This document shows, one piece after another, positions 1 through 64,000 of a DNA stretch of 64,000 bases. Below the pieces are notes generated by a model that saw only the letters and a program-made list of their open reading frames with translations, had not been told where the DNA came from and did not search any database. The stretch's first letter is position 1. Each line of letters starts with the position of its first letter. This DNA is from Yersinia thracica (lineage in GTDB: Bacteria > Pseudomonadota > Gammaproteobacteria > Enterobacterales > Enterobacteriaceae): the NCBI RefSeq assembly GCF_902170565.1, contig NZ_CABHXX010000082.1, forward strand, positions 17,691 through 81,690, given 5' to 3'. The position numbers were made by a program, and so were the translations under genes.

Positions 1-374
1 AGACCACCGATTTGCTGAATGCGGCTGCGGGTGCAGGTGCAGTAATAGCTCAGCCCTTGTTGCTCCAGCCAGTCTAAGGCGGCGCGATAGGCTTCGTGGC
101 GCTGAGATTGATAAATAACCGGGCCATCCCAATGGAGGCCATAGTGGTCCAGAGTCGCTAAAATACGGTCTGCAGCGCCAGGGATCTCACGGGGGGGATC
201 AATATCTTCGATGCGAACTAGCCAGCTCCCACCTTCAGCGCGGGCTTGCAAGTAACTTCCCAATGCAGCAATCAGCGAACCGAAATGCAAATCACCAGAC
301 GGAGAAGGCGCAAAACGCCCAACATACGGGGTTTGCATAAGCGCAGCTTGCTCGGTATTGATCTCTTCGGGCAT
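1..374 (-). CDS. gluQ: Glutamyl-Q tRNA(Asp) synthetase, N-terminal part (cut by window edge)
   Basis: This is the first ~124 residues of GluQ-RS, which attaches glutamate to the queuosine at position 34 of tRNA-Asp. The reverse strand reads [16 protein letters not shown], containing the class I signature region (HFGS in place of HIGH), then [11 protein letters not shown] and a YYCTCTR stretch that belongs to the zinc-binding part. The rest lies outside the window on the left. The start is uncertain: ATG at 374 gives an extra [12 protein letters not shown], while ATG at 338 begins MQTPYVGRF; neither has a good ribosome binding site. It lies downstream of dksA on the same strand, with a hairpin between them. 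Confidence 0.93.
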
Positions 375-405
375 AAAAGGAAAGGGAAATCCAGTGTAGT
401 AAATG

Positions 406-431
406 CGGTGCCGGAGATGACTCTGGCACCG
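406..431 (-). terminator. Hairpin between dksA and gluQ
   Basis: A perfect 7-bp inverted repeat, CGGTGCC at 406-412 and GGCACCG at 425-431, lies in the dksA-gluQ gap. No strong U-tract follows on the minus strand, so termination would be partial. From memory, a terminator limiting gluQ readthrough from dksA is known in Shigella; this looks like its counterpart. Confidence 0.6.
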
Positions 432-475
432 TGTCTATAGCTCCAACTTCTTTGGATATACAGGTTATTACTGTG

Positions 476-931
476 TTAGCCTGCCATCTGCTTTTCGCGG
501 ATTTCGGCTAGGGTTTTACAGTCAATGCACAAATCTGCAGTGGGTCGTGCTTCCAGACGGCGAATACCAATTTCTACGCCACAAGACTCGCAGAAACCGA
601 AATCCTCATCCTCGACTTTCTTCAGCGTTTTCTCGATCTTTTTAATCAGTTTACGCTCGCGGTCGCGGTTACGAAGTTCAAGACTAAACTCTTCTTCCTG
701 CGCAGCACGGTCTACCGGATCGGGGAAATTAGCAGCTTCGTCTTGCATGTGCGATACAGTACGGTCTACTTCGTCCCTGAGCTGGTTGCGCCATGCTTCA
801 AGAATCCGCTTGAAATGCAACAGCTGGGCGGCATTCATATACTCTTCGCCAGGCTTCTCTTGGTATGGCTCTACCCCAGCTATGGCGAGAATGCTCAAGG
901 ACGAGGTTTTACGTTTTTGCCCTTCTTGCAT
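476..931 (-). CDS. dksA: RNA polymerase-binding transcription factor DksA
   Basis: DksA binds the secondary channel of RNA polymerase and, with ppGpp, represses rRNA promoters and activates amino-acid genes. The 151-residue protein has the full E. coli length. A coiled-coil hairpin spans roughly residues 33-108, with the tip DPVDRA carrying Asp71, Asp74 and Ala76. The four-cysteine zinc finger is intact: Cys114, Cys117, Cys135, Cys138. The ORF is open upstream, but the ATG at 931 has a GGAG about 7 bases before it and matches the E. coli start. relA, which makes its partner ppGpp, lies in the same window at 26336. Confidence 0.97.
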
Positions 932-1110
932 GATGCTTCTCCTACATTCATACGCACTATCAAAATCCCCAATCGGGGAAAAAATCAGGCCGCTATAAAT
1001 AACAGAAGGAAGGAAGGTTAGCAATTATTCCTGTCGCCTGCTTGACAATGGTGTGAGGGCAGGCGTATTTGGCGAGCAACTTCATCCAATAATCGCTTTT
1101 TTATTCAGCG

Positions 1111-1875
1111 CTATGAATGGGGCATTTCGTCCAGTAATAACGGTAGGCGTGCATCCAGCGCAATACCGTCAGGCGATAGTTGAAAACCGTAGCAAATAAC
1201 CTCCACTCCTGCTTGCTGAGCCTGGGCCAGCAATTCTGCATAGCGTTTGTCAATGTGTCGGGCAGCAGCGACCTGCCTGATGCCCGTATGCAATACGGCA
1301 AAAAAAAGTACCGCCCGGTGACCATTGGCAACCCTGTTTTGTAACTCCCTGAGATGCTTCTGCCCCCGCAGAGTGACGGCATCCGGGAAATATCCACACT
1401 GTTGCTGTAATAAAGTAACCGATTTGACTTCAATATAGCAGTTAGGTCTATTTTCTGCCTGCAATAACAAGTCTATACGGCTATTTTCATCCCCATACTT
1501 AACCTCTCTTCTGACAGAAGTGTAACCAGATAATTCAACAATATAATTATTATCTATTGCTGCACTGGCTAACTCATTGGCACGCAAGGTATTTACGCAT
1601 ATCCAATCATCGGTTTGGGTCTGAGTTAACTCCCAACTATGGGGATACTTACGTTTTGGGTTATCCGAGGTCGAATACCAGACCCTATCCCCTGGCGTGG
1701 CACAACCGGTCATTGCTCCGGTATTAGCGCAATGAATAGTTAATGTTTCTCCCTCGGGCGTCACAATATCAGCTAAAAAGCGTTTATACCGCAGGATAAG
1801 TGTGGCGGGCTGTAATTTGGGGTTAAAAGATAATAACCGAGGAGCCAAAGCCGGCAACGGGGAATTAGATGGCAT
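1111..1875 (-). CDS. sfsA: Sugar fermentation stimulation protein homolog SfsA
   Basis: SfsA is a conserved enterobacterial protein whose overproduction stimulates maltose utilisation in E. coli; it has a nuclease-like fold and its biochemical role is not settled. Family hallmarks are YKRFLADI near the N-terminus, [33 protein letters not shown] and GQKHLRELQ. The chosen ATG at 1875 has AAGGA six bases upstream and gives 254 residues, a few longer at the N-terminus than the E. coli protein. It overlaps the end of thpR by 11 bases, so the two are probably co-transcribed. The last ~10 residues extend slightly past the E. coli C-terminus. Confidence 0.93.
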
Positions 1876-2440
1876 CAGGTTTCCTTTCAGTGCTCGCCAA
1901 TGGCCAGCTTTGTACAATGTTATAACGGGTGCGGCCTCGTGTGAATACCGATTCATATAACGAAAAAAGGTCTGCCCGAAAGCTTTCGTTGGGCGCTTTC
2001 GCCGGTATGGTGACTGGGCGAATAGCCCCACGGAATAACGTCACATGGGGATGAAATGGCAGTGGTGTTTGGTAACAACCACTGCGCGCCGCTTGGGATC
2101 GCAACAACTGGGCCAATTGCAACAGCCCGCGCGGGGGATTTTTACATCCGAGCCAGATCACTCCGGAATTAGGCCAGTGGCCAATATCATCCAGCGTTAT
2201 GTTAAAACCTGACTGACTAATGCGCCCGGCTTGTTGCTGCAAGACTTGAGCTTTAGCGTGACTCACCTCGCCGAGGAATGCCAGTGTCAGGTGGAGATTC
2301 GCGGCAGCAATAGGGCGGCCAGCCTCGGGCGGGAAGTTATCTGCTCGCCATGGCACAATGGTCCGTTGCAGGGCATCAGGTAGGGCCAGCGCAAAGAACA
2401 GGCGGCGAAAGCGGGTTTTATTATCGACGGCTTTAATCAT
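1865..2440 (-). CDS. thpR: RNA 2',3'-cyclic phosphodiesterase ThpR (LigT)
   Basis: A 2H phosphoesterase that opens 2',3'-cyclic phosphates on RNA; in vitro it also joins tRNA halves through a 2'-5' bond, hence the old name LigT. The two catalytic HxT motifs are visible: HLTLAFLG (about residue 50) and HPHVTLFRG (about residue 130). At 191 residues it is a little longer than the E. coli protein (about 176) because of extra residues at both ends. It is upstream of and overlaps sfsA, and is divergent from hrpB, which starts 40 bases away. Confidence 0.93.
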
Positions 2441-2480
2441 TAGATTGGCATAATCACTCGGCTAAATACGCTATACGGCC

Positions 2481-5006
2481 ATGATGTTACAATGGCTGAC
2501 GATGAAAGTAGAGAGTGTGGGGAAGAATGTGGTGGTAAGTCAGAGAGAAAGTGATGCGCAGGGGGCTGCTTTGCCGATAGGTGAAGTGCTCAGTGAGATA
2601 TTGTCTGCGTTGCAAACCTCACCGCAAGTCTTGCTCCACGCCCCGACTGGTGCCGGTAAATCGACCTGGTTACCGCTACAAATCTTACAACTTGGGGGCT
2701 TGTCTGGTCGGATTATCATGCTGGAACCCCGGCGGCTGGCGGCGAAAAATGTCGCTTACCGGTTGGCCCAGCAATTGGGTGAACAGCCGGGGCAGACGGT
2801 GGGCTATCGGATGCGCGCCGAAAGCAAAAGCGGGCCGGAGACACGGCTGGAAGTGGTGACCGAGGGCATTCTGACCCGCATGCTCCAGCAGGATGCCGAG
2901 CTGACGGGCGTGTCTTTGGTCATCCTTGATGAGTTCCACGAGCGCAGTTTACAGGCCGATTTGGCGCTGGCGCTCTTGCTGGATGTGCAGCAAGGGCTAC
3001 GTGATGACCTCAAATTGCTGATAATGTCGGCGACGCTGGATAACCAGCGGCTTTCCGCGCTGTTGCCCTCCGCGCCAGCGATTGTCTCCGCTGGGCGCAG
3101 CTTTCCGGTCGAGCGCTGCTATCAACCTTTGTCGAGCCATGAGCGGCTGGAGGATGGGGTTGCCAATCGTGTTAAGCGCTTATTGAATGAGCAAGCGGGT
3201 TCTTTGCTGCTATTTTTACCCGGCGTGGGGGAGATTCATCGTGTGATGGAGCGGCTGCAAGGCGAGGTTGCCAGTGATACTGACCTCTGCCCACTGTATG
3301 GCGCTTTACCGCTCAGTGAACAGCAAAAAGCCATTCAACCGGCGGCTGTTGGGCGATGTAAAGTGGTGCTGGCGACCAATATTGCTGAAACCAGTCTGAC
3401 CATTGAGGGTATCCGGCTGGTGGTCGACAGCGGGTTGGAACGTGTCGCGCGTTTTGATGTCAAAAACGGCTTGACCCGGCTGGTGACTCAGCGCATCAGC
3501 CAGGCTTCCATGGTGCAGCGTGCTGGGCGTGCCGGGCGACTGGAGGCGGGGATCTGCTGGCATCTGTTTGCTAAAGAGCAGGCCGAGCGGGCCGCAGAAT
3601 ACAGTGAGCCAGAAATTCTTAACAGTGATTTATGCAGCTTGTGGTTGGAGTTGCTGAACTGGGGATGCCAGGATGAGGCGCAGCTCAGTTGGCTTGACAG
3701 GCCGCCGCAAGCTGCACTGGCTGTAGCGCGCGATTTATTGCGGCGTTTAGGGGCTATTGATTCATCGGGGCAGCTCACCCGCATGGGGCGCAGCATGGCC
3801 AGTTTGGGCTGTGAGCCTCGGTTAGCCGCGATGTTGTGTTTTGCCGCCGAGCAAAGCCCGGACGCCTTAGCCACGGCGGGATTATTAGCGGCGATTCTGG
3901 AAGAGCCGCCGCGATCCGGTCAAATTGATTTACACTATTGGCTCAGCCGCCCACAGCCGCACTGGCAGCGGCGTGCGAGGCAATTAACACAAAGAATTAA
4001 TGCCCGTGTTGGCGCGGTTGACAGTAATATTGCCGCTCAATTGCTGGCGTTGGCTTATCCGGATCGCATCGCGCAGCAACGTGGGCAAGATGGGCGCTAT
4101 CTGTTGGCTAATGGTATGGGCGCGGCAATGGCGCAAGACGAGGCGTTGTCACGTGCGCCTTGGTTGGTGGCTGCCAGCTTATTACAAAGCAGCAGCGGGC
4201 CGGACGCGCGCATTTTACTGGCGTTACCGATTGAGATTGAACCGCTGGCGCAGCAACTCCCCCGCTTGGTCGAAGAGCGGACAGTGGTCGAGTGGGATGA
4301 TGAAAAAGGCACTTTACGCGCCTGGCGGCGTTGGCAAATTGGGCGGCTGACTTTACGGGCCCAGCCCTTAGCGAAACCCAGTGATGAAGCATTGCAATTC
4401 GCGCTGCTAAACTGGGTGCGCGAACAAGGGTTGCAGGTGCTTAATTGGGATGAAAATGCCGAACAATTGCGCACCCGCTTACATTGTGCCAGCCGTTGGC
4501 TACCCGAAGAGCAATGGCCGGCGGTAGATGACGAATATTTACTGGATAAACTTGAGCTGTGGTTGCAGCCGTCACTGTCCGGTGTGCGGGATTTACGCGG
4601 GCTGCGCCAAGTGAATATTGCGGAAGCATTGACTCGCTTGTTGAGCTGGCAGTTACGTCAACGGCTGGATACTGAGCTGCCAACTCACTACACTGTGCCG
4701 ACCGGTAGCCGCCTATCCATTCGTTATTATGTCGACCGTCCACCGGTATTAGCGGTGCGTTTGCAGGAAGTTTTTGGCGAACAGCGCAGCCCGATGCTAG
4801 CAAGTGGGCGGGTGGCAGTGGTGCTTGAGTTACTTTCACCGGCACACCGGCCGCTACAAATTACCGGTGATTTGGCCGCTTTCTGGCAGGGCGCGTATCG
4901 CGAGGTACAAAAAGAGATGAAAGGGCGCTATCCCAAACATGTCTGGCCAGATGATCCGGCCAATACCCGCCCGACTCGCCGGACCAAGAAGTATCAGGAT
5001 AAATGA
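2481..5006 (+). CDS. hrpB: ATP-dependent helicase HrpB (DEAH-box family)
   Basis: A DEAH/RHA-type helicase of unclear cellular role, probably acting on RNA. Motif I is GAGKST (about residue 59), motif II is DEFHER, motif III is SAT (in IMSATLDN) and motif VI is QRAGRAGR; the HrpB C-terminal domain follows, with the typical basic tail ending RRTKKYQDK. The start is uncertain. ATG codons at 2481 and 2502 lack ribosome binding sites. GTG codons at 2529 and 2532 follow GGAAGA at 2521 and would give an N-terminus nearer to the E. coli one, so the real protein may be about 16 residues shorter than annotated. Confidence 0.95.
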
Positions 5007-5103
5007 TGTCACATGGCTAACAGCCAATAATTTCAGATGTTTCCCCTTTCTATCCGATGAATTGGGGAACACATTAAGTCGCAATGCGCGTGGAGAGAAA
5101 GAC

Positions 5104-7590
5104 ATGTCTGGGGATGACCGCGAGCCAATAGGGCGCAAGGGCAAAAAAGCCCAACCCAAAGCTACACCAAAACGGCCATTGCGCCGGCGGCGTGATGAAG
5201 ATGAATATGAAGAAGACTATTTAGATGACGAAGACCACGACGATGATGATTATGATGATGACGAGGAAAAACCGATGCCAAGAAAGGTAGCATCACGTCC
5301 CCCGCGTAAAAAACGCCGTTGGCTTGGGTTATTCATCAAACTGTTCCTGGTGGGCGCAGTGGTGTTGGCAATCTATGGGGTCTACCTCGATTCGCAAATC
5401 CGCAGCCGAATTGATGGCAAGGTTTGGCAACTGCCCGCCGCTGTCTATGGCCGCATGGTGAGCCTTGAACCGGGGATGTCCTACAGCAAGAAAGAAATGA
5501 TCGATTTGCTGGAAGGGATGCAATACCGGCAGGTCACTCGCATGACTCGCCCTGGTGAGTTTACCGTGCAGGGCGACAGCATTGATATTTTGCGCCGCCC
5601 GTTTGATTTCCCTGATGCGAAAGAAGGTCAAATCCGCGCGCGTTTGGTGTTTAAAAATGACAGTTTGGCGCAAATCCAAAACCTGGATAATCAGCGCGAT
5701 TTCGGTTTCCTGCGCCTTGATCCGAAGCTTATCACCATGCTGCAATCTCCTAACGGTGAGCAGCGCTTATTTGTGCCGCGTGCTGGCTTCCCTGATTTGC
5801 TGGTCGATACCTTGCTGGCAACAGAAGACCGCCATTTCTATGAGCATGACGGCATCAGCCCGTATTCTATTGGCCGCGCGATGCTGGCTAACCTCACTGC
5901 CGGTAAGGCGGTGCAGGGCGGCAGTACCTTGACGCAGCAGTTGGTTAAAAACCTGTTCCTGACTAACGAGCGTTCATTGTGGCGTAAAGCCAACGAGGCT
6001 TATATGGCCCTGCTGGTAGACTACCGTTACAGTAAAGATCGGATACTTGAATTGTATCTGAACGAAGTGTATCTCGGCCAAAGTGGCAGTGATCAGATTC
6101 GCGGTTTCCCTTTGGCGAGCCTGTATTACTTTGGTCGTCCGGTGAATGAACTGAGCCTCGATCAGCAAGCTATGCTGGTGGGCATGGTGAAAGGCGCGTC
6201 GCTGTATAACCCATGGCGTAACCCGACTCTGGCGCTTGAGCGCCGCAATCTGGTGCTGCGCTTGTTGCAGAACCAGGGGGTGATTGATGCCGAGCTGTAC
6301 ACCATGCTCAGCGCCCGACCACTGGGCGTGCAGCCGAAAGGCGGAGTTATCACCCCGCAGCCGGCATTTATGCAGATGGTGCGTCAAGAATTACAGCAAA
6401 AACTGGGCGACAAAATTAACGATTTGTCCGGCGTGAAAATCTTCACCACCCTCGATCCGGTTTCACAGGATGCAGCAGAAAAAGCCATCGAAGAGGGAAT
6501 TCCGGCGCTAAAAGCGGCGCGCCATCTGGATGATTTGGAAGCGGCGATGGTGATTGTCGACCGTTTCAGTGGCGAAGTTCGTGCCATGGTCGGGGGCGCG
6601 CAGCCGCAATTTGCCGGCTTTAACCGCGCGATGCAGGCCCGACGTTTGGTGGGGTCACTTGCCAAACCACCGACCTATCTGACCGCCCTGAGTGAGCCGG
6701 ATAAATACCGCCTTAATACCTGGCTGGCGGACCAACCGCTGTCGATTAAATTGCCTAACGGCTCATCATGGCAGCCGAAAAACTATGATCGCCAGTTCCG
6801 TGGTCAGGTGATGCTAATTGATGGTTTGGCTAACTCGCTGAACGTGCCGACGGTTAATCTGGGGATGTCCGTCGGGCTGGATCAGATAAGCGTCATGCTG
6901 CAACGTCTGGGTATTCCGAAAAACGTTATCAACCCAGTTCCAGCGATGTTGCTGGGGGCGATTGACTTGACTCCGGTGGAAGTGGCGCAGGAATATCAGA
7001 CTATCGCCAGTGGTGGGAATCGCGCGCCATTGTCCGCAGTGCGCTCGGTGATTGCTGAAGATGGCACAGTGCTGTATCAGAGCTTCCCGCAGGCGGAGCG
7101 CATGGTACCGGCACAGGCGGCTTATCTGACCCTTTACGCCATGCAGCAAGGGGTTGCCCGCGGGACATCCCGTTCATTATCAGTGAAATTCTCAAAATAC
7201 AATCTGGCTGCCAAAACCGGTACCACCAACGACCTGCGTGATAGTTGGTTTGCCGGTATTGATGGCAAAGAAGTGGCGATTGCCTGGGTGGGGCGTGACA
7301 ATAATGGCCCGGCCAAGTTGACCGGTGCTAACGGCGCGCTGACTTTGTATCGCCGCTATCTTGAGAATCAAACCCCATTGCCGCTGGTATTGCAGCCACC
7401 GGAAGGGATTAGCCAAATGAATATTGATTCGGCTGGGAATTTTGTCTGTGGTGATGGCGGTGGTATGCGCACAATCCCGGTTTGGACAGAAAACCCGCAA
7501 GGCTTGTGCCAAGCTGCTCAACCTGCGGGGCAAGCTAAACCTGATGGCGATGGCGTCGCGGGTTGGATCAAAGATATGTTCGGCCAGTAA
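5104..7590 (+). CDS. mrcB: Bifunctional penicillin-binding protein 1b (glycosyltransferase and transpeptidase)
   Basis: PBP1b polymerises and crosslinks peptidoglycan at the inner membrane. The order is a charged cytoplasmic tail (residues 1-65), one membrane segment (about 70-95), a UB2H domain, the GT51 glycosyltransferase with the catalytic Glu in [11 protein letters not shown], and the transpeptidase with nucleophile Ser in GSLAKP, SLN in place of the common SMN, and KTGTTND. The ATG at 5104 is preceded by GGAGA and matches the E. coli start; the frame is open further upstream but without support. The N-terminal tail carries a dense Asp/Glu/Tyr run at about residues 34-60, longer than I recall for E. 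coli. Confidence 0.96.
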
Positions 7591-7597
7591 TACTCAA

Positions 7598-7633
7598 AAA
7601 ATTGGCACGGTGACTGTTATCGTGCCAATTTTT
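7598..7633 (+). terminator. Rho-independent terminator after mrcB
   Basis: Stem ATTGGCACG (7601-7609) pairs perfectly with CGTGCCAAT (7621-7629), followed by a T run. It lies 10 bases after the mrcB stop and separates mrcB from the fhu operon. Confidence 0.88.
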
Positions 7634-7730
7634 CGTTTCCCCGCACTTAAACTCCCCGCCGCCATCTTCAGGTAATCAGCAGGCTTTGCGCTTGCAGTTC
7701 GCCGTGAATTACGCATAAACTAGCTGCTTT

Positions 7731-7749
7731 GATAATTATTATCGTTTCG
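7731..7749 (+). promoter_or_regulatory. Candidate Fur box upstream of fhuC
   Basis: GATAATTATTATCGTTTCG agrees with about 13 of 19 positions of the classical Fur consensus, best in the left half. It is 44 bases before the fhuC ATG. Fur repression of ferric hydroxamate uptake is established in enterobacteria, so position and sequence fit, but no promoter elements were assigned. Confidence 0.6.
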
Positions 7750-7792
7750 ATTCACTTTCTCGTTATTTGTCGATAACGTTTGGGTCACAGTA

Positions 7793-8626
7793 ATGGTTAA
7801 AGCCGCTAACATTCAATCGCAGGGCACTATCTTGGACCAACAGGCAAGCCAATCCAGCGTGTTTTCACTCCGTGAGTTGAGTTTTTCGGTTCCTGGCCGA
7901 ATCTTATTGCAACCCTTGTCACTGACCTTTCCACAAGGGAAAGTCTGTGGGCTTATCGGCCATAATGGTTCCGGTAAATCGACACTGTTAAAAATGCTGG
8001 GTCGCCACCAACCGCCCGCCAGTGGCGAAGCATTACTCAATGATGTGCCATTAGCGCAGTGGGACAATAAAGCTTTTGCCCGTGAAGTGGCTTATTTGCC
8101 ACAGCAATTACCGGCAGCGGAAGGGATGACGGTGCGTGAGCTGGTGGCGATTGGCCGTTATCCATGGCATGGCGCGCTGGGGCGTTTTCGTCAAGAAGAC
8201 CGCGAACAGGTGGAAGAGGCTATTGCGCTGGTGGATTTAAAGCCGCTGGCGAATCGGTTGGTCGACAGTTTATCTGGCGGCGAGCGCCAACGTGCCTGGT
8301 TGGCGATGATGGTGGCACAAAATAGCCGCTGTCTGTTGCTCGACGAACCGACTTCAGCACTGGATATTGCTCATCAAGTCGAGGTATTGGGGCTGATTCA
8401 GCGTCTTAGCTGTGAGCGCGGTTTGACCGTCATCGCGGTATTGCACGATATTAATATGGCGGCCCGCTATTGTGACTATTTAGTGGCATTACGCGGGGGC
8501 GAGATGATCGCGCAAGGCTCGGCAGACAGCTTGATGCAGGGGACGGTACTGGAGGAAATTTACGGCATTCCTATGGGAATATTGCCGCATCCAGCTGGTG
8601 GTGCGCCGGTAAGTTTCGTGTATTGA
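7793..8626 (+). CDS. fhuC: Ferric hydroxamate ABC transporter, ATPase FhuC
   Basis: The cytoplasmic ATPase that powers import of iron(III)-hydroxamates (ferrichrome type) with FhuB and FhuD. Walker A is GHNGSGKST (about residue 58), the signature is LSGGERQR, Walker B is CLLLDEPTS, and the H-loop follows in VLHDIN. At 277 residues it is about 12 longer at the N-terminus than the E. coli protein. Its stop overlaps the fhuD start (TGATG). In E. coli the outer-membrane receptor gene fhuA precedes fhuC; here mrcB is followed directly by fhuC, so the receptor must be elsewhere. Confidence 0.96.
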   Translation: MVKAANIQSQGTILDQQASQSSVFSLRELSFSVPGRILLQPLSLTFPQGKVCGLIGHNGSGKSTLLKMLGRHQPPASGEALLNDVPLAQWDNKAFAREVAYLPQQLPAAEGMTVRELVAIGRYPWHGALGRFRQEDREQVEEAIALVDLKPLANRLVDSLSGGERQRAWLAMMVAQNSRCLLLDEPTSALDIAHQVEVLGLIQRLSCERGLTVIAVLHDINMAARYCDYLVALRGGEMIAQGSADSLMQGTVLEEIYGIPMGILPHPAGGAPVSFVY

Positions 8627-9558
8627 TGAAAATGCCTTTCCCCCTAGCTGCAGTGCGGCCGAACCTGACTCGGCGCAGATTGCTCGCCGCGTTAGCCTTA
8701 TCGCCATTATTATATTCATTGCCCGGATGGGCGGTGAATCCCCCTAAAATTGATGTTCGCGGGGGGGCTCTGGATAGGATCGTTGCTCTGGAATGGTTGC
8801 CCGCAGAATTATTGCTGGCGCTGGGAGTCACGCCGTATGGTGTGGCAGATACTCATAATTACCGGTTATGGGTCGAAGAACCGGCATTACCTGCCAGTGT
8901 CATTGATGTCGGCCAGCGCACTGAACCTAATTTGGAATTGCTGCAACAAATGGCACCGTCATTGATTCTGATGTCAGAAGGTTTTGGCCCCTCACCAGAG
9001 AAACTCGCGCCTATCGCCCCATCGATGAGTTTTGCTTTTAGCCAACAGGGGCTTTCACCGCTCGCCGTCAGTAAAAGTTCATTGCGTGTATTAGGCCAGC
9101 GGCTGGGGTTAGAAGCTGCTGCTGAGCAGCATATCGCCGATTTTAATCATTTTATGCAAGCCGCTCGCCAGCGGATATTTAATACCCACAATACGTCATT
9201 ATTGATGTTTTCTCTGTTGGATGCTCGCCACGCCTTGGTCATCGGCCAAGGTAGCCTGTTCCAGGATGTATTAAACGAATTGAATATTAAAAATGCCTGG
9301 CAGGGCGAAACCAATGTGTGGGGCAGCGCGGTGGTGGGCATCGAACGTTTAGCGACGGTAAAACCGGGGCGAGCAATGTGTTTCGTCCAGGGTAATAGTG
9401 AAATACTACAACAGGTTACCCGCACACCATTATGGCAATCCATGTCATTTGTGCGCCAAAATCAATTACAGATACTGCCCGCAGTGTGGTTCTATGGCGC
9501 AACTTTGTCAGCCATGCGATTTGTGCGCCTATTAGAATCGGCGTGGGATAAATCCTGA
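8626..9558 (+). CDS. fhuD: Ferric hydroxamate periplasmic-binding protein FhuD
   Basis: FhuD carries iron-hydroxamate complexes across the periplasm to FhuB. The N-terminus has a twin-arginine type signal, TRRRLLAALALSPLL, as in E. coli FhuD. The mature class III binding-protein fold begins around RIVALEWLPAELLLALG. I chose the ATG at 8626, which overlaps the fhuC stop; an in-frame TTG directly before it is less likely. Length (310 residues) is slightly above E. coli's 296. The stop overlaps the fhuB start. Confidence 0.95.
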   Translation: MKMPFPLAAVRPNLTRRRLLAALALSPLLYSLPGWAVNPPKIDVRGGALDRIVALEWLPAELLLALGVTPYGVADTHNYRLWVEEPALPASVIDVGQRTEPNLELLQQMAPSLILMSEGFGPSPEKLAPIAPSMSFAFSQQGLSPLAVSKSSLRVLGQRLGLEAAAEQHIADFNHFMQAARQRIFNTHNTSLLMFSLLDARHALVIGQGSLFQDVLNELNIKNAWQGETNVWGSAVVGIERLATVKPGRAMCFVQGNSEILQQVTRTPLWQSMSFVRQNQLQILPAVWFYGATLSAMRFVRLLESAWDKS

Positions 9559-11555
9559 TGATGACAAAGACCCCGCGTAAAATCTGGCTTTTACCTGCCA
9601 GCTTACTTGGCTTATTACTGATTTTTGCTGTGGTGCTGACACTGCACAATTTTAGCCAGACATTACCCGCCCCGCTCTGGGGGGCAGCGCTATGGCAACC
9701 TGACGGCGATGATGTGCGCCAAATGTTATTCCATTACAGTCAACTACCCCGCTTGGTCGTGGCACTGCTAACCGGTGCCGGATTGGGCCTGGTGGGGGTT
9801 TTGTTCCAGCAAATCTTGCGAAATCCATTGGCTGAACCCGCCACCTTGGGGGTCGCCGCAGGCGCTCAGCTTGGTTTAACCATCGCAACGTTATGGATGC
9901 TACCCGGCGGTGAATTGACCCGCCAACTGGCAGCAATGGCCGGTGGTATAACTATTGGCGTGCTGGTATTTGGTGTGGCTTGGGGCAAACGAATGTCGCC
10001 AGTGACACTGATATTGGCGGGGTTGGTTCTCGGCCTTTACTGTAGCGCAGTTAGCAATCTGCTGGCGTTATTTCATTATGACCAACTGCAAGGGTTGTTC
10101 CTGTGGAGCAGCGGCGCTCTGAATCAACAAGATTGGAGCACGGTACAGTTTTTGCTACCTCGTTTGCTGATAACCGGCGTATTGGCGGCTTTATTGATTC
10201 GCCCATTAACCTTGCTCGGGCTGGATGATGGTGTCGCCCGTAATTTAGGGCTAGGGCTGTCATTGGCTCGGCTTAGTGCGCTGGGGATAGCAATATTGTT
10301 TAGCGCAATGTTGATTAATGCGGTCGGCGTCATTGGTTTTATTGGTCTTTTTGCACCTCTGTTGGCAAAAATTTTAGGCGCTCGCCGGTTATCGCAACGC
10401 CTAATGTTGGCGCCGGTATTAGGCGCGTTGCTGTTGTGGGTAACGGACCAAGGGCTCATCTGGTTGGCTCAAGTCGGGCAAGAAATTTCGACCGGTGCGG
10501 CTACCGCGCTGATTGGTGCTCCGTTGCTGTTATGGTTGCTGCCTCGCTTACACAGTGCGATGGCACCGAGTATGGATTTTGGCGACCAGGTTTCCGCTGA
10601 GCGGCAAAATTTGGGCATCTGGATCAGTGGAGGTTTGCTGGTACTGCTGGCCGGTTTGATGGTGGCGCTGATGTTTGGTCGTGATAGCCATGGCTGGAGT
10701 TGGATTAGCGGCGATGATATCCAGGCATTATTACATTGGCGCTGGCCGCGAGTATTCGCTGCATTGGCGGCCGGAGTGATGCTGGCGGTGGCGGGAACAT
10801 TAATTCAAAAGCTGACGGGCAATCCGATGGCCAGTCCCGAGGTGTTGGGGGTCAGTTCCGGCGCATCTTTCGGTGTCGTGATTATGATGTTTATCGTGCC
10901 AGGTAATGCGCTAGCATGGTTGTTACCGGCTGGGAGTTTAGGTGCGGCGGCAACATTATTGCTGATTCTGGTGGTTGCGGGGCGAGGAGGGTTCTCTCCC
11001 GGTAGAATGTTATTAGCAGGAATTGCATTGAGCACCGCCTTTACCACGGTGATTACCATGTTACTCGCAAGCGGCGACCCCCGAATGCGCGGTTTGCTGA
11101 CATGGATTTCTGGCTCTACCTATGCTGTTGATGCTCCACAAGCACTGAGCACCGGTGTCATCGCCCTGATTCTGATTGCATTAGCACCGCTGTGCCGCCG
11201 TTGGCTAATGATTTTACCCTTAGGCAGTGTAACGGCCAGAGCATTAGGTGTGGCGCTGGCACCTAGTCGGTTAGCTATTTTGTTACTGGCAGCCACTATG
11301 ACAGCAGCAGCCACATTGACGGTTGGGCCATTAAGTTTTGTTGGCCTGATGGCACCTCATATGGCTCGTATGTTGGGCTTCCGCCGAGCCATGCCACAGC
11401 TATTTATCGCGGCTATTTTAGGTGGTTTATTGATGGTCTTTGCTGATTGGTGCGGCCGGATGCTGCTATTCCCAAATCAGATCCCTGCTGGATTGTTGGC
11501 GACGTTTATTGGCGCGCCATATTTTGTTTATTTATTACGTAAGCAAGGGCGGTAG
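9558..11555 (+). CDS. fhuB: Ferric hydroxamate ABC transporter, fused permease FhuB
   Basis: The inner-membrane channel for iron-hydroxamates. Like E. coli FhuB it is a fusion of two FecCD/BtuC-type permeases: each half (about residues 1-330 and 345-665) contains the family motif region NPLAEPATLGVAAGA or NPMASPEVLGVSSGA, and a GFIGLFAP or SFVGLMAPH segment. Many hydrophobic helices run throughout. Its start overlaps the fhuD stop (TGATG); the ATG three bases later is an alternative. It is the last gene of the fhuCDB operon and converges with hemL across a shared hairpin. Confidence 0.96.
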   Translation: MMTKTPRKIWLLPASLLGLLLIFAVVLTLHNFSQTLPAPLWGAALWQPDGDDVRQMLFHYSQLPRLVVALLTGAGLGLVGVLFQQILRNPLAEPATLGVAAGAQLGLTIATLWMLPGGELTRQLAAMAGGITIGVLVFGVAWGKRMSPVTLILAGLVLGLYCSAVSNLLALFHYDQLQGLFLWSSGALNQQDWSTVQFLLPRLLITGVLAALLIRPLTLLGLDDGVARNLGLGLSLARLSALGIAILFSAMLINAVGVIGFIGLFAPLLAKILGARRLSQRLMLAPVLGALLLWVTDQGLIWLAQVGQEISTGAATALIGAPLLLWLLPRLHSAMAPSMDFGDQVSAERQNLGIWISGGLLVLLAGLMVALMFGRDSHGWSWISGDDIQALLHWRWPRVFAALAAGVMLAVAGTLIQKLTGNPMASPEVLGVSSGASFGVVIMMFIVPGNALAWLLPAGSLGAAATLLLILVVAGRGGFSPGRMLLAGIALSTAFTTVITMLLASGDPRMRGLLTWISGSTYAVDAPQALSTGVIALILIALAPLCRRWLMILPLGSVTARALGVALAPSRLAILLLAATMTAAATLTVGPLSFVGLMAPHMARMLGFRRAMPQLFIAAILGGLLMVFADWCGRMLLFPNQIPAGLLATFIGAPYFVYLLRKQGR

Positions 11556-11564
11556 TTCGATTTT

Positions 11565-11592
11565 AACCATCTCCCAGCATAGAGAGATGGTT
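11565..11592. terminator. Bidirectional terminator between fhuB and hemL
   Basis: AACCATCTC (11565-11573) pairs perfectly with GAGATGGTT (11584-11592). T residues precede and follow, and it sits between two convergent genes, so it may serve both. Confidence 0.75.
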
Positions 11593-11604
11593 AATTCATT
11601 GATA

Positions 11605-12885
11605 TTAAAGCTTGGCGAAGCACCGACGAGCGGCATCCACCGTTTTCTGAATATCTTCTTTGCTGTGCGCCACAGACATAAAACCAGCTTCAAAAGCAGA
11701 TGGAGCCAGATAAATACCTTCTTCCAACATCAAATGGAAGAAACGTTTGAAGCGCTCAACATCGCAATTCATCACATCCTGATAGCAAGTCACGGTCTTA
11801 GCATCAGTGAAGAAAATGCCGAACATGCCACCGACATGGTTAACGACCAATGGGATATTCTCTGCTTTAGCTGCGTGCAGCAGGCCGCTTGCCAGTGAAT
11901 CGGTTAATTCGGTTAGGGTTTCATGGACACCGACCTGTGCAACTTCGGTCAGACAAGCAAAACCGGCAGCCATGGCAATTGGATTACCGGACAACGTACC
12001 GGCCTGATAAACCGGGCCCGTAGGGGCCAGCGCATCCATCACATCACGACGACCACCGAAAGCACCTACCGGCATACCGCCGCCGATGATTTTACCCAGA
12101 CAAGTTAAGTCAGGGACAACATTGTAGTAATCTTGCGCGCCGGCTAATGCCACACGGAAACCGGTCATAACCTCATCAATAATCAGCAGTGCTCCAAATT
12201 CGTCACACAGTGTACGCAGGCCGGGTAGGAACTCCGGTAGTGGCGGGACGCAGTTCATGTTACCGGCGACTGGCTCGACAATAATACAGGCAATATCTTG
12301 TGGATATTGTTCGAAAGCCTCACGTACTGAATCCAGATTGTTATAAGTACAGGTCAGAGTGTGTTTAGCAAAATCAGCGGGTACACCCGGAGAGTTTGGT
12401 TGCCCAAGAGTCAGAGCACCGGAACCGGCCTTGACCAGCAAGCAGTCGGCGTGGCCATGGTAGCAGCCTTCAAACTTGATAATTTTATCGCGGTTAGTGA
12501 AGCCACGGGCCAGACGAATCGCACTCATGGTCGCTTCGGTGCCGGAGTTGACCATTCGCACCATATCCATCGTTGGGACTAAATTGGTGACCAATTCAGC
12601 CATTTTGACTTCCATCTCAGTGGGGGCACCAAAGCTCAGACCGCGCTCGACAGCTTCAATGACGGCCTGACGAATCGCCGGGTGATTATGCCCCAAGACC
12701 ATTGGCCCCCAGGAGCCAACATAGTCAATATAAGCCTTGCCATCGACATCAAATAAATATGCGCCATCAGCACGTTCAATAAACAATGGGCTGCCACCAA
12801 CGCCGGTGAATGCACGCACCGGAGAGTTAACCCCGCCTGGGATCAACTCTTTTGCTTGGGCATACAGACTTTCGGATTTACTCAT
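11605..12885 (-). CDS. hemL: Glutamate-1-semialdehyde 2,1-aminomutase
   Basis: A PLP enzyme that converts glutamate-1-semialdehyde to 5-aminolevulinate in the C5 route of heme synthesis. The PLP lysine lies in [17 protein letters not shown] (Lys about 265), and [12 protein letters not shown] holds the conserved Asp that contacts the cofactor. The length of 426 residues is the family norm and the start [11 protein letters not shown] matches enterobacterial homologs, with AGGAG upstream. It is monocistronic by layout, between convergent fhuB and divergent clcA. Confidence 0.97.
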
Positions 12886-13154
12886 AAACGGCTCCTGAAT
12901 TAGGCGACATTAACATTGGCAACATCAGCCTTGGCAATCAACAATGCTGCTTATTCTAAAGGACTGGCTGCGGTTATCAAATGATTGGGCATATTTAACA
13001 GACAGCTTGCGCGACATGCCGCAAAACTCAAGAAAAAGTCTTTTCTGAACAAGATCATTTCATGGACGTTTAATCAGGCACATTATTAATGTGTAAGCTA
13101 GACTCATATTGCTCATTTGTATTACTTATTATTTAACTGACAAGCATACAAACC

Positions 13155-14588
13155 ATGACTGATTCAACGCAAAATATACCCGATGACGGCATTTCTGAAG
13201 TTAAACGTGGCCGCTTTATCCATGCATTAGTTAATCGCGACACAACCCCCTTAGTTATTCTTATCATGGCCGCTGTCGTAGGGGCGGTCACCGGTTTATT
13301 GGGGGTCGCATTTGATCGCGGTGTTGATTGGATCCAGCAAGAAAGGTTAGCGACCCTCGCTAAGGTTGCTGATAATGCAATTTTAGTCTGGCCGCTGGCT
13401 TTTATTATGTCGGCGCTATTGGCTATGTTGGGGTATTTTCTGGTCCGCCGTTTTGCGCCGGAAGCGGGGGGCTCTGGGATACCCGAAATAGAAGGGGCAA
13501 TGGAGGAGATGCGCCCAGTTCGCTGGTGGCGGGTGATTCCGGTCAAGTTCATTGGTGGGCTTGGTACTCTCGGGGCTGGCATGGTGTTAGGCCGGGAGGG
13601 GCCAATGGTGCAAATGGGGGGGAATAGTGGGCGGATGATTGTTGACATCTTCCGTTTGCGCAGCTCAGAAGCGCGTCATTCATTATTAGCAACTGGTGCA
13701 GCAGCGGGGCTCTCAGCCGCTTTTAATGCTCCATTGGCTGGGATTTTGTTTGTTATTGAAGAGATGCGTTCGCAGTTCCGCTATAGCTTGGTCTCCATCA
13801 AAGCGGTATTTGTGGGAGTCATCACTTCAACCATTGTTTACCGCTATTTTAATGGCGAGCGTGCGATTATTGATGTAGGAAAACTCAGTGATGTTCCGCT
13901 GAATACCTTGTGGCTCTATCTGTTGCTGGGTATTATTTTTGGTGCAGTGGGAGTGATGTTTAATGCGTTGATATTTCGTACACAAGATCTATTTATGCGT
14001 TTCCACGGTGGCGACTGGCGAAAATTGGTATTAATCGGTGGTCTGTTGGGGGGGATGTGTGGCTTACTGGCTTTGATTCATGGTGAAGCAGTCGGCGGTG
14101 GTTTTGCCCTAATTCCCATCGCAGTCGCTGGTAATTTCAGTATTGGTATGCTGCTCTTTATCTTTATTGCGAGAGTTATTACCACGTTACTGTGTTTTGG
14201 CTCTGGTGCACCTGGTGGGATATTTGCCCCAATGTTGGCTTTGGGGACCATTCTGGGAACCGCTTTTGGCTTATCCTGCGCACATTTTTTCCCGCAATAC
14301 AGTATTGATGCTGGCACTTTTGCTATTGCCGGAATGGGGGCGCTGTTTGCCGCCTCGGTACGTGCTCCATTAACCGGGATCGTGTTGGTATTGGAAATGA
14401 CCGATAATTATCAACTTATTTTGCCAATGATTGTGACTTGCTTGGGGGCGACCTTAATAGCACAGTTTATGGGGGGTAAACCCTTGTATTCAGCTATTTT
14501 GGCCCGCACATTACAAAGACAAGAGCAGGCTGTAAAGGTAGCGGAACAACAGGCCGCAGTTGAAAGTAGCACCCAAACAGGTAGATAA
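13155..14588 (+). CDS. clcA: H+/Cl- exchange transporter ClcA
   Basis: A CLC-family 2Cl-/1H+ antiporter of the inner membrane, linked in E. coli to extreme acid resistance. Selectivity motifs are present: [21 protein letters not shown] with the external gating glutamate (Glu148 in E. coli), the internal proton glutamate in [13 protein letters not shown] (Glu203) and the chloride-coordinating tyrosine in [13 protein letters not shown] (Tyr445). The length of 477 residues is normal. The upstream gap to hemL (12886-13154) shows no other gene. Confidence 0.96.
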
Positions 14589-14705
14589 TATATAACATTA
14601 GGCCACAATACTTGAATGAATTACTCGGGTATTGGATAATCAATAGATAGATCAGGCTGCCATTGTAGTAACCTGCACCTCGAACACCGGTTGGGAGTGA
14701 TGAGT

Positions 14706-15050
14706 ATGAGCGATGAAACAGTACTGCCCCTGCAGTTTACCGAGGCAGCGGCAAAAAAAGTGAAACTGCTGATTTCTGATGAGGAAAATCCAAATCTGAA
14801 ACTGCGGGTGTACATTACCGGTGGCGGATGCAGCGGGTTCCAGTATGGCTTTACTTTTGATGATCAGATCAACGACGGCGATATGACCATTGAGAAGCAA
14901 GGTGTTGAGTTGGTCGTGGATCCAATGAGCCTGCAATATCTGGTTGGTGGCGCAGTGGATTACACCGAAGGGCTGGAAGGCTCTCGCTTTATCGTGACTA
15001 ATCCGAACGCGAAGAGTACTTGTGGGTGCGGTTCTTCTTTCAGCATCTAA
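14706..15050 (+). CDS. erpA: Iron-sulfur cluster insertion protein ErpA
   Basis: An A-type Fe-S carrier that delivers clusters to target apoproteins, including isoprenoid enzymes; essential for aerobic respiration in E. coli. The three cluster-binding cysteines are present in [10 protein letters not shown] and TCGCGSSF. The 114-residue length matches E. coli when the ATG at 14706 is used (GGAG ten bases upstream); ATGs at 14691 and 14700 are in frame but add unconserved residues. An ERIC element starts three bases after the stop and should form part of the transcript. Confidence 0.96.
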
Positions 15051-15052
15051 CC

Positions 15053-15248
<196 letters not shown>

Positions 15249-15268
15249 AAATCACCGAAGATTTTGAT

Positions 15269-15299
15269 AAAAAAAACCGCAACCTCCATAGTCGCGGTT
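15269..15299 (-). terminator. Minus-strand terminator-like hairpin left of the IS remnant
   Basis: AACCGC (15275-15280) pairs with GCGGTT (15294-15299). Read on the minus strand the stem is followed by a run of eight T. It points away from the IS and probably once terminated the minus-strand gene at 16349-16651. Confidence 0.5.
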
Positions 15300-15305
15300 A
15301 ATGAG

Positions 15306-16330
15306 ATGGTCACCCCCACCCTGTGAGCGGTAAGCTGATAGGGTGTTTTATTTTGGAGGGATCATCATGCAAAACGTTACACTCATCGGCATCGATCTCG
15401 GTAAGAATTCATTCCATATTCATTGCCAGGAAAAACACGGCAATGCATTGTCGCGGAAGAAGTTTCCCCGCTCTCAGTTAACCACTTTCCTCTCTACCTG
15501 TATGACTTCGACCATTGTCATGGAGCCTTGCGCCGGCGCGCACTTTATGGCCCGTCATATCAGCCAGTTAGGGCATCAGGTAAAACTCATTTCTCCGCAG
15601 TTTGTCCGCCCCTTTGTTAAAAGTAATAAAAATGATTTTATCGACGCTGAGGCCATCTGCGAAGCCGCTTCCCGTCCTTCCATGCGCTTTGTGACACCCC
15701 GACCCGAAGATCAGCAGGCGATGTTGGCTCTGCATCGCGTCAGGGAACGGGTCAAAACCACCAACCAAATGCACGCTTTTTTACTTGAGTTTGGGGTAAG
15801 CATGCCACGCGGTATTGCCGTGATAAGACGGCTGGCAACCGTGTTGGAAGAGCACGAACTGCCGCCATACTTAGCCCGTTTGCTCACCCGACTTCATCAA
15901 CATTATGGCTACCTCTGTGAACAACTTGAGGAGGTTGAAAACGGGGAGATGAAAATCTGCGACGGCTGCTGGTGCAATGCGCCCGAGTGTATACGCAGCG
16001 GCTGGAATACCAGTCGGGTCGACTGGCAGAGTGAATAGTCTGGGCAGTAACCACACAAGGAACCGTCTTCAGTAAATAAAAGAGCCAACAGTAAATCTGC
16101 TGTCAGCTCAATAAGTTACCAAGTAACTTTCTGGTTTTGCGACGACTGATTATTATGACATGAACGGCACAGCGGCCTGATGATGAACCTGATATAAAAA
16201 ATGGCTTTTTTAAGGTTCATCAGGCGCGGAACTCATCATGGCGCGGACATCCTTGTCCACCAGACGCCGGATAGATTTAAGCAAGCCCATCATAAATCAA
16301 AATCGGTGTTGCAAAAACGGGGGTGACCAT
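15306..16330 (+). mobile_element. IS110-family (IS1111-type) insertion sequence remnant
   Basis: The element is bounded by a perfect 12-bp inverted repeat: ATGGTCACCCCC at 15306-15317 and its reverse complement at 16319-16330. Inside lies a broken transposase closely resembling IS1328 of Yersinia. At 1025 bp it is about 330 bp shorter than I recall for a complete IS1328, in line with internal deletion. After the ORF (16039-16318) there is only the element's non-coding tail. No target duplication was found, which is usual for this family. Confidence 0.8.
15367..16038 (+). pseudogene. Truncated IS110-family transposase (IS1328-like)
   Basis: The protein begins MQNVTLIGIDLGKNSFHIHC, the N-terminal DEDD-type domain start of IS110/IS1111 transposases, with conserved KSNKNDFIDAEAICEA. 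The ATG at 15367 has a strong GGAGGG. A few residues seem missing at LHRVRERVKTTNQ relative to the family as I remember it. After EEVEN (about 15940) the frame breaks: a different frame at 15960-16034 reads RRLLVQCARVYTQRLEYQSG, the family C-terminus. Most of the C-terminal transposase_20 domain is therefore deleted and the remainder is out of frame; it cannot encode a working enzyme. Confidence 0.85.
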
Positions 16331-16348
16331 AGATTTTATATCTGAATA

Positions 16349-16651
16349 TTACCATTCAACAGTAATCAATTGCGCCATCTGGTCGGTACTTGTTTTGCTA
16401 ACATGTAGGCCATTTGATGCAATAAAAGCATGGCTGATTCTCGGTTCCGTAACCAATCCATTTCCTCTATGACACTGTATTTCTGGATAATTCATTTTTG
16501 GGTTATTCACTACGTGTTCATTTTTATTCGACAACTGCACCTGACAAGATGGCACGATAGTCAGATGTAAATCTATTGTGCCGCTTAGCCCCTGGGCTAG
16601 CGACGGACTGGCAAAAACGGCCAGCCAAAACATCAACAAAAAATATTTCAT
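16349..16651 (-). CDS. Small exported protein, possibly DUF2574/fimbrial-like
   Basis: A 100-residue protein with a clear Sec signal peptide (MKYFLLMFWLAVFASPSLAQ, cleavage after Ala-Gln or just before). The mature ~80 residues hold two cysteines (in VPSCQVQL and EIQCHRG), which could form a disulfide, and alternating hydrophobic stretches. The pattern GTIDLHLTIVPSCQV resembles the start of fimbrial subunits and of the small YehE/DUF2574 proteins of enterobacteria, but the similarity is weak and from memory. No good ribosome binding site precedes the ATG. An IS remnant lies 18 bases beyond its stop. Function unknown. Confidence 0.6.
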   Translation of the reverse strand: MKYFLLMFWLAVFASPSLAQGLSGTIDLHLTIVPSCQVQLSNKNEHVVNNPKMNYPEIQCHRGNGLVTEPRISHAFIASNGLHVSKTSTDQMAQLITVEW

Positions 16652-16860
16652 AATTTATAACTGCATTTTTAGCTGCCACTATCTGGTTCAGGCAGCTATG
16701 ACTCTAGGTATCGGACAATTATTTAAAAACTTGAAGATTTAATTCGTACTCATCCCCATATTTCATCCTAATGAATAAAACTTGTAAACTCGGTGAGAGT
16801 CTACAAGCAAGGTGTATTGTACGAAATACAGGCTTTTATTGGCAATCAGAATGATGAATA

Positions 16861-16890
16861 GTTAAATGATGAGTGGTTAAATGATGAATG
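16861..16890. repeat. 15-bp tandem repeat downstream of yadS
   Basis: GTTAAATGATGAGTG (16861-16875) is followed directly by GTTAAATGATGAATG (16876-16890); a partial third copy precedes them. It lies just past the yadS stop in the otherwise featureless gap 16652-16894. Confidence 0.6.
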
Positions 16891-16894
16891 GTTA

Positions 16895-17509
16895 TCAGTG
16901 CTCTATTTCAAATGTTGGTAGTTTTAAGCGCCAGCGAATAGCGGCAAGTCTGATACCTAAGGTTATCACCATGCCCAGCATCATTGCTTGTTGCAGCGGC
17001 ATACCAAAAGTATAAAATGCCGTAGCATGCACAATACCGCCAATGATACAGGCCGTGGCATAGATTTCAGTACGCAGGATCATCGGGATCTCGCGTGCGA
17101 GCACATCACGGATAATCCCCCCACCAACGCCGGTTATAACCCCCATACAGATAGCAACTAGCGGGCTGGCACCCGCAGCAAAGGCTTTATTGACCCCGAT
17201 ACCCACGAATACCGCCAGACCAATAGCATCCAGCACGGGTAGAATCCATTTAGGTGTTCGCCGTGGTTGCCGTACCAGCAAGATAGTTGCCAGACAAGTC
17301 ACCATCGCGACCACTAAATCGGTGGGATCTTTCACCCAAAATACAGGGCCATTGGCTAAGGCCATATCGCGAATTGTGCCGCCACCAACAGCAGTCACCA
17401 CCCCCAAAACCAACACGCCAAAGGGATCCATGCGCAACTTCCCCGCCAGCAATACACCAGAGATAGCAAATACCGCAGTACCTAAAATATCCAGCCAATA
17501 GACCAGCAT
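16895..17509 (-). CDS. yadS: TRIC-type membrane protein YadS
   Basis: A 204-residue inner-membrane protein of the UPF0126/TRIC family. Two homologous halves each carry the glycine signature: VVTAVGGGTIRD (about residues 37-48) and VITGVGGGIIRD (about 120-131). Related prokaryotic TRIC proteins conduct cations, and some relatives act in glycine transport; the substrate here is unknown. The start [10 protein letters not shown] at 17509 matches E. coli and overlaps the btuF stop; the upstream in-frame start at 17557 lies inside btuF. It forms an operon with btuF and mtnN, as in E. coli. Confidence 0.92.
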   Translation of the reverse strand: MLVYWLDILGTAVFAISGVLLAGKLRMDPFGVLVLGVVTAVGGGTIRDMALANGPVFWVKDPTDLVVAMVTCLATILLVRQPRRTPKWILPVLDAIGLAVFVGIGVNKAFAAGASPLVAICMGVITGVGGGIIRDVLAREIPMILRTEIYATACIIGGIVHATAFYTFGMPLQQAMMLGMVITLGIRLAAIRWRLKLPTFEIEH

Positions 17510-18372
17510 TAATGTGACTCCGCCACAGGGGATGGAAGACTGGCCATTTGCTGGCACAGTTGTTTAGCGGCCAGCAGAATACGTGGGCCAGCACGATTAA
17601 ACCAGTCCTCATTCAGGGTTATCACAGGAACTGTAAATTGGGGCCGCCAAAAGGCGTGGATATTATCTGCCTGGGACTTATCACCACTCACCACGATAAC
17701 TTGTGGTTGGCGAGTCATGACTTGTTCACGACTGACTTGCGGCCAGGGAACTCGGCTACCAGCAAAAATATTTTCCCCACCGCAAAGAGAAACAACTTCA
17801 CTCTGTAACGTATGTCCGGAACTGGTAAACAGCGGTTGAGTACCAAATTGTAGGAAAGTGCGTAACGGCTGGTTGCGCGCATTCTGGCGACGTAACTCGG
17901 TAACCTCATGACGCAACTGAACTGCCGCCTGACGTGCTTGCTCTGGATGTGGGCTGTATTGGGCCAATTTATCCAGATCATCTGCGATTTGATCAATATT
18001 AATCGGATCAGAATAGAAAATCGGGATACCAAAAGAAGCTAATTGATCCAGCGGACGTTGTGGGTTCCCCCCGCGCCAGGCGAGGATCAAATCAGGCTTT
18101 AATGCCAGAATACGTTCGATATTCACCCCTTGCCATGAGGCAACATGCTCCAGCTTTTTAGCGGCTTCTGGATAGTCAGAGTAAGCACTTACTGCAATCA
18201 ATTTATCCCCGAGTCCAGCAGCATAGGCCAATTCTGTGGTACTGGGTGATAAACTGATAACCCGCTCAGCTGCCAGTGAGGATGAGATAAATAGGCTGAG
18301 CAACAATAACATCGCTGCTTGAGGCAGGATTATTGCTGCTCGTGCCAAGAGGGCAATATTAAGCCGCACCAT
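17509..18372 (-). CDS. btuF: Vitamin B12-binding periplasmic protein BtuF
   Basis: BtuF hands cobalamin to the BtuCD importer, which is encoded elsewhere. A long signal region (residues 1-35, hydrophobic core [20 protein letters not shown]) precedes the mature start [19 protein letters not shown], typical of class III binding proteins. SAYSDYP and WRGGNPQR are B12-pocket segments as I recall. The signal is some ten residues longer than in E. coli. The start codon shares one base with the mtnN stop (TAATG), so translation is probably coupled. Confidence 0.94.
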
Positions 18373-19073
18373 TAATCGCGGTGAGCCAGTGTGGTTAACA
18401 TTGCTTCAATCATTAATGTTGACTGTTGAGCGGCGACCACCAAAAACTCTTCAAAGCTCAGGTGAGACTCCTGATCGGCGACATCAGAAATAGCGCGAAC
18501 TACAACAAAGGGTGTATTGAACAGGTGGCAAACATGGCCGATAGCCGCAGCTTCCATTTCAACAGCAGCAACTGTCGGGAAAGTAGCGCGAATACGGGCC
18601 AGAGGAGCGGCGCCATTAATAAAAGCATCGCCGCTACAAATCAGGCCACGAACTGCATTTAAATTCAATTCTTTGATGCAACTTTCAGCCAGTTCAATCA
18701 GCTTAGGAGATGCGCTGAAAGCAGCCGGACAACCCGCCATCTGCCCAGGTTCATAGCCAAACGCAGTGACATCTGCGTCGTGATAGCGGACTTCAGTAGA
18801 AACTACAATATCGCCGACTTTTAGGCTAGAAGCCAAACCACCCGCCGAACCCGTATTGATAACAATATCTGGCTGATAATGCTCTAATAATAGAGTGGTG
18901 CCCATTGCCGCAGACACTTTACCGATACCGGATTTGAGTAGGGCAACATCTACGCCATTGAGTTGGCCGGTGTAAATCTCACAATCTGCACGAGCCAAAG
19001 TTTGGCGATTTTCAATTTTGTCACGCAGCAACGTAACTTCTTGCTCCATTGCACCAATAATTCCTACTTTCAT
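18372..19073 (-). CDS. mtnN: 5'-methylthioadenosine/S-adenosylhomocysteine nucleosidase
   Basis: The enzyme removes adenine from methylthioadenosine, S-adenosylhomocysteine and 5'-deoxyadenosine, feeding methionine salvage and autoinducer-2 synthesis. The catalytic residues are visible: Glu12 in IGAMEQEV, the ribose-binding [12 protein letters not shown], and the proton donor Asp in AISDVADQ (Asp197). The nucleoside-binding [17 protein letters not shown] is conserved. It has the normal length of 233 residues and is the first gene of the mtnN-btuF-yadS operon. Confidence 0.96.
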
Positions 19074-19260
19074 ATGGATACCTGCCGATTTTAAAGAGTA
19101 GATTAGTCTGTAATTATCAATACACAGTTTATCAGGTAAGTGAGATAGTCGGGTAGTTCACCCAAGATAATGCGTAACGCGCCGCAGTTCATACCTAATC
19201 AATTGCATCTTCTTCCGAGAGTGGGTATCACTGTATTTAGATGAATACTCAGGGGGCAAC

Positions 19261-20778
19261 ATGTCCGGGATTGACTTTAAACAGAAAATTAGTTTTCAGC
19301 GGCCATTTGGTAAACCCAGTTCGGCTGAAGATGAATATGAGATTACTCGGGTTTTTGAAAGTGATCGCGGCCGGATTGTAAACTCCGCGGCTATTCGGCG
19401 TTTACAACAAAAAACACAAGTTTTCCCCTTGGAACGCAATGCGGCTGTTCGCAGCCGTTTGACCCATTCACTGGAAGTTCAACAGGTTGGCCGTTATATC
19501 GCCAAAGAGATCCTCAATCGCTTTAAGCAAGATAAAAAAATCAGTGCCTATGGGCTGGATAAGCTGCTTGATCCTTTTGAAAGTATTGTAGAAATGGCGT
19601 GCCTGATGCATGACATTGGTAACCCGCCTTTTGGGCATTTTGGCGAATCAGCAATCAATAATTGGTTCACTAAACAAATGGACCCTAATGGCGGTGGTGC
19701 TGAGCCGCGGGGCAAAGATCAATGTCGGGTTAATGTATTAAAGTTACGAGAAGGGGAAACTGAGCTCAATATTTTGCGTAGTAAAATTCGCCATGACTTG
19801 AGCCAGTTTGAGGGTAACGCACAAGCCATTCGCTTGGTTTATAGCTTATTAAAGTTGAATCTCACCTATGCACAGGTTGGCTGCATTCTTAAATATACCA
19901 AACCGGCTTATTGGTCAGGGGATATTCCCTCTTCCCATCATTATTTAATGAAGAAACCAGGGTTTTATCTCGCGGAAGAGGATTATGTTAAAGATTTACG
20001 TCGTGAACTCAATATGGGAGAGTTTAACCGCTTTCCACTGACCTATATTATGGAAGCTGCGGATGATATTTCTTATTGTATTGCCGACTTGGAAGATGCG
20101 GTTGAAAAGAATATCTTCAGTGTTGAACAACTTTATGACCATATGATGCAAGAGTGGGGTGATATTGCTCATGGCGATTTGTTTGATAAAGTGGTTGGCG
20201 GTGCATTTCGTCAATTAGGACGTGGGCAAGCCCGGCGCAGTTCGGAAGATCAATTCTTTATGTATTTACGGGTTAATACCGTAGGGAAATTAGTTCCCCA
20301 TGCAGCCCAGCGTTTTATTGATAATCTTCCTGCTGTATTTGCAGGCTCGTTTAACCAAGCTTTATTAGAAGATTCCAGTGCGGCGTGTAAATTACTGCAA
20401 ATTTTTAAAAAAGTCGCAGTGAAACACGTATTCAACTACCCGGAAGTAGAACAGCTTGAATTACAAGGGTATAGAGTTATTAGTGGATTGCTTGATATAT
20501 ATAGCCCGCTATTAGCTATGCCACAAGCAGCGTTTACACAATTAGTGGCAGAAGACAGCCATCGTCAGTACCCGATTGAGACCCGTTTGTTCCATAAGTT
20601 GTCGACTAAACATCGCTTGGCTTATGTGGAGTCAGTAGAGCGGCTAAGTAATTTATCGCCAGAACAACATGAGATATATGAGTATTATTATCGTGCGCGT
20701 TTAATTCAGGATTATATCAGTGGTATGACAGATCTTTATGCTTATGATGAATATCGGCGTTTAATGGCTGCGGAATAG
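19261..20778 (+). CDS. dgt: Deoxyguanosinetriphosphate triphosphohydrolase
   Basis: Dgt splits dGTP into deoxyguanosine and triphosphate and limits dGTP levels. It is an HD-domain hydrolase: the metal ligands lie in [12 protein letters not shown] and [16 protein letters not shown], with the further Asp in [10 protein letters not shown]. The length of 505 residues equals the E. coli protein. It is divergent from mtnN (187-bp gap) and followed by degP, the same order as in E. coli. Confidence 0.96.
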
Positions 20779-20866
20779 TATGCAGAAAACTAAAATGTCC
20801 GTTTAATTAACTATAGTTTTGTAAAGACGGACAATATTTTTTTACTTTTTCAATTATTGGCTCTCT

Positions 20867-20893
20867 GAACTTCATCCCCCATATTTAATCTTA
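20867..20893 (+). promoter_or_regulatory. Candidate sigma-E promoter of degP
   Basis: GAACTT (20867-20872) and TCTTA (20889-20893) are separated by 16 bases, the same spacing as GAACTT and TCTGA in the E. coli degP promoter as I recall it. The predicted start lies about 190 bases before the degP ATG, much further than in E. coli; the repeat at 20908-21029 accounts for the distance. Confidence 0.55.
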
Positions 20894-20907
20894 CTATGCA
20901 AGACGAC

Positions 20908-21029
20908 TATATTCTTCTTACTTGAAATTGCTGTGGTGTTAGCGGTTAGCATTCACCCGATTCACTAAATTGGGTTAGATTCTCGGGTTTGCCAGCCAGA
21001 CCTAAAGCAATATCAAAATTGATGGGATA
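20908..21029. repeat. Degenerate ERIC-like element in the degP leader
   Basis: The 122-bp segment follows the ERIC plan at near full length: TACTTGAAATTGC near the left end, GTGTTAGC, ATTCACCCGATTCACT in the left arm, CGGG in the middle, and GGGATA at the right end. Many positions differ from consensus, so it is an old copy. It occupies most of the space between the candidate sigma-E promoter and degP. Confidence 0.6.
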
Positions 21030-21086
21030 AGTCTGTATACATTATTTATTGACTCATTATTAATTGTATAGCGAGAACCAGAATAC

Positions 21087-22529
21087 ATGAAAAAAACAAC
21101 TTTAGTGTTAAGTGCATTGGCATTGAGCATCGGTTTAGCCATGGGGCCGGTTTCTTCTGCCATTGCGGCAGAGACGGCTTCTTCCAGCAGCCAGCAGCTC
21201 CCTAGCCTGGCGCCAATGCTAGAGAAGGTAATGCCTTCAGTTGTGAGTATTAATGTGGAGGGGAGTGCCCAGGTCAGCAATGCCGGTGCTGGTGGCATAC
21301 CACCGCAGTTCCAGCAATTCTTTGGTGATGATTCACCATTCTGCCAGGACGGTTCTCCGTTCCAGGGTTCGCCGATGTGTCAGGGGGGGCCAGGTAGCAA
21401 GGGTGGAGTTCCAAACAAGCAAGATTTTCGTGCACTGGGTTCAGGTGTAATTATTGATGCTGCTAAGGGTTATGTCGTAACGAATAACCACGTGGTAGAT
21501 AATGCGACCAAAATCAATGTTAAGTTGAGCGATGGTCGCAGTTTTGATGCGAAAGTGATTGGTAAAGATCCACGTACTGATATTGCATTGTTACAGCTGA
21601 AAGATGCCAAAAACCTGACAGCGATTAAAATTGCCGATTCCGACCAACTACGTGTGGGGGATTATACCGTCGCTATCGGTAATCCGTATGGTCTGGGCGA
21701 AACCGTCACTTCTGGTATTGTGTCGGCGTTGGGTCGTAGTGGTTTGAATGTGGAAAACTATGAAAACTTTATCCAGACTGACGCGGCAATTAACCGTGGT
21801 AACTCTGGTGGCGCACTGATCAACCTGAACGGTGAGCTGATTGGGATCAACACGGCTATCCTGGCACCGGATGGTGGCAACATCGGTATCGGTTTCGCTA
21901 TCCCAAGTAACATGGTGAAAAACCTGACCTCGCAGATGGTTGAATTTGGTCAGGTGAAACGTGGTGAGTTGGGCATCATGGGCACAGAATTGAATTCTGA
22001 GCTGGCGAAAGCCATGAATGTTGATGCACAGAAAGGTGCCTTTATCAGTCAGGTACTGCCAAAATCTGCTGCGGCCAAAGCAGGGATCAAGGCGGGTGAT
22101 GTGATTGTCAGCATGAACGGCAAAGCCATTAACAGTTTCGCTGGATTCCGTGCTGAAATTGGGACCTTGCCAGTCGGTAGCAAAATGACCTTGGGTCTTC
22201 TGCGTGAGGGTAAACCGGTCAATGTGGACGTCACATTAGAGCAAAGCAGCCAAACTCAAGTTGATTCCGGTAATCTCTACACCGGCATTGAAGGGGCGGA
22301 ACTGAGCAACTCTGATGTGAATGGCAAGAAAGGCGTGAAAGTTGATAGTGTGAAACCTGGCACTGCTGCTGCGCGTATCGGCCTGAAAAAAGGCGATATT
22401 ATCATGGGTGTAAACCAGCAACCGGTTCAAAATCTGGGTGAGCTGCGGAAAATCCTTGATACCAAACCATCGGTATTAGCGTTGAGCATTCAGCGTGGTG
22501 ATACTTCACTCTATTTACTGATGCAGTAA
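21087..22529 (+). CDS. degP: Periplasmic serine endoprotease DegP (HtrA)
   Basis: A heat-shock protease and chaperone of the periplasm. A signal peptide ending in SSAIAA (residues 1-28) is followed by the trypsin-like domain with catalytic His in VTNNHVVDN, Asp in DPRTDIALLQ and Ser in NRGNSGGAL, then two PDZ domains (about 285-375 and 390-480). The LA loop with its two cysteines (SPFCQDG and SPMCQGG) is as in E. coli. The 480-residue length is normal. Control by sigma-E is expected from the upstream element. Confidence 0.97.
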   Translation: MKKTTLVLSALALSIGLAMGPVSSAIAAETASSSSQQLPSLAPMLEKVMPSVVSINVEGSAQVSNAGAGGIPPQFQQFFGDDSPFCQDGSPFQGSPMCQGGPGSKGGVPNKQDFRALGSGVIIDAAKGYVVTNNHVVDNATKINVKLSDGRSFDAKVIGKDPRTDIALLQLKDAKNLTAIKIADSDQLRVGDYTVAIGNPYGLGETVTSGIVSALGRSGLNVENYENFIQTDAAINRGNSGGALINLNGELIGINTAILAPDGGNIGIGFAIPSNMVKNLTSQMVEFGQVKRGELGIMGTELNSELAKAMNVDAQKGAFISQVLPKSAAAKAGIKAGDVIVSMNGKAINSFAGFRAEIGTLPVGSKMTLGLLREGKPVNVDVTLEQSSQTQVDSGNLYTGIEGAELSNSDVNGKKGVKVDSVKPGTAAARIGLKKGDIIMGVNQQPVQNLGELRKILDTKPSVLALSIQRGDTSLYLLMQ

Positions 22530-22583
22530 TCGCCACTGACACAGTAACCGGTATTTATATAGAAAAAGTATAAATACCGTAAC

Positions 22584-22619
22584 AAAGGGCACGGCTGTTT
22601 ATTGCTGTGCCCTTTTTTT
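22584..22619 (+). terminator. Rho-independent terminator after degP
   Basis: AAGGGCAC (from 22585) pairs with GTGCCCTT (to 22614), with a short mismatch and an A/T-rich loop, then a run of seven T. It separates degP from the convergent barA. Confidence 0.85.
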
Positions 22620-22640
22620 ATGCCCGATGCCGCGCTGATA

Positions 22641-25403
22641 TTAGGCTGCACCCAAATAATTTCGGGCGGCGTCGCGAACGTTATCTATCTCATCTAATAA
22701 TTCAAGCCACTCAGGCTGCAAATCTTGTAACGCCGTTTGTTGGCGTAACTGTTGTTCAATCGTCATACACAATTGCCTCAATCGAGGTACACCGCTACAT
22801 GCGCAACTGCCATGAAACTTATGAATCAGATTCAGAATATCATCATCATGAGCGCCAGCCAGAATCGCCTGTACGCGTTCGGCAACTTGTGGTGTCAACT
22901 CTAACAACATGGTTAAAAGGTCTTTGGCCAGCGTTTCTTTATTCGCTGCTTGTCTCACTGCTAATGGCCAGTCTATTGACCCCTGACATCCAGATGGTGG
23001 CATTGACTGAATGTCAGTTTCTACCCGAAATTTTTTTATACAATCAGGTTGATAGCCCGAAAGTGCTTGTATTAGCCGAGCTTCATCAATGGGTTTTGCC
23101 AGATAATCTGCCATACCTAATTTTAATAATTGTTCTTGTTGTCCACGGACGGCATGAGCAGTGACGGCAATGATCGGCGTGTCTTGGTGATGTGACATCT
23201 GATGAATCACTTCACTGGCACGAATGCCGTCGATTTCCGGCATTTGGATATCCATTAAAATGATGTCCAGTGTATTTTCACGGGCGTAGGTTATGGCTTT
23301 TGCCCCGCTGTCGCATAACACGGTTTCTTCAACCAATTCTTCCAGTAAGGTTCCTATTAATTTCAAGTTAGCCGGGTTGTCGTCCACGGCCATGACTTTA
23401 AATGGTAGCTTTGGCAATTTACTGGGCTGTTCTGTCACTGCTAATTCACTAAGAGGTTCTTCGCATAGTAATAAAGGAATCAATCGATTAGATGATAATG
23501 GTTTTATCAGGCAGGCTTTGGCTCCTATTTGTTTAAGTTGCTCAGCTTCCACTTGTGACTGACTGGGTAATGCTAGAATAACTCGCTCAGCAACTTTCAG
23601 TGCAGCCACCAATTTATCCTGATGAACTGCCATATTATTGCGGAATGGAATGGGCACCCCAACCAGCAGGAAATCATAATGTTGCAACGGCAATTGCGCT
23701 AATGTTTGGCTATGAGTGACCTGCAAAGGTGTGATATTGAGAATATCCAGTGTTGCTCTTGCCGCAGTAGCATTGCGTTCAATATAGGCCAGCGTTTTCC
23801 CTTCCAGATGCGACATATCGGGATGGCGATAGGGAATGGCTTCATTGAGATTCAAGGTGAGATGGAACCTGAAAGTCGACCCCCGATCAACCTGGCTGTG
23901 GAAGCTGATATCGCCGCCCATTTCTTTTACCAATCTTTCGGTGATAACCAGCCCAAGCCCGGTTCCCCCATGTCGACGTGAAATACTGGCATCAGCCTGA
24001 CGAAAAGCCTGGAATAACTGGGTTTGCTGGGATTCAGAAATACCAATGCCGGTATCGTGAATTTCTACCACTAAGGTTACTTGCTGCGGAGTTTTTGTCT
24101 GTGTGGCCACCAGAATATCGATATTGCCCTGTTCGGTGAATTTAATCGCATTACCCAGCAAATTGGTGACTATTTGCTGTAAACGCATGGCATCACCAAT
24201 CACTTGCTCCGGAACATCATTATTAACATGAAGGGTTAGCTCCAGGCCTTTTTCATGGGCGGTATGTGCCAACAGAATAATGACTTCATCCAACGCACCA
24301 CGCAGTGGGAACGGGATGTGTTCAAGAACCAATTTTTCGGCTTCTAACTTGGAGAAGTCCAGTACATCATTAATGATGCATAACAGATTGTTGGCCGAGC
24401 GCTGAATGGTTTGTAGATAATCAGTTTGTGTCGGTGTCAGCGATGTTTTCAGTGTTTGGCGGGTAAAGCCAATCACCCCATTCAGCGGGGTTCGTAGCTC
24501 ATGAGACATATTAGCCAGAAATTCAGATTTAATCCGCGCGGCTTCCTGCGCACGTTTTTTCGCCAGCCCCAATTCAACGTTTTGGATTTCCATCTGTTCC
24601 AGTGTTTCACGCAAATCTGACGTGGCTTGATCAATATTTTGTTGCATCTCTTCGTGATAGGCCGCCAGTGACATGGCCATTGAGTTGATGCCGTTTTTCA
24701 GAATATTTAGCTCCCCGAGCATTTGCCCTTCAACTCGGCTGTCTAATTGCCCGCGGCGAATGCGGTCAACGGCATTCACCATGTTACGGATGGGGCCAGT
24801 GACATCACGCATCAGCCGATAAGCAAACAAAATCGCCACACACATGCAGAACAGCAGCAGCAGAGTCGAAATAAAGATTTCTTTATATTGCTGCAAGCGA
24901 ACTGATTGTAAATCCAAATCCATGGCGATATAGCCCAATGGCCGATTCGTGATATCGGAATCGGAAGCTCGATCACTGGATAGGTTGGATTCTGACACAA
25001 TGGGCATCCGCAAAATCAGAGAGTCGCCGCGATAGGAAAGCATCAGTGAAGTCGGAATGGGGGTGCCTTTAGGCAATCTTAATTGTGAGGAATTGTAATT
25101 ATAGTTAGATGTAACAAAAAGATGGTTATCTGCGTCAAAAACAGAAATTGACCGAACAATACTCGAGTGACGGCGATGAAGTAGATTAATTAACTGACGA
25201 ACAGTATCGCGGTTGCGAAAGGTCATCCCATATTCGCTGGCAACCGCTAGCGGCTCAATAATATTCGTGCCAGCATTAACTAATTGTTTTTGCAGCTCAT
25301 TGTAACGATTGACCATAAAGGACGTGCTGAGTAACAGCCCAAGAAGCAGCGTGGGGGCCAAGATTAAAATCATCATGCGCGCGCGAAGACTGTATTTGGT
25401 CAT
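22641..25403 (-). CDS. barA: Hybrid sensor histidine kinase BarA
   Basis: The membrane sensor that, with response regulator UvrY, activates the Csr small RNAs. Order: two membrane segments bounding a periplasmic domain (about 10-175), a HAMP domain, the dimerisation/phosphoacceptor region with His in [12 protein letters not shown], the ATPase (N and G boxes, GNAIKFTE and GTGLGL), a receiver domain with Asp in [11 protein letters not shown], and a C-terminal HPt with His in [11 protein letters not shown]. The start [11 protein letters not shown] at 25403 matches E. coli; 17 upstream in-frame residues are not conserved. It is 920 residues, divergent from the dead rlmD. Confidence 0.95.
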
Positions 25404-25459
25404 GGTATTCCAATGTGGGAGAATCAGCAGCTTACAAAACCGATGTTTGATCAATCAAT

Positions 25460-26326
25460 ATGGCGTAATTCTACTCTCCAAACCGGCGTGTGACGACCAA
25501 ACAAACGCTAACTGTGGCAGTAAATTCGCTCGACCCCTTTGGTTAAGCGGGGCGTACCACCAAGGCAAAGCTATCTTTATCCCCGCTGCTTTACCAGAGG
25601 AGCAAGTTAAAAGTGTTACCGCTGGCAAGCGAGATTAGGTTGCCGCCTATCTGGCTGGCAGTAGTGATAGTCTGGAAAACTCATCAGTGCGGAACCCTAT
25701 TACCTGATTTGGGGTCTATATTGAGTGTTTCATTCGCGAGATTTTACTCAAGTCAATGAGGCGGTTAACCCGCAAATGTTGGGTCAGGCTATAGCATGGC
25801 TGGATGTGTAGCCCTATGAGCTGATGTTGGATCTGTTCTGCGGTAGGGATAATTTTATCTTGTCATTAGTAAAATTTGCCGCGAAGTGGTCGGTGTGGAA
25901 GGAGTTGCGGCGTGAGTAGCGAATGGGCAGTATAATGCATTGAATAACGCGTTGCCCAAGGTGTCTTTTTTCCATGAAAATTTGGAATCCGACATCAATT
26001 GTCAGCCGTGGGCAACACCGGTATTTGATAAAATATGGTTAGATCTTGCACAGGTGCTGCCGGGGTCATGCCAGATTGCTACATATAGTTAAATACTAGT
26101 TAAATATATAATAGTTAAACAAATACAGTTAAACACATATAGTTAAACTGGCGTCAAAGCGGGTGGTGTATATTTTGTGTCATCCCACCGTGCGGGCACG
26201 AAATAGTCAGGTGCTGTTAGCCGCCGGTTACCGTCTTGCTCGGTGCGAATGTTAGATATATTTCCCCACACCGGGCATCTTGAATCTATGGCGCTGTTGA
26301 TGCAGGAGCCAGGGGTCGCAAAGTAG
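25460..26326 (+). pseudogene. rlmD: Decayed 23S rRNA m5U1939 methyltransferase RlmD
   Basis: Position between barA and relA and scattered matches show this was rlmD. The ATG at 25460 reads MA-stop-FYSPNRR, a nonsense change at codon 3 where E. coli has MAQFYSAKRR. A second stop falls at DPFG-stop (E. coli SFGQG), then a frameshift leads into HQGKAIFIP. About 435 bp are missing around 25640, after which LAGSSDSLE, RDFTQVNEAVNPQM, LDLFCG, FFHENLESDINCQPWA and LDLAQ follow in shifting frames. The C-terminus MLDIFPHTGHLESM is readable up to a stop at 26326, ten bases before relA. In the middle five AGTTAAA copies replace coding sequence. Confidence 0.92.
26087..26147. repeat. Five AGTTAAA heptamers inside the rlmD pseudogene
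   Basis: AGTTAAA occurs at 26087, 26098, 26113, 26127 and 26141, spaced 11-15 bases, in a very A/T-rich stretch. It stands where the catalytic-domain segment between LDxAR and the YVSCNP motif should be, so it arose or expanded after the gene died. Confidence 0.75.
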
Positions 26327-26335
26327 GGAGAAGTT

Positions 26336-28570
26336 ATGGTTGCGGTACGAAGTGCACATTTGAATCCAGCGGGCGAGTTTGCTCTCGACGACTGGATAGC
26401 CAGTTTGGGACTTTCTAATCTGCAATCAGGTGAGCGATTAGCCGAGACTTGGCGCTACTGTGAGCAGCAGACGCAAAACCACCCCAATGCCTCGCTGTTG
26501 CTGTGGCGCGGCCTTGAAATGGTTGAGATTCTTTCCACCCTGAGCATGGATAATGACAGTATGCGCGCTGCGCTGCTGTTCCCGCTGGTGGATGCCAATG
26601 TGGTGGATGAAGCCACATTGACCGAACAATTCGGTAAAAGTATTACTTATTTGGTGCATGGTGTGCGCGATATGGATGCCATCCGCCAGTTAAAAGCCAC
26701 CCACAATGATTCCATGAGCTCTGAGCAAGTGGATAATGTGCGCCGTATGTTATTGGCGATGGTGGAAGATTTCCGCTGTGTAGTCATCAAGTTAGCAGAG
26801 CGTATTGCGCATCTGCGCGAAGTGAAAGATGCGCCGGAAGATGAGCGCGTACTGGCGGCCAAAGAGTGTTCCAATATTTATGCTCCACTGGCTAACCGCT
26901 TGGGTATTGGCCAGATCAAGTGGGAGTTGGAAGACTTCTGTTTCCGCTATCTGCACCCTGATGAATATAAGCAAATCGCCAAATTACTCCACGAGCGCCG
27001 TATTGATCGTGAGCAATTCATTGATGACTTTGTCGCTTCATTGCATGCAGCCATGGCGGCAGAGGGTATCAAAGCCGACATTTATGGTCGCCCCAAGCAC
27101 ATCTATAGCATCTGGCGCAAAATGCAGAAGAAGTCGCTGGCTTTCGATGAACTGTTTGATGTGCGCGCAGTGCGGGTGGTGGTGGAGCGCTTGCAGGATT
27201 GCTATGCCGCGCTTGGCATTGTTCATACCCATTTCCGTCATTTACCTGATGAATTTGACGACTACGTCGCCAACCCTAAACCTAATGGTTATCAATCGAT
27301 CCATACGGTAGTGCTGGGGCCGCGTGGTAAAACGCTTGAAATTCAAATTCGTACCCGTCAGATGCATGAAGATGCAGAACTGGGAGTTGCTGCGCACTGG
27401 AAGTATAAAGAGGGCGCGGTAGTCGCAGGTCGCTCTGGTTATGAAGGGCGGATTGCCTGGTTGCGTAAATTGATTGCCTGGCAGGAAGAAATGGCGGATT
27501 CCGGCGAAATGCTGGATGAAGTGCGCAGTCAGGTATTTGACGACCGCGTATATGTGTTCACACCGAAAGGCGATGTCATTGATTTACCTGCCGGTTCTAC
27601 ACCGCTGGACTTTGCTTACCATATCCACAGTGATGTCGGCCACCGCTGTATTGGGGCCAAAATCAGTGGCCGGATAGTGCCGTTTACTTACCAGTTACAG
27701 ATGGGTGATCAGATTGAAATTATCACTCAGAAGCAGCCTAACCCAAGCCGCGACTGGCTGAATCCTAACCTCGGCTATGTCACCACCAGCCGCGGGCGCT
27801 CTAAGATTCATAACTGGTTTAGAAAACAAGATAGAGACAAGAATATTCTTGCCGGTCGGCAGATGTTGGACGACGAGCTGGAGCACCTGGATATCAGCTT
27901 GAAAGAGGCTGAGAAGCTGCTGGTTCCGCGCTATAACATGAATTCCATGGATGAAGTGTTAGCAGCCATTGGTGGCGGTGATATCCGTCTGAATCAGATG
28001 GTCAACTTCCTGCAAGGAAAATTGAATAAGCCGACGGCGGAAGAGGCGGATTTAGAGGCTTTACGCCATCTGAATAATAAACATCAGCCAGCACCGCGTA
28101 ATGCCAGCAAAGACAGCGGGCGCATTGTGGTCGAAGGTGTCGGTAATCTGATGCACCATATTGCTCGCTGCTGTCAGCCTATTCCGGGCGATGAAATTAT
28201 TGGTTTTATTACGCAGGGGCGCGGTATATCCATTCACCGTGCTGATTGTGAGCAGTTAGCTGAATTACAATCCCATGCGCCTGAGCGGATTGTTGATGCG
28301 GTTTGGGGCGAAAGCTATTCCAGTGGCTATTCGCTGGTGGTGCGAGTCACGGCCAATGATCGCAGTGGTTTGCTGCGTGATATCACCACCATTTTGGCAA
28401 ACGAAAAAGTCAATGTGCTGGGCGTTGCCAGCCGTAGCGATACCAAAAAGATGGTAGCGACCATCGACATGGACATCGAGATCTACAACTTGCAGGTGCT
28501 GGGTAGGGTGTTAGCCAAGCTGAATCAGTTGCCGGATGTGATAGATGCCCGTCGACTCCACGGCAATTAA
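26336..28570 (+). CDS. relA: GTP pyrophosphokinase RelA
   Basis: RelA makes (p)ppGpp on ribosomes stalled by uncharged tRNA. The N-terminal pseudo-hydrolase domain (about 1-200) has lost the HD residues, as is usual in RelA. The synthetase domain contains YGRPKHIYSIWRKM and NPKPNGYQSIHT; TGS follows (DRVYVFTPKGDVIDLP), then the helical and zinc-finger region (ARCCQPIPGD), and a C-terminal ACT domain. The 744-residue length equals E. coli. GGGAG precedes the ATG. Its product acts with DksA, encoded at the left end. Confidence 0.97.
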   Translation: MVAVRSAHLNPAGEFALDDWIASLGLSNLQSGERLAETWRYCEQQTQNHPNASLLLWRGLEMVEILSTLSMDNDSMRAALLFPLVDANVVDEATLTEQFGKSITYLVHGVRDMDAIRQLKATHNDSMSSEQVDNVRRMLLAMVEDFRCVVIKLAERIAHLREVKDAPEDERVLAAKECSNIYAPLANRLGIGQIKWELEDFCFRYLHPDEYKQIAKLLHERRIDREQFIDDFVASLHAAMAAEGIKADIYGRPKHIYSIWRKMQKKSLAFDELFDVRAVRVVVERLQDCYAALGIVHTHFRHLPDEFDDYVANPKPNGYQSIHTVVLGPRGKTLEIQIRTRQMHEDAELGVAAHWKYKEGAVVAGRSGYEGRIAWLRKLIAWQEEMADSGEMLDEVRSQVFDDRVYVFTPKGDVIDLPAGSTPLDFAYHIHSDVGHRCIGAKISGRIVPFTYQLQMGDQIEIITQKQPNPSRDWLNPNLGYVTTSRGRSKIHNWFRKQDRDKNILAGRQMLDDELEHLDISLKEAEKLLVPRYNMNSMDEVLAAIGGGDIRLNQMVNFLQGKLNKPTAEEADLEALRHLNNKHQPAPRNASKDSGRIVVEGVGNLMHHIARCCQPIPGDEIIGFITQGRGISIHRADCEQLAELQSHAPERIVDAVWGESYSSGYSLVVRVTANDRSGLLRDITTILANEKVNVLGVASRSDTKKMVATIDMDIEIYNLQVLGRVLAKLNQLPDVIDARRLHGN

Positions 28571-28585
28571 TTTTTTTGATCTGGA

Positions 28586-28709
28586 CGGCTACTGCGCTTT
28601 GCCATTTTAGTCTTGGGCTATGCTCGGCTTCCTCATGTACTCAAGTACATTCCGGAGTCCTGCGCGCAGTCCGCAACTAAACTGGCTGCACTCGCTACGC
28701 CTCGAATTT
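28586..28709. repeat. Long imperfect palindrome between relA and mazG
   Basis: The core is ATGTAC-TCAA-GTACAT (28635-28650). The flanks continue to pair: GCCATTTTAGTCTTGGGCT on the left matches the reverse complement of AGTCCGCAACTAAACTGGC on the right with few mismatches. It would fold into a ~90-base hairpin in the relA-mazG transcript. It is not ERIC; it may belong to the Yersinia palindromic repeat families such as YPAL, which I could not confirm. Confidence 0.6.
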
Positions 28710-28737
28710 TAAAAAATAAAAAAGTGAATAAATTCAT

Positions 28738-29580
28738 ATGACTAAGTCAGTAACTCCCCCAGATGCCACGGCCTTAGCTCTGCAACGTTTGTTGGATATT
28801 ATGCGCACCTTGCGTGACCCCGAGCACGGCTGTCCGTGGGATCGTAAGCAGACTTTTGACACTATTGCGCCCTACACGCTGGAAGAAACTTATGAAGTGC
28901 TTGACGCGATTCAGCGCAAGGATTTCGACGATCTTCGCGACGAATTGGGTGATTTACTGTTTCAGGTGGTGTTTTATGCGCAAATGGGGCAGGAGCAAGG
29001 GCTATTTGCCTTTGATGATGTTTGCCATGCTATCAGCGATAAATTAGTGCGTCGCCATCCACATGTGTTCCTCGGTGCGCCGCAAAATGATTCAGACGCT
29101 ATAATTACCAGTGATACGGCATTGGCAGGGTGGGAGTCGCGTAAAGCCGAGGAACGGGCGCAGAAAGCGTTGTATTCGGCATTGGATGATATCCCTGATG
29201 CCCTGCCAGCCTTGATGAAAGCACATAAAATCCAGAAACGCTGTGCATCAGTAGGTTTTGATTGGGACACACTCGGGCCGGTGCTCGATAAAGTCTACGA
29301 AGAGATCGATGAAGTGATGTTCGAAGCTCGGCAAGCTGTGGTGGATGAAGAAAAGTTGGGTGAGGAAATTGGCGATTTACTGTTTGCTACGGTTAATTTA
29401 TCTCGCCATTTGGGGCATAAAGCTGAAAATGCCTTACAGGCGGCAAATCGCAAGTTTGAACGTCGTTTTCGTCAGGTAGAACAAATAGTTACAGCGTCAG
29501 GTAAAACCATGGAGAGCGCGACACTGGATGAAATGGAATCTGCCTGGCAGCAAGTTAAACAGCAAGAAACTGAAATGTAA
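28738..29580 (+). CDS. mazG: Nucleoside triphosphate pyrophosphohydrolase MazG
   Basis: MazG hydrolyses NTPs and dNTPs to monophosphates and lowers ppGpp effects in E. coli. The protein has two MazG domains. The first (about 10-125) carries GCPWDRKQTFDTIAPYTLEE and the metal-binding helix pair with DDLRDELGDLLFQVVF. The second (about 150-265) carries VGFDWD and EEIGDLLFATVN. At 280 residues it is slightly longer than the E. coli protein (263). It follows relA by 167 bases, as in E. coli but with a palindromic repeat between them. Confidence 0.95.
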   Translation: MTKSVTPPDATALALQRLLDIMRTLRDPEHGCPWDRKQTFDTIAPYTLEETYEVLDAIQRKDFDDLRDELGDLLFQVVFYAQMGQEQGLFAFDDVCHAISDKLVRRHPHVFLGAPQNDSDAIITSDTALAGWESRKAEERAQKALYSALDDIPDALPALMKAHKIQKRCASVGFDWDTLGPVLDKVYEEIDEVMFEARQAVVDEEKLGEEIGDLLFATVNLSRHLGHKAENALQAANRKFERRFRQVEQIVTASGKTMESATLDEMESAWQQVKQQETEM

Positions 29581-29708
29581 GGTGTTTTAATTCATTTGGT
29601 GGATGGTTGTTGAATTTTAATTGCGTTAATATATTGAATTATAACGGATAGCAAGACGATGTTTCGCTCGGTAAAAACGGCAAAAATGGCCACTCGCGCG
29701 GAGAGTGT

Positions 29709-29754
29709 TTGTAGCGAAACCAAGGTTCGGGTATACTACTTTCCCGTCTTGGTT
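29709..29754 (+). promoter_or_regulatory. Candidate pyrG promoter within an inverted repeat
   Basis: TTGTAG (29709-29714) and TATACT (29732-29737) are 17 bases apart. The -10 box lies inside an imperfect palindrome, AACCAAG (29718-29724) with CTTGGTT (29748-29754) and inner CGGG/CCCG, so the region could be a protein-binding site or a leader hairpin. The gap 29581-29708 shows nothing else. Confidence 0.45.
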
Positions 29755-29776
29755 CTTCCATCGTCTTTAAACCTAA

Positions 29777-32804
<3,028 letters not shown>

Positions 32805-32836
32805 TTACTGTGCTTTAGCTTTGATTAAAGTTGATT

Positions 32837-32862
32837 GAAAAACCCGCTGCGGCGGGTTTTTT
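32837..32862 (+). terminator. Rho-independent terminator after eno
   Basis: AAACCCGC and GCGGGTTT form a stem around 32839-32859, with a short loop and T run. Together with the CRP-like site below it is the only feature of the 345-bp gap 32805-33149, which is otherwise A/T-rich and without a gene. Confidence 0.9.
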
Positions 32863-32968
32863 CATACCTGGAGTGTAGCGAGAGAGTCATCTGGGTAATT
32901 ATAACTACTTTAAATTTATATAATCCCGACATGTTATATAAATGTTTCTTATATGTTGATTTCAATGA

Positions 32969-32984
32969 TGTGATGCTTGTCACG
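32969..32984 (+). promoter_or_regulatory. CRP-like binding site upstream of the SQR-DUF1641-MGL operon
   Basis: TGTGATGCTTGTCACG matches the CRP consensus TGTGA-N6-TCACA at all but the last base. Its centre (32976.5) is about 45-60 bases before possible -10 boxes TACAAT (33016) and TAATAT (33022). The site suggests that the operon is activated when preferred sugars are absent. Confidence 0.65.
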
Positions 32985-33149
32985 AAATATTGTTTGCAGT
33001 CTAATTTTTTATTACTACAATTAATATCTCATGGATTTGATTAATTAGAATTCCTTATTTATTCTGATGCGACTAATGGCTATTCATAATTGATGCAGAC
33101 ATTATAGATATAGGAGGGTTTTTATCTTGGTCTAATGGGGTAAAGTGAC

Positions 33150-34340
33150 ATGCTCAATAGAATTGTTATTGTCGGTGGTGGCACTGGCGGTACTATTTTA
33201 GCTAATTTATTAGCAGCTAAATTGCATCGGGATATTCTTGAAAGGAAAGTTGAATTAATACTTATTTCTGACTCTCCGGTTCACTACTATAAACCCGCTT
33301 TTATGTATGTCGCTTTTAATTTATTTTATAAACAAGAGTTGGAACGTTCACAACAAAGTTTATTACGGCCAGAAGTTACTTTTATTGTTGATAAAGCGGA
33401 GGATTTCGATTTATCTAAAAGAGAAATATCATGTCGTAGTGGGAAAAAATATAATTATGACTTTTTAGTGTTTGCGACAGGATGTGTTCCCCGGCCAGAT
33501 AGAATTGAGGGCCTGGCTGAAGCCGGCGATCATTTTTATCAATATGCCGCTTCTCATCAATTAGCTGATAAATTAGCGAAAATAGAGAAAGGCCGTATTT
33601 TTATCACCGTCTCCTTCCCGCAAACACCCAATGTACCCCATCAATGTGGCATTGCTCCGATAGAAACTACACTGATGTTGGATGACTATCTCCGCCGTCG
33701 TGGAGTGCGTAATACCATTGAAATTGTTTATACCTATCCCACGGTTTCTCAGCTGTTGCGTAATTGTCTTTTCTTACAAAGACCTACAGGGGAAGTTTTA
33801 CCCAATATTTTTGCCGCTAAAGGTATCAAGCACCAGCGCGGTTTTACGCTGCAAAAAATCGACCCCGATAAAAAGATTGCCTATTCCGCCGAGGGAGACG
33901 AGCAACCCTTTGATATCTTAATGAGTACTCCGCCGATTACCGCTGTGGATGCGGTGCGTAACACCGGATTGAGTGAATGGGATAACGGGGAGGGTTGGTT
34001 ACCGACTGACCACCAAACTCTGCAAGTCTATGGGCAGCCGGGGGTTTATGTTATTGGTGATACCGTTGACCTACCGATTAGCAAAGCAGGCGGTTCCTGT
34101 CATAACCAAGCGCCTGTTATTGCTGACAATATTGTCTCTGAGCTGCGCATCGGCTACCCAACCAGTCATTACGATGGAAAAGTACAAGCGCTGGCCCAAA
34201 TGGGGCTGAATGCGGGGATGCCGCTATGGTACGACTACCGCAATGATGTGATGCCAACACCACCGACCAAAGTGGGTGGAATGTTACGCAATGGTTTTAA
34301 CCGTGGCTTATATTGGGCCACTGTCCGTGGCCTGATTTAA
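33150..34340 (+). CDS. SQR-like FAD/NAD(P)-binding oxidoreductase
   Basis: A 396-residue flavoprotein of the sulfide:quinone oxidoreductase/FCC-flavoprotein group. VGGGTGG (8-14) is the FAD dinucleotide motif and VYVIGDTVDLP (about 299-309) the second FAD segment. Cys166 in VPHQCGIAPIE lines up with the first redox cysteine of SQR, and Cys112 in ATGCVPR with the third. The C-terminal redox cysteine seems absent: ALAQMG stands where SQRs have a Cys, though Cys317 lies nearby in GGSCHNQ. A polar or altered activity is therefore possible. The gene is visibly richer in A/T than its neighbours, which suggests transfer. It heads a three-gene operon with DUF1641 and MGL. Confidence 0.8.
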   Translation: MLNRIVIVGGGTGGTILANLLAAKLHRDILERKVELILISDSPVHYYKPAFMYVAFNLFYKQELERSQQSLLRPEVTFIVDKAEDFDLSKREISCRSGKKYNYDFLVFATGCVPRPDRIEGLAEAGDHFYQYAASHQLADKLAKIEKGRIFITVSFPQTPNVPHQCGIAPIETTLMLDDYLRRRGVRNTIEIVYTYPTVSQLLRNCLFLQRPTGEVLPNIFAAKGIKHQRGFTLQKIDPDKKIAYSAEGDEQPFDILMSTPPITAVDAVRNTGLSEWDNGEGWLPTDHQTLQVYGQPGVYVIGDTVDLPISKAGGSCHNQAPVIADNIVSELRIGYPTSHYDGKVQALAQMGLNAGMPLWYDYRNDVMPTPPTKVGGMLRNGFNRGLYWATVRGLI

Positions 34341-34351
34341 TAAGAGAAAAT

Positions 34352-34756
34352 ATGAGCGAACATCAATCAGATGAAAGTCATGTTGATAAAGAAATAATGC
34401 CTGAAGCCGATTTCACGCAATTGCTTAATAAATTACAGCCCTTATTAGCGGGAGGGCGATTAAATAACGCAGTAGATATATTGTCATTGTTATCTGATGT
34501 GGTTGATATTGCAGATAATGCATTGGTCGAGAAACTGGCTGGTGTATTCGAAGGCATTGTTGCCGTTGGTTGGGAGAGTGGTAGTGCATTAAGGATGGCG
34601 AATACTGAGCTGCGACTTAATCAAGAGGCAGTTAATTACCGTTCATTATATTCTTTATTTCGCGACCGAGACACATTAGTCGGTATTACGTTGTTATTAC
34701 GGACGTTACAGATAATTGGTCAAAGAATTAATGCTACAAAAATATCGCCACCTTAA
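34352..34756 (+). CDS. DUF1641 family protein
   Basis: A 134-residue, mainly helical protein without signal peptide. The C-terminal part, LYSLFRDRDTLVGITLLLRTLQIIGQRI, has the pattern of DUF1641 (relatives read LLRDPEVQRGLGFLLALL). DUF1641 genes often stand beside SQR-like flavoproteins, so it is probably a partner or membrane adaptor of the preceding protein; that role is inferred. The ATG at 34352 follows AAGAG and lies 11 bases after the upstream stop, so the two are co-transcribed. A longer frame from 34313 overlaps the previous gene and is unlikely. Confidence 0.78.
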   Translation: MSEHQSDESHVDKEIMPEADFTQLLNKLQPLLAGGRLNNAVDILSLLSDVVDIADNALVEKLAGVFEGIVAVGWESGSALRMANTELRLNQEAVNYRSLYSLFRDRDTLVGITLLLRTLQIIGQRINATKISPP

Positions 34757-34786
34757 AGTTATAAGCTACTTTATGAGGATATAGAG

Positions 34787-36013
34787 ATGTCGATGCAATC
34801 AGCAAAGTCTTTTTCTACTCAGGCTATTCATTATGGTTATCACCCTCAAGAGCATTTAGGCGCATTATCGCCACCAGTTTATATGAGCTCAACTTTCACT
34901 TTCCCCAGTGCGGAATACGGTGGGGCTTGTTTTGCCGGAACAGAGAAAGGTTATTTTTACTCAAGAATCAGTAACCCAACATTAGATTTATTGGAGCGCC
35001 GTATTGCCATACTGGAAGGCGGTGAGGCGGCAGTCTCTTTTTCATCCGGGATGGGGGCTATTACGGCTTGCTGTTGGACGTTTCTTAAACCGGGTGATGA
35101 AATCATTGTCGACCAAACCATTTATGGCTGCACTTATGCTTATTTTCATCATGGATTGGCGCGATTTGGGGTGAAAATTACCCACGTAGATTTAACTGAT
35201 TCGCGAAAACTGGCTGCGGCCATTTCAGAACAAACCAGGTTGGTTTATTGCGAAACTCCAGCTAATCCGAATATGCGAATTGTAGATATCGCGGCGCTAA
35301 GCCAAATTACCCGTGCTAATGACGCGCTCTTTATCGTGGATAACACCTACTGCACCCCCTATTTGCAAACACCTTTGGCGCTAGGTGCGGATATTGTCGT
35401 GCATTCTGCGACCAAATATTTGGGCGGGCACGGTGATTTGTTAGCGGGATTAGTGGTAACGCGCAAAAATCTGGCAGACCAAATTCGCCTGGTGGGGTTA
35501 AAAGATATGAATGGCGCGGTATTATCTGCGCAGGATGCAGCACTGATTTTACGCGGGATGAAAACACTGGCTGTACGTATGGAAAGGCACTGCGCTAGCG
35601 CCCAAACTATTGCTGAAAAGTTATCTCAGCATCCATTGGTTGAGCAGATTTATTATCCCGGATTACCAAACTTTCCCCAGCATGAGTTGGTCAAGCGGCA
35701 AATGACAGGGGCTGGCGGCATGATTGCTTTTGAACTTCGTGGCGGCATGGCGGCGGGTATCGCCTTTCTCAATGCGCTACAACTCATTTATCGTGCGGTC
35801 AGTTTGGGCGACTGTGAAACATTAGCGCAGCACCCGGCCAGCATGACGCATTCCTCCTATACTCCGGAAGAGCGGCGTCATCATTTAATTAGCGATGGGT
35901 TAATTCGACTATCGGTGGGGTTAGAGGATGTGGAGGATCTATTAAATGATTTACTTCAGGCATTAGAGGTCGCAAAGACAATCCATGGAAATGCCGAGTT
36001 AATCGCTGATTGA
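34787..36013 (+). CDS. megL: Methionine gamma-lyase
   Basis: A PLP enzyme that cleaves methionine to methanethiol, ammonia and 2-oxobutyrate; such enzymes also release sulfide from homocysteine or cysteine. The PLP lysine is in HSATKYLGGHGD. Two features separate it from cystathionine gamma-synthase and lyase: the active-site Cys in IYGCTYAYFHHG (Cys116 of the Pseudomonas enzyme) and GLKDMNGAVLS (Lys240-Asp241). The closing block HPASMTHSSYTPEERRHH is conserved. It has 408 residues, close to the Pseudomonas and Citrobacter enzymes. GAGG precedes the ATG, 30 bases after DUF1641. Confidence 0.9.
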   Translation: MSMQSAKSFSTQAIHYGYHPQEHLGALSPPVYMSSTFTFPSAEYGGACFAGTEKGYFYSRISNPTLDLLERRIAILEGGEAAVSFSSGMGAITACCWTFLKPGDEIIVDQTIYGCTYAYFHHGLARFGVKITHVDLTDSRKLAAAISEQTRLVYCETPANPNMRIVDIAALSQITRANDALFIVDNTYCTPYLQTPLALGADIVVHSATKYLGGHGDLLAGLVVTRKNLADQIRLVGLKDMNGAVLSAQDAALILRGMKTLAVRMERHCASAQTIAEKLSQHPLVEQIYYPGLPNFPQHELVKRQMTGAGGMIAFELRGGMAAGIAFLNALQLIYRAVSLGDCETLAQHPASMTHSSYTPEERRHHLISDGLIRLSVGLEDVEDLLNDLLQALEVAKTIHGNAELIAD

Positions 36014-36051
36014 GAGGGGAAACCTTATCGCTTACTTTTCCAATTTAACCG

Positions 36052-36079
36052 GGTTAATCTGCTATTTTGCAGATTAACC
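36052..36079 (+). terminator. Hairpin after the methionine gamma-lyase gene
   Basis: A perfect 11-bp stem, GGTTAATCTGC (36052-36062) and GCAGATTAACC (36069-36079), with a six-base loop lies 38 bases after the stop. No T run follows, so it is a terminator-like or mRNA-stabilising hairpin. Confidence 0.55.
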
Positions 36080-36242
36080 TATTGTTATCGATTACTTATT
36101 CCTGCGAGATTAATCCGAATCTCGTCACAATGCCCCACCTGACTCACATCTCTAACACCACCATCGTGCAGATCATTCACCGCCCGTTATCATTAATCAT
36201 TACCCGAATGATTCGGCAATAATGCATAAAGGAAGATAAACA

Positions 36243-36767
36243 ATGAAATTGAAATACTTACTGTTACCGGCGATGCTTTTCTCCGGCAGTTTATTGGCGG
36301 CAGATGTTACCGTCACAATGAATGAAGCGCTGCCAACGGGCAATGGTAAGGCGCTGGGTACAGTTACCCTGACCGAAACCCCTTATGGATTATTGTTCAC
36401 GCCAAATCTGACTGGGCTGGTTGCGGGGGTTCATGGTTTCCATCTCCATGAAAATCCACGTTGTGCGCCGGGGCAGAAAGACGGTAAAGCGGTGCCCGCA
36501 TTGGCTGCGGGCGGCCATTTCGACCCGCAAAAAACCGGGACGCACCTTGGGCCTTATAGTGATAAAGGGCATTTGGGTGACCTGCCGGGGCTGGTGGTCA
36601 ATGCCGATGGCACTGCGACCTACCAAGTATTGGCTCCACGTCTGAAATCGTTATCAGAGGTGAAACAACATGCGCTAATGATTCATGCTGGTGGTGATAA
36701 CTATGCCGACCATCCAATGCCTTTGGGTGGTGGCGGTGCGCGAATGGCTTGTGGTGTCATCGAGTAA
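36243..36767 (+). CDS. sodC: Periplasmic Cu/Zn superoxide dismutase
   Basis: SodC removes superoxide in the periplasm. A signal peptide, residues 1-20 (MKLKYLLLPAMLFSGSLLA), is followed by the bacterial Cu/Zn SOD fold. Copper and zinc ligands are in HGFHLHENPRC, AGGHFDPQKTGTHLGPYSDKGHLGD and ALMIHAGGDNY; the disulfide partners are Cys in NPRCAP and near the end in RMACGVIE. The length of 174 residues is standard. GGAAG precedes the ATG. In E. coli this gene is elsewhere; here it is inserted between eno and queE with the MGL operon. Confidence 0.95.
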   Translation: MKLKYLLLPAMLFSGSLLAADVTVTMNEALPTGNGKALGTVTLTETPYGLLFTPNLTGLVAGVHGFHLHENPRCAPGQKDGKAVPALAAGGHFDPQKTGTHLGPYSDKGHLGDLPGLVVNADGTATYQVLAPRLKSLSEVKQHALMIHAGGDNYADHPMPLGGGGARMACGVIE

Positions 36768-36870
36768 CGGCCTGATACAAACAAACTGGTAGCCTCGGTG
36801 TTACCCGTTTGGTCACAGCCAGGGAATCTGCGATAATCGCGCATTGGTTTGAATCACGATAGAGATGCTA

Positions 36871-37542
36871 ATGCAGTACCCGATTAATGAAATGTTCCAG
36901 ACCTTGCAGGGCGAGGGTTACTTCACCGGCGTACCGGCGATTTTCGTGCGTTTGCAGGGCTGCCCAGTAGGTTGTAGCTGGTGCGACACCAAACATACCT
37001 GGGAAAAAGAGGCCGATCGGGAAGTCGATATGCAGCGCATCATGGTAAAAACTGCGGAAAGTGATCTCTGGGGAACAGCCAGCGAGCAGCAGTTATTGGA
37101 TATTTTCCGTCAACAAGGATATACCGCCCGCCATGTAGTGATAACTGGGGGGGAGCCAGCGATTTACGATTTGCTTCCTTTAACATCTCAGTTGGAGCAA
37201 GCCGGTTACAGTTGCCAAATTGAAACTAGCGGGACTCATGAAGTGCAGTGTTCGGCGACCACGTGGGTGACGGTTTCGCCAAAAGTGAATATGCGCGGCG
37301 GCCTAAAAGTATTACCGCAGGCATTACAGCGCGCAGATGAAATTAAGCACCCGGTGGGGCGTTTACGGGATATCGAAGCACTGGAAGCACTGCTGGTAAC
37401 ACTGACGGATGACAAAAAGCGGATTATTGCTTTGCAGCCGATTAGTCAGAAAGAAGAAGCCACTAAGCTCTGCATTGAAACCTGTATCGCCAAGAATTGG
37501 CGGCTCTCCATGCAGACGCATAAATACCTAAACATAGCTTAA
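36871..37542 (+). CDS. queE: 7-carboxy-7-deazaguanine synthase
   Basis: A radical-SAM enzyme of queuosine biosynthesis that forms the 7-deazapurine ring from the product of QueD. The cluster motif CPVGCSWC (CxxxCxxC) is at residues 31-38. GEGYFTGVPAIFVRLQG precedes it and TGGEPAIYD binds SAM. The start MQYPINEMF at 36871 matches E. coli and gives 223 residues; an ATG at 36865 would add two. It is convergent with queD, the enzyme of the preceding step. gluQ at the left edge acts on the finished queuosine. Confidence 0.96.
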   Translation: MQYPINEMFQTLQGEGYFTGVPAIFVRLQGCPVGCSWCDTKHTWEKEADREVDMQRIMVKTAESDLWGTASEQQLLDIFRQQGYTARHVVITGGEPAIYDLLPLTSQLEQAGYSCQIETSGTHEVQCSATTWVTVSPKVNMRGGLKVLPQALQRADEIKHPVGRLRDIEALEALLVTLTDDKKRIIALQPISQKEEATKLCIETCIAKNWRLSMQTHKYLNIA

Positions 37543-37575
37543 AGTGCAGGGCGTGGCAGCGCCCTGACGAATGAT

Positions 37576-37935
37576 TTAACCGCGGTAAACACAACCCGCC
37601 GAGCAGGTCTCTTTTACCATGACGGCGCTGAGTTCTGGTAATTGCGGTTTAAGCTGCTGCCAAATCCAACAGGCCAGCACTTCACTGGTCGGGTTTTCCA
37701 GACCGGGAATGTCATTCAGATAGTGATGATCCAAACGTTCCCAAATTGGCTTGAATGCAGCCTTGAGATCAGCAAAGTCCATCACCCAGCCGGAGTGAGC
37801 ATCAACTTCACCTGTGACCTCAATACGGATCATAAATGAATGGCCGTGCAAACGACCACATTTGTGGCCCTCTGGGACATGGGGCAACAAGTGGGCGGCT
37901 TCAAACTGAAAATCTTTAAATAGGGTGGTGCTCAT
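37576..37935 (-). CDS. queD: 6-carboxytetrahydropterin synthase
   Basis: QueD converts dihydroneopterin triphosphate to 6-carboxytetrahydropterin in queuosine synthesis. The zinc histidines are in FEAAHLLP and GRLHGHSF, with the catalytic Cys in [10 protein letters not shown] and DHHYLND further on. At 119 residues it has the family length. It is transcribed towards queE and away from cysJ. Confidence 0.96.
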
Positions 37936-38321
37936 AATTCTGACCTTATTGACTCAAAAAACCGCCGCATAGTACCGGAAAGCATGGATACTGGCTATGA
38001 ATGCGCGTAGCTGTATGCCCTATTGGGCTGGATGAATTTTGCTTATCTTCAACCTATTTCACTGATTTTTATACAGATGTAATTAATTTATGGCGAAATA
38101 TCAGTGGGCAAAAATTTCCTAATAAGTTGAACACTTTAACTCATATCTATTACCTGAAAAACCACTTAGTCGTTTTGGTTATTTATTATTTCCATTGCTT
38201 CTTTAATTGTTATTATCGGGATGGTTAACCTTACAAACTATCAAGACTTTTGAGCGCAAACTGTTCGCACTGATAGCTGTCCGTGCCTATCGTGGCTAAG
38301 CATAAAGGAATTAGTACTGCA
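37936..38321 (+). promoter_or_regulatory. queD-cysJ intergenic region, probable cysJIH control region
   Basis: A 386-bp A/T-rich gap between divergent queD and cysJ. No convincing gene is present. In enterobacteria cysJIH is activated by CysB from such a region; CysB sites are too degenerate to assign by eye, so the call rests on position. AAGGA at 38305 is the likely cysJ ribosome binding site. Confidence 0.4.
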
Positions 38322-40124
38322 ATGACGACTCAGGTTCCTCCTACTTCTTTACTCCCGCTATCGCCGGAGCAGTTGGCCCGCTTGCAAGCCGCGGTTGGTG
38401 AGTTTTCTCCCACCCAAATGGCATGGTTATCTGGCTACTTCTGGGGCATGGTTAACCAACAACCTGGCGCGGTTGTTGCTCCTGCTGTGGCCGCCCCAGC
38501 AGCGGCGATCACCCTGATTTCTGCTTCCCAAACCGGCAATGCGCGGCGTTTGGCTGAACAGTTACGCGACGACCTTTTAGCCGCCAAACTTAACGTCAAT
38601 CTGGTTAATGCCGGTGATTATAAGTTTAAACAGATAGCCCAAGAACGTTTGCTGGTGATTGTTGCTTCCACCCAAGGCGAAGGCGAACCCGCCGAAGAGG
38701 CTGTGGCGCTGCATAAGTTCTTATTCTCTAAAAAAGCGCCTAAATTGCCAGAAACCGCCTTTGCGGTGTTTGGCTTAGGCGATACTTCCTATGAGCATTT
38801 TTGTCAGGCGGGCAAAGATTTCGACAACAAATTGGCTGAGTTGGGCGCGCAGCGGTTAGTTGAAAGAGTGGATGCTGATGTGGAATATCAAGGATCAGCC
38901 CAACAGTGGCGTCAGCAGGTTGTGGCGGCCTTGCAAGCCAGAGTGCCAGCCCAATCAACAGCGGCGGCGGCGGTCACACAAAGTGGTGTGGTCGATGAAA
39001 TGACCTCCAGCCCTTATAGCAAAACCGCGCCACTTACCGCGCAGTTATCGGTACAGCAAAAAGTCACGGGGCGTCATTCTGAAAAAGATGTGCGCCACAT
39101 TGAAATTGATTTAGGGGACTCCGGGCTGCGCTATCAGCCGGGTGATGCTCTGGGGGTCTGGTTTGATAATGACCCGGCACTGGTCGATGAGTTGCTGGCG
39201 CTATTGTGGCTTAAAGGTGATGAGCCGGTCAGTATTGATGGGCAGAATATATTGGTGTCACAAGCGCTGCGTAGCCATCTTGAACTGACGCAAAATACCA
39301 CGGTGATTGTCGATAAATACGCCGCACTGTCCCGTGATGAGAAATTGATTGCTTTGCTGGCGGATAAACCGGCGCTGCAACATTACGCCAAGAACACCCC
39401 GATTGTGGATATGGTTCGTCAGGCCCCCTCTGATCTGAATGCCGATCAATTGGTTGCACTGTTGCGGCCACTAACTCCTCGCCTCTATTCCATTGCCTCC
39501 TCACAAGCTGAAACTGAGAATGAAGTGCATATTACCGTCGGTGTGGTGCGCTATGAGATTGATGGCCATCCACGTGCTGGCGGTGCTTCGGGGTATCTGG
39601 CGGACAGACTGGCAGTGGATGACGATATTCGCATCTTTATCGAACATAACGATAACTTCCGTTTACCGGCTAACCCAGAAACTCCAGTGATAATGATTGG
39701 GCCGGGAACCGGCATCGCGCCTTTCCGCGCCTTTATGCAGCAGCGCGAAGCCGATGGAGCCACGGGCAAGAACTGGCTACTTTTCGGTAACCCACATTTC
39801 ACTGAAGATTTTCTCTATCAGGTTGAATGGCAACGTTATGTCAAAGACGGCTTGCTGACCCGCATTGATCTGGCCTGGTCGCGCGATCAAGCCCATAAAA
39901 TATATGTACAAGACAAACTGCGCGAGCAAGGTGCAGAACTGTGGGACTGGATCCAACAAGGTGCCCACATTTACGTCTGTGGCGATGCCAACCGCATGGC
40001 TAAAGATGTTGAGCAAGTTTTACTGGACGTGGTGGCTCTGCACGGCGCGATGGATGCTGAGCAGGCTGATGAATATTTAAGTGAGCTGCGCCTGGCGCGC
40101 CGTTATCAGCGGGATGTGTACTGA
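38322..40124 (+). CDS. cysJ: Sulfite reductase, flavoprotein alpha subunit
   Basis: CysJ passes electrons from NADPH through FAD and FMN to CysI. The FMN-binding flavodoxin domain (about 60-200) contains [17 protein letters not shown]; the FAD/NADPH domain contains [16 protein letters not shown]-type FMN contact region (here [10 protein letters not shown]), and [16 protein letters not shown]; the C-terminus RRYQRDVY is conserved. The start [13 protein letters not shown] at 38322 gives 600 residues, close to E. coli's 599; an in-frame ATG at 38283 is not supported. It overlaps cysI by one base. Confidence 0.97.
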
Positions 40125-41854
40125 TGAATGAAAAACACCCAGGGCCATTGGTTGTTGCTGGAAAGCTTTCCGACGGCGAGCGCATGAAGTCACAGAGCAA
40201 TTTCCTCCGCGGGACGATTGCAGAGGATTTGAATGACGGGCTGACCGGCGGTTTCAACGGCGATAACTTCCTACTGATTCGCTTCCACGGAATGTATCAG
40301 CAAGATGACCGCGATATCCGCGCTGAACGGACGGAACAGAAGCTTGAACCTCGTCATGCCATGATGCTGCGCTGCCGTTTGCCCGGCGGGATTATTACTC
40401 CGCAACAGTGGCTAGGTATTGATAAATTTGCTGCGGATAACACCTTATACGGCAGCATCCGTATCACTAACCGCCAGACATTCCAGTTTCATGGCATTCT
40501 GAAAGGAAATGTGAAACCGGCTCACCAGTTGCTCAATCAATTGGGCTTGGATGCATTGGCGACGGCAAATGATGTTAACCGTAACGTACTCTGTACCTCA
40601 AACCCAGTGGAATCAGTGCTCCATCAGGAAGCCTACGAATGGGCGAAGAAGATTTCTGAACATTTGTTACCGCGCACTCGTGCTTATGCTGAAATCTGGC
40701 TGGATGCAGAAAAAGTCGCGACCACCGATGAAGAACCGATCCTCGGTGCGACTTATTTACCGCGCAAATTTAAAACTACAGTCGTCATTCCGCCGCAAAA
40801 TGATGTTGATCTCCATGCCAATGACCTCAACTTTGTTGCGGTGGCGGAGAAAGGCAAGTTGGTCGGTTTTAACGTGTTGGTTGGCGGTGGGTTATCCATT
40901 GCTCACGGTGATAAGAATACTTACCCACGTAAAGCCAGTGAATTCGGCTATATCCCGTTACAACACACTTTGGCGATTGCAGAGGCGGTGGTGACCACTC
41001 AGCGTGACTGGGGCAACCGCACTGATCGTAAGAATGCTAAAACCAAATATACGCTAGAGCGCGTCGGTGTTGATGTGTTTAAGGCCGAAGTTGAAAAGCG
41101 CGCGGGTGTGAGTTTCTCGGCTATCAAACCTTATCAATTTACTGGCCGCGGTGATCGCATCGGTTGGGTGAAAGGTATTGATAAAAAGTGGCATTTGACC
41201 CTATTTATCGAAAATGGCCGTTTGCTGGATTACCCCGGTCGCAGTCTGAAAACCGGTGTGGCAGAAATTGCCAAAATCCATCAGGGCGATTTCCGTTTAA
41301 CCGCTAATCAGAACCTGATTGTGGCGGGGGTGCCGGAAAAAGACAAAGCGCGCATTGAAGCATTGGCCCGTGAGCACGGCTTGATGGATGACAATGTCAG
41401 CCCGCAGCGTGAAAACTCGATGGCCTGTGTTTCGTTCCCAACTTGCCCATTGGCAATGGCTGAAGCTGAACGTTTCTTGCCGGAATTTGTCACCCGCATT
41501 GAAGGTATTTTACAGCAACATGGTTTGCCCGATGAACATATTGTGATGCGAGTCACCGGCTGTCCGAATGGTTGCGGCCGTGCTTTGCTGGCTGAAGTGG
41601 GGCTGGTGGGCAAAGCCATGGGGCGCTATAACCTGCATCTGGGCGGCAACCGTGAAGGCACGCGGATACCGCGCATGTACCGTGAAAACATTACCGAAGA
41701 TGAAATTCTGGCGATTACCGACCAGTTAGTCGGGCGCTGGGCTAAGGAACGCCATACTGATGAGGGTTTCGGTGATTTTGTTATTCGTGTCGGTGTTATT
41801 GCTCCGGTGATAGATTCAGCCCGCGACTTTTATGATGTTCAGGAGGCGGTGTGA
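40124..41854 (+). CDS. cysI: Sulfite reductase, hemoprotein beta subunit
   Basis: CysI reduces sulfite to sulfide by six electrons at a siroheme coupled to a 4Fe-4S cluster. The four cluster cysteines are in [18 protein letters not shown] and [10 protein letters not shown], near residues 430-490. Substrate-contact arginines and lysines lie in [15 protein letters not shown]. The length of 576 residues is close to E. coli's 570. Its siroheme comes from CysG, encoded 2.9 kb downstream. The start shares one base with the cysJ stop and the end overlaps cysH by four bases. Confidence 0.97.
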
Positions 41855-42585
41855 GTCAATTCAATCTCAATGAACTTAATGCGCTGCCGAAAGCGGAACA
41901 AGCCGCGGCATTGGCGCTGGTTAATGGGCAACTGGAGCATTTAACCGCGCAAGAGCGCGTCAGTTGGGCATTAGAAAATCTGCCCGGTGAGTTTGTGCTC
42001 TCTTCCAGTTTTGGTATTCAGGCGGCAGTTTGCTTGCATTTGGTGACGCGGCAGCGCCCTGATATCCCGGTGATCCTCACGGATACCGGCTATCTGTTCC
42101 CGGAAACTTATCAGTTTATTGATTCTCTCACTGAAAAACTTCAGCTTAATTTGCAAGTGTTTCGCGCCCCTCAAAGCCCGGCCTGGCAAGAAGCTCGCTA
42201 TGGCAAATTGTGGGAACAGGGTGTTGAGGGGATTGAGCGCTATAACGACCTGAATAAAGTTGAGCCGATGAACCGCGCACTGGAAACTTTAGGTGCTCAA
42301 ACCTGGTTTGCCGGCCTGCGCCGTGAGCAATCGGGTAGCCGGGCAAAATTACCCGTTTTAGCCATTGCGCGCGGAGTGTTCAAATTGCTTCCTATCATTG
42401 ATTGGGATAACCGCCAAGTTTATCAGTATTTGACCCAAAATGGCCTGAGTTACCATCCATTGTGGGAGCAGGGTTATTTATCTGTCGGCGATACCCATAC
42501 AACCCGTAAATGGGAGCCGGGCATGAGCGAAGAAGAAACGCGCTTCTTTGGCCTAAAACGTGAATGCGGTCTGCATGAAAGCTGA
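41851..42585 (+). CDS. cysH: Phosphoadenosine phosphosulfate (PAPS) reductase
   Basis: CysH reduces PAPS to sulfite using thioredoxin. Conserved parts are the PP-loop region [15 protein letters not shown], the [13 protein letters not shown] segment, [11 protein letters not shown], and the catalytic cysteine in the closing KRECGLHES. It starts at GTG 41851, overlapping the cysI stop (GTGA) and preceded by a perfect AGGAGG at 41841. The length of 244 residues is standard. It ends the cysJIH operon at the terminator at 42605. Confidence 0.97.
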
Positions 42586-42604
42586 GTGCGACTGATTGAG
42601 AATA

Positions 42605-42629
42605 GGGGCGCAAATAGCGCCCATTTTTT
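42605..42629 (+). terminator. Rho-independent terminator after cysH
   Basis: GGGCGC (42606-42611) pairs with GCGCCC (42617-42622) across a five-base loop, followed by six T. It ends the cysJIH transcript before convergent hicB. Confidence 0.9.
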
Positions 42630-42636
42630 GCGGTGA

Positions 42637-43044
42637 TTAACGGGCAATTCGCTCTCGAGCCAACTCCGCCAAGAACTGACTACGATTCCTATAACCACGG
42701 TGGGTGGCGATAAATTTATCGATCGCAGTGAGTAGATTCTGCGACATTGTCAGATTAAATTTTATGGCCTTACTTTCATATTTGGCCGGATCTATCTCAA
42801 CAAATCCTAAAATCCCGCCATCCTCTCTTAACCGCGGATCGCCAATATAGCGGTGAGGATCTTGGGGGGGGAGGGGTAATGGAAAACCCTCATCCATTAA
42901 TGCTTCAATATGAACAGCAAAGGCTTCTTCAGCATTTTTGCTAATATCAGCAAAGGTATTGCCCGCAAAAAAGCAGCTGTCGATATCAGGAAAATAGCCG
43001 TCGAATCCGTCCACGGTACTGAAGATGAAAATAGGGTAGATCAT
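42637..43044 (-). CDS. hicB: HicB antitoxin
   Basis: The antitoxin and autorepressor of the HicAB type II system. The N-terminal partial RNase H-like domain (about 1-75) reads MIYPIFIFSTVDGFDGYFPD with GCTFAGNTFADISKNAEEA-like features (here CFFAGNTFADISKNAEEA). The C-terminal part, SQNLLTAIDKFIATHRG and RNRSQFLAELARE, looks like a ribbon-helix-helix DNA-binding domain. The ATG at 43044 has GGGAG six bases upstream and yields 135 residues; a start at 43062 is less likely. It lies 21 bases after hicA, in the usual toxin-first order. Confidence 0.9.
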   Translation of the reverse strand: MIYPIFIFSTVDGFDGYFPDIDSCFFAGNTFADISKNAEEAFAVHIEALMDEGFPLPLPPQDPHRYIGDPRLREDGGILGFVEIDPAKYESKAIKFNLTMSQNLLTAIDKFIATHRGYRNRSQFLAELARERIAR

Positions 43045-43065
43045 GGTTAACTCCCTAAGCATTGT

Positions 43066-43266
43066 TTAAATCAATTTAATCCCGGAAATCTGCTGAGCTT
43101 GTCGCAGTATGCCTTTGGATAACTCCTTGCGGGGATGGGGCAGTGTAATAATTTTACGGACTCCTGGTTTGCACAAAGTCATATGGCTTCCGCTATTGGT
43201 TTTTTTCTCACCTCTGATTTGCCAACCCGCATCCTGTAAGCGTTTTATTAATTCGCCACTCTCCAT
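43066..43266 (-). CDS. hicA: HicA mRNA interferase toxin
   Basis: A 66-residue dsRBD-like toxin that cleaves mRNA when free of HicB. The sequence ESGELIKRLQDAGWQIRGEKKTNSGSHMTLCKPG has the family layout; the catalytic His is His28 in GSHMTL, and the basic segment TLPHPRKELSKGILRQA is typical. The ATG at 43266 has AGGAG six bases upstream. A frame open to 43311 would run into the operator repeats and is not used. All key residues are present, so the toxin is probably active. Confidence 0.9.
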   Translation of the reverse strand: MESGELIKRLQDAGWQIRGEKKTNSGSHMTLCKPGVRKIITLPHPRKELSKGILRQAQQISGIKLI

Positions 43267-43290
43267 GTGATCTCCTGGTGAGCTGCTAGT

Positions 43291-43347
43291 AGGTATCATA
43301 CCCACTAGCAAGATTGAGTCAATTATTTATGGGTATCATACCCACTA
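43291..43347 (-). promoter_or_regulatory. Putative hicAB operator: two copies of a 16-bp site
   Basis: GGTATCATACCCACTA occurs at 43292-43307 and 43332-43347, exactly 40 bp apart. Each contains a near-perfect palindrome (GGGTAT-C-ATACCC in the right copy, 43331-43343). They lie directly upstream of hicA, where HicB autoregulation is expected; 40 bp places both on the same face of the helix. Confidence 0.7.
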
Positions 43348-43368
43348 AAAGTTATACGCGAAAAGCAT

Positions 43369-43396
43369 GAAAAAGGGCGACCATAATGATCGCCAA
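43369..43396 (-). terminator. Terminator after iap (minus strand)
   Basis: GGCGA (43376-43380) and TCGCC (43390-43394) with an almost palindromic CATAATG centre form a hairpin; read on the minus strand it is followed by CTTTTTC. It ends iap transcription before hicAB. Confidence 0.65.
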
Positions 43397-43453
43397 AGCT
43401 TTGAATACATTGATTTTTTTACTCGTTTTGCGCGATGTTTCGCACGGTGAAAA

Positions 43454-44506
43454 TTATTTTTTAGCGCCAGCTAACGCTTGTATCAGCGGCAATAATATCT
43501 GCACCGTATCACCTGTGCGTTTAGTGATACGGCCGGGCAAGAACTTGTCCAGATAGTTTAAGTTATCCAGTGGGCTTTGATGGCGGGTAGTTCCTTGTGG
43601 AAAATGCTTGCTGATAGCCCGTTGCTGGCAACCATCTTGATTTCCTAAGCGATAGTTACTGGCCTCAACGGATAACACCGCTATTCCGGCGGCATCAAAG
43701 GCATTTTTCTCTGCCTTGCAGGGGGAGATTACCGGGCCTTTTACGGTGGCGGCGGTAATACCATAGCGGCGGGCCAGTGTCAGCGCTTGATCCTTTGCAG
43801 TAATGGCGGCGGGCTGATTACTGGCATTAAAATAGAGGCGATCGCCGGTGATCAAATTATCCAAATTGATCACCAGTAATGTGTTAGCTTTTTCAGCCGT
43901 GCTCATCCGTTGCAGATAATTTTCCGTGCCTTGCGCCCCTATCTCTTCGGCACTCAGTGCGACAAAACGTAAATCATAGCGCAGCGGCGTTTTTTTGAGG
44001 CGCTCCGCCAGCTCCAGCATCACCCCCACACCCGCCGCATTATCATCAACACCTTGCAGTGTTAAACCCCCCAGATTTTTATCTAAATCTTCGTCGCTTT
44101 GTGGGGTGTAAGTATCAAAGTGCGCCATGATGATTATCTGCTTTTGATCATCCGCTTTGTTGGCTGCATTCTCTTTATCTGTTGATATATTGCGGGCAGC
44201 AATCACTGAAGTGGCACTGATATTTCGCCAGTTTTGTTTACCATTTTTACTGGTATAGAGATAACGGGTATTAAACCCCCGCAAATTACTCTGATAGCCC
44301 ATCTGCTGAAAACGATGATTAATATATTCAGCGGCCAGCAATTCCGCTGGGCTGCCCGCCATACGGCCAGGAAAGTAGGTGCTGATGTGGCGAGCTTGTT
44401 GTTCAGCTATTTGACCGATGGCTGGCAATGTCGCTGCCTGAAGTGACAGGACGGCAGTTAAACTCAGTGTAAAGAGTGCCCACTTTAGGCAACGGCGGGA
44501 AAACAT
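43454..44506 (-). CDS. iap: Aminopeptidase Iap (alkaline phosphatase isozyme conversion), M28 family
   Basis: A periplasmic zinc aminopeptidase; in E. coli it removes the N-terminal arginine of alkaline phosphatase. A signal peptide ends near LSLQAAT (residues 1-25). The M28 metal ligands are visible: His in AHFDTY, Asp in VDDNAAGVG, Glu pair in LSAEEIGAQG and Asp in INLDNL. It has 350 residues, similar to E. coli. In E. coli it lies next to a CRISPR array and cysD; here hicAB is downstream and cysG is divergent. Confidence 0.92.
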   Translation of the reverse strand: MFSRRCLKWALFTLSLTAVLSLQAATLPAIGQIAEQQARHISTYFPGRMAGSPAELLAAEYINHRFQQMGYQSNLRGFNTRYLYTSKNGKQNWRNISATSVIAARNISTDKENAANKADDQKQIIIMAHFDTYTPQSDEDLDKNLGGLTLQGVDDNAAGVGVMLELAERLKKTPLRYDLRFVALSAEEIGAQGTENYLQRMSTAEKANTLLVINLDNLITGDRLYFNASNQPAAITAKDQALTLARRYGITAATVKGPVISPCKAEKNAFDAAGIAVLSVEASNYRLGNQDGCQQRAISKHFPQGTTRHQSPLDNLNYLDKFLPGRITKRTGDTVQILLPLIQALAGAKK

Positions 44507-44791
44507 ACTGAAATATCCTTGTTAAAGTCAGAGCCACACCTACTGGCATGGACAACGCGGTATAGTATGAAACTCTCTGGGGAAATAGACAATTTGTATA
44601 CTTCCTAAAGTGCGGATATTTATGTCACCAGATAAGAAAGTTCGTCACAGTGATGATCGGCTAGCATAGCTGGGAACCCTGTCATCACGCCTATATATCA
44701 TTATGGAACTTGTAATTACTTTTCGTCATTTCATAAGGCCATAACCCCCCCCTATAGTCACCCTACGCTTATTATGTAATTGAAGGATGCT

Positions 44792-46210
44792 GTGGACTAT
44801 CTACCTCTTTTTGCCGACTTGAAACGCCGCTCGGTATTGGTTGTTGGCGGCGGTGAAGTTGCTGCGCGAAAAATTGACTTACTCCACCGCGCGGGCGCAC
44901 AGGTGCGGGTAGTGGCACAGACTCTCTCATCTGAACTTGAACAACAATATCAGGATGGCCGCATTAACTGGCTGGCATTAGATTTCTTGCCCGAGCAGTT
45001 GGATGAGGTATTTCTGGTGATTGCGGCCACCAATGATACTGCGCTGAATGCAGCGGTTTTCGCGGCGGCAGATAAGCGGCACCTGCTGGCGAATGTGGTG
45101 GATGACCAACCGCGCTGCTCGTTTATCTTCCCGTCGATTGTCGATCGCTCTCCGCTGGTGGTGGCGATTTCCTCTGCCGGTCAGGCACCGGTATTGGCGC
45201 GTATCTTGCGCGAGAAATTGGAAGCCTTGTTGCCCAGCAGTTTAGGTGAGATGGCGGCAATCGCTGGGCGCTGGCGTGGCCGGGTTAAGCAGCAAATTGC
45301 TTCAATGGGTGAGCGCCGCCGTTTTTGGGAAAATGCTTTCAGTGGCCGCTTTGCCAGTTTTGTCAGTCGTGGCCAATTAGCCGAGGCTGAAGAGGAACTG
45401 CAGTTGTCATTGGAGGGGCAGAGTAGCCCTCAGGGTGAAGTCGCCTTGGTGGGCGCAGGCCCCGGTGACCCCGGTTTATTGACCTTACGCGGTCTGCAAG
45501 TGATTCAACAGGCTGATGTGGTGCTGTATGACCATCTCGTCAGCCCGGAAGTGCTGGATTTAGTGCGCCGTGATGCTGAACGGATTTGTGTTGGCAAACG
45601 CGCGGGGGCGCATTCGGTCACTCAGGAAGAAACCAATCAATTACTGGTCACATTGGCACAGCGCGGGAAGCGGGTGGTTCGGCTAAAAGGTGGCGATCCT
45701 TTTATCTTTGGTCGTGGCGGTGAAGAGCTACAAGCTGTGGCGCGCGCGGGCATCCCCTTTCAAGTGGTGCCAGGGGTGACAGCGGCGAGCGGAGCAACAG
45801 CTTATGCTGGAATTCCTCTGACTCACCGTGACCATGCACAAAGTGTGACATTTATTACCGGGCATTGCCGCGCTGATGGCGATGATTTGGATTGGCAGGC
45901 GCTGGCCCGTGGTCGTCAGACTTTGGCCATCTACATGGGCACAGTGAAAGCGGCTGAAATCAGCCGGCAATTAATCACCCATGGCCGGGCCAGCACGACG
46001 CCAGTAGCAGTGATTGGCCGCGGCACCCGTGCTGATCAACAAGTTTTGACCGGCACACTGGCAGAGCTTGAATTACTCGCGCATCAGGCCCCGACACCAG
46101 CCCTGCTGGTTATCGGGGAAGTGGTGAATTTACATCACCAAATTGCCTGGTTTGGGCAACAACCGCAGACTGAACAGGCCATCAGCCCGTCAGTCGTGAA
46201 TTTGGCATAA
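44792..46210 (+). CDS. cysG: Siroheme synthase CysG (fused methylase and dehydrogenase/ferrochelatase)
   Basis: CysG makes siroheme, the prosthetic group of CysI, from uroporphyrinogen III. The N-terminal bifunctional dehydrogenase/ferrochelatase (about 1-205) has the NAD motif [12 protein letters not shown]. The C-terminal SAM methyltransferase (about 215-460) has [31 protein letters not shown] and [10 protein letters not shown] chose GTG 44792 ([10 protein letters not shown]), which matches the family start and has AAGGA five bases before; the TTG at 44780 is less likely. It is the first gene of a cysG-cysD-cysN-cysC cluster; in E. coli K-12 cysG is elsewhere. No gene is seen in the 285-bp iap-cysG gap. 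Confidence 0.96.
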
Positions 46211-46220
46211 AGGATCTGTT

Positions 46221-47129
46221 ATGGACGAAAAACGACTCACTCATTTGCGGCAATTGGAGGCGGAGAGTATCCATATCATCCGTGAAGTGGCCGCCGAATT
46301 CGGCAACCCGGTGATGCTCTATTCCATCGGCAAAGACTCTTCTGTGATGCTGCATTTGGCGCGTAAGGCATTTTTTCCCGGTCATTTACCTTTCCCGTTA
46401 TTGCATGTGGATACCGGCTGGAAATTCCGTGAAATGTACGAATTCCGTGACCACACCGCCAAAGCATTTGGCTGCGAATTACTGGTGCATCGTAACCCGG
46501 AAGGGGTGGCAATGGGCATTAACCCCTTTGTCCATGGCAGCGCCAAACACACTGATATCATGAAAACCGAGGGTCTGAAGCAAGCGCTGAACAAATACGG
46601 TTTTGATGCCGCTTTCGGTGGTGCGCGGCGCGATGAAGAGAAATCCCGCGCCAAAGAGCGTATTTATTCGTTCCGTGACCGTTTTCATCGTTGGGACCCA
46701 AAAAACCAGCGCCCAGAGCTGTGGCACAACTATAACGGTCAGATTAACAAAGGCGAAAGTATCCGCGTTTTCCCTCTGTCCAACTGGACTGAGCTGGATA
46801 TTTGGCAATATATCTTCCTGGAAAAAATCGACATTGTGCCGCTGTATCTGGCGAAGCCCCGCCCTGTGGTGGAGCGCGACGGGATGTTGCTGATGGTGGA
46901 TGACGACCGCATTGACCTACAGCCGGGCGAAGTGATTACTCAGAAAATGGTGCGTTTCCGTACTTTGGGCTGTTGGCCACTGACCGGCGCGGTAGAGTCC
47001 GAGGCGGAAACCTTGCCCGCCATCATCGAAGAGATGCTTATCTCGACCACCAGTGAACGTCAGGGTCGCATGATCGACCGCGATCAATCCGGCTCCATGG
47101 AGCTTAAAAAGCGGCAGGGATATTTCTAA
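46221..47129 (+). CDS. cysD: Sulfate adenylyltransferase subunit 2
   Basis: CysD is the catalytic subunit of ATP sulfurylase and forms adenosine 5'-phosphosulfate from sulfate and ATP, driven by GTP hydrolysis on CysN. The PP-loop is in [14 protein letters not shown] (about residue 35); [16 protein letters not shown] and the C-terminal [13 protein letters not shown] are family blocks. The 302-residue length is standard. It lies ten bases after cysG and eleven before cysN, so the cluster is one operon. Confidence 0.97.
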
Positions 47130-47139
47130 GGAGCGCCCG

Positions 47140-48639
47140 ATGAGCACTAAATTTCAAGGTCAATCAGCGGCAGAAAAACAGCCGATTTTAGACAGTCACT
47201 CGATGATTTTAAATAATACTTCTATCGCCCAGCAAATCGCTAACGAAGGCGGGGTAGAAGCTTATCTGCATGCCCAGCAGCACAAAACCATGTTGCGTTT
47301 TCTGACGTGCGGCAGTGTGGATGATGGTAAAAGTACGCTAATTGGCCGTTTACTGCATGATACCCGCCAGATCTACGAAGATCAGCTCACTACGCTGCAC
47401 ACTGACAGTAAGCGTATTGGTACACAGGGTGAAAAGCTGGATTTGGCTTTGTTGGTGGATGGTTTGCAGGCCGAACGTGAGCAGGGCATTACCATTGATG
47501 TAGCTTATCGTTACTTCTCCACTGAGAAACGCAAATTTATCATTGCTGATACCCCAGGGCATGAGCAATACACGCGCAATATGGCGACTGGCGCTTCGAC
47601 CTGTGATTTGGCAATTTTGTTAATCGATGCCCGTAAAGGGGTATTGGACCAAACTCGCCGCCACAGCTTTATCGCCACGTTATTGGGTATCCGCCATTTA
47701 GTGGTGGCGGTGAATAAGATGGATTTGGTCAATTATCAGGAAAGTGTCTTCGAGCAGTTTAAAGAAGATTATCTGAGTTTTGCTCAGCAGTTACCCACTG
47801 ATTTAGATATTAAATTTGTCCCGCTATCGGCGCTGGATGGAGACAATGTGGCCTCGCCAAGTGAGAAAATGAATTGGTATTCCGGCCCGACGCTGCTTGA
47901 AGTGCTGGAAAGTGTTGATGTGGTGAATGCCAGCCGCCAGCAGCCGCTGCGCTTCCCGGTGCAATATGTGAACCGGCCAAATCTGGATTTCCGGGGTTAT
48001 GCCGGCACCTTATCTGCCGGTATCGTGCGGGTCGGGCAAAAAATAAAAGTGCTGCCCTCTGGCGTGGAATCCACCATTGCACGCATTGTCACTTTTGATG
48101 GCGATTTGACCCAGGCAACGCCCGGTGAAGCCATTACGCTGGTGCTGACGGATGAAGTCGATATCAGCCGTGGTGATTTATTGGTTGATGCCAGTGAAAC
48201 CCTAAAAGCGGCGCAAAATGCGCTGGTGGATGTGGTGTGGATGGCGGAGCAACCTCTGGTGGTCGGGCAAAGTTATGACATCAAGATTGCCGGGAAAAAG
48301 ACCCGTGCGCGGGTTGAAAATATTCAATATCAAGTCGAAATCAATTCATTGACTCAGCGGGTGGTTGAAAGCTTGCCGCTGAATGGCATTGGTTTGGTTG
48401 AATTGGCGTTCGATGAGCCGCTGGTGCTGGACAACTATCAGCGCAATCGCGATACCGGCGGCCTGATCTTTATTGACCGGCTGAGTAATGTCACGGTTGG
48501 CGCAGGGCTGATCCGTGAAACACTGGAATCGGTTTATCAGGAAAACAAAGAATTCAGTGAGTTTGAATTGGAATTGAATGCGCTGGTTCGTCGCCACTTC
48601 CCACATTGGGGTGCGCGTGACCTGTTAGGGGGGAAATAA
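47140..48639 (+). CDS. cysN: Sulfate adenylyltransferase subunit 1 (GTPase)
   Basis: CysN is an EF-Tu-like GTPase that energises sulfate activation by CysD. G1 is [10 protein letters not shown]3 is DTPGHEQY and G4 is NKMD; beta-barrel domains follow. The protein has 499 residues, about 24 more than E. coli at the N-terminus ([16 protein letters not shown]), and the start is supported by AAGGAG. The C-terminus [17 protein letters not shown] is conserved. Confidence 0.97.
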
Positions 48640-48640
48640 C

Positions 48641-49261
48641 GTGCATGCTGATCAGGTGACGCCAGCCGACGAAAATATCGTCTGGCACCCCCATGCCGTG
48701 ACCCGAGAAGATCGTGAACAACAGCACGGGCATCAAGGTGTGGTGCTGTGGTTTACCGGCTTATCGGGTTCCGGAAAATCTACCCTGGCGGGTGCGCTGG
48801 AGCAAGCGCTGTTTGCCCGCGGTGTTAGCACTTACTTACTTGATGGCGATAATGTACGCCACGGTTTATGTCGTGATTTGGGCTTTTCTGATAGCGACCG
48901 GCGCGAGAATATCCGCCGGGTCGGGGAAGTGGCTAAATTAATGGTGGATGCCGGCTTGGTGGTGTTAACGGCCTTTATTTCCCCTCATCGGGCTGAGCGC
49001 CAAATGGTGCGAGATATGCTGGCATCAGGTCAGTTTATTGAGGTGTTTGTGGATACGCCATTGGCGATTTGCGAAGCCCGCGACCCGAAAGGATTGTATA
49101 AAAAAGCCCGTGCCGGAGAGCTGAAAAATTTCACCGGTATCGATTCTGTTTATGAATCCCCAGAGCATCCTGATACTCATTTGCAAGGTGAACAATTAGT
49201 AACAAATTTGATTGAACAATTGTTAGACGTGCTGCGTGGTAGAGCTATTATCAAATCCTAA
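48641..49261 (+). CDS. cysC: Adenylylsulfate (APS) kinase
   Basis: CysC phosphorylates APS to PAPS, the substrate of CysH. Walker A is GLSGSGKST (about residue 42), followed by [18 protein letters not shown], the APS-binding block [14 protein letters not shown] and the lid [14 protein letters not shown]. The start is GTG 48641, one base after the cysN stop, with GGGG upstream. It is 206 residues, near the E. coli length of 201. It completes the sulfate-activation operon. Confidence 0.96.
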
Positions 49262-49323
49262 TATCATTGCTGGCAAAACGTCCTTAGAGCGTGCTGGTAT
49301 TAAACTGTGCCCACAGGATTTGT

Positions 49324-49641
49324 ATGCAGAATATCACCCAGATTATTATCGACGAACAGCAGGAACGGGAGGAACCGTCATACTCTTTTCTTGGTGGGAT
49401 TACTGGCTTTGTTTTCTATTGGCTGGCGTTCGCGATTCCGTTCTTTGTCTACGGCCCCAATACCGTCTTTTTCTTGCTCTACACCTGGCCGTTTTTTTTG
49501 GCTTTGATGCCCGTTTCAGTGCTGATCGGCATTACGCTGAGTATGCTATCGCGCGGTAATGTGCTTATCACTGTAGGCGGGTCTGGGATTGCAGTGGTGT
49601 GCTTATTCTGGATGTTATTTACATTCCTCACCGGTTGGTGA
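49324..49641 (+). CDS. ygbE: DUF3561 inner-membrane protein YgbE
   Basis: A 105-residue membrane protein of unknown function, found beside cysC in enterobacteria. Three or so membrane segments are visible: FLGGITGFVFYWLAFAIPFF, FFLLYTWPFFLALMPVSVLI and ITVGGSGIAVVCLFWMLF. The YGPNTVFFLLYTWPFFLALMPV block is nearly the same as in E. coli YgbE. The ATG at 49324 has AGGA upstream; an in-frame start at 49291 lacks support. It may be translated from the cys transcript (62-bp gap). Confidence 0.85.
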   Translation: MQNITQIIIDEQQEREEPSYSFLGGITGFVFYWLAFAIPFFVYGPNTVFFLLYTWPFFLALMPVSVLIGITLSMLSRGNVLITVGGSGIAVVCLFWMLFTFLTGW

Positions 49642-49687
49642 GGGCTGAATCAGCGGGCTGTTTGGTTTGATCCAATGACAACCCGCT

Positions 49688-49733
49688 TCAATTTGTTACA
49701 AGTCAATTTGTTACAAGTTCAATTAGCTACAAG
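49688..49733. repeat. Three 15-16-bp tandem repeats after ygbE
   Basis: TCAATTTGTTACAAG occurs twice in a row (49688-49702 and 49703-49717), followed by a third diverged copy TTCAATTAGCTACAAG (49718-49733). They fill the convergent gap between ygbE and the ABC ATPase gene. Confidence 0.7.
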
Positions 49734-49743
49734 CTCAATCTGC

Positions 49744-50478
49744 TTATCCTTGCGCCGATAGCACCTTGCTAAGAAATGCTTGGGTGCGCGGGTTGGTAGG
49801 GGCAGTAAATATATCTTTCGGCTGACCTTCTTCCTGAATAACCCCTTGATCAATAAACAATACCCGATCGGCGACATCACGGGCAAAGCCCATTTCATGG
49901 GTCACTACCACCATGGTCATCCCCTCCAGAGCCAATGCTTTCATCACCGCCAGCACTTCGCCCACCAGTTCCGGGTCAAGCGCTGAGGTTGGCTCGTCAA
50001 ACAGCATGATTTTCGGCTCCATCGCCAAAGCTCGGGCAATCGCTACCCGCTGCTGTTGCCCACCCGAAAGACTACTGGGATAAGCGTCAATTTTGTCCAG
50101 CAAACCGACTTTGCGCAGCAATAATTCAGCCCGTTCAATAGCTTGTGCTCGGGACAGCTTTTTGACATCCATGGGCGCCATAATCAGGTTTTCCAGCACC
50201 GTCATATGCGGGAACAGATTAAAGCGCTGGAACACCATGCCGACACTTTCGCGCATGCGGTTGAGATCGGTTTTGGGGTTATGGATCTCAAAACCATTCA
50301 CGGTGATTTCACCGCCGGACAAGGTTTCCAGCGCATTAATACAGCGCAAGAAGGTACTTTTCCCGGAGCCAGATGGGCCAATGATGCAGACGACTTCTTT
50401 TGGCTGAATTTCGCATGAAATCCCCCGCAACACATGGGTTTCGCCAAACTGTTTTTGCAGGTTATGTACGTGAATCAC
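49744..50478 (-). CDS. Polar amino-acid ABC transporter, ATP-binding protein
   Basis: The ATPase of a GlnQ/HisP-type amino-acid importer. Walker A is GPSGSGKST (about residue 34), signature [15 protein letters not shown], Walker [15 protein letters not shown], and H-loop VVTHEMGFA. The 244-residue length is typical of GlnQ. Its start overlaps the end of the permease gene by 17 bases, so the three genes form one minus-strand operon (binding protein, permease, ATPase). Substrate not determined; glutamine-like polar amino acids are most likely. Confidence 0.92.
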
Positions 50479-51229
50479 TTTTACCGAACCTCGTTTCCAT
50501 ATGCCGGACTAACAGCGAAAGTATGAATGTAATAACCCAATAAACCACCGAAATGACCAGGTAGGGTTCCCAATAAGTGGCATAGGCCCCGGAAACCGTG
50601 CGCGCGGCATAGGCTAAGTCTGCCAGCCCGATGGCGGATGCCAACGACGAATCTTTTACAATAGCAATGGCGTTGTTGCCCAATGGTGGCAGCATACGGC
50701 GGAAAGCCTGCGGTAGGATAACCTTGCGCATGGTTTTACCGTAGCTCATCCCCAGTGAGCGGGAAGCTTCCATTTGGCCGCGATCAATAGATTGAATACC
50801 CGCGCGGAAAATCTCAGAGACATAAGCCCCGGCGTTCAATGTGATAGCCACGATACAAGATAAAAACGCGCCGTAATCAGAACGTAGCATTCTGGCAAAA
50901 TCAGAGGACATAATGCCGTTGGTGACCAGAATGCCATCCCGCGGGTTGATAAACAGCGGCACCAAAGCAAAGTGCACCACCATTATCTGCACAAACAGCG
51001 GTGTCCCGCGAATGGCGCTGATATAGATACGCACTGGCCATTGAACAAAGTAATACAGTATTGGCTTCCAGATACCATGAGGTGCTTGCGCCAACCGCCC
51101 CAGACCGAGTGTTAATCCCCAGGTCGTCCCCAAAATCACACAAATAATGGTGCACTTTATTGTCATCCAGGCGCCGTCCATAAACAGTGGGGCGTATTCC
51201 TGAATGATTTCCCAACGAAATCCCGACAT
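50462..51229 (-). CDS. Polar amino-acid ABC transporter, permease
   Basis: A HisM/GlnP-type inner-membrane permease of about 255 residues with five or so membrane segments. The EAA loop that docks the ATPase reads [29 protein letters not shown]; the family feature RGTPLFVQI is also present. The start may be ATG 51229 ([13 protein letters not shown]) or the TTG at 51235, which is better spaced from the AAAGG upstream. A loop insertion around [21 protein letters not shown] lengthens it relative to GlnP. Confidence 0.9.
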
Positions 51230-51333
51230 AAGCAATCCAAATACCTTTCTTCATTGGCGCAGCAGCATGGTGGCTGCTGTAACGCCAATGACTTTGGGTC
51301 TAAAAAGTGTATTAAAAAATGTATTAAAAAAAG

Positions 51334-52107
51334 TTATTTTGTAGGCAGAGTAGGGACCTGAGCATCAAACCATTTTTCATAAATTTTGGCGTAAGTGTCG
51401 TCAGCCACGATTTTTTGTAGGCCGCTGTTGATTTTACTGCGTAATTCTTCATTACCTTTCGCAACCGCGATGCCGAAGTATTGGCGCTCAAATTTATCAT
51501 CAGCCACCAGTTCAAACGCTTTTTCTGGGTGGGTTTTCAGGTAGAACTTGGCAACACCCACATCACCGACTGCGGCGGCGATACCATCCTCATATAACTC
51601 TTGCAGCATCAGTGGCGTATTATCAAAGCGCTTGATTGCGGTACTATTTTTGCCCAGAACATCTGAAACTACGATATCGCCAGTGCTGGAATTCACGACG
51701 CCAACATTCAGGTTTTTCAATGCGGCAATAGAATCAACTTTAGAGCCTTTAGGGACCACAATGGTTTGTTCGGCTGGGAAATAAGGGTCAGAGAAATCAA
51801 CCATTTGCTTACGTTTATCAGTAATCGTGATACCGGAAATAATGATGTCGCGATCACCAGAACCTAAAGTGGCAAAAATACCTTCCCACGGGGTATTCAC
51901 CAATTTGACCTGAAAACCTTCAGCTTTACCGATAGCTTTAATGATATCGATATCAAAACCTTCCAGTTGTTTTTGGCTGTTTTCATACTCGAATGGGCGA
52001 TAGGTACCCCCGGAGCCGACCACATAAGTGGGTTCGGCAGCAATAGCCGTACCCGCAGACAACAGGGCTGCCAAGCAAGTCCCAACCAACATTAAACGTT
52101 TAAACAT
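51334..52107 (-). CDS. Polar amino-acid ABC transporter, periplasmic-binding protein
   Basis: A family 3 solute-binding protein (GlnH type). A signal peptide ends at AIAAEP (residues 1-22 or so). The mature protein has YRPFEYENSQKQLEGFDIDI, GDRDIIISGITITDKRKQMVDFSDPYF and the closing IYEKWF, all typical. The start MFKRLMLVG at 52107 is chosen because the signal peptide begins there and GGGAGA lies upstream; 23 further in-frame residues are not part of the family. The gap of about 100 bases to the permease gene contains no clear terminator. Confidence 0.92.
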   Translation of the reverse strand: MFKRLMLVGTCLAALLSAGTAIAAEPTYVVGSGGTYRPFEYENSQKQLEGFDIDIIKAIGKAEGFQVKLVNTPWEGIFATLGSGDRDIIISGITITDKRKQMVDFSDPYFPAEQTIVVPKGSKVDSIAALKNLNVGVVNSSTGDIVVSDVLGKNSTAIKRFDNTPLMLQELYEDGIAAAVGDVGVAKFYLKTHPEKAFELVADDKFERQYFGIAVAKGNEELRSKINSGLQKIVADDTYAKIYEKWFDAQVPTLPTK

Positions 52108-52484
52108 GTGAATCTCCCGGTGAAAAGATAAAGATGAATGAAAGTATGATTTTTTATTTATGCAGTTTGAGTGCATAAAAATAAACTTTTATAACTGTAA
52201 ACTCAACTATAATGGGGCTTATTTATTTATGGCGATATTAAATATGCATATTTAATTTACTGGCTGGCATAAGCTAATGGAAAAAACAATTTTTCCAGTG
52301 TTTATCTCTGGGTGATGTTGTTGCGTTATTAATCGACAATGGCGGGGTGAAAGAATGCTGAAAATTAGCATTTAATGACATTTTGTCGAGTTACGTGGTA
52401 TTTTTGCCGGAAATCGTCCTTAATCTGCGTCTTGTGGCCTATTTCCGTCACAGAGTGGAGTCCGACGAAAAGTTGTGGGATGAT

Positions 52485-52611
52485 TATACCCGTCATACTT
52501 CAAGTTGCATGTGTGTTGGCTGTCTTCGTTCACCCCAGTCACTTACTTGTGTAAGCTCCTGAGGACTCGCTCAGTTGCTGCCTTCCTGCAACTCGAATTA
52601 TTTATGGTATA
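52485..52611. repeat. ERIC element, full length (127 bp)
   Basis: From TATACCCGTCATACTTCAAG to the closing TTATGGTATA the sequence follows the ERIC consensus closely, with CACCCCAGTCACTTACTTG and the opposing arm in the middle. The 127-bp length is exact. It lies 22 bases before ftsB. The rest of the 526-bp gap (52108-52484) is A/T-rich; no gene was seen in it. Confidence 0.93.
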
Positions 52612-52633
52612 GGCAGTTTTTCAGGGGGCGGGA

Positions 52634-52957
52634 ATGGGAAAACTTACGCTACTATTGCTGGTTTTACTTGGTTGGCTACAGTATTCATTGTGGTTGGGCA
52701 AGAATGGTGTTCATGATTTTGTTCGGGTTAAGGATGACGTGGCGCTCCAAGAGGTCAATAACAGCAAACTTAAAGCCCGAAACGATCAGCTATTTGCTGA
52801 AATCGATGATTTAAACGGTGGTCAAGAGGCTATCGAAGAGCGCGCACGTAACGAACTGGGTATGATTAAACCCGGCGAAAGTTTCTATCGTCTGGTTCCT
52901 GACCAATCCAGACGTAATGCGGGTATCCCTTCGACACAAAATAACGCACAACAATAA
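52634..52957 (+). CDS. ftsB: Cell division protein FtsB
   Basis: A small bitopic divisome protein that bridges FtsL and FtsQ. The membrane segment is [17 protein letters not shown] (about residues 5-22), followed by a coiled coil (about 30-70, with [21 protein letters not shown]) and the conserved [15 protein letters not shown]. Length 107. GGGGGCGGG precedes the ATG. It heads a run of genes ftsB-ispD-ispF-truD-surE-pcm with gaps or overlaps of only a few bases, as in E. coli. Confidence 0.95.
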
Positions 52958-52960
52958 ATA

Positions 52961-53719
52961 ATGAGTAATTTCGCCGTTTCCCTTTCTGAAGTCGTTGCGC
53001 CCGATGTTATAGCGCCTGAAGTTATAGCGCCCGAAGTTATAGCGATAGTACCGGCGGCGGGTATTGGCAGCCGCATGCAAGCTGATTGCCCTAAACAGTA
53101 TTTAATTGTGGGGGGCAAGACAATCATTGAACACGCCATTCTTTCTCTGCTGAGTCACCCACGAATCCAGCGGATTATTGTTGTGATACATCCGCAAGAC
53201 ACACAATTCTCAAGGTTATCTATCGCCAGGGATCCCCGCATCAGTATTGTTCATGGCGGTGACCAGCGAGCTGATTCTGTGATGGCGGGTTTACAGCAGG
53301 CAGGACAGGCCGAATGGGCGCTGGTTCATGATGCAGCTCGTCCGTGTTTGCACCAAAGTGACCTTGAAAAACTGCTGGCAATTACTGAGCACAGCAAGGT
53401 TGGTGGTATTCTGGCAGCGCCGGTTCGTGACACCATGAAACGCAGTGAACCCGGTGTGCAAGCCATTGCTCATACGGTTGATCGCCAAGCGCTGTGGCAT
53501 GCGCTGACACCGCAACTTTTCCCGCTTGAGTTATTAAAAATGTGCTTATCCCGTGCCCTGCAAGACGGCGCGCTGGTCACTGATGAAGCATCAGCATTAG
53601 AACATTGCGGCTATCATCCGATACTGGTTTCAGGGCGTTCGGATAATATCAAGGTGACGCGCCCGGAGGATTTGGCGCTGGCGGAGTTTTATTTAACTCA
53701 ACAACACCCCCCTAAGTAA
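52961..53719 (+). CDS. ispD: 2-C-methyl-D-erythritol 4-phosphate cytidylyltransferase
   Basis: IspD joins MEP and CTP to CDP-ME in isoprenoid synthesis. The nucleotide loop [19 protein letters not shown] (from about residue 29), VHDAARPC, and [12 protein letters not shown] are conserved. The N-terminus is unusual: [20 protein letters not shown], made by tandem 15-bp repeats, lengthens it by about 15 residues compared with the Yersinia relatives I recall. The catalytic core is unaffected. It lies three bases after ftsB. Confidence 0.96.
52988..53047 (+). repeat. Four 15-bp tandem repeats at the ispD N-terminus
   Basis: Units at 52988-53002, 53003-53017, 53018-53032 and 53033-53047 encode [15 protein letters not shown] and EVIAI. 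The last three are nearly the same at the base level (GAAGTTATAGCGCCC). Since 15 is a multiple of three, changes in copy number keep the frame. Confidence 0.9.
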
Positions 53720-53731
53720 AGGAGAAGAACA

Positions 53732-54220
53732 ATGCGGATTGGTCATGGTTTCGATGTACATAAATTTGGTGAAAATGGCAGCGGCCCCCTGATTATTGGT
53801 GGAGTGCGCATCCCTTACGAAAAGGGTTTATTGGCACATTCAGATGGCGATGTTGCACTGCATGCCGCCACTGATGCATTACTGGGCGCTGCTGCATTAG
53901 GCGATATTGGCAAGTTATTCCCCGATACTGACCCAGCCTTTAAAGGTGCTGACAGCCGCGGTTTATTGCGAGAAGCATACCGCCGCATTCTGGCTAAGGG
54001 GTACAAGCTGGGTAATCTGGATATCACGATTATCGCCCAAGCCCCTAAAATGGCCCCCCATATCCCACAAATGCGCGTTCACTTGGCAGAAGACCTACAA
54101 TGTCATATGGATGATATCAATGTAAAAGCCACCACCACTGAGCAGCTTGGTTTCACCGGCCGTGGTGAAGGTATTGCGTGTGAAGCCGTGGCGTTATTAA
54201 TCAAAGTTGAGCAGGTTTAA
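53732..54220 (+). CDS. ispF: 2-C-methyl-D-erythritol 2,4-cyclodiphosphate synthase
   Basis: IspF closes the cyclodiphosphate two steps after IspD. Metal ligands are in GHGFDVH (Asp8, His10), with [19 protein letters not shown] and [15 protein letters not shown] conserved. The 162-residue length is near standard. AAGGAG precedes the ATG, which lies 12 bases after ispD. Confidence 0.97.
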
Positions 54221-54230
54221 GGCATAACTG

Positions 54231-55280
54231 ATGGATATGGAAAATCTAACCTGGCTGCACGGCAAACCCAAAGCGAGTGGCATTTTAAAAGCCAATCCGG
54301 AAGACTTTGTGGTGGTCGAAGATTTGGGTTTTGAGCCGGACGGTGAAGGCGAGCATTTATTGGTTCGTATCCGCAAAAATGGCTGTAACACTCAGTTTGT
54401 TGCGGATTATCTGGCGCGTTTCGCCAAGATTCACCCGCGGCTGGTGAGCTATGCCGGTTTGAAAGATCGTCACGCCGTCACCGAACAGTGGTTCTGTTTG
54501 CACTTACCGGGTAAAGAAGCGCCGGATCTTGCTACTTTCGAGCTGGAAGGCTGTGAAGTATTGGAGTCGGTGCGTCAGAAAAGAAAACTGCGGATTGGCT
54601 CACTGAAAGGCAATGCTTTTACTTTGGTATTGCGCCACATAACTGATAATCAGGATGTCGAACAGCGATTGCAGCAGATTGCCGCTCATGGTGTACCGAA
54701 CTATTTTGGTCGCCAGCGCTTTGGCCGCGGTGGCAACAATCTGGTGCAGGCGCGTTTGTGGGCGAATAATGAAATTCGAGTTAAAGAGCGCAGTAAACGC
54801 AGCTTTTACTTATCCGCCAGCCGTAGCGCGATGTTCAACCTGATTAGCAGTCGTCGTTTAGCTCAACAGCAGGCGATGACGGTACTGGAAGGTGATGCTT
54901 TGCAGCTATCGGGGCGCGGCAGTTGGTTTGTGGCCGGGGCTGATGAATTGGCCTTGTTACAGCAGCGGGTCGATGCGAGCGAATTGAATGTAACCGCTCC
55001 GTTGCCAGGTGATGGTGAGTTGGGTACTCAAGGCGCGGCATTAGCTTTCGAACAAGCATGTTTAGCTGATCAAACCGAGCTATTGGCACTGATTAAGCGC
55101 GAACGTGTCGAGGGTGCGCGCCGGGCTATCTTACTCAAACCGCAAAATATGCAGTGGAACTGGTGGGATGAGGTCACTTTGGAACTCAGTTTCTGGTTAC
55201 CTGCCGGCAGTTTTGCCACCAGTGTGGTGCGGGAAATCATGAATCAGGATAATGCCGATGCTGCGGATATTGCTGAGTAA
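54231..55280 (+). CDS. truD: tRNA pseudouridine(13) synthase TruD
   Basis: TruD forms pseudouridine at position 13 of tRNA-Glu. The catalytic Asp is in [15 protein letters not shown] (about residue 81); [23 protein letters not shown] and [14 protein letters not shown] are family blocks, and the inserted TRUD domain follows. Length 349. ATG 54231 and ATG 54237 are both possible. Its end overlaps the start of surE by 23 bases. Confidence 0.95.
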
Positions 55281-56022
55281 CGATGATGGAATTACTGCGC
55301 CGGGCATACAGACGTTGGCAGCCGCATTGCGGGAGTTTGCGCTGGTACAAATTGTAGCGCCCGATCGCAATCGAAGCGGCTCCTCCAATGCCTTGACGCT
55401 AGATAGCGCCCTGCGTATTACCACCTTATCTAATGGCGACATTGCGGTACAACAAGGTACGCCGACCGATTGTGTCTATCTGGGGGTCAATGCATTAATG
55501 CGCCCCCGACCCGATATTGTGGTGTCCGGCATCAATGCTGGCCCTAATCTGGGGGACGATGTTATCTACTCAGGGACCGTGGCGGCCGCGATGGAAGGGC
55601 GACATTTGGGGTTTCCTGCTTTGGCGGTTTCACTCAATGGGCATCAACATTATGCGACGGCGGCGGCGGTCACTTGCCGTATCTTGCGCGCGTTACAACA
55701 TAAACCGTTGCATACGGGCAAGATACTGAATATTAATGTACCTGATTTACCCTTATCTCAAATTAAAGGGATTCGGGTAACACGTTGTGGTAGCCGCCAT
55801 CCAGCAGAGCAGGTATTTTGTCAACAAGACCCGCGCGGGCAAGATCTCTACTGGATCGGGCCTCCGGGGGAGAAGTTTGATGTAGCGGAAGACACTGATT
55901 TTGCAGCCGTTGAACAAGGTTATGTGTCTATCACGCCGTTGCAGGTTGATTTAACAGCCTATGGGGCTCAAAACGTGGTTGAAAACTGGTTAGCCAATGC
56001 AGAGGTTGACGGGGAATGGTAA
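55258..56022 (+). CDS. surE: 5'/3'-nucleotidase SurE
   Basis: SurE is a stationary-phase survival phosphatase that acts on nucleoside monophosphates and short polyphosphate. The metal site is in [10 protein letters not shown] (Asp-Asp near residues 9-10), with [31 protein letters not shown] and NVPDLP. ATG 55258 (MLRILLSND) fits the family start; ATG 55252 is in frame and adds two residues. It overlaps truD at the start and pcm by seven bases at the end. Confidence 0.95.
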
Positions 56023-56642
56023 ATAAACGCATGCAAACATTGTTGATGCTGTTACGTCAGCAAGGTATTCGGGACGAGCGCTTGTTACAGGCGATCGAAG
56101 CGGTGCCGCGCGAGCGTTTTGTTGATGAGGCACTGGCCCATAAAGCCTATGAGAATACCGCCTTGCCTATAGGTTCAGGGCAAACTATTTCTCAGCCTTA
56201 TATGGTGGCGCGTATGACGGAGTTGTTGCAATTGACGCCCACTTCGCGGGTATTAGAGATAGGCACCGGCTCGGGGTATCAAACGGCTATTTTGGCGCAT
56301 TTGGTCGAACATGTATGCTCAGTTGAACGAATCAAAGGGTTACAGTGGCAGGCAAAACGTCGCCTGAAACAGCTGGATCTGCATAATGTCTCTACTCGCC
56401 ATGGTGATGGCTGGCTAGGTTGGGCATCACGCGGGCCATTTGATGCGATCATTGTGACCGCTGCCCCACCAGAAATACCGCATGCTTTACTTGAGCAATT
56501 GGATGAGGGTGGAATATTGGTTCTGCCTGTGGGAGAACAGGCTCAAACCTTGAAATATGTGCAGCGCCGTAATAATGAGTTTCAGATTGAGACGGTAGAA
56601 GCCGTGCGTTTTGTTCCTTTAGTTAAAGGGGAATTGGCCTGA
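56016..56642 (+). CDS. pcm: Protein-L-isoaspartate O-methyltransferase
   Basis: Pcm methylates isoaspartate residues to start repair of aged proteins. The active-site segment [15 protein letters not shown] and the SAM-binding motif [14 protein letters not shown] are conserved, as is VTAAPPEIP. It has 208 residues and the usual start [10 protein letters not shown]. It overlaps surE by seven bases, which implies translational coupling. Confidence 0.96.
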
Positions 56643-56817
56643 AAAAATGTCATTATTTCAGGCCTAATCTTTGACTAAAGTCGAAGTGCAGCTTTCTTGT
56701 GCTAAAGATTGGACAAAAATCAGTAACATAAATTTTATGGTATGGCAGGGGCGCTATTGATAGCATGCGCGCATCTATATTGGATATATCGCTTAATATT
56801 GCTGTCATGGGGGAAGC

Positions 56818-57801
56818 ATGAGCACGGGAAGCCCAATGATTACATTACGCCGGGTAGCGGCATGTACGGTTATGAGTTTATGGTTGGTTGGTTGTAGCAA
56901 TGATAATACAACATCTGCGCCAATCAGCAGTGTCGGTGGTGATCGCTCTGGTACCATGCTAAGTGGTTCGGACACCAATAGTTCGGGTGAGCGCATTGTT
57001 TATAACCGTAGTTACGACAATATCCCCAAAGGAAGCTACAGCGGTAATACCTATACCGTTAAGCGTGGTGACACGCTGTTTTATATTGCCTGGATTACGG
57101 GGAATGACTTCCGTGATCTGGCGACAAAAAACAATATTGCAGAGCCTTATAGCCTGAATGTGGGGCAATCTATTCAGTTGGGTAATGGTTCTAGTGGTGG
57201 AATGTTAGCCGCGACTGATGCCACATCAAGTGGAATAGCAAAACCGCCTGCAAATATTCAGAACACAACTACAACGGTTGATTCTCAATCAACTAGCGCG
57301 TATTCTGAAAACTCGGGTAAACAGAATGTTGGCAAAATGTTGCCAGCGTCAGGCGCTGTTGTCGCTACAACTGCGCCTGTTATCGCGCCGAGCAGTCCAA
57401 TCAGTGACCCTACCAGCAATGGTGGTCCAGTCAGTAACTGGAAATGGCCAACTGAAGGTAAAACGATCGATAGTTTCTCTGCTTCCGAAGGGGGAAATAA
57501 AGGGATTGATATCGCCGGTTCTCGTGGGCAACCTATCTTCGCTACAGCAAATGGGCGAGTTGTGTATGCTGGGAACGCACTGCGTGGTTACGGTAATCTT
57601 ATTATCATCAAACACAATGATGATTACCTGAGCGCCTACGCTCATAACGATACAATGCTGGTCCGGGAACAAGAAGAAGTGAAGGCGGGTCAAAAAATAG
57701 CAACCATGGGTAGCACCGGAACCAGTTCAGTAAGATTGCACTTTGAAATTCGTTACAAGGGGAAATCCGTAAACCCGCTGCGTTACCTTCCGCAGCGATA
57801 G
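56818..57801 (+). CDS. nlpD: Murein hydrolase activator NlpD (outer-membrane lipoprotein)
   Basis: NlpD activates the amidase AmiC at the division site. The lipobox LVGC places the lipidated Cys at about residue 26. A LysM domain (about 75-120, [17 protein letters not shown]) and a C-terminal LytM/M23 domain (about 215-327) follow; the latter lacks a full catalytic set, as is normal for activators ([13 protein letters not shown]). The middle is a Ser/Thr-rich linker. The main rpoS promoter lies inside nlpD in E. coli; an equivalent would be near 57290 but I could not pick it out. Confidence 0.95.
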
Positions 57802-57855
57802 ATTGGGCAGAATACGCTGTATTCTGCTCGCCGGATTCACGGGTAGGAGCAGCAT
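57741..57855 (+). promoter_or_regulatory. rpoS 5' leader, sRNA-responsive region
   Basis: The end of nlpD (57741-57780) is nearly the same as the E. coli stretch to which DsrA, RprA and ArcZ pair to open the rpoS leader, as I recall it. A perfect 9-bp hairpin, GCAGAATAC (57807-57815) and GTATTCTGC (57819-57827), follows, then the ribosome binding site GTAGGAG. Post-transcriptional control of rpoS is probably kept. Confidence 0.6.
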
Positions 57856-58854
57856 ATGAGCCAAAATACGCTGAAAGTTAACGAGTTGCATGAAGATGCT
57901 GATTTTGATGAAAACAGTACGGAAACTGAAATTTTCGACGAAAAAGCATCAGTAGAAGATGAACCTACTGAAAGCGAGTTAGCAGAAGATGAGCTGTTGG
58001 CGCAAGGTGTTACCCAGCGAGTGCTGGATGCAACGCAGCTCTATCTTGGTGAGATTGGTTATTCACCATTATTGACCGCAGAAGAAGAGGTTTATTTTGC
58101 CCGGCGTGCATTGCGCGGAGATGTGCCTTCGCGCCGGCGTATGATCGAAAGTAACTTGCGGTTGGTGGTGAAGATCGCCCGCCGTTACAGTAATCGCGGT
58201 TTAGCGCTGCTGGATTTGATTGAAGAGGGTAACCTCGGCCTAATCCGTGCAGTGGAAAAATTTGATCCTGAACGCGGTTTCCGTTTCTCCACTTATGCCA
58301 CTTGGTGGATACGCCAGACGATTGAACGGGCAATAATGAACCAAACCCGTACTATCCGTTTGCCTATCCATATCGTTAAAGAATTAAACGTTTATTTGCG
58401 TACAGCGCGAGAGCTTTCCCATAAATTGGATCATGAACCGAGTGCGGAAGAGATTGCTGAGCAACTCGACAGACCGGTCGATGACGTGAGCCGTATGTTA
58501 CGCCTTAATGAACGTATCACTTCTGTTGATACACCTTTAGGCGGCGACTCAGAGAAAGCCTTGTTAGATATTCTGTCTGACGAAAATGAAAACGGCCCAG
58601 AAGACACGACGCAAGATGACGATATGAAGCAAAGTATCGTTAAATGGCTGTTTGAATTGAATGCAAAACAGCGCGAAGTTTTGGCCCGTCGTTTTGGTTT
58701 GTTAGGGTATGAAGCTGCAACATTGGAAGATGTTGGCCGTGAGATTGGTTTAACACGTGAACGCGTGCGCCAGATTCAAGTTGAAGGTTTACGTCGTTTG
58801 CGGGAAATTCTGCAAGCACAGGGCCTGAGCATCGAAGCCTTGTTTCGTGAATAA
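57856..58854 (+). CDS. rpoS: RNA polymerase sigma factor RpoS (sigma-38)
   Basis: The master regulator of the general stress and stationary-phase response. Region 1.2-2.4 runs from [20 protein letters not shown] to [14 protein letters not shown]; region 3 has [14 protein letters not shown]; region 4.2 with the helix-turn-helix has [28 protein letters not shown]. It has 332 residues against 330 in E. coli, the difference lying in the acidic N-terminus. RssB recognition around Lys173 is in the conserved part. Confidence 0.98.
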
Positions 58855-58881
58855 ACATTATGTTCCGTGAATAAACACTAT
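58842..58881 (+). repeat. 20-bp tandem duplication across the rpoS stop codon
   Basis: GTTTCGTGAATAAACATTAT (58842-58861) is repeated as GTTCCGTGAATAAACACTAT (58862-58881) with two differences. The first copy contains the rpoS stop, so the protein is unaffected and a spare copy of the 3' end lies in the untranslated region. Confidence 0.85.
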
Positions 58882-58903
58882 CGCGAGTTATCTAGAAAAC
58901 ACG

Positions 58904-58934
58904 AAAACGGTGAACTGATGTTCACCGTTTTTTT
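58904..58934 (+). terminator. Rho-independent terminator after rpoS
   Basis: AAACGGTGAAC (58905-58915) pairs perfectly with GTTCACCGTTT (58920-58930) over a four-base loop, followed by T residues. It ends the nlpD-rpoS transcript before convergent mutS. Confidence 0.93.
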
Positions 58935-58993
58935 ATGCCTGTAATCTACCTTTTGGCGAATGACAGGCGGTTTATCTATTTGAACAGAGTCAT

Positions 58994-61549
58994 TTACACC
59001 ATGTTTTTCAGGCGATAAATCCATTCAAGTGCTTGACGTGGCGATAGCGAATCCGGATCCAGAGCTTCTAATGCTTCGACGGCGGGTGGGACTTCTTCAT
59101 TTAGCAATGTGAGTTGCGAGCCATCAATCTTGCTTGCTGCTGCATTATTCGACAATGATTCCAGTTCTTTTAGTTTTTGCCGTGCGCGCTTAATGACATC
59201 CCGTGGCACACCGGCCAAGGCTGCAACGGCTAAACCATAACTTTTACTCGCCGCGCCATCTTGCACACTGTGCATAAAGGCGATGGTTTCGCCATGTTCC
59301 AGTGCATCAAGATGAACATTGACCACTCCTTCCATTTTTTCCGGTAGGGTCGTCAGCTCAAAGTAATGAGTCGCGAATAATGTCATGGCTTTGATACGGC
59401 TAGCCAGATTTTCTGCACAAGCCCAAGCCAGTGAAAGGCCATCATAGGTTGAGGTTCCGCGGCCAATTTCATCCATCAACACCAAACTTTGCTCGGTAGC
59501 ATTATGCAAAATATTGGCTGTTTCTGTCATTTCGACCATAAAGGTAGAACGGCCAGATGCCAAGTCGTCAGCGGCACCGACGCGGGTGAAGATACGATCA
59601 ACTGGCCCAATGGTGGCTTGATCTGCTGGAACGTAACTCCCCATATGCGCCAGTAACACGATCAACGCTGTTTGGCGCATATAAGTACTTTTACCGCCCA
59701 TATTGGGGCCGGTAATGATCAACATGCGCCGCTGCGGTGACAAGGTTAGCGGGTTAGAAATGAAAGGTTCGCTGAGTACCTGTTCCACCACTGGATGGCG
59801 GCCCCCGATAATTTTGATCCCCGGTTTGTCACTCAAAACAGGGCAGTTATAGTTGAGTGTTTCCGCTCTTTCAGCCAGATTTGCGAGTACATCCAGTTCA
59901 GCCAGCGCATTGGCACTGATTTGTAATTCAGGTAGATGCGGCAACAGCAGATCGAAAATCTCTTCGTACAAACCTTTTTCAATTGCCAGAGCTTTGCCTT
60001 TAGAGGTCAGAACTTTGTCTTCATACTCTTTCAGCTCAGGAATGATATAGCGCTCGGCATTCTTCAGGGTTTGTCTGCGAACATAATGGATTGGCACCAG
60101 ATGGCTTTGACCCCGACTGACCTGAATGAAGTAGCCATGAACGCCATTAAAACCTACTTTTAGTGTATCCAGACCCAGTTTTTCGCGCTCACGGATTTCC
60201 AACCGGTCCAGATAATCGGTTGCGCCATCAGCCAGCGCCCGCCATTCATCTAATTCTGCATTGTATCCCGGCGCGATAACGCCACCATCGCGCACCAATA
60301 CTGGCGGTGCTTCAACAATGGCGCGTTCCAACAAGTCTTGTAACTCATCAAATTGACCGACTTGCGACCGTAAATTTTGTATATGAGGAACATCCAGCGG
60401 TTGCAATAACCGATGAATTTCAGGTAGTTGCTGGAATGCATGGCGCATTCTTGCCAAATCTCTCGGGCGTGCGGTTCGCAGTGCCAGGCGAGCCAGAATA
60501 CGTTCTAAATCACCGACTTGACGCAACGGAGTTTGCAGTTCAGCGGTAATATCTTGCAAGCCGCCAATGGCTTGCTGGCGATCGGTCAACACCTTAGTGT
60601 CACGGATTGGCATATGCAGCCAGCGTTTCAGCATGCGGCTACCCATGGCCGTCACACTGCAATCAAGGATAGCGGCCAGTGTATTTTCCGTTCCTCCGGA
60701 CAAATTCTGGGTCAGTTCGAGATTGCGGCGGGTCGCGGCATCCATAACAATGCCATCTTGCTGGCGCTCCATGGTTAAACCACGGATGTGAGGCAGGGAA
60801 GTGCGCTGGGTATCTTTGACATATTGCAGCAGACAGCCCGCAGCCCGCAGTGCTTGATGGGATTGCTCAACCCCAAAACCAATTAAATCGCGGGTACCAA
60901 ATTGCCGATTAAGCTGCTGTTTGGCTGTTTCCAGCTCAAACTCCCATAATGGGCGGCGGCGTAAGCCATGTCGATTTTCTATCAATGACATGGACTCGAA
61001 ATTTTCTGGATAAAGTAACTCTGCGGGATGGGTGCGTTGTAACTCGGCAGCCATAGTCTCAAGGTCTGCGGGTTCCGCAACTCTAAAACGGCCTGAACTG
61101 ATATCCAGTGTTGCATAGCCAAATCCGCGAGCATCCTGCCAGATAGCTGCCAGCAGATTATCTTGCCTTTCTTGCAGCAAGGCTTCATCACTCACGGTGC
61201 CGGGGGTGACGATACGCACTACTTTGCGCTCAACGGGCCCTTTGCTGGTGGCCGGGTCGCCGATTTGCTCGCAGATAGCGGCTGATTCACCCAATTGAAC
61301 CAGTTTTGCCAGATAGTTCTCTATTGAATGATAGGGAACACCGGCCATAGGAATAGGTTCACCGGCGGAGGAACCCCGCTTCGTCAGTGAGATATCCAAT
61401 AACTGTGACGCGCGTTTGGCATCACTGTAGAACAGTTCATAAAAATCGCCCATCCGATAAAACAGTAGAATGTCAGGGTGTTGGGCCTTTAGCCGATGAT
61501 ACTGCTGCATCATTGGGGTGTGGGAATCTAGCTTATCAGTATTATTCAT
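58994..61549 (-). CDS. mutS: DNA mismatch repair protein MutS
   Basis: MutS recognises mismatches and starts methyl-directed repair. The mismatch-binding motif FYELF is near residue 36 ([18 protein letters not shown]). The ATPase has Walker [10 protein letters not shown] (about 614), Walker [15 protein letters not shown] and the His in FATHYFELT. The 851-residue length is standard. It faces rpoS tail to tail, as in E. coli. Confidence 0.98.
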
Positions 61550-61655
61550 GCGGTTATGTTTTCTAGTTAAGTCCTTTTTCCAGCCAATATACTAGCTCAG
61601 CAGCCCGGAAACTGACATAGCTAAAAACTCGGGACGACTCGTAAACAAAGCAGAT

Positions 61656-61677
61656 TAGCCCCTAAATTCAGGGGCTA
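61656..61677 (-). terminator. Hairpin between the Wzy/PglL-like gene and mutS
   Basis: TAGCCCCT (61656-61663) and AGGGGCTA (61670-61677) form a perfect 8-bp stem 32 bases after the Wzy/PglL-like stop. No clear T run follows, so termination is a guess. Confidence 0.5.
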
Positions 61678-61708
61678 TGCATTGATCTGCCTACTCATTG
61701 AGTGGAGA

Positions 61709-63373
61709 CTACTTGAATGCAGGGTTTAGGGGGTACAGCGCGTGAGCTGTCTCCCGCAGGTGCTTGGCCTGAGTGAGGTCATTTTGATAGTGGGTAATCA
61801 TGATAAGGCTTAGATAAACATTCGGATCATTATGCAATTGAATGTATTGCTCGGCCCATACGCGGAATTGAGTCAGTAACGCGGGGTCAGGATTTTGGTT
61901 AAATTGCAGTAACAGATTGATGTGCCGAATATATTGATACCTTTCCCACTGGATATAGGGATTTATCAGCTTATCTAACGGCTGCATGTTAACCAAACCA
62001 CTCCTTTCACTCAGTGTCAGTACACGGCCAGTTTTGAAACCCGTCACCATAAAGAGTAAGGTGCATAATGCGGATAGCACAATAGCGCCCTGTAGCCAGC
62101 GCCGCCACTGAGGCGGGGGAGAGGCTATAGGTACCAACATGTTTTCCGGCACCATCAGTCGGCCCAGTAAAATCAGCACCAGCCAGTGACCGGCAGATTG
62201 ATAAAGAGGCAGCTCGGTCATCAGATGCAAAGCTATTGGCAGAGTTAGTACCCAGAGAGGGAAAACCGTCTTAGGTTGAATCAATAGTGGCTTTATATAC
62301 CCGGCAGCCAATACTAGCATCCCGACTAAAGCCACGATGCCGCCCTCTACCCAGCCATAAAACACTTCATTATGCGGATGAGAAGGGTATACCGAGCCAT
62401 CGAATACCAGCCCGTTCTGCACTAATTCGCGGGCAAAGGTAGACTCAAAGCTACCGTATCCCCAGCCTGTCCATGGGCGCTGTTGTATCATTTGCCAGGT
62501 ATATTCCAGCATTAACCAGCGCTCTTGGTTGCTGGTACCTTTTGATACCAGCATGCTGACCTTCATTTGTTCCTGTAGATAAAAAGCACCCAATAGACTG
62601 AGCAGGCTGAATAGCCACAACCAGGCCATTTTTCGCTGACGCCAGTAATAGAGGGAAAGCAATGCTAGCGTTGCGACTCCACCAACCCAGCCAATTCGCG
62701 ATTGCAATAGCATTAATATGCCGGGGAAAACCAGCAGCGTGAGGGCACTTATGCCACGTATGACCCGATTGCCCGAGGCCATAAACAGGTAGGCCGCGAT
62801 GCCATAGCCTGTTGCCAGGTAACTGGCCAGCACATTAGTCTGCTGAAACATGCCATAGGGGCGCAGGGTGATATTAAATTCCATCCAGTTATCTGCTGTA
62901 AAAACAAACCATTGCAGTAAAGTTAGCGTGGCCTGACCCCAAGCGGACAACAGTATTAACAGTAGCCACGTCTGTCGTGCATTGTGATGTAGTTTCAGCC
63001 GAAACAGCCCAAGCAGCAGTATTATCCCCCCCCACAAACCGAGCACTCGCGGTAACCAAGCCCCGATATGCTGTAATGACGCAGGCCACAATCCTGGAAG
63101 TGTCAGCAGCAGCGCACCAAGCAGCAGCCACCGATGACTCGGAGCGTTCACTGCGCGGGCCTCTTCACTATGCGGCCAATAGAGCACCATCACTAACAGC
63201 GCCATCATGGCCCAGATGACAATATTATGGGGAAGATGAAGCCCGGCGCCGCCTCGATTGATTTCATAGTGCATCATGGAAACAAATGTAATGGCCATGA
63301 GCAGCAAAACAATAAGGTTAACTTTTCGTGTGGGAAAAGTGGTTTTTAGCGATGTAAGAAAGAATAATTTCAT
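61709..63373 (-). CDS. PglL/Wzy-type O-oligosaccharyltransferase or O-antigen ligase-like membrane protein
   Basis: A 554-residue inner-membrane protein with about a dozen membrane segments. The Wzy_C core contains LLQSRIGWVGG and RPWTGWGYGSFE, then SHPHNEVFYGWVEGGIVAL, the HxxNE-type signature of WaaL/PglL enzymes. The C-terminal part (about 430-554, RYQYIRHINLLLQFNQNPD onward) resembles the extra periplasmic domain of PglL-type O-oligosaccharyltransferases. These move glycans from undecaprenyl diphosphate to protein or lipid A. No glycan cluster or pilin substrate is visible here, so the acceptor is unknown. It is not part of the E. coli layout next to mutS. Confidence 0.78.
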   Translation of the reverse strand: MKLFFLTSLKTTFPTRKVNLIVLLLMAITFVSMMHYEINRGGAGLHLPHNIVIWAMMALLVMVLYWPHSEEARAVNAPSHRWLLLGALLLTLPGLWPASLQHIGAWLPRVLGLWGGIILLLGLFRLKLHHNARQTWLLLILLSAWGQATLTLLQWFVFTADNWMEFNITLRPYGMFQQTNVLASYLATGYGIAAYLFMASGNRVIRGISALTLLVFPGILMLLQSRIGWVGGVATLALLSLYYWRQRKMAWLWLFSLLSLLGAFYLQEQMKVSMLVSKGTSNQERWLMLEYTWQMIQQRPWTGWGYGSFESTFARELVQNGLVFDGSVYPSHPHNEVFYGWVEGGIVALVGMLVLAAGYIKPLLIQPKTVFPLWVLTLPIALHLMTELPLYQSAGHWLVLILLGRLMVPENMLVPIASPPPQWRRWLQGAIVLSALCTLLFMVTGFKTGRVLTLSERSGLVNMQPLDKLINPYIQWERYQYIRHINLLLQFNQNPDPALLTQFRVWAEQYIQLHNDPNVYLSLIMITHYQNDLTQAKHLRETAHALYPLNPAFK

Positions 63374-63474
63374 TATTTTCAGTTTGTTACTGTTTTTGAG
63401 CTGTATTGGCGGTTAGCGGGTTAACTCATTATTTTGCGTATTGAGTCATAAATGCTCAATAAGCGTGCTTTCAT

Positions 63475-63738
63475 TTATTTTTCAGTCGGATGAGCAATAA
63501 ACCAGCGTAGTGAGTTCATTACTTTGGTTTCTGACATTCTGGCTCTGTTTTCATCGACTAACTTCATTAATACCAATCTTGCCGTATAAATATCCAGCTG
63601 TGCTTTATCAGCAAGCTCTCTTGTTTTTGGCCAATTGATAACTGGGGGAGGTGATTCAGTAAACTGTTCCTTTAGAACATTACAGTGCTCTTCCAATATA
63701 CCCATGACTTCTTCTTTACGTTGATCCTTAGGTTTCAT
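63475..63738 (-). CDS. Small winged-helix-like protein, possibly FaeA/PapI family
   Basis: An 87-residue soluble, charged protein. The central part, RELADKAQLDIYTARLVLMKLVDENRAR, has the outline of a helix-turn-helix followed by a wing, like PapI/FaeA, small regulators that act with Lrp on fimbrial promoters. The similarity is by pattern only and the N-terminal ~25 residues are extra. No good ribosome binding site was picked out with certainty; TGAGGAAT upstream is plausible. It precedes the PglL-like gene by about 100 bases on the same strand. If it is a fimbrial regulator, fimbrial genes may lie beyond the right edge. Confidence 0.5.
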   Translation of the reverse strand: MKPKDQRKEEVMGILEEHCNVLKEQFTESPPPVINWPKTRELADKAQLDIYTARLVLMKLVDENRARMSETKVMNSLRWFIAHPTEK

Positions 63739-64000
63739 TGATTAATTCCTCATGCAATTTATCTTATTAAGAATATCTTGTTTTTAATTTCTTACATTCT
63801 CACTGCGGGGTTTATATTTCATACATATCAGCAGGACATTTCCTACAAATAAAAAGACCATTCATACAGGTATTAGTATTCTCTCTTATTTATTTTATAT
63901 TGTTTTTAAAAACCTTATTTTAATTTCAAAGGTTGGTTCGTGAAAATTTAACAATCAGACTCAATTAAAGAGTCGGGTAACTATTTTATTCAATTAAAAT
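63739..64000. other. A/T-rich right edge without a gene
   Basis: About 262 bp of very A/T-rich sequence up to the window edge. It probably contains the promoter of the minus-strand gene at 63475. No ORF or repeat of note was seen. Confidence 0.5.

What the first reader, a model, noticed from the sequence alone, without database searches (positions are those of the whole stretch)
32969..36079. CRP-linked operon joining an SQR-like flavoprotein, DUF1641 and methionine gamma-lyase
The three genes are tightly spaced (11 and 30 bp), start after a near-perfect CRP-like site and end at a perfect 11-bp hairpin. MGL should release methanethiol or sulfide; the flavoprotein belongs to a family that passes electrons from sulfide to quinone; DUF1641 is a common neighbour of such proteins. 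Together they suggest a catabolic route in which methionine or cysteine is broken down under poor-carbon conditions and the toxic sulfur product is oxidised at the membrane. This is opposite in direction to the cysJIH and cysGDNC operons a few kb away. The A/T-rich flavoprotein gene suggests acquisition. I know of no description of this trio as one pathway.
Basis: partly seen in the sequence, partly recalled or inferred. Interest (0 to 1): 0.75.

Follow-up and report, generated by a model that had tools for sequence, protein, structure and literature searches.

The report
Methionine-lyase operon with rewired sulfide oxidase
Some Yersinia, Serratia, Providencia, Proteus and Moellerella carry three adjacent genes in the same order: one for a predicted methionine-splitting enzyme that would release a toxic sulfur gas, and two for a flavoprotein related to sulfide oxidases, with one cysteine of the known catalytic pair replaced and new invariant cysteines elsewhere, and its constant small partner, which together likely oxidise that gas and would pass its electrons to the respiratory chain.

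Summary
The trio is real and conserved. A sulfide:quinone-oxidoreductase-like (SQR-like) flavoprotein, a DUF1641-related protein and a methionine gamma-lyase (MGL) lie 11 and 30 bp apart. In 81 loci (best 80 of 199 plus the window) a DUF1641-type gene follows the flavoprotein in 81; a full trio is in 27, all in Yersinia, Serratia, Providencia, Proteus and Moellerella. In 246 family genomes all 9 close MGLs lie beside a flavoprotein gene (one decayed). New points: (1) the human SQR Cys379 position is Ala in all 80 fetched loci, where Cys112, Cys206 and Cys317 are invariant; 28 of 28 other SQR-family proteins keep Cys379 and none has Cys317. (2) DUF1641-linked enzymes have a trimmed tail (32-33 residues against 41 or more). 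Given the published role of ForE (a DUF1641 protein) in menaquinone reduction, DUF1641 is likely a quinone-coupling subunit. Not supported: recent acquisition (shared chromosomal neighbourhood; the A/T dip is in all 14 orthologues sampled) and general CRP control (site found only in the Y. enterocolitica group). The substrate, sulfide or methanethiol, is untested. A new variant of a known kind.

The parts
32969..32984 (+). CRP-like site TGTGA-N6-TCACG, 165 bp before the flavoprotein start codon
   Evidence: 9 of 10 fixed bases; also 9 of 10, with a varying spacer, in three other Y. enterocolitica-group sequences (L003/L024, L004, L005); absent from Y. nurmii. Binding untested.
32993..33021 (+). 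weak promoter-like match (TTTGCA-17-TACAAT)
   Evidence: 9 of 12; 7 such sites found in the region against 8.9 expected in shuffles, so no more than chance
33150..34340 (+). SQR-like FAD flavoprotein, 396 aa, with Cys112, Cys166, Cys206, Cys317 and Ala347
34352..34756 (+). DUF1641-related protein, 134 aa, likely quinone-coupling partner
   Evidence: no direct Pfam hit; structure model poor
34787..36013 (+). predicted methionine gamma-lyase, 408 aa
   Evidence: NF005695 706 bits (cut-off 666), TIGR01328 585 (549.7); 582 bits to the 1gc0 chain
36052..36079 (+). 11-bp perfect hairpin after MGL, no T-run
   Evidence: DNA covering it also aligns in two trio-less Yersinia intervals, G006 and G012

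Best explanation
A three-gene unit, kept in the same order in Yersinia, Serratia, Providencia, Proteus and Moellerella, encodes a predicted methionine gamma-lyase whose thiol product (methanethiol, or sulfide) would be oxidised by an SQR-like flavoprotein that, with its constant DUF1641-type partner, likely passes the electrons to quinone. Shown here by sequence: gene order, co-occurrence, MGL family membership, SQR relationship, changed cysteine set, short tail, constant DUF1641-type neighbour. Inferred: MGL splits methionine to 2-oxobutyrate, ammonia and methanethiol (or cysteine or homocysteine to sulfide); the thiol reacts at Cys166 beside FAD; Cys317 takes over the resolving role of human Cys379; FADH2 is reoxidised by quinone near the DUF1641 protein, which would act for the flavoprotein as ForE does for the formate dehydrogenase ForC. 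Net effect: sulfur amino acids become usable carbon and nitrogen, and the respiratory poison is removed with some energy gain.
For: Trio in 27 of 81 loci and DUF1641-type gene after the flavoprotein in 81 of 81. In 246 family genomes: flavoprotein in 10, close MGL in 9, both and adjacent in 8, the ninth MGL beside a decayed flavoprotein gene (Fisher p 1.4e-12, at E cut-offs that I chose). Distances of the three proteins correlate, r 0.91-0.94 over 27 loci. MGL family cut-offs passed. SQR fold. Short tail exactly where a DUF1641-type gene is linked: 15 of 15 clade rows and 7 of 7 sister rows against 0 of 21 others. ForE1 needed for quinone reduction by ForC1 (PMC8808070, passages). DUF1641-flavoprotein/SQR neighbours raised together in Sulfobacillus (PMC7409299, passages) and Ignicoccus (PMC3149612, passage). 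Human SQR takes methanethiol as sulfur acceptor (PMC12510033, passages).
Against: No activity has been measured on any of these proteins in the sources I saw. The second catalytic cysteine of human SQR is Ala here. 54 of 81 loci lack a full-length linked MGL, and of 16 such genomes tested 10 have no MGL match at E<=1e-100 anywhere. In G225 MGL is intact beside a decayed flavoprotein gene, and in G020 the flavoprotein is intact with a deleted MGL, so the halves can live apart. The short tail and DUF1641 link may be one ancestral event. Human SQR is also reversibly inhibited by methanethiol.
Confidence: 0.55

Rival explanations
1. The flavoprotein is an ordinary sulfide:quinone oxidoreductase with a relocated cysteine pair; MGL lies beside it only as a cytosolic sulfide source (from cysteine or homocysteine) and methanethiol is not a substrate.
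For: Closest folds are SQRs; the flavoprotein-DUF1641 pair exists without linked MGL in 54 of 81 loci, so its substrate cannot depend on MGL alone; the seven sister enzymes with DUF1641-like neighbours keep the SQR cysteine.
Against: The position of human Cys379 is Ala in 80 of 80 loci, so the known trisulfide route is not possible as such; close MGLs in the family are found only at this locus.
Confidence: 0.3
2. The flavoprotein acts on another donor (a low-molecular-weight thiol, a persulfide, or NADH-like electrons) and MGL is linked only because both serve amino-acid use under poor-carbon conditions.
For: In 14 of 80 fetched loci, all Pseudomonas, a SAM-methyltransferase-type gene follows instead of MGL (Pfam on one example); Foldseek also ranks type II NADH dehydrogenases with TM about 0.7.
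Confidence: 0.12
3. The trio is a recent acquisition in Yersinia, as the first reader suggested from the A/T-rich flavoprotein gene.
For: Only 5 of 25 Yersinia genomes hold the full-length flavoprotein gene; 11 trio-less genomes have an eno-sodC interval of only 256-452 bp, with DNA of both edges recognisable in 9 of the 11.
Against: The unit follows eno in Serratia too and lies before queE-queD-cysJ in Providencia and Proteus; broken copies at the same place in G009 and a deleted MGL in G020 show loss; short MGL- and DUF1641-like stretches in two trio-less intervals hint at remnants; the 5' GC dip is in all 14 sequences sampled.
Confidence: 0.12

Closest known systems
Human mitochondrial SQR (SQOR; 6oi5, 8dhk)
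   Different: Cys379 position is Ala347; extra invariant Cys112, Cys206, Cys317; constant DUF1641-type partner
NCBIfam NF049943, type III SQR, selenoprotein subtype
   Same: Best NCBIfam match of the flavoprotein, 252 bits
   Different: Far below the 525-bit cut-off; the one protein above the cut-off in 398 genomes (L104) keeps the Cys379 position and has no DUF1641-type gene in the stretch held
ForCE formate:menaquinone oxidoreductase of Bacillus subtilis (ForE is a DUF1641-type protein)
   Same: A small DUF1641-type protein encoded beside a redox enzyme; ForE1 is needed for quinone reduction (PMC8808070, passages)
   Different: The catalytic subunit there is a molybdenum formate dehydrogenase, here an FAD protein; ForE sequences were not compared with the window protein
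Pseudomonas putida MGL (1gc0)
   Same: 582 bits over residues 7-395; YGC, TKY and LKDM motifs kept in 27 of 27 trio MGLs
   Different: In the P. putida genome tested (L070/G909) an MGL 65% identical to the window's exists but not within the 13 kb around the flavoprotein pair
SQR-DUF1641 neighbours of Sulfobacillus thermotolerans and flavoprotein-DUF1641 neighbours of Ignicoccus hospitalis
   Same: Adjacent locus numbers and joint increase under stress or co-culture (PMC7409299; PMC3149612)
   Different: No MGL mentioned in the passages seen; sequences not compared here
Citrobacter freundii MGL, the enterobacterial MGL known before
   Same: Same enzyme family (about 440 bits)
   Different: Less like the window protein than the P. 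putida enzyme; its gene neighbourhood was not examined here

Membership tests
Sulfide:quinone oxidoreductase | Two-dinucleotide-binding flavoprotein fold of SQR | tested here: met
   (predicted model)
Sulfide:quinone oxidoreductase | Catalytic Cys pair (human Cys201 and Cys379) | tested here: not met
   First is Cys166, second aligns with Ala347; Ala in 80 of 80 loci and 120 of 120 listed homologues. Role of the pair from PMC12510033. Hence filed as SQR-like only.
Sulfide:quinone oxidoreductase | C-terminal membrane/quinone helices | tested here: inconclusive
   One terminal helix, 374-392; tail of 33 residues against 41-218 in 21 unlinked relatives. Most SQRs have two such helices, type VI one (PMC9666304, passages)
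Sulfide:quinone oxidoreductase | Sulfide-dependent quinone reduction | not testable with these tools
   Needs an assay
NCBIfam NF049943 (type III SQR, seleno) | Curated score cut-off | tested here: not met
   251.8 bits against 525
Methionine gamma-lyase | Curated score cut-offs | tested here: met
   NF005695 and TIGR01328 passed
Methionine gamma-lyase | Active-site Cys of the YGC motif and PLP lysine of the TKY motif (roles recalled) | tested here: met
   27 of 27 trio MGLs
Methionine gamma-lyase | Methanethiol release from methionine | not testable with these tools
   Needs an assay
DUF1641 (PF07849) | Pfam gathering score | tested here: not met
   The window protein has no hit at E<=0.001; orthologues L028 and L097 score 14 against 21; more distant L116 scores 45. 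Related to DUF1641 through homologues (3 of the 120 listed carry PF07849), not a scored member itself.
ForE-type quinone-coupling subunit | Needed for quinone reduction by the partner enzyme | not testable with these tools
   Analogy only
CRP regulon | TGTGA-N6-TCACA site | tested here: inconclusive
   9 of 10 in four Y. enterocolitica-group sequences; not in Y. nurmii; binding untested
MetJ regulon | Tandem met boxes | tested here: not met
   No match with up to 3 mismatches in the window (consensus recalled)

The most novel reading that the evidence does not exclude
The flavoprotein-DUF1641 pair is a methanethiol:quinone oxidoreductase: a disulfide-reductase-type active site rebuilt around Cys166 and Cys317, with a separate quinone-docking subunit in place of part of the usual membrane tail, that makes methionine breakdown by MGL respiratory and self-detoxifying. 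DUF1641 would then be a general clip-on quinone module shared by formate dehydrogenases and SQR-type enzymes in bacteria and archaea.
Probability: 0.2. Interest if true: 0.82.

Novelty: new variant of a known kind. Interest (0 to 1): 0.6.

Why it matters
Methanethiol inhibits cytochrome c oxidase (PMC10525899, passage), so a bacterium that makes it from methionine needs a way to clear it. A conserved operon joining the producing enzyme to a likely quinone-linked flavoprotein gives a direct candidate. It also offers a testable role for DUF1641, a family of unknown function that neighbours both formate dehydrogenases and SQR-type proteins, and it marks an SQR-like clade whose catalytic cysteine has been exchanged, which cautions against automatic annotation as sulfide:quinone oxidoreductase.

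Tried and rejected
DUF1641 structure: AlphaFold2 model too poor to search (pLDDT 51, pTM 0.23). DUF1641 profile against PDB sequences: nothing meaningful (best E 0.18). MetJ control: no met box. Rfam: no match at E<=0.1 in 32000-37000. FNR-like sites upstream: 8 of 10 at best, common in shuffles. Remnants of the trio in trio-less Yersinia: three protein matches of 25 bits or more in 20 intervals (two overlapping DUF1641 stretches in G006, one MGL stretch in G023) against one in 20 shuffled sets; a hint of remnants, but each is only 20-25 residues long. MGL across the class: the search failed three times and was given up. The class-level flavoprotein search matched only 2 of 274 genomes, the window's own included, too few for a test. 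A paper search for type III or selenoprotein SQR listed unrelated papers. A Mann-Whitney p printed rests on a makeshift grouping (2 made-up clade values) and is not used. No tree was built; co-inheritance rests on distance correlation only. Of the 199 confirmed loci the best 80 were kept by the tool; the other 119, more distant, were not seen. Plasmid records: 42 matched, none over 80% of the stretch; the best two are Proteus mirabilis records of about 4.1 Mb.
Full report

Conservation. Of 199 confirmed loci in named genomes the tool kept the best 80. With the window, 81 of 81 have a DUF1641-type gene directly after the flavoprotein gene: 76 by tblastn at 1e-5 and 5 by a profile search of the stretch just downstream, L046 scoring lowest (E 2.7e-14). 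The full trio, counted as an MGL match over more than 350 residues in one piece, is in 27 of 81: Yersinia 3 of 3, Serratia 7 of 9, Providencia 9 of 10, Proteus 7 of 10, Moellerella 1 of 1, and 0 in Morganella (4), Enterobacter (3), Neisseriaceae (3) and the other 38 (Pseudomonas, Achromobacter, Burkholderia, Marinimicrococcus). Among the misses L037 has a split MGL and L056 a fragment. In 14 of 80 fetched loci, all Pseudomonas, a SAM-methyltransferase-type gene lies downstream of the pair instead. In 246 genomes of the family (drawn evenly from a larger group), 10 have the flavoprotein at E<=1e-60 (one, G185, split between two frames) and 9 a close MGL at E<=1e-140; 8 have both, adjacent; Fisher p 1.4e-12. 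The ninth MGL (G225) stands beside a decayed flavoprotein gene. The two flavoprotein genomes without close MGL, G116 and G228, have a more distant one elsewhere (49-50% identity). Pairwise distances of the three proteins over the 27 trio loci correlate at 0.91-0.94, and 0 of 2000 permutations reach them. Relatives share history, so the p-value overstates independence; still, this is a co-inherited unit and not a chance array.

Old rather than new. In Serratia the unit also follows pyrG-eno; in Providencia and Proteus it lies, across a convergent amino-acid permease gene, before queE-queD-cysJ, which in Yersinia follow it after sodC (names other than the permease are recalled). Such shared placement fits an ancestral position with repeated loss. 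Of 25 Yersinia genomes 5 have the full-length flavoprotein gene and 1 (G009) broken pieces at the same place; one of the 5 (G020) has an MGL with an internal deletion. Of the 19 without it, 11 have an eno-sodC interval of only 256-452 bp, G003 has one of 1.2 kb, and in 7 eno was not within the 1.5 kb held. Those short intervals alone would also fit insertion, so loss is the likelier reading, not a proven one.

Regulation. The CRP-like site is present at 9 of 10 in four distinct Y. enterocolitica-group sequences with differing spacers. It is absent in Y. nurmii, and no match of 9 lies within 300 bp upstream in the Serratia, Proteus or Providencia loci scanned; four Providencia-type loci (L017, L043, L046, L050) have one about 360 bp upstream. 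The promoter-like match beside it is no more than chance. No met box was found. The hairpin after MGL is strong but lacks a T-run, and DNA covering it also aligns in two trio-less Yersinia intervals, so it may not belong to the operon.

A changed active site. Human SQR works through a trisulfide between Cys201 and Cys379 (PMC12510033, passages). The window protein keeps the first as Cys166, but the second aligns with Ala347 (the count of 178 residues between the two human cysteines in that alignment agrees with their numbering). Ala347 and Cys112, Cys166, Cys206, Cys317 are invariant in 80 of 80 loci and in the 120 listed homologues (963 proteins matched, and only the best 120 are listed). From a phylum-wide search with the NCBIfam type III model (59 of 398 genomes) 30 loci were fetched; two (the window itself and L116) belong to the clade. 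Of the other 28, all 28 have Cys at the 347 position, none at 317 or 206, and 1 (L104) at 112. The clade has thus exchanged one catalytic cysteine and gained others; that Cys317 takes over the resolving role is inference.

DUF1641 and the tail. Seven of those 28 form a sister group (the five aligned are 34-37% identical to the window protein). All 7 carry a DUF1641-like gene directly downstream: weakly by the first profile (E 2e-8 to 0.05), clearly by a two-step profile (E 8e-68 to 3e-18; L105, L106 and L111 had served to build it, the other four had not). Pfam gives only below-cut-off DUF1641 matches for four of the seven and none for three. None of the other 21 has such a gene within the roughly 1.5 kb held on each side. 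After the invariant Tyr363 the tail is 33 residues in 15 of 15 clade rows (the window counted twice, as itself and as L115), 32 in 7 of 7 sister rows, and 41-218 in the 21 others. In published work the DUF1641-type protein ForE1 is needed for menadione reduction by ForC1 and most likely for menaquinone binding (PMC8808070, passages), and DUF1641-SQR or DUF1641-flavoprotein neighbours rise together in Sulfobacillus (PMC7409299) and Ignicoccus (PMC3149612). Together these favour DUF1641 as a separate quinone-coupling or membrane-docking subunit. Clade and sister may share ancestry, so the short tail may reflect a single event.

Mechanism. Best reading: MGL makes methanethiol (or sulfide), and the flavoprotein-DUF1641 pair oxidises it and reduces quinone. 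Human SQR accepts methanethiol as a sulfur acceptor and is also reversibly inhibited by it, so such chemistry is near at hand. Against a methanethiol-only role: 54 of 81 loci lack a full-length linked MGL, and of 16 genomes without the linked gene 10 have no MGL match at E<=1e-100 (two of the 16, G116 and G914, look like the same genome). Sulfide therefore stays a live alternative. The steps from MGL product to quinone are all untested.

Prior art. Ten searches of an open-licence library were made. DUF1641 occurs in 9 papers there; I saw passages of five and only listings of the other four; no passage seen describes this trio. The MetJ regulon paper notes several MegL-like genes, one group with met boxes beside an oxygenase gene (PMC3228920, passages), and cites the earlier report of MGL in Enterobacteriaceae (listing in its references only). 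Subscription papers were not searched, so 'undescribed' holds only for this library and these terms.

Noticed in passing
L103:7591-8415 and 13 further Pseudomonas loci: A SAM-methyltransferase-type gene lies downstream of the flavoprotein-DUF1641 pair where Enterobacterales have MGL; whether it methylates a thiol is unknown.
   Followed up: partly
L046 (Providencia rettgeri), genome G916: MGL is missing from the trio site, but an MGL 62% identical to the window's lies elsewhere in the genome (C1:2989033-2990220), about 195 kb away if C1 is the same record.
   Followed up: no
L007 and L156 (G009); L165 (G225): Decayed flavoprotein genes: in G009 pieces at the same eno-sodC site; in G225 beside an intact MGL.
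   Followed up: partly
L005 and L135 (G020): MGL with a large internal deletion (residues of about 83-318 missing from the match) while flavoprotein and DUF1641 genes look intact.
   Followed up: partly
L111:2592-3608: A 339-residue DUF1641-like protein built of several near-identical repeats, each resembling the downstream partner of sister flavoproteins.
   Followed up: no
L104: The one protein above the NF049943 cut-off in 398 genomes carries a long C-terminal extension (218 residues after the Tyr363 position) and no DUF1641-type neighbour in the stretch held.
   Followed up: no
window 41542-41556: A second exact TGTGA-N6-TCAC match, inside a coding region (40124-41854), likely chance.
   Followed up: no
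L025-L027 (Neisseriaceae MAGs): Flavoproteins 80-81% identical to the Yersinia one, closer than those of Providencia or Proteus (70-74%), with a DUF1641-type gene but no MGL: possible transfer between Enterobacterales and Neisseriaceae.
   Followed up: no
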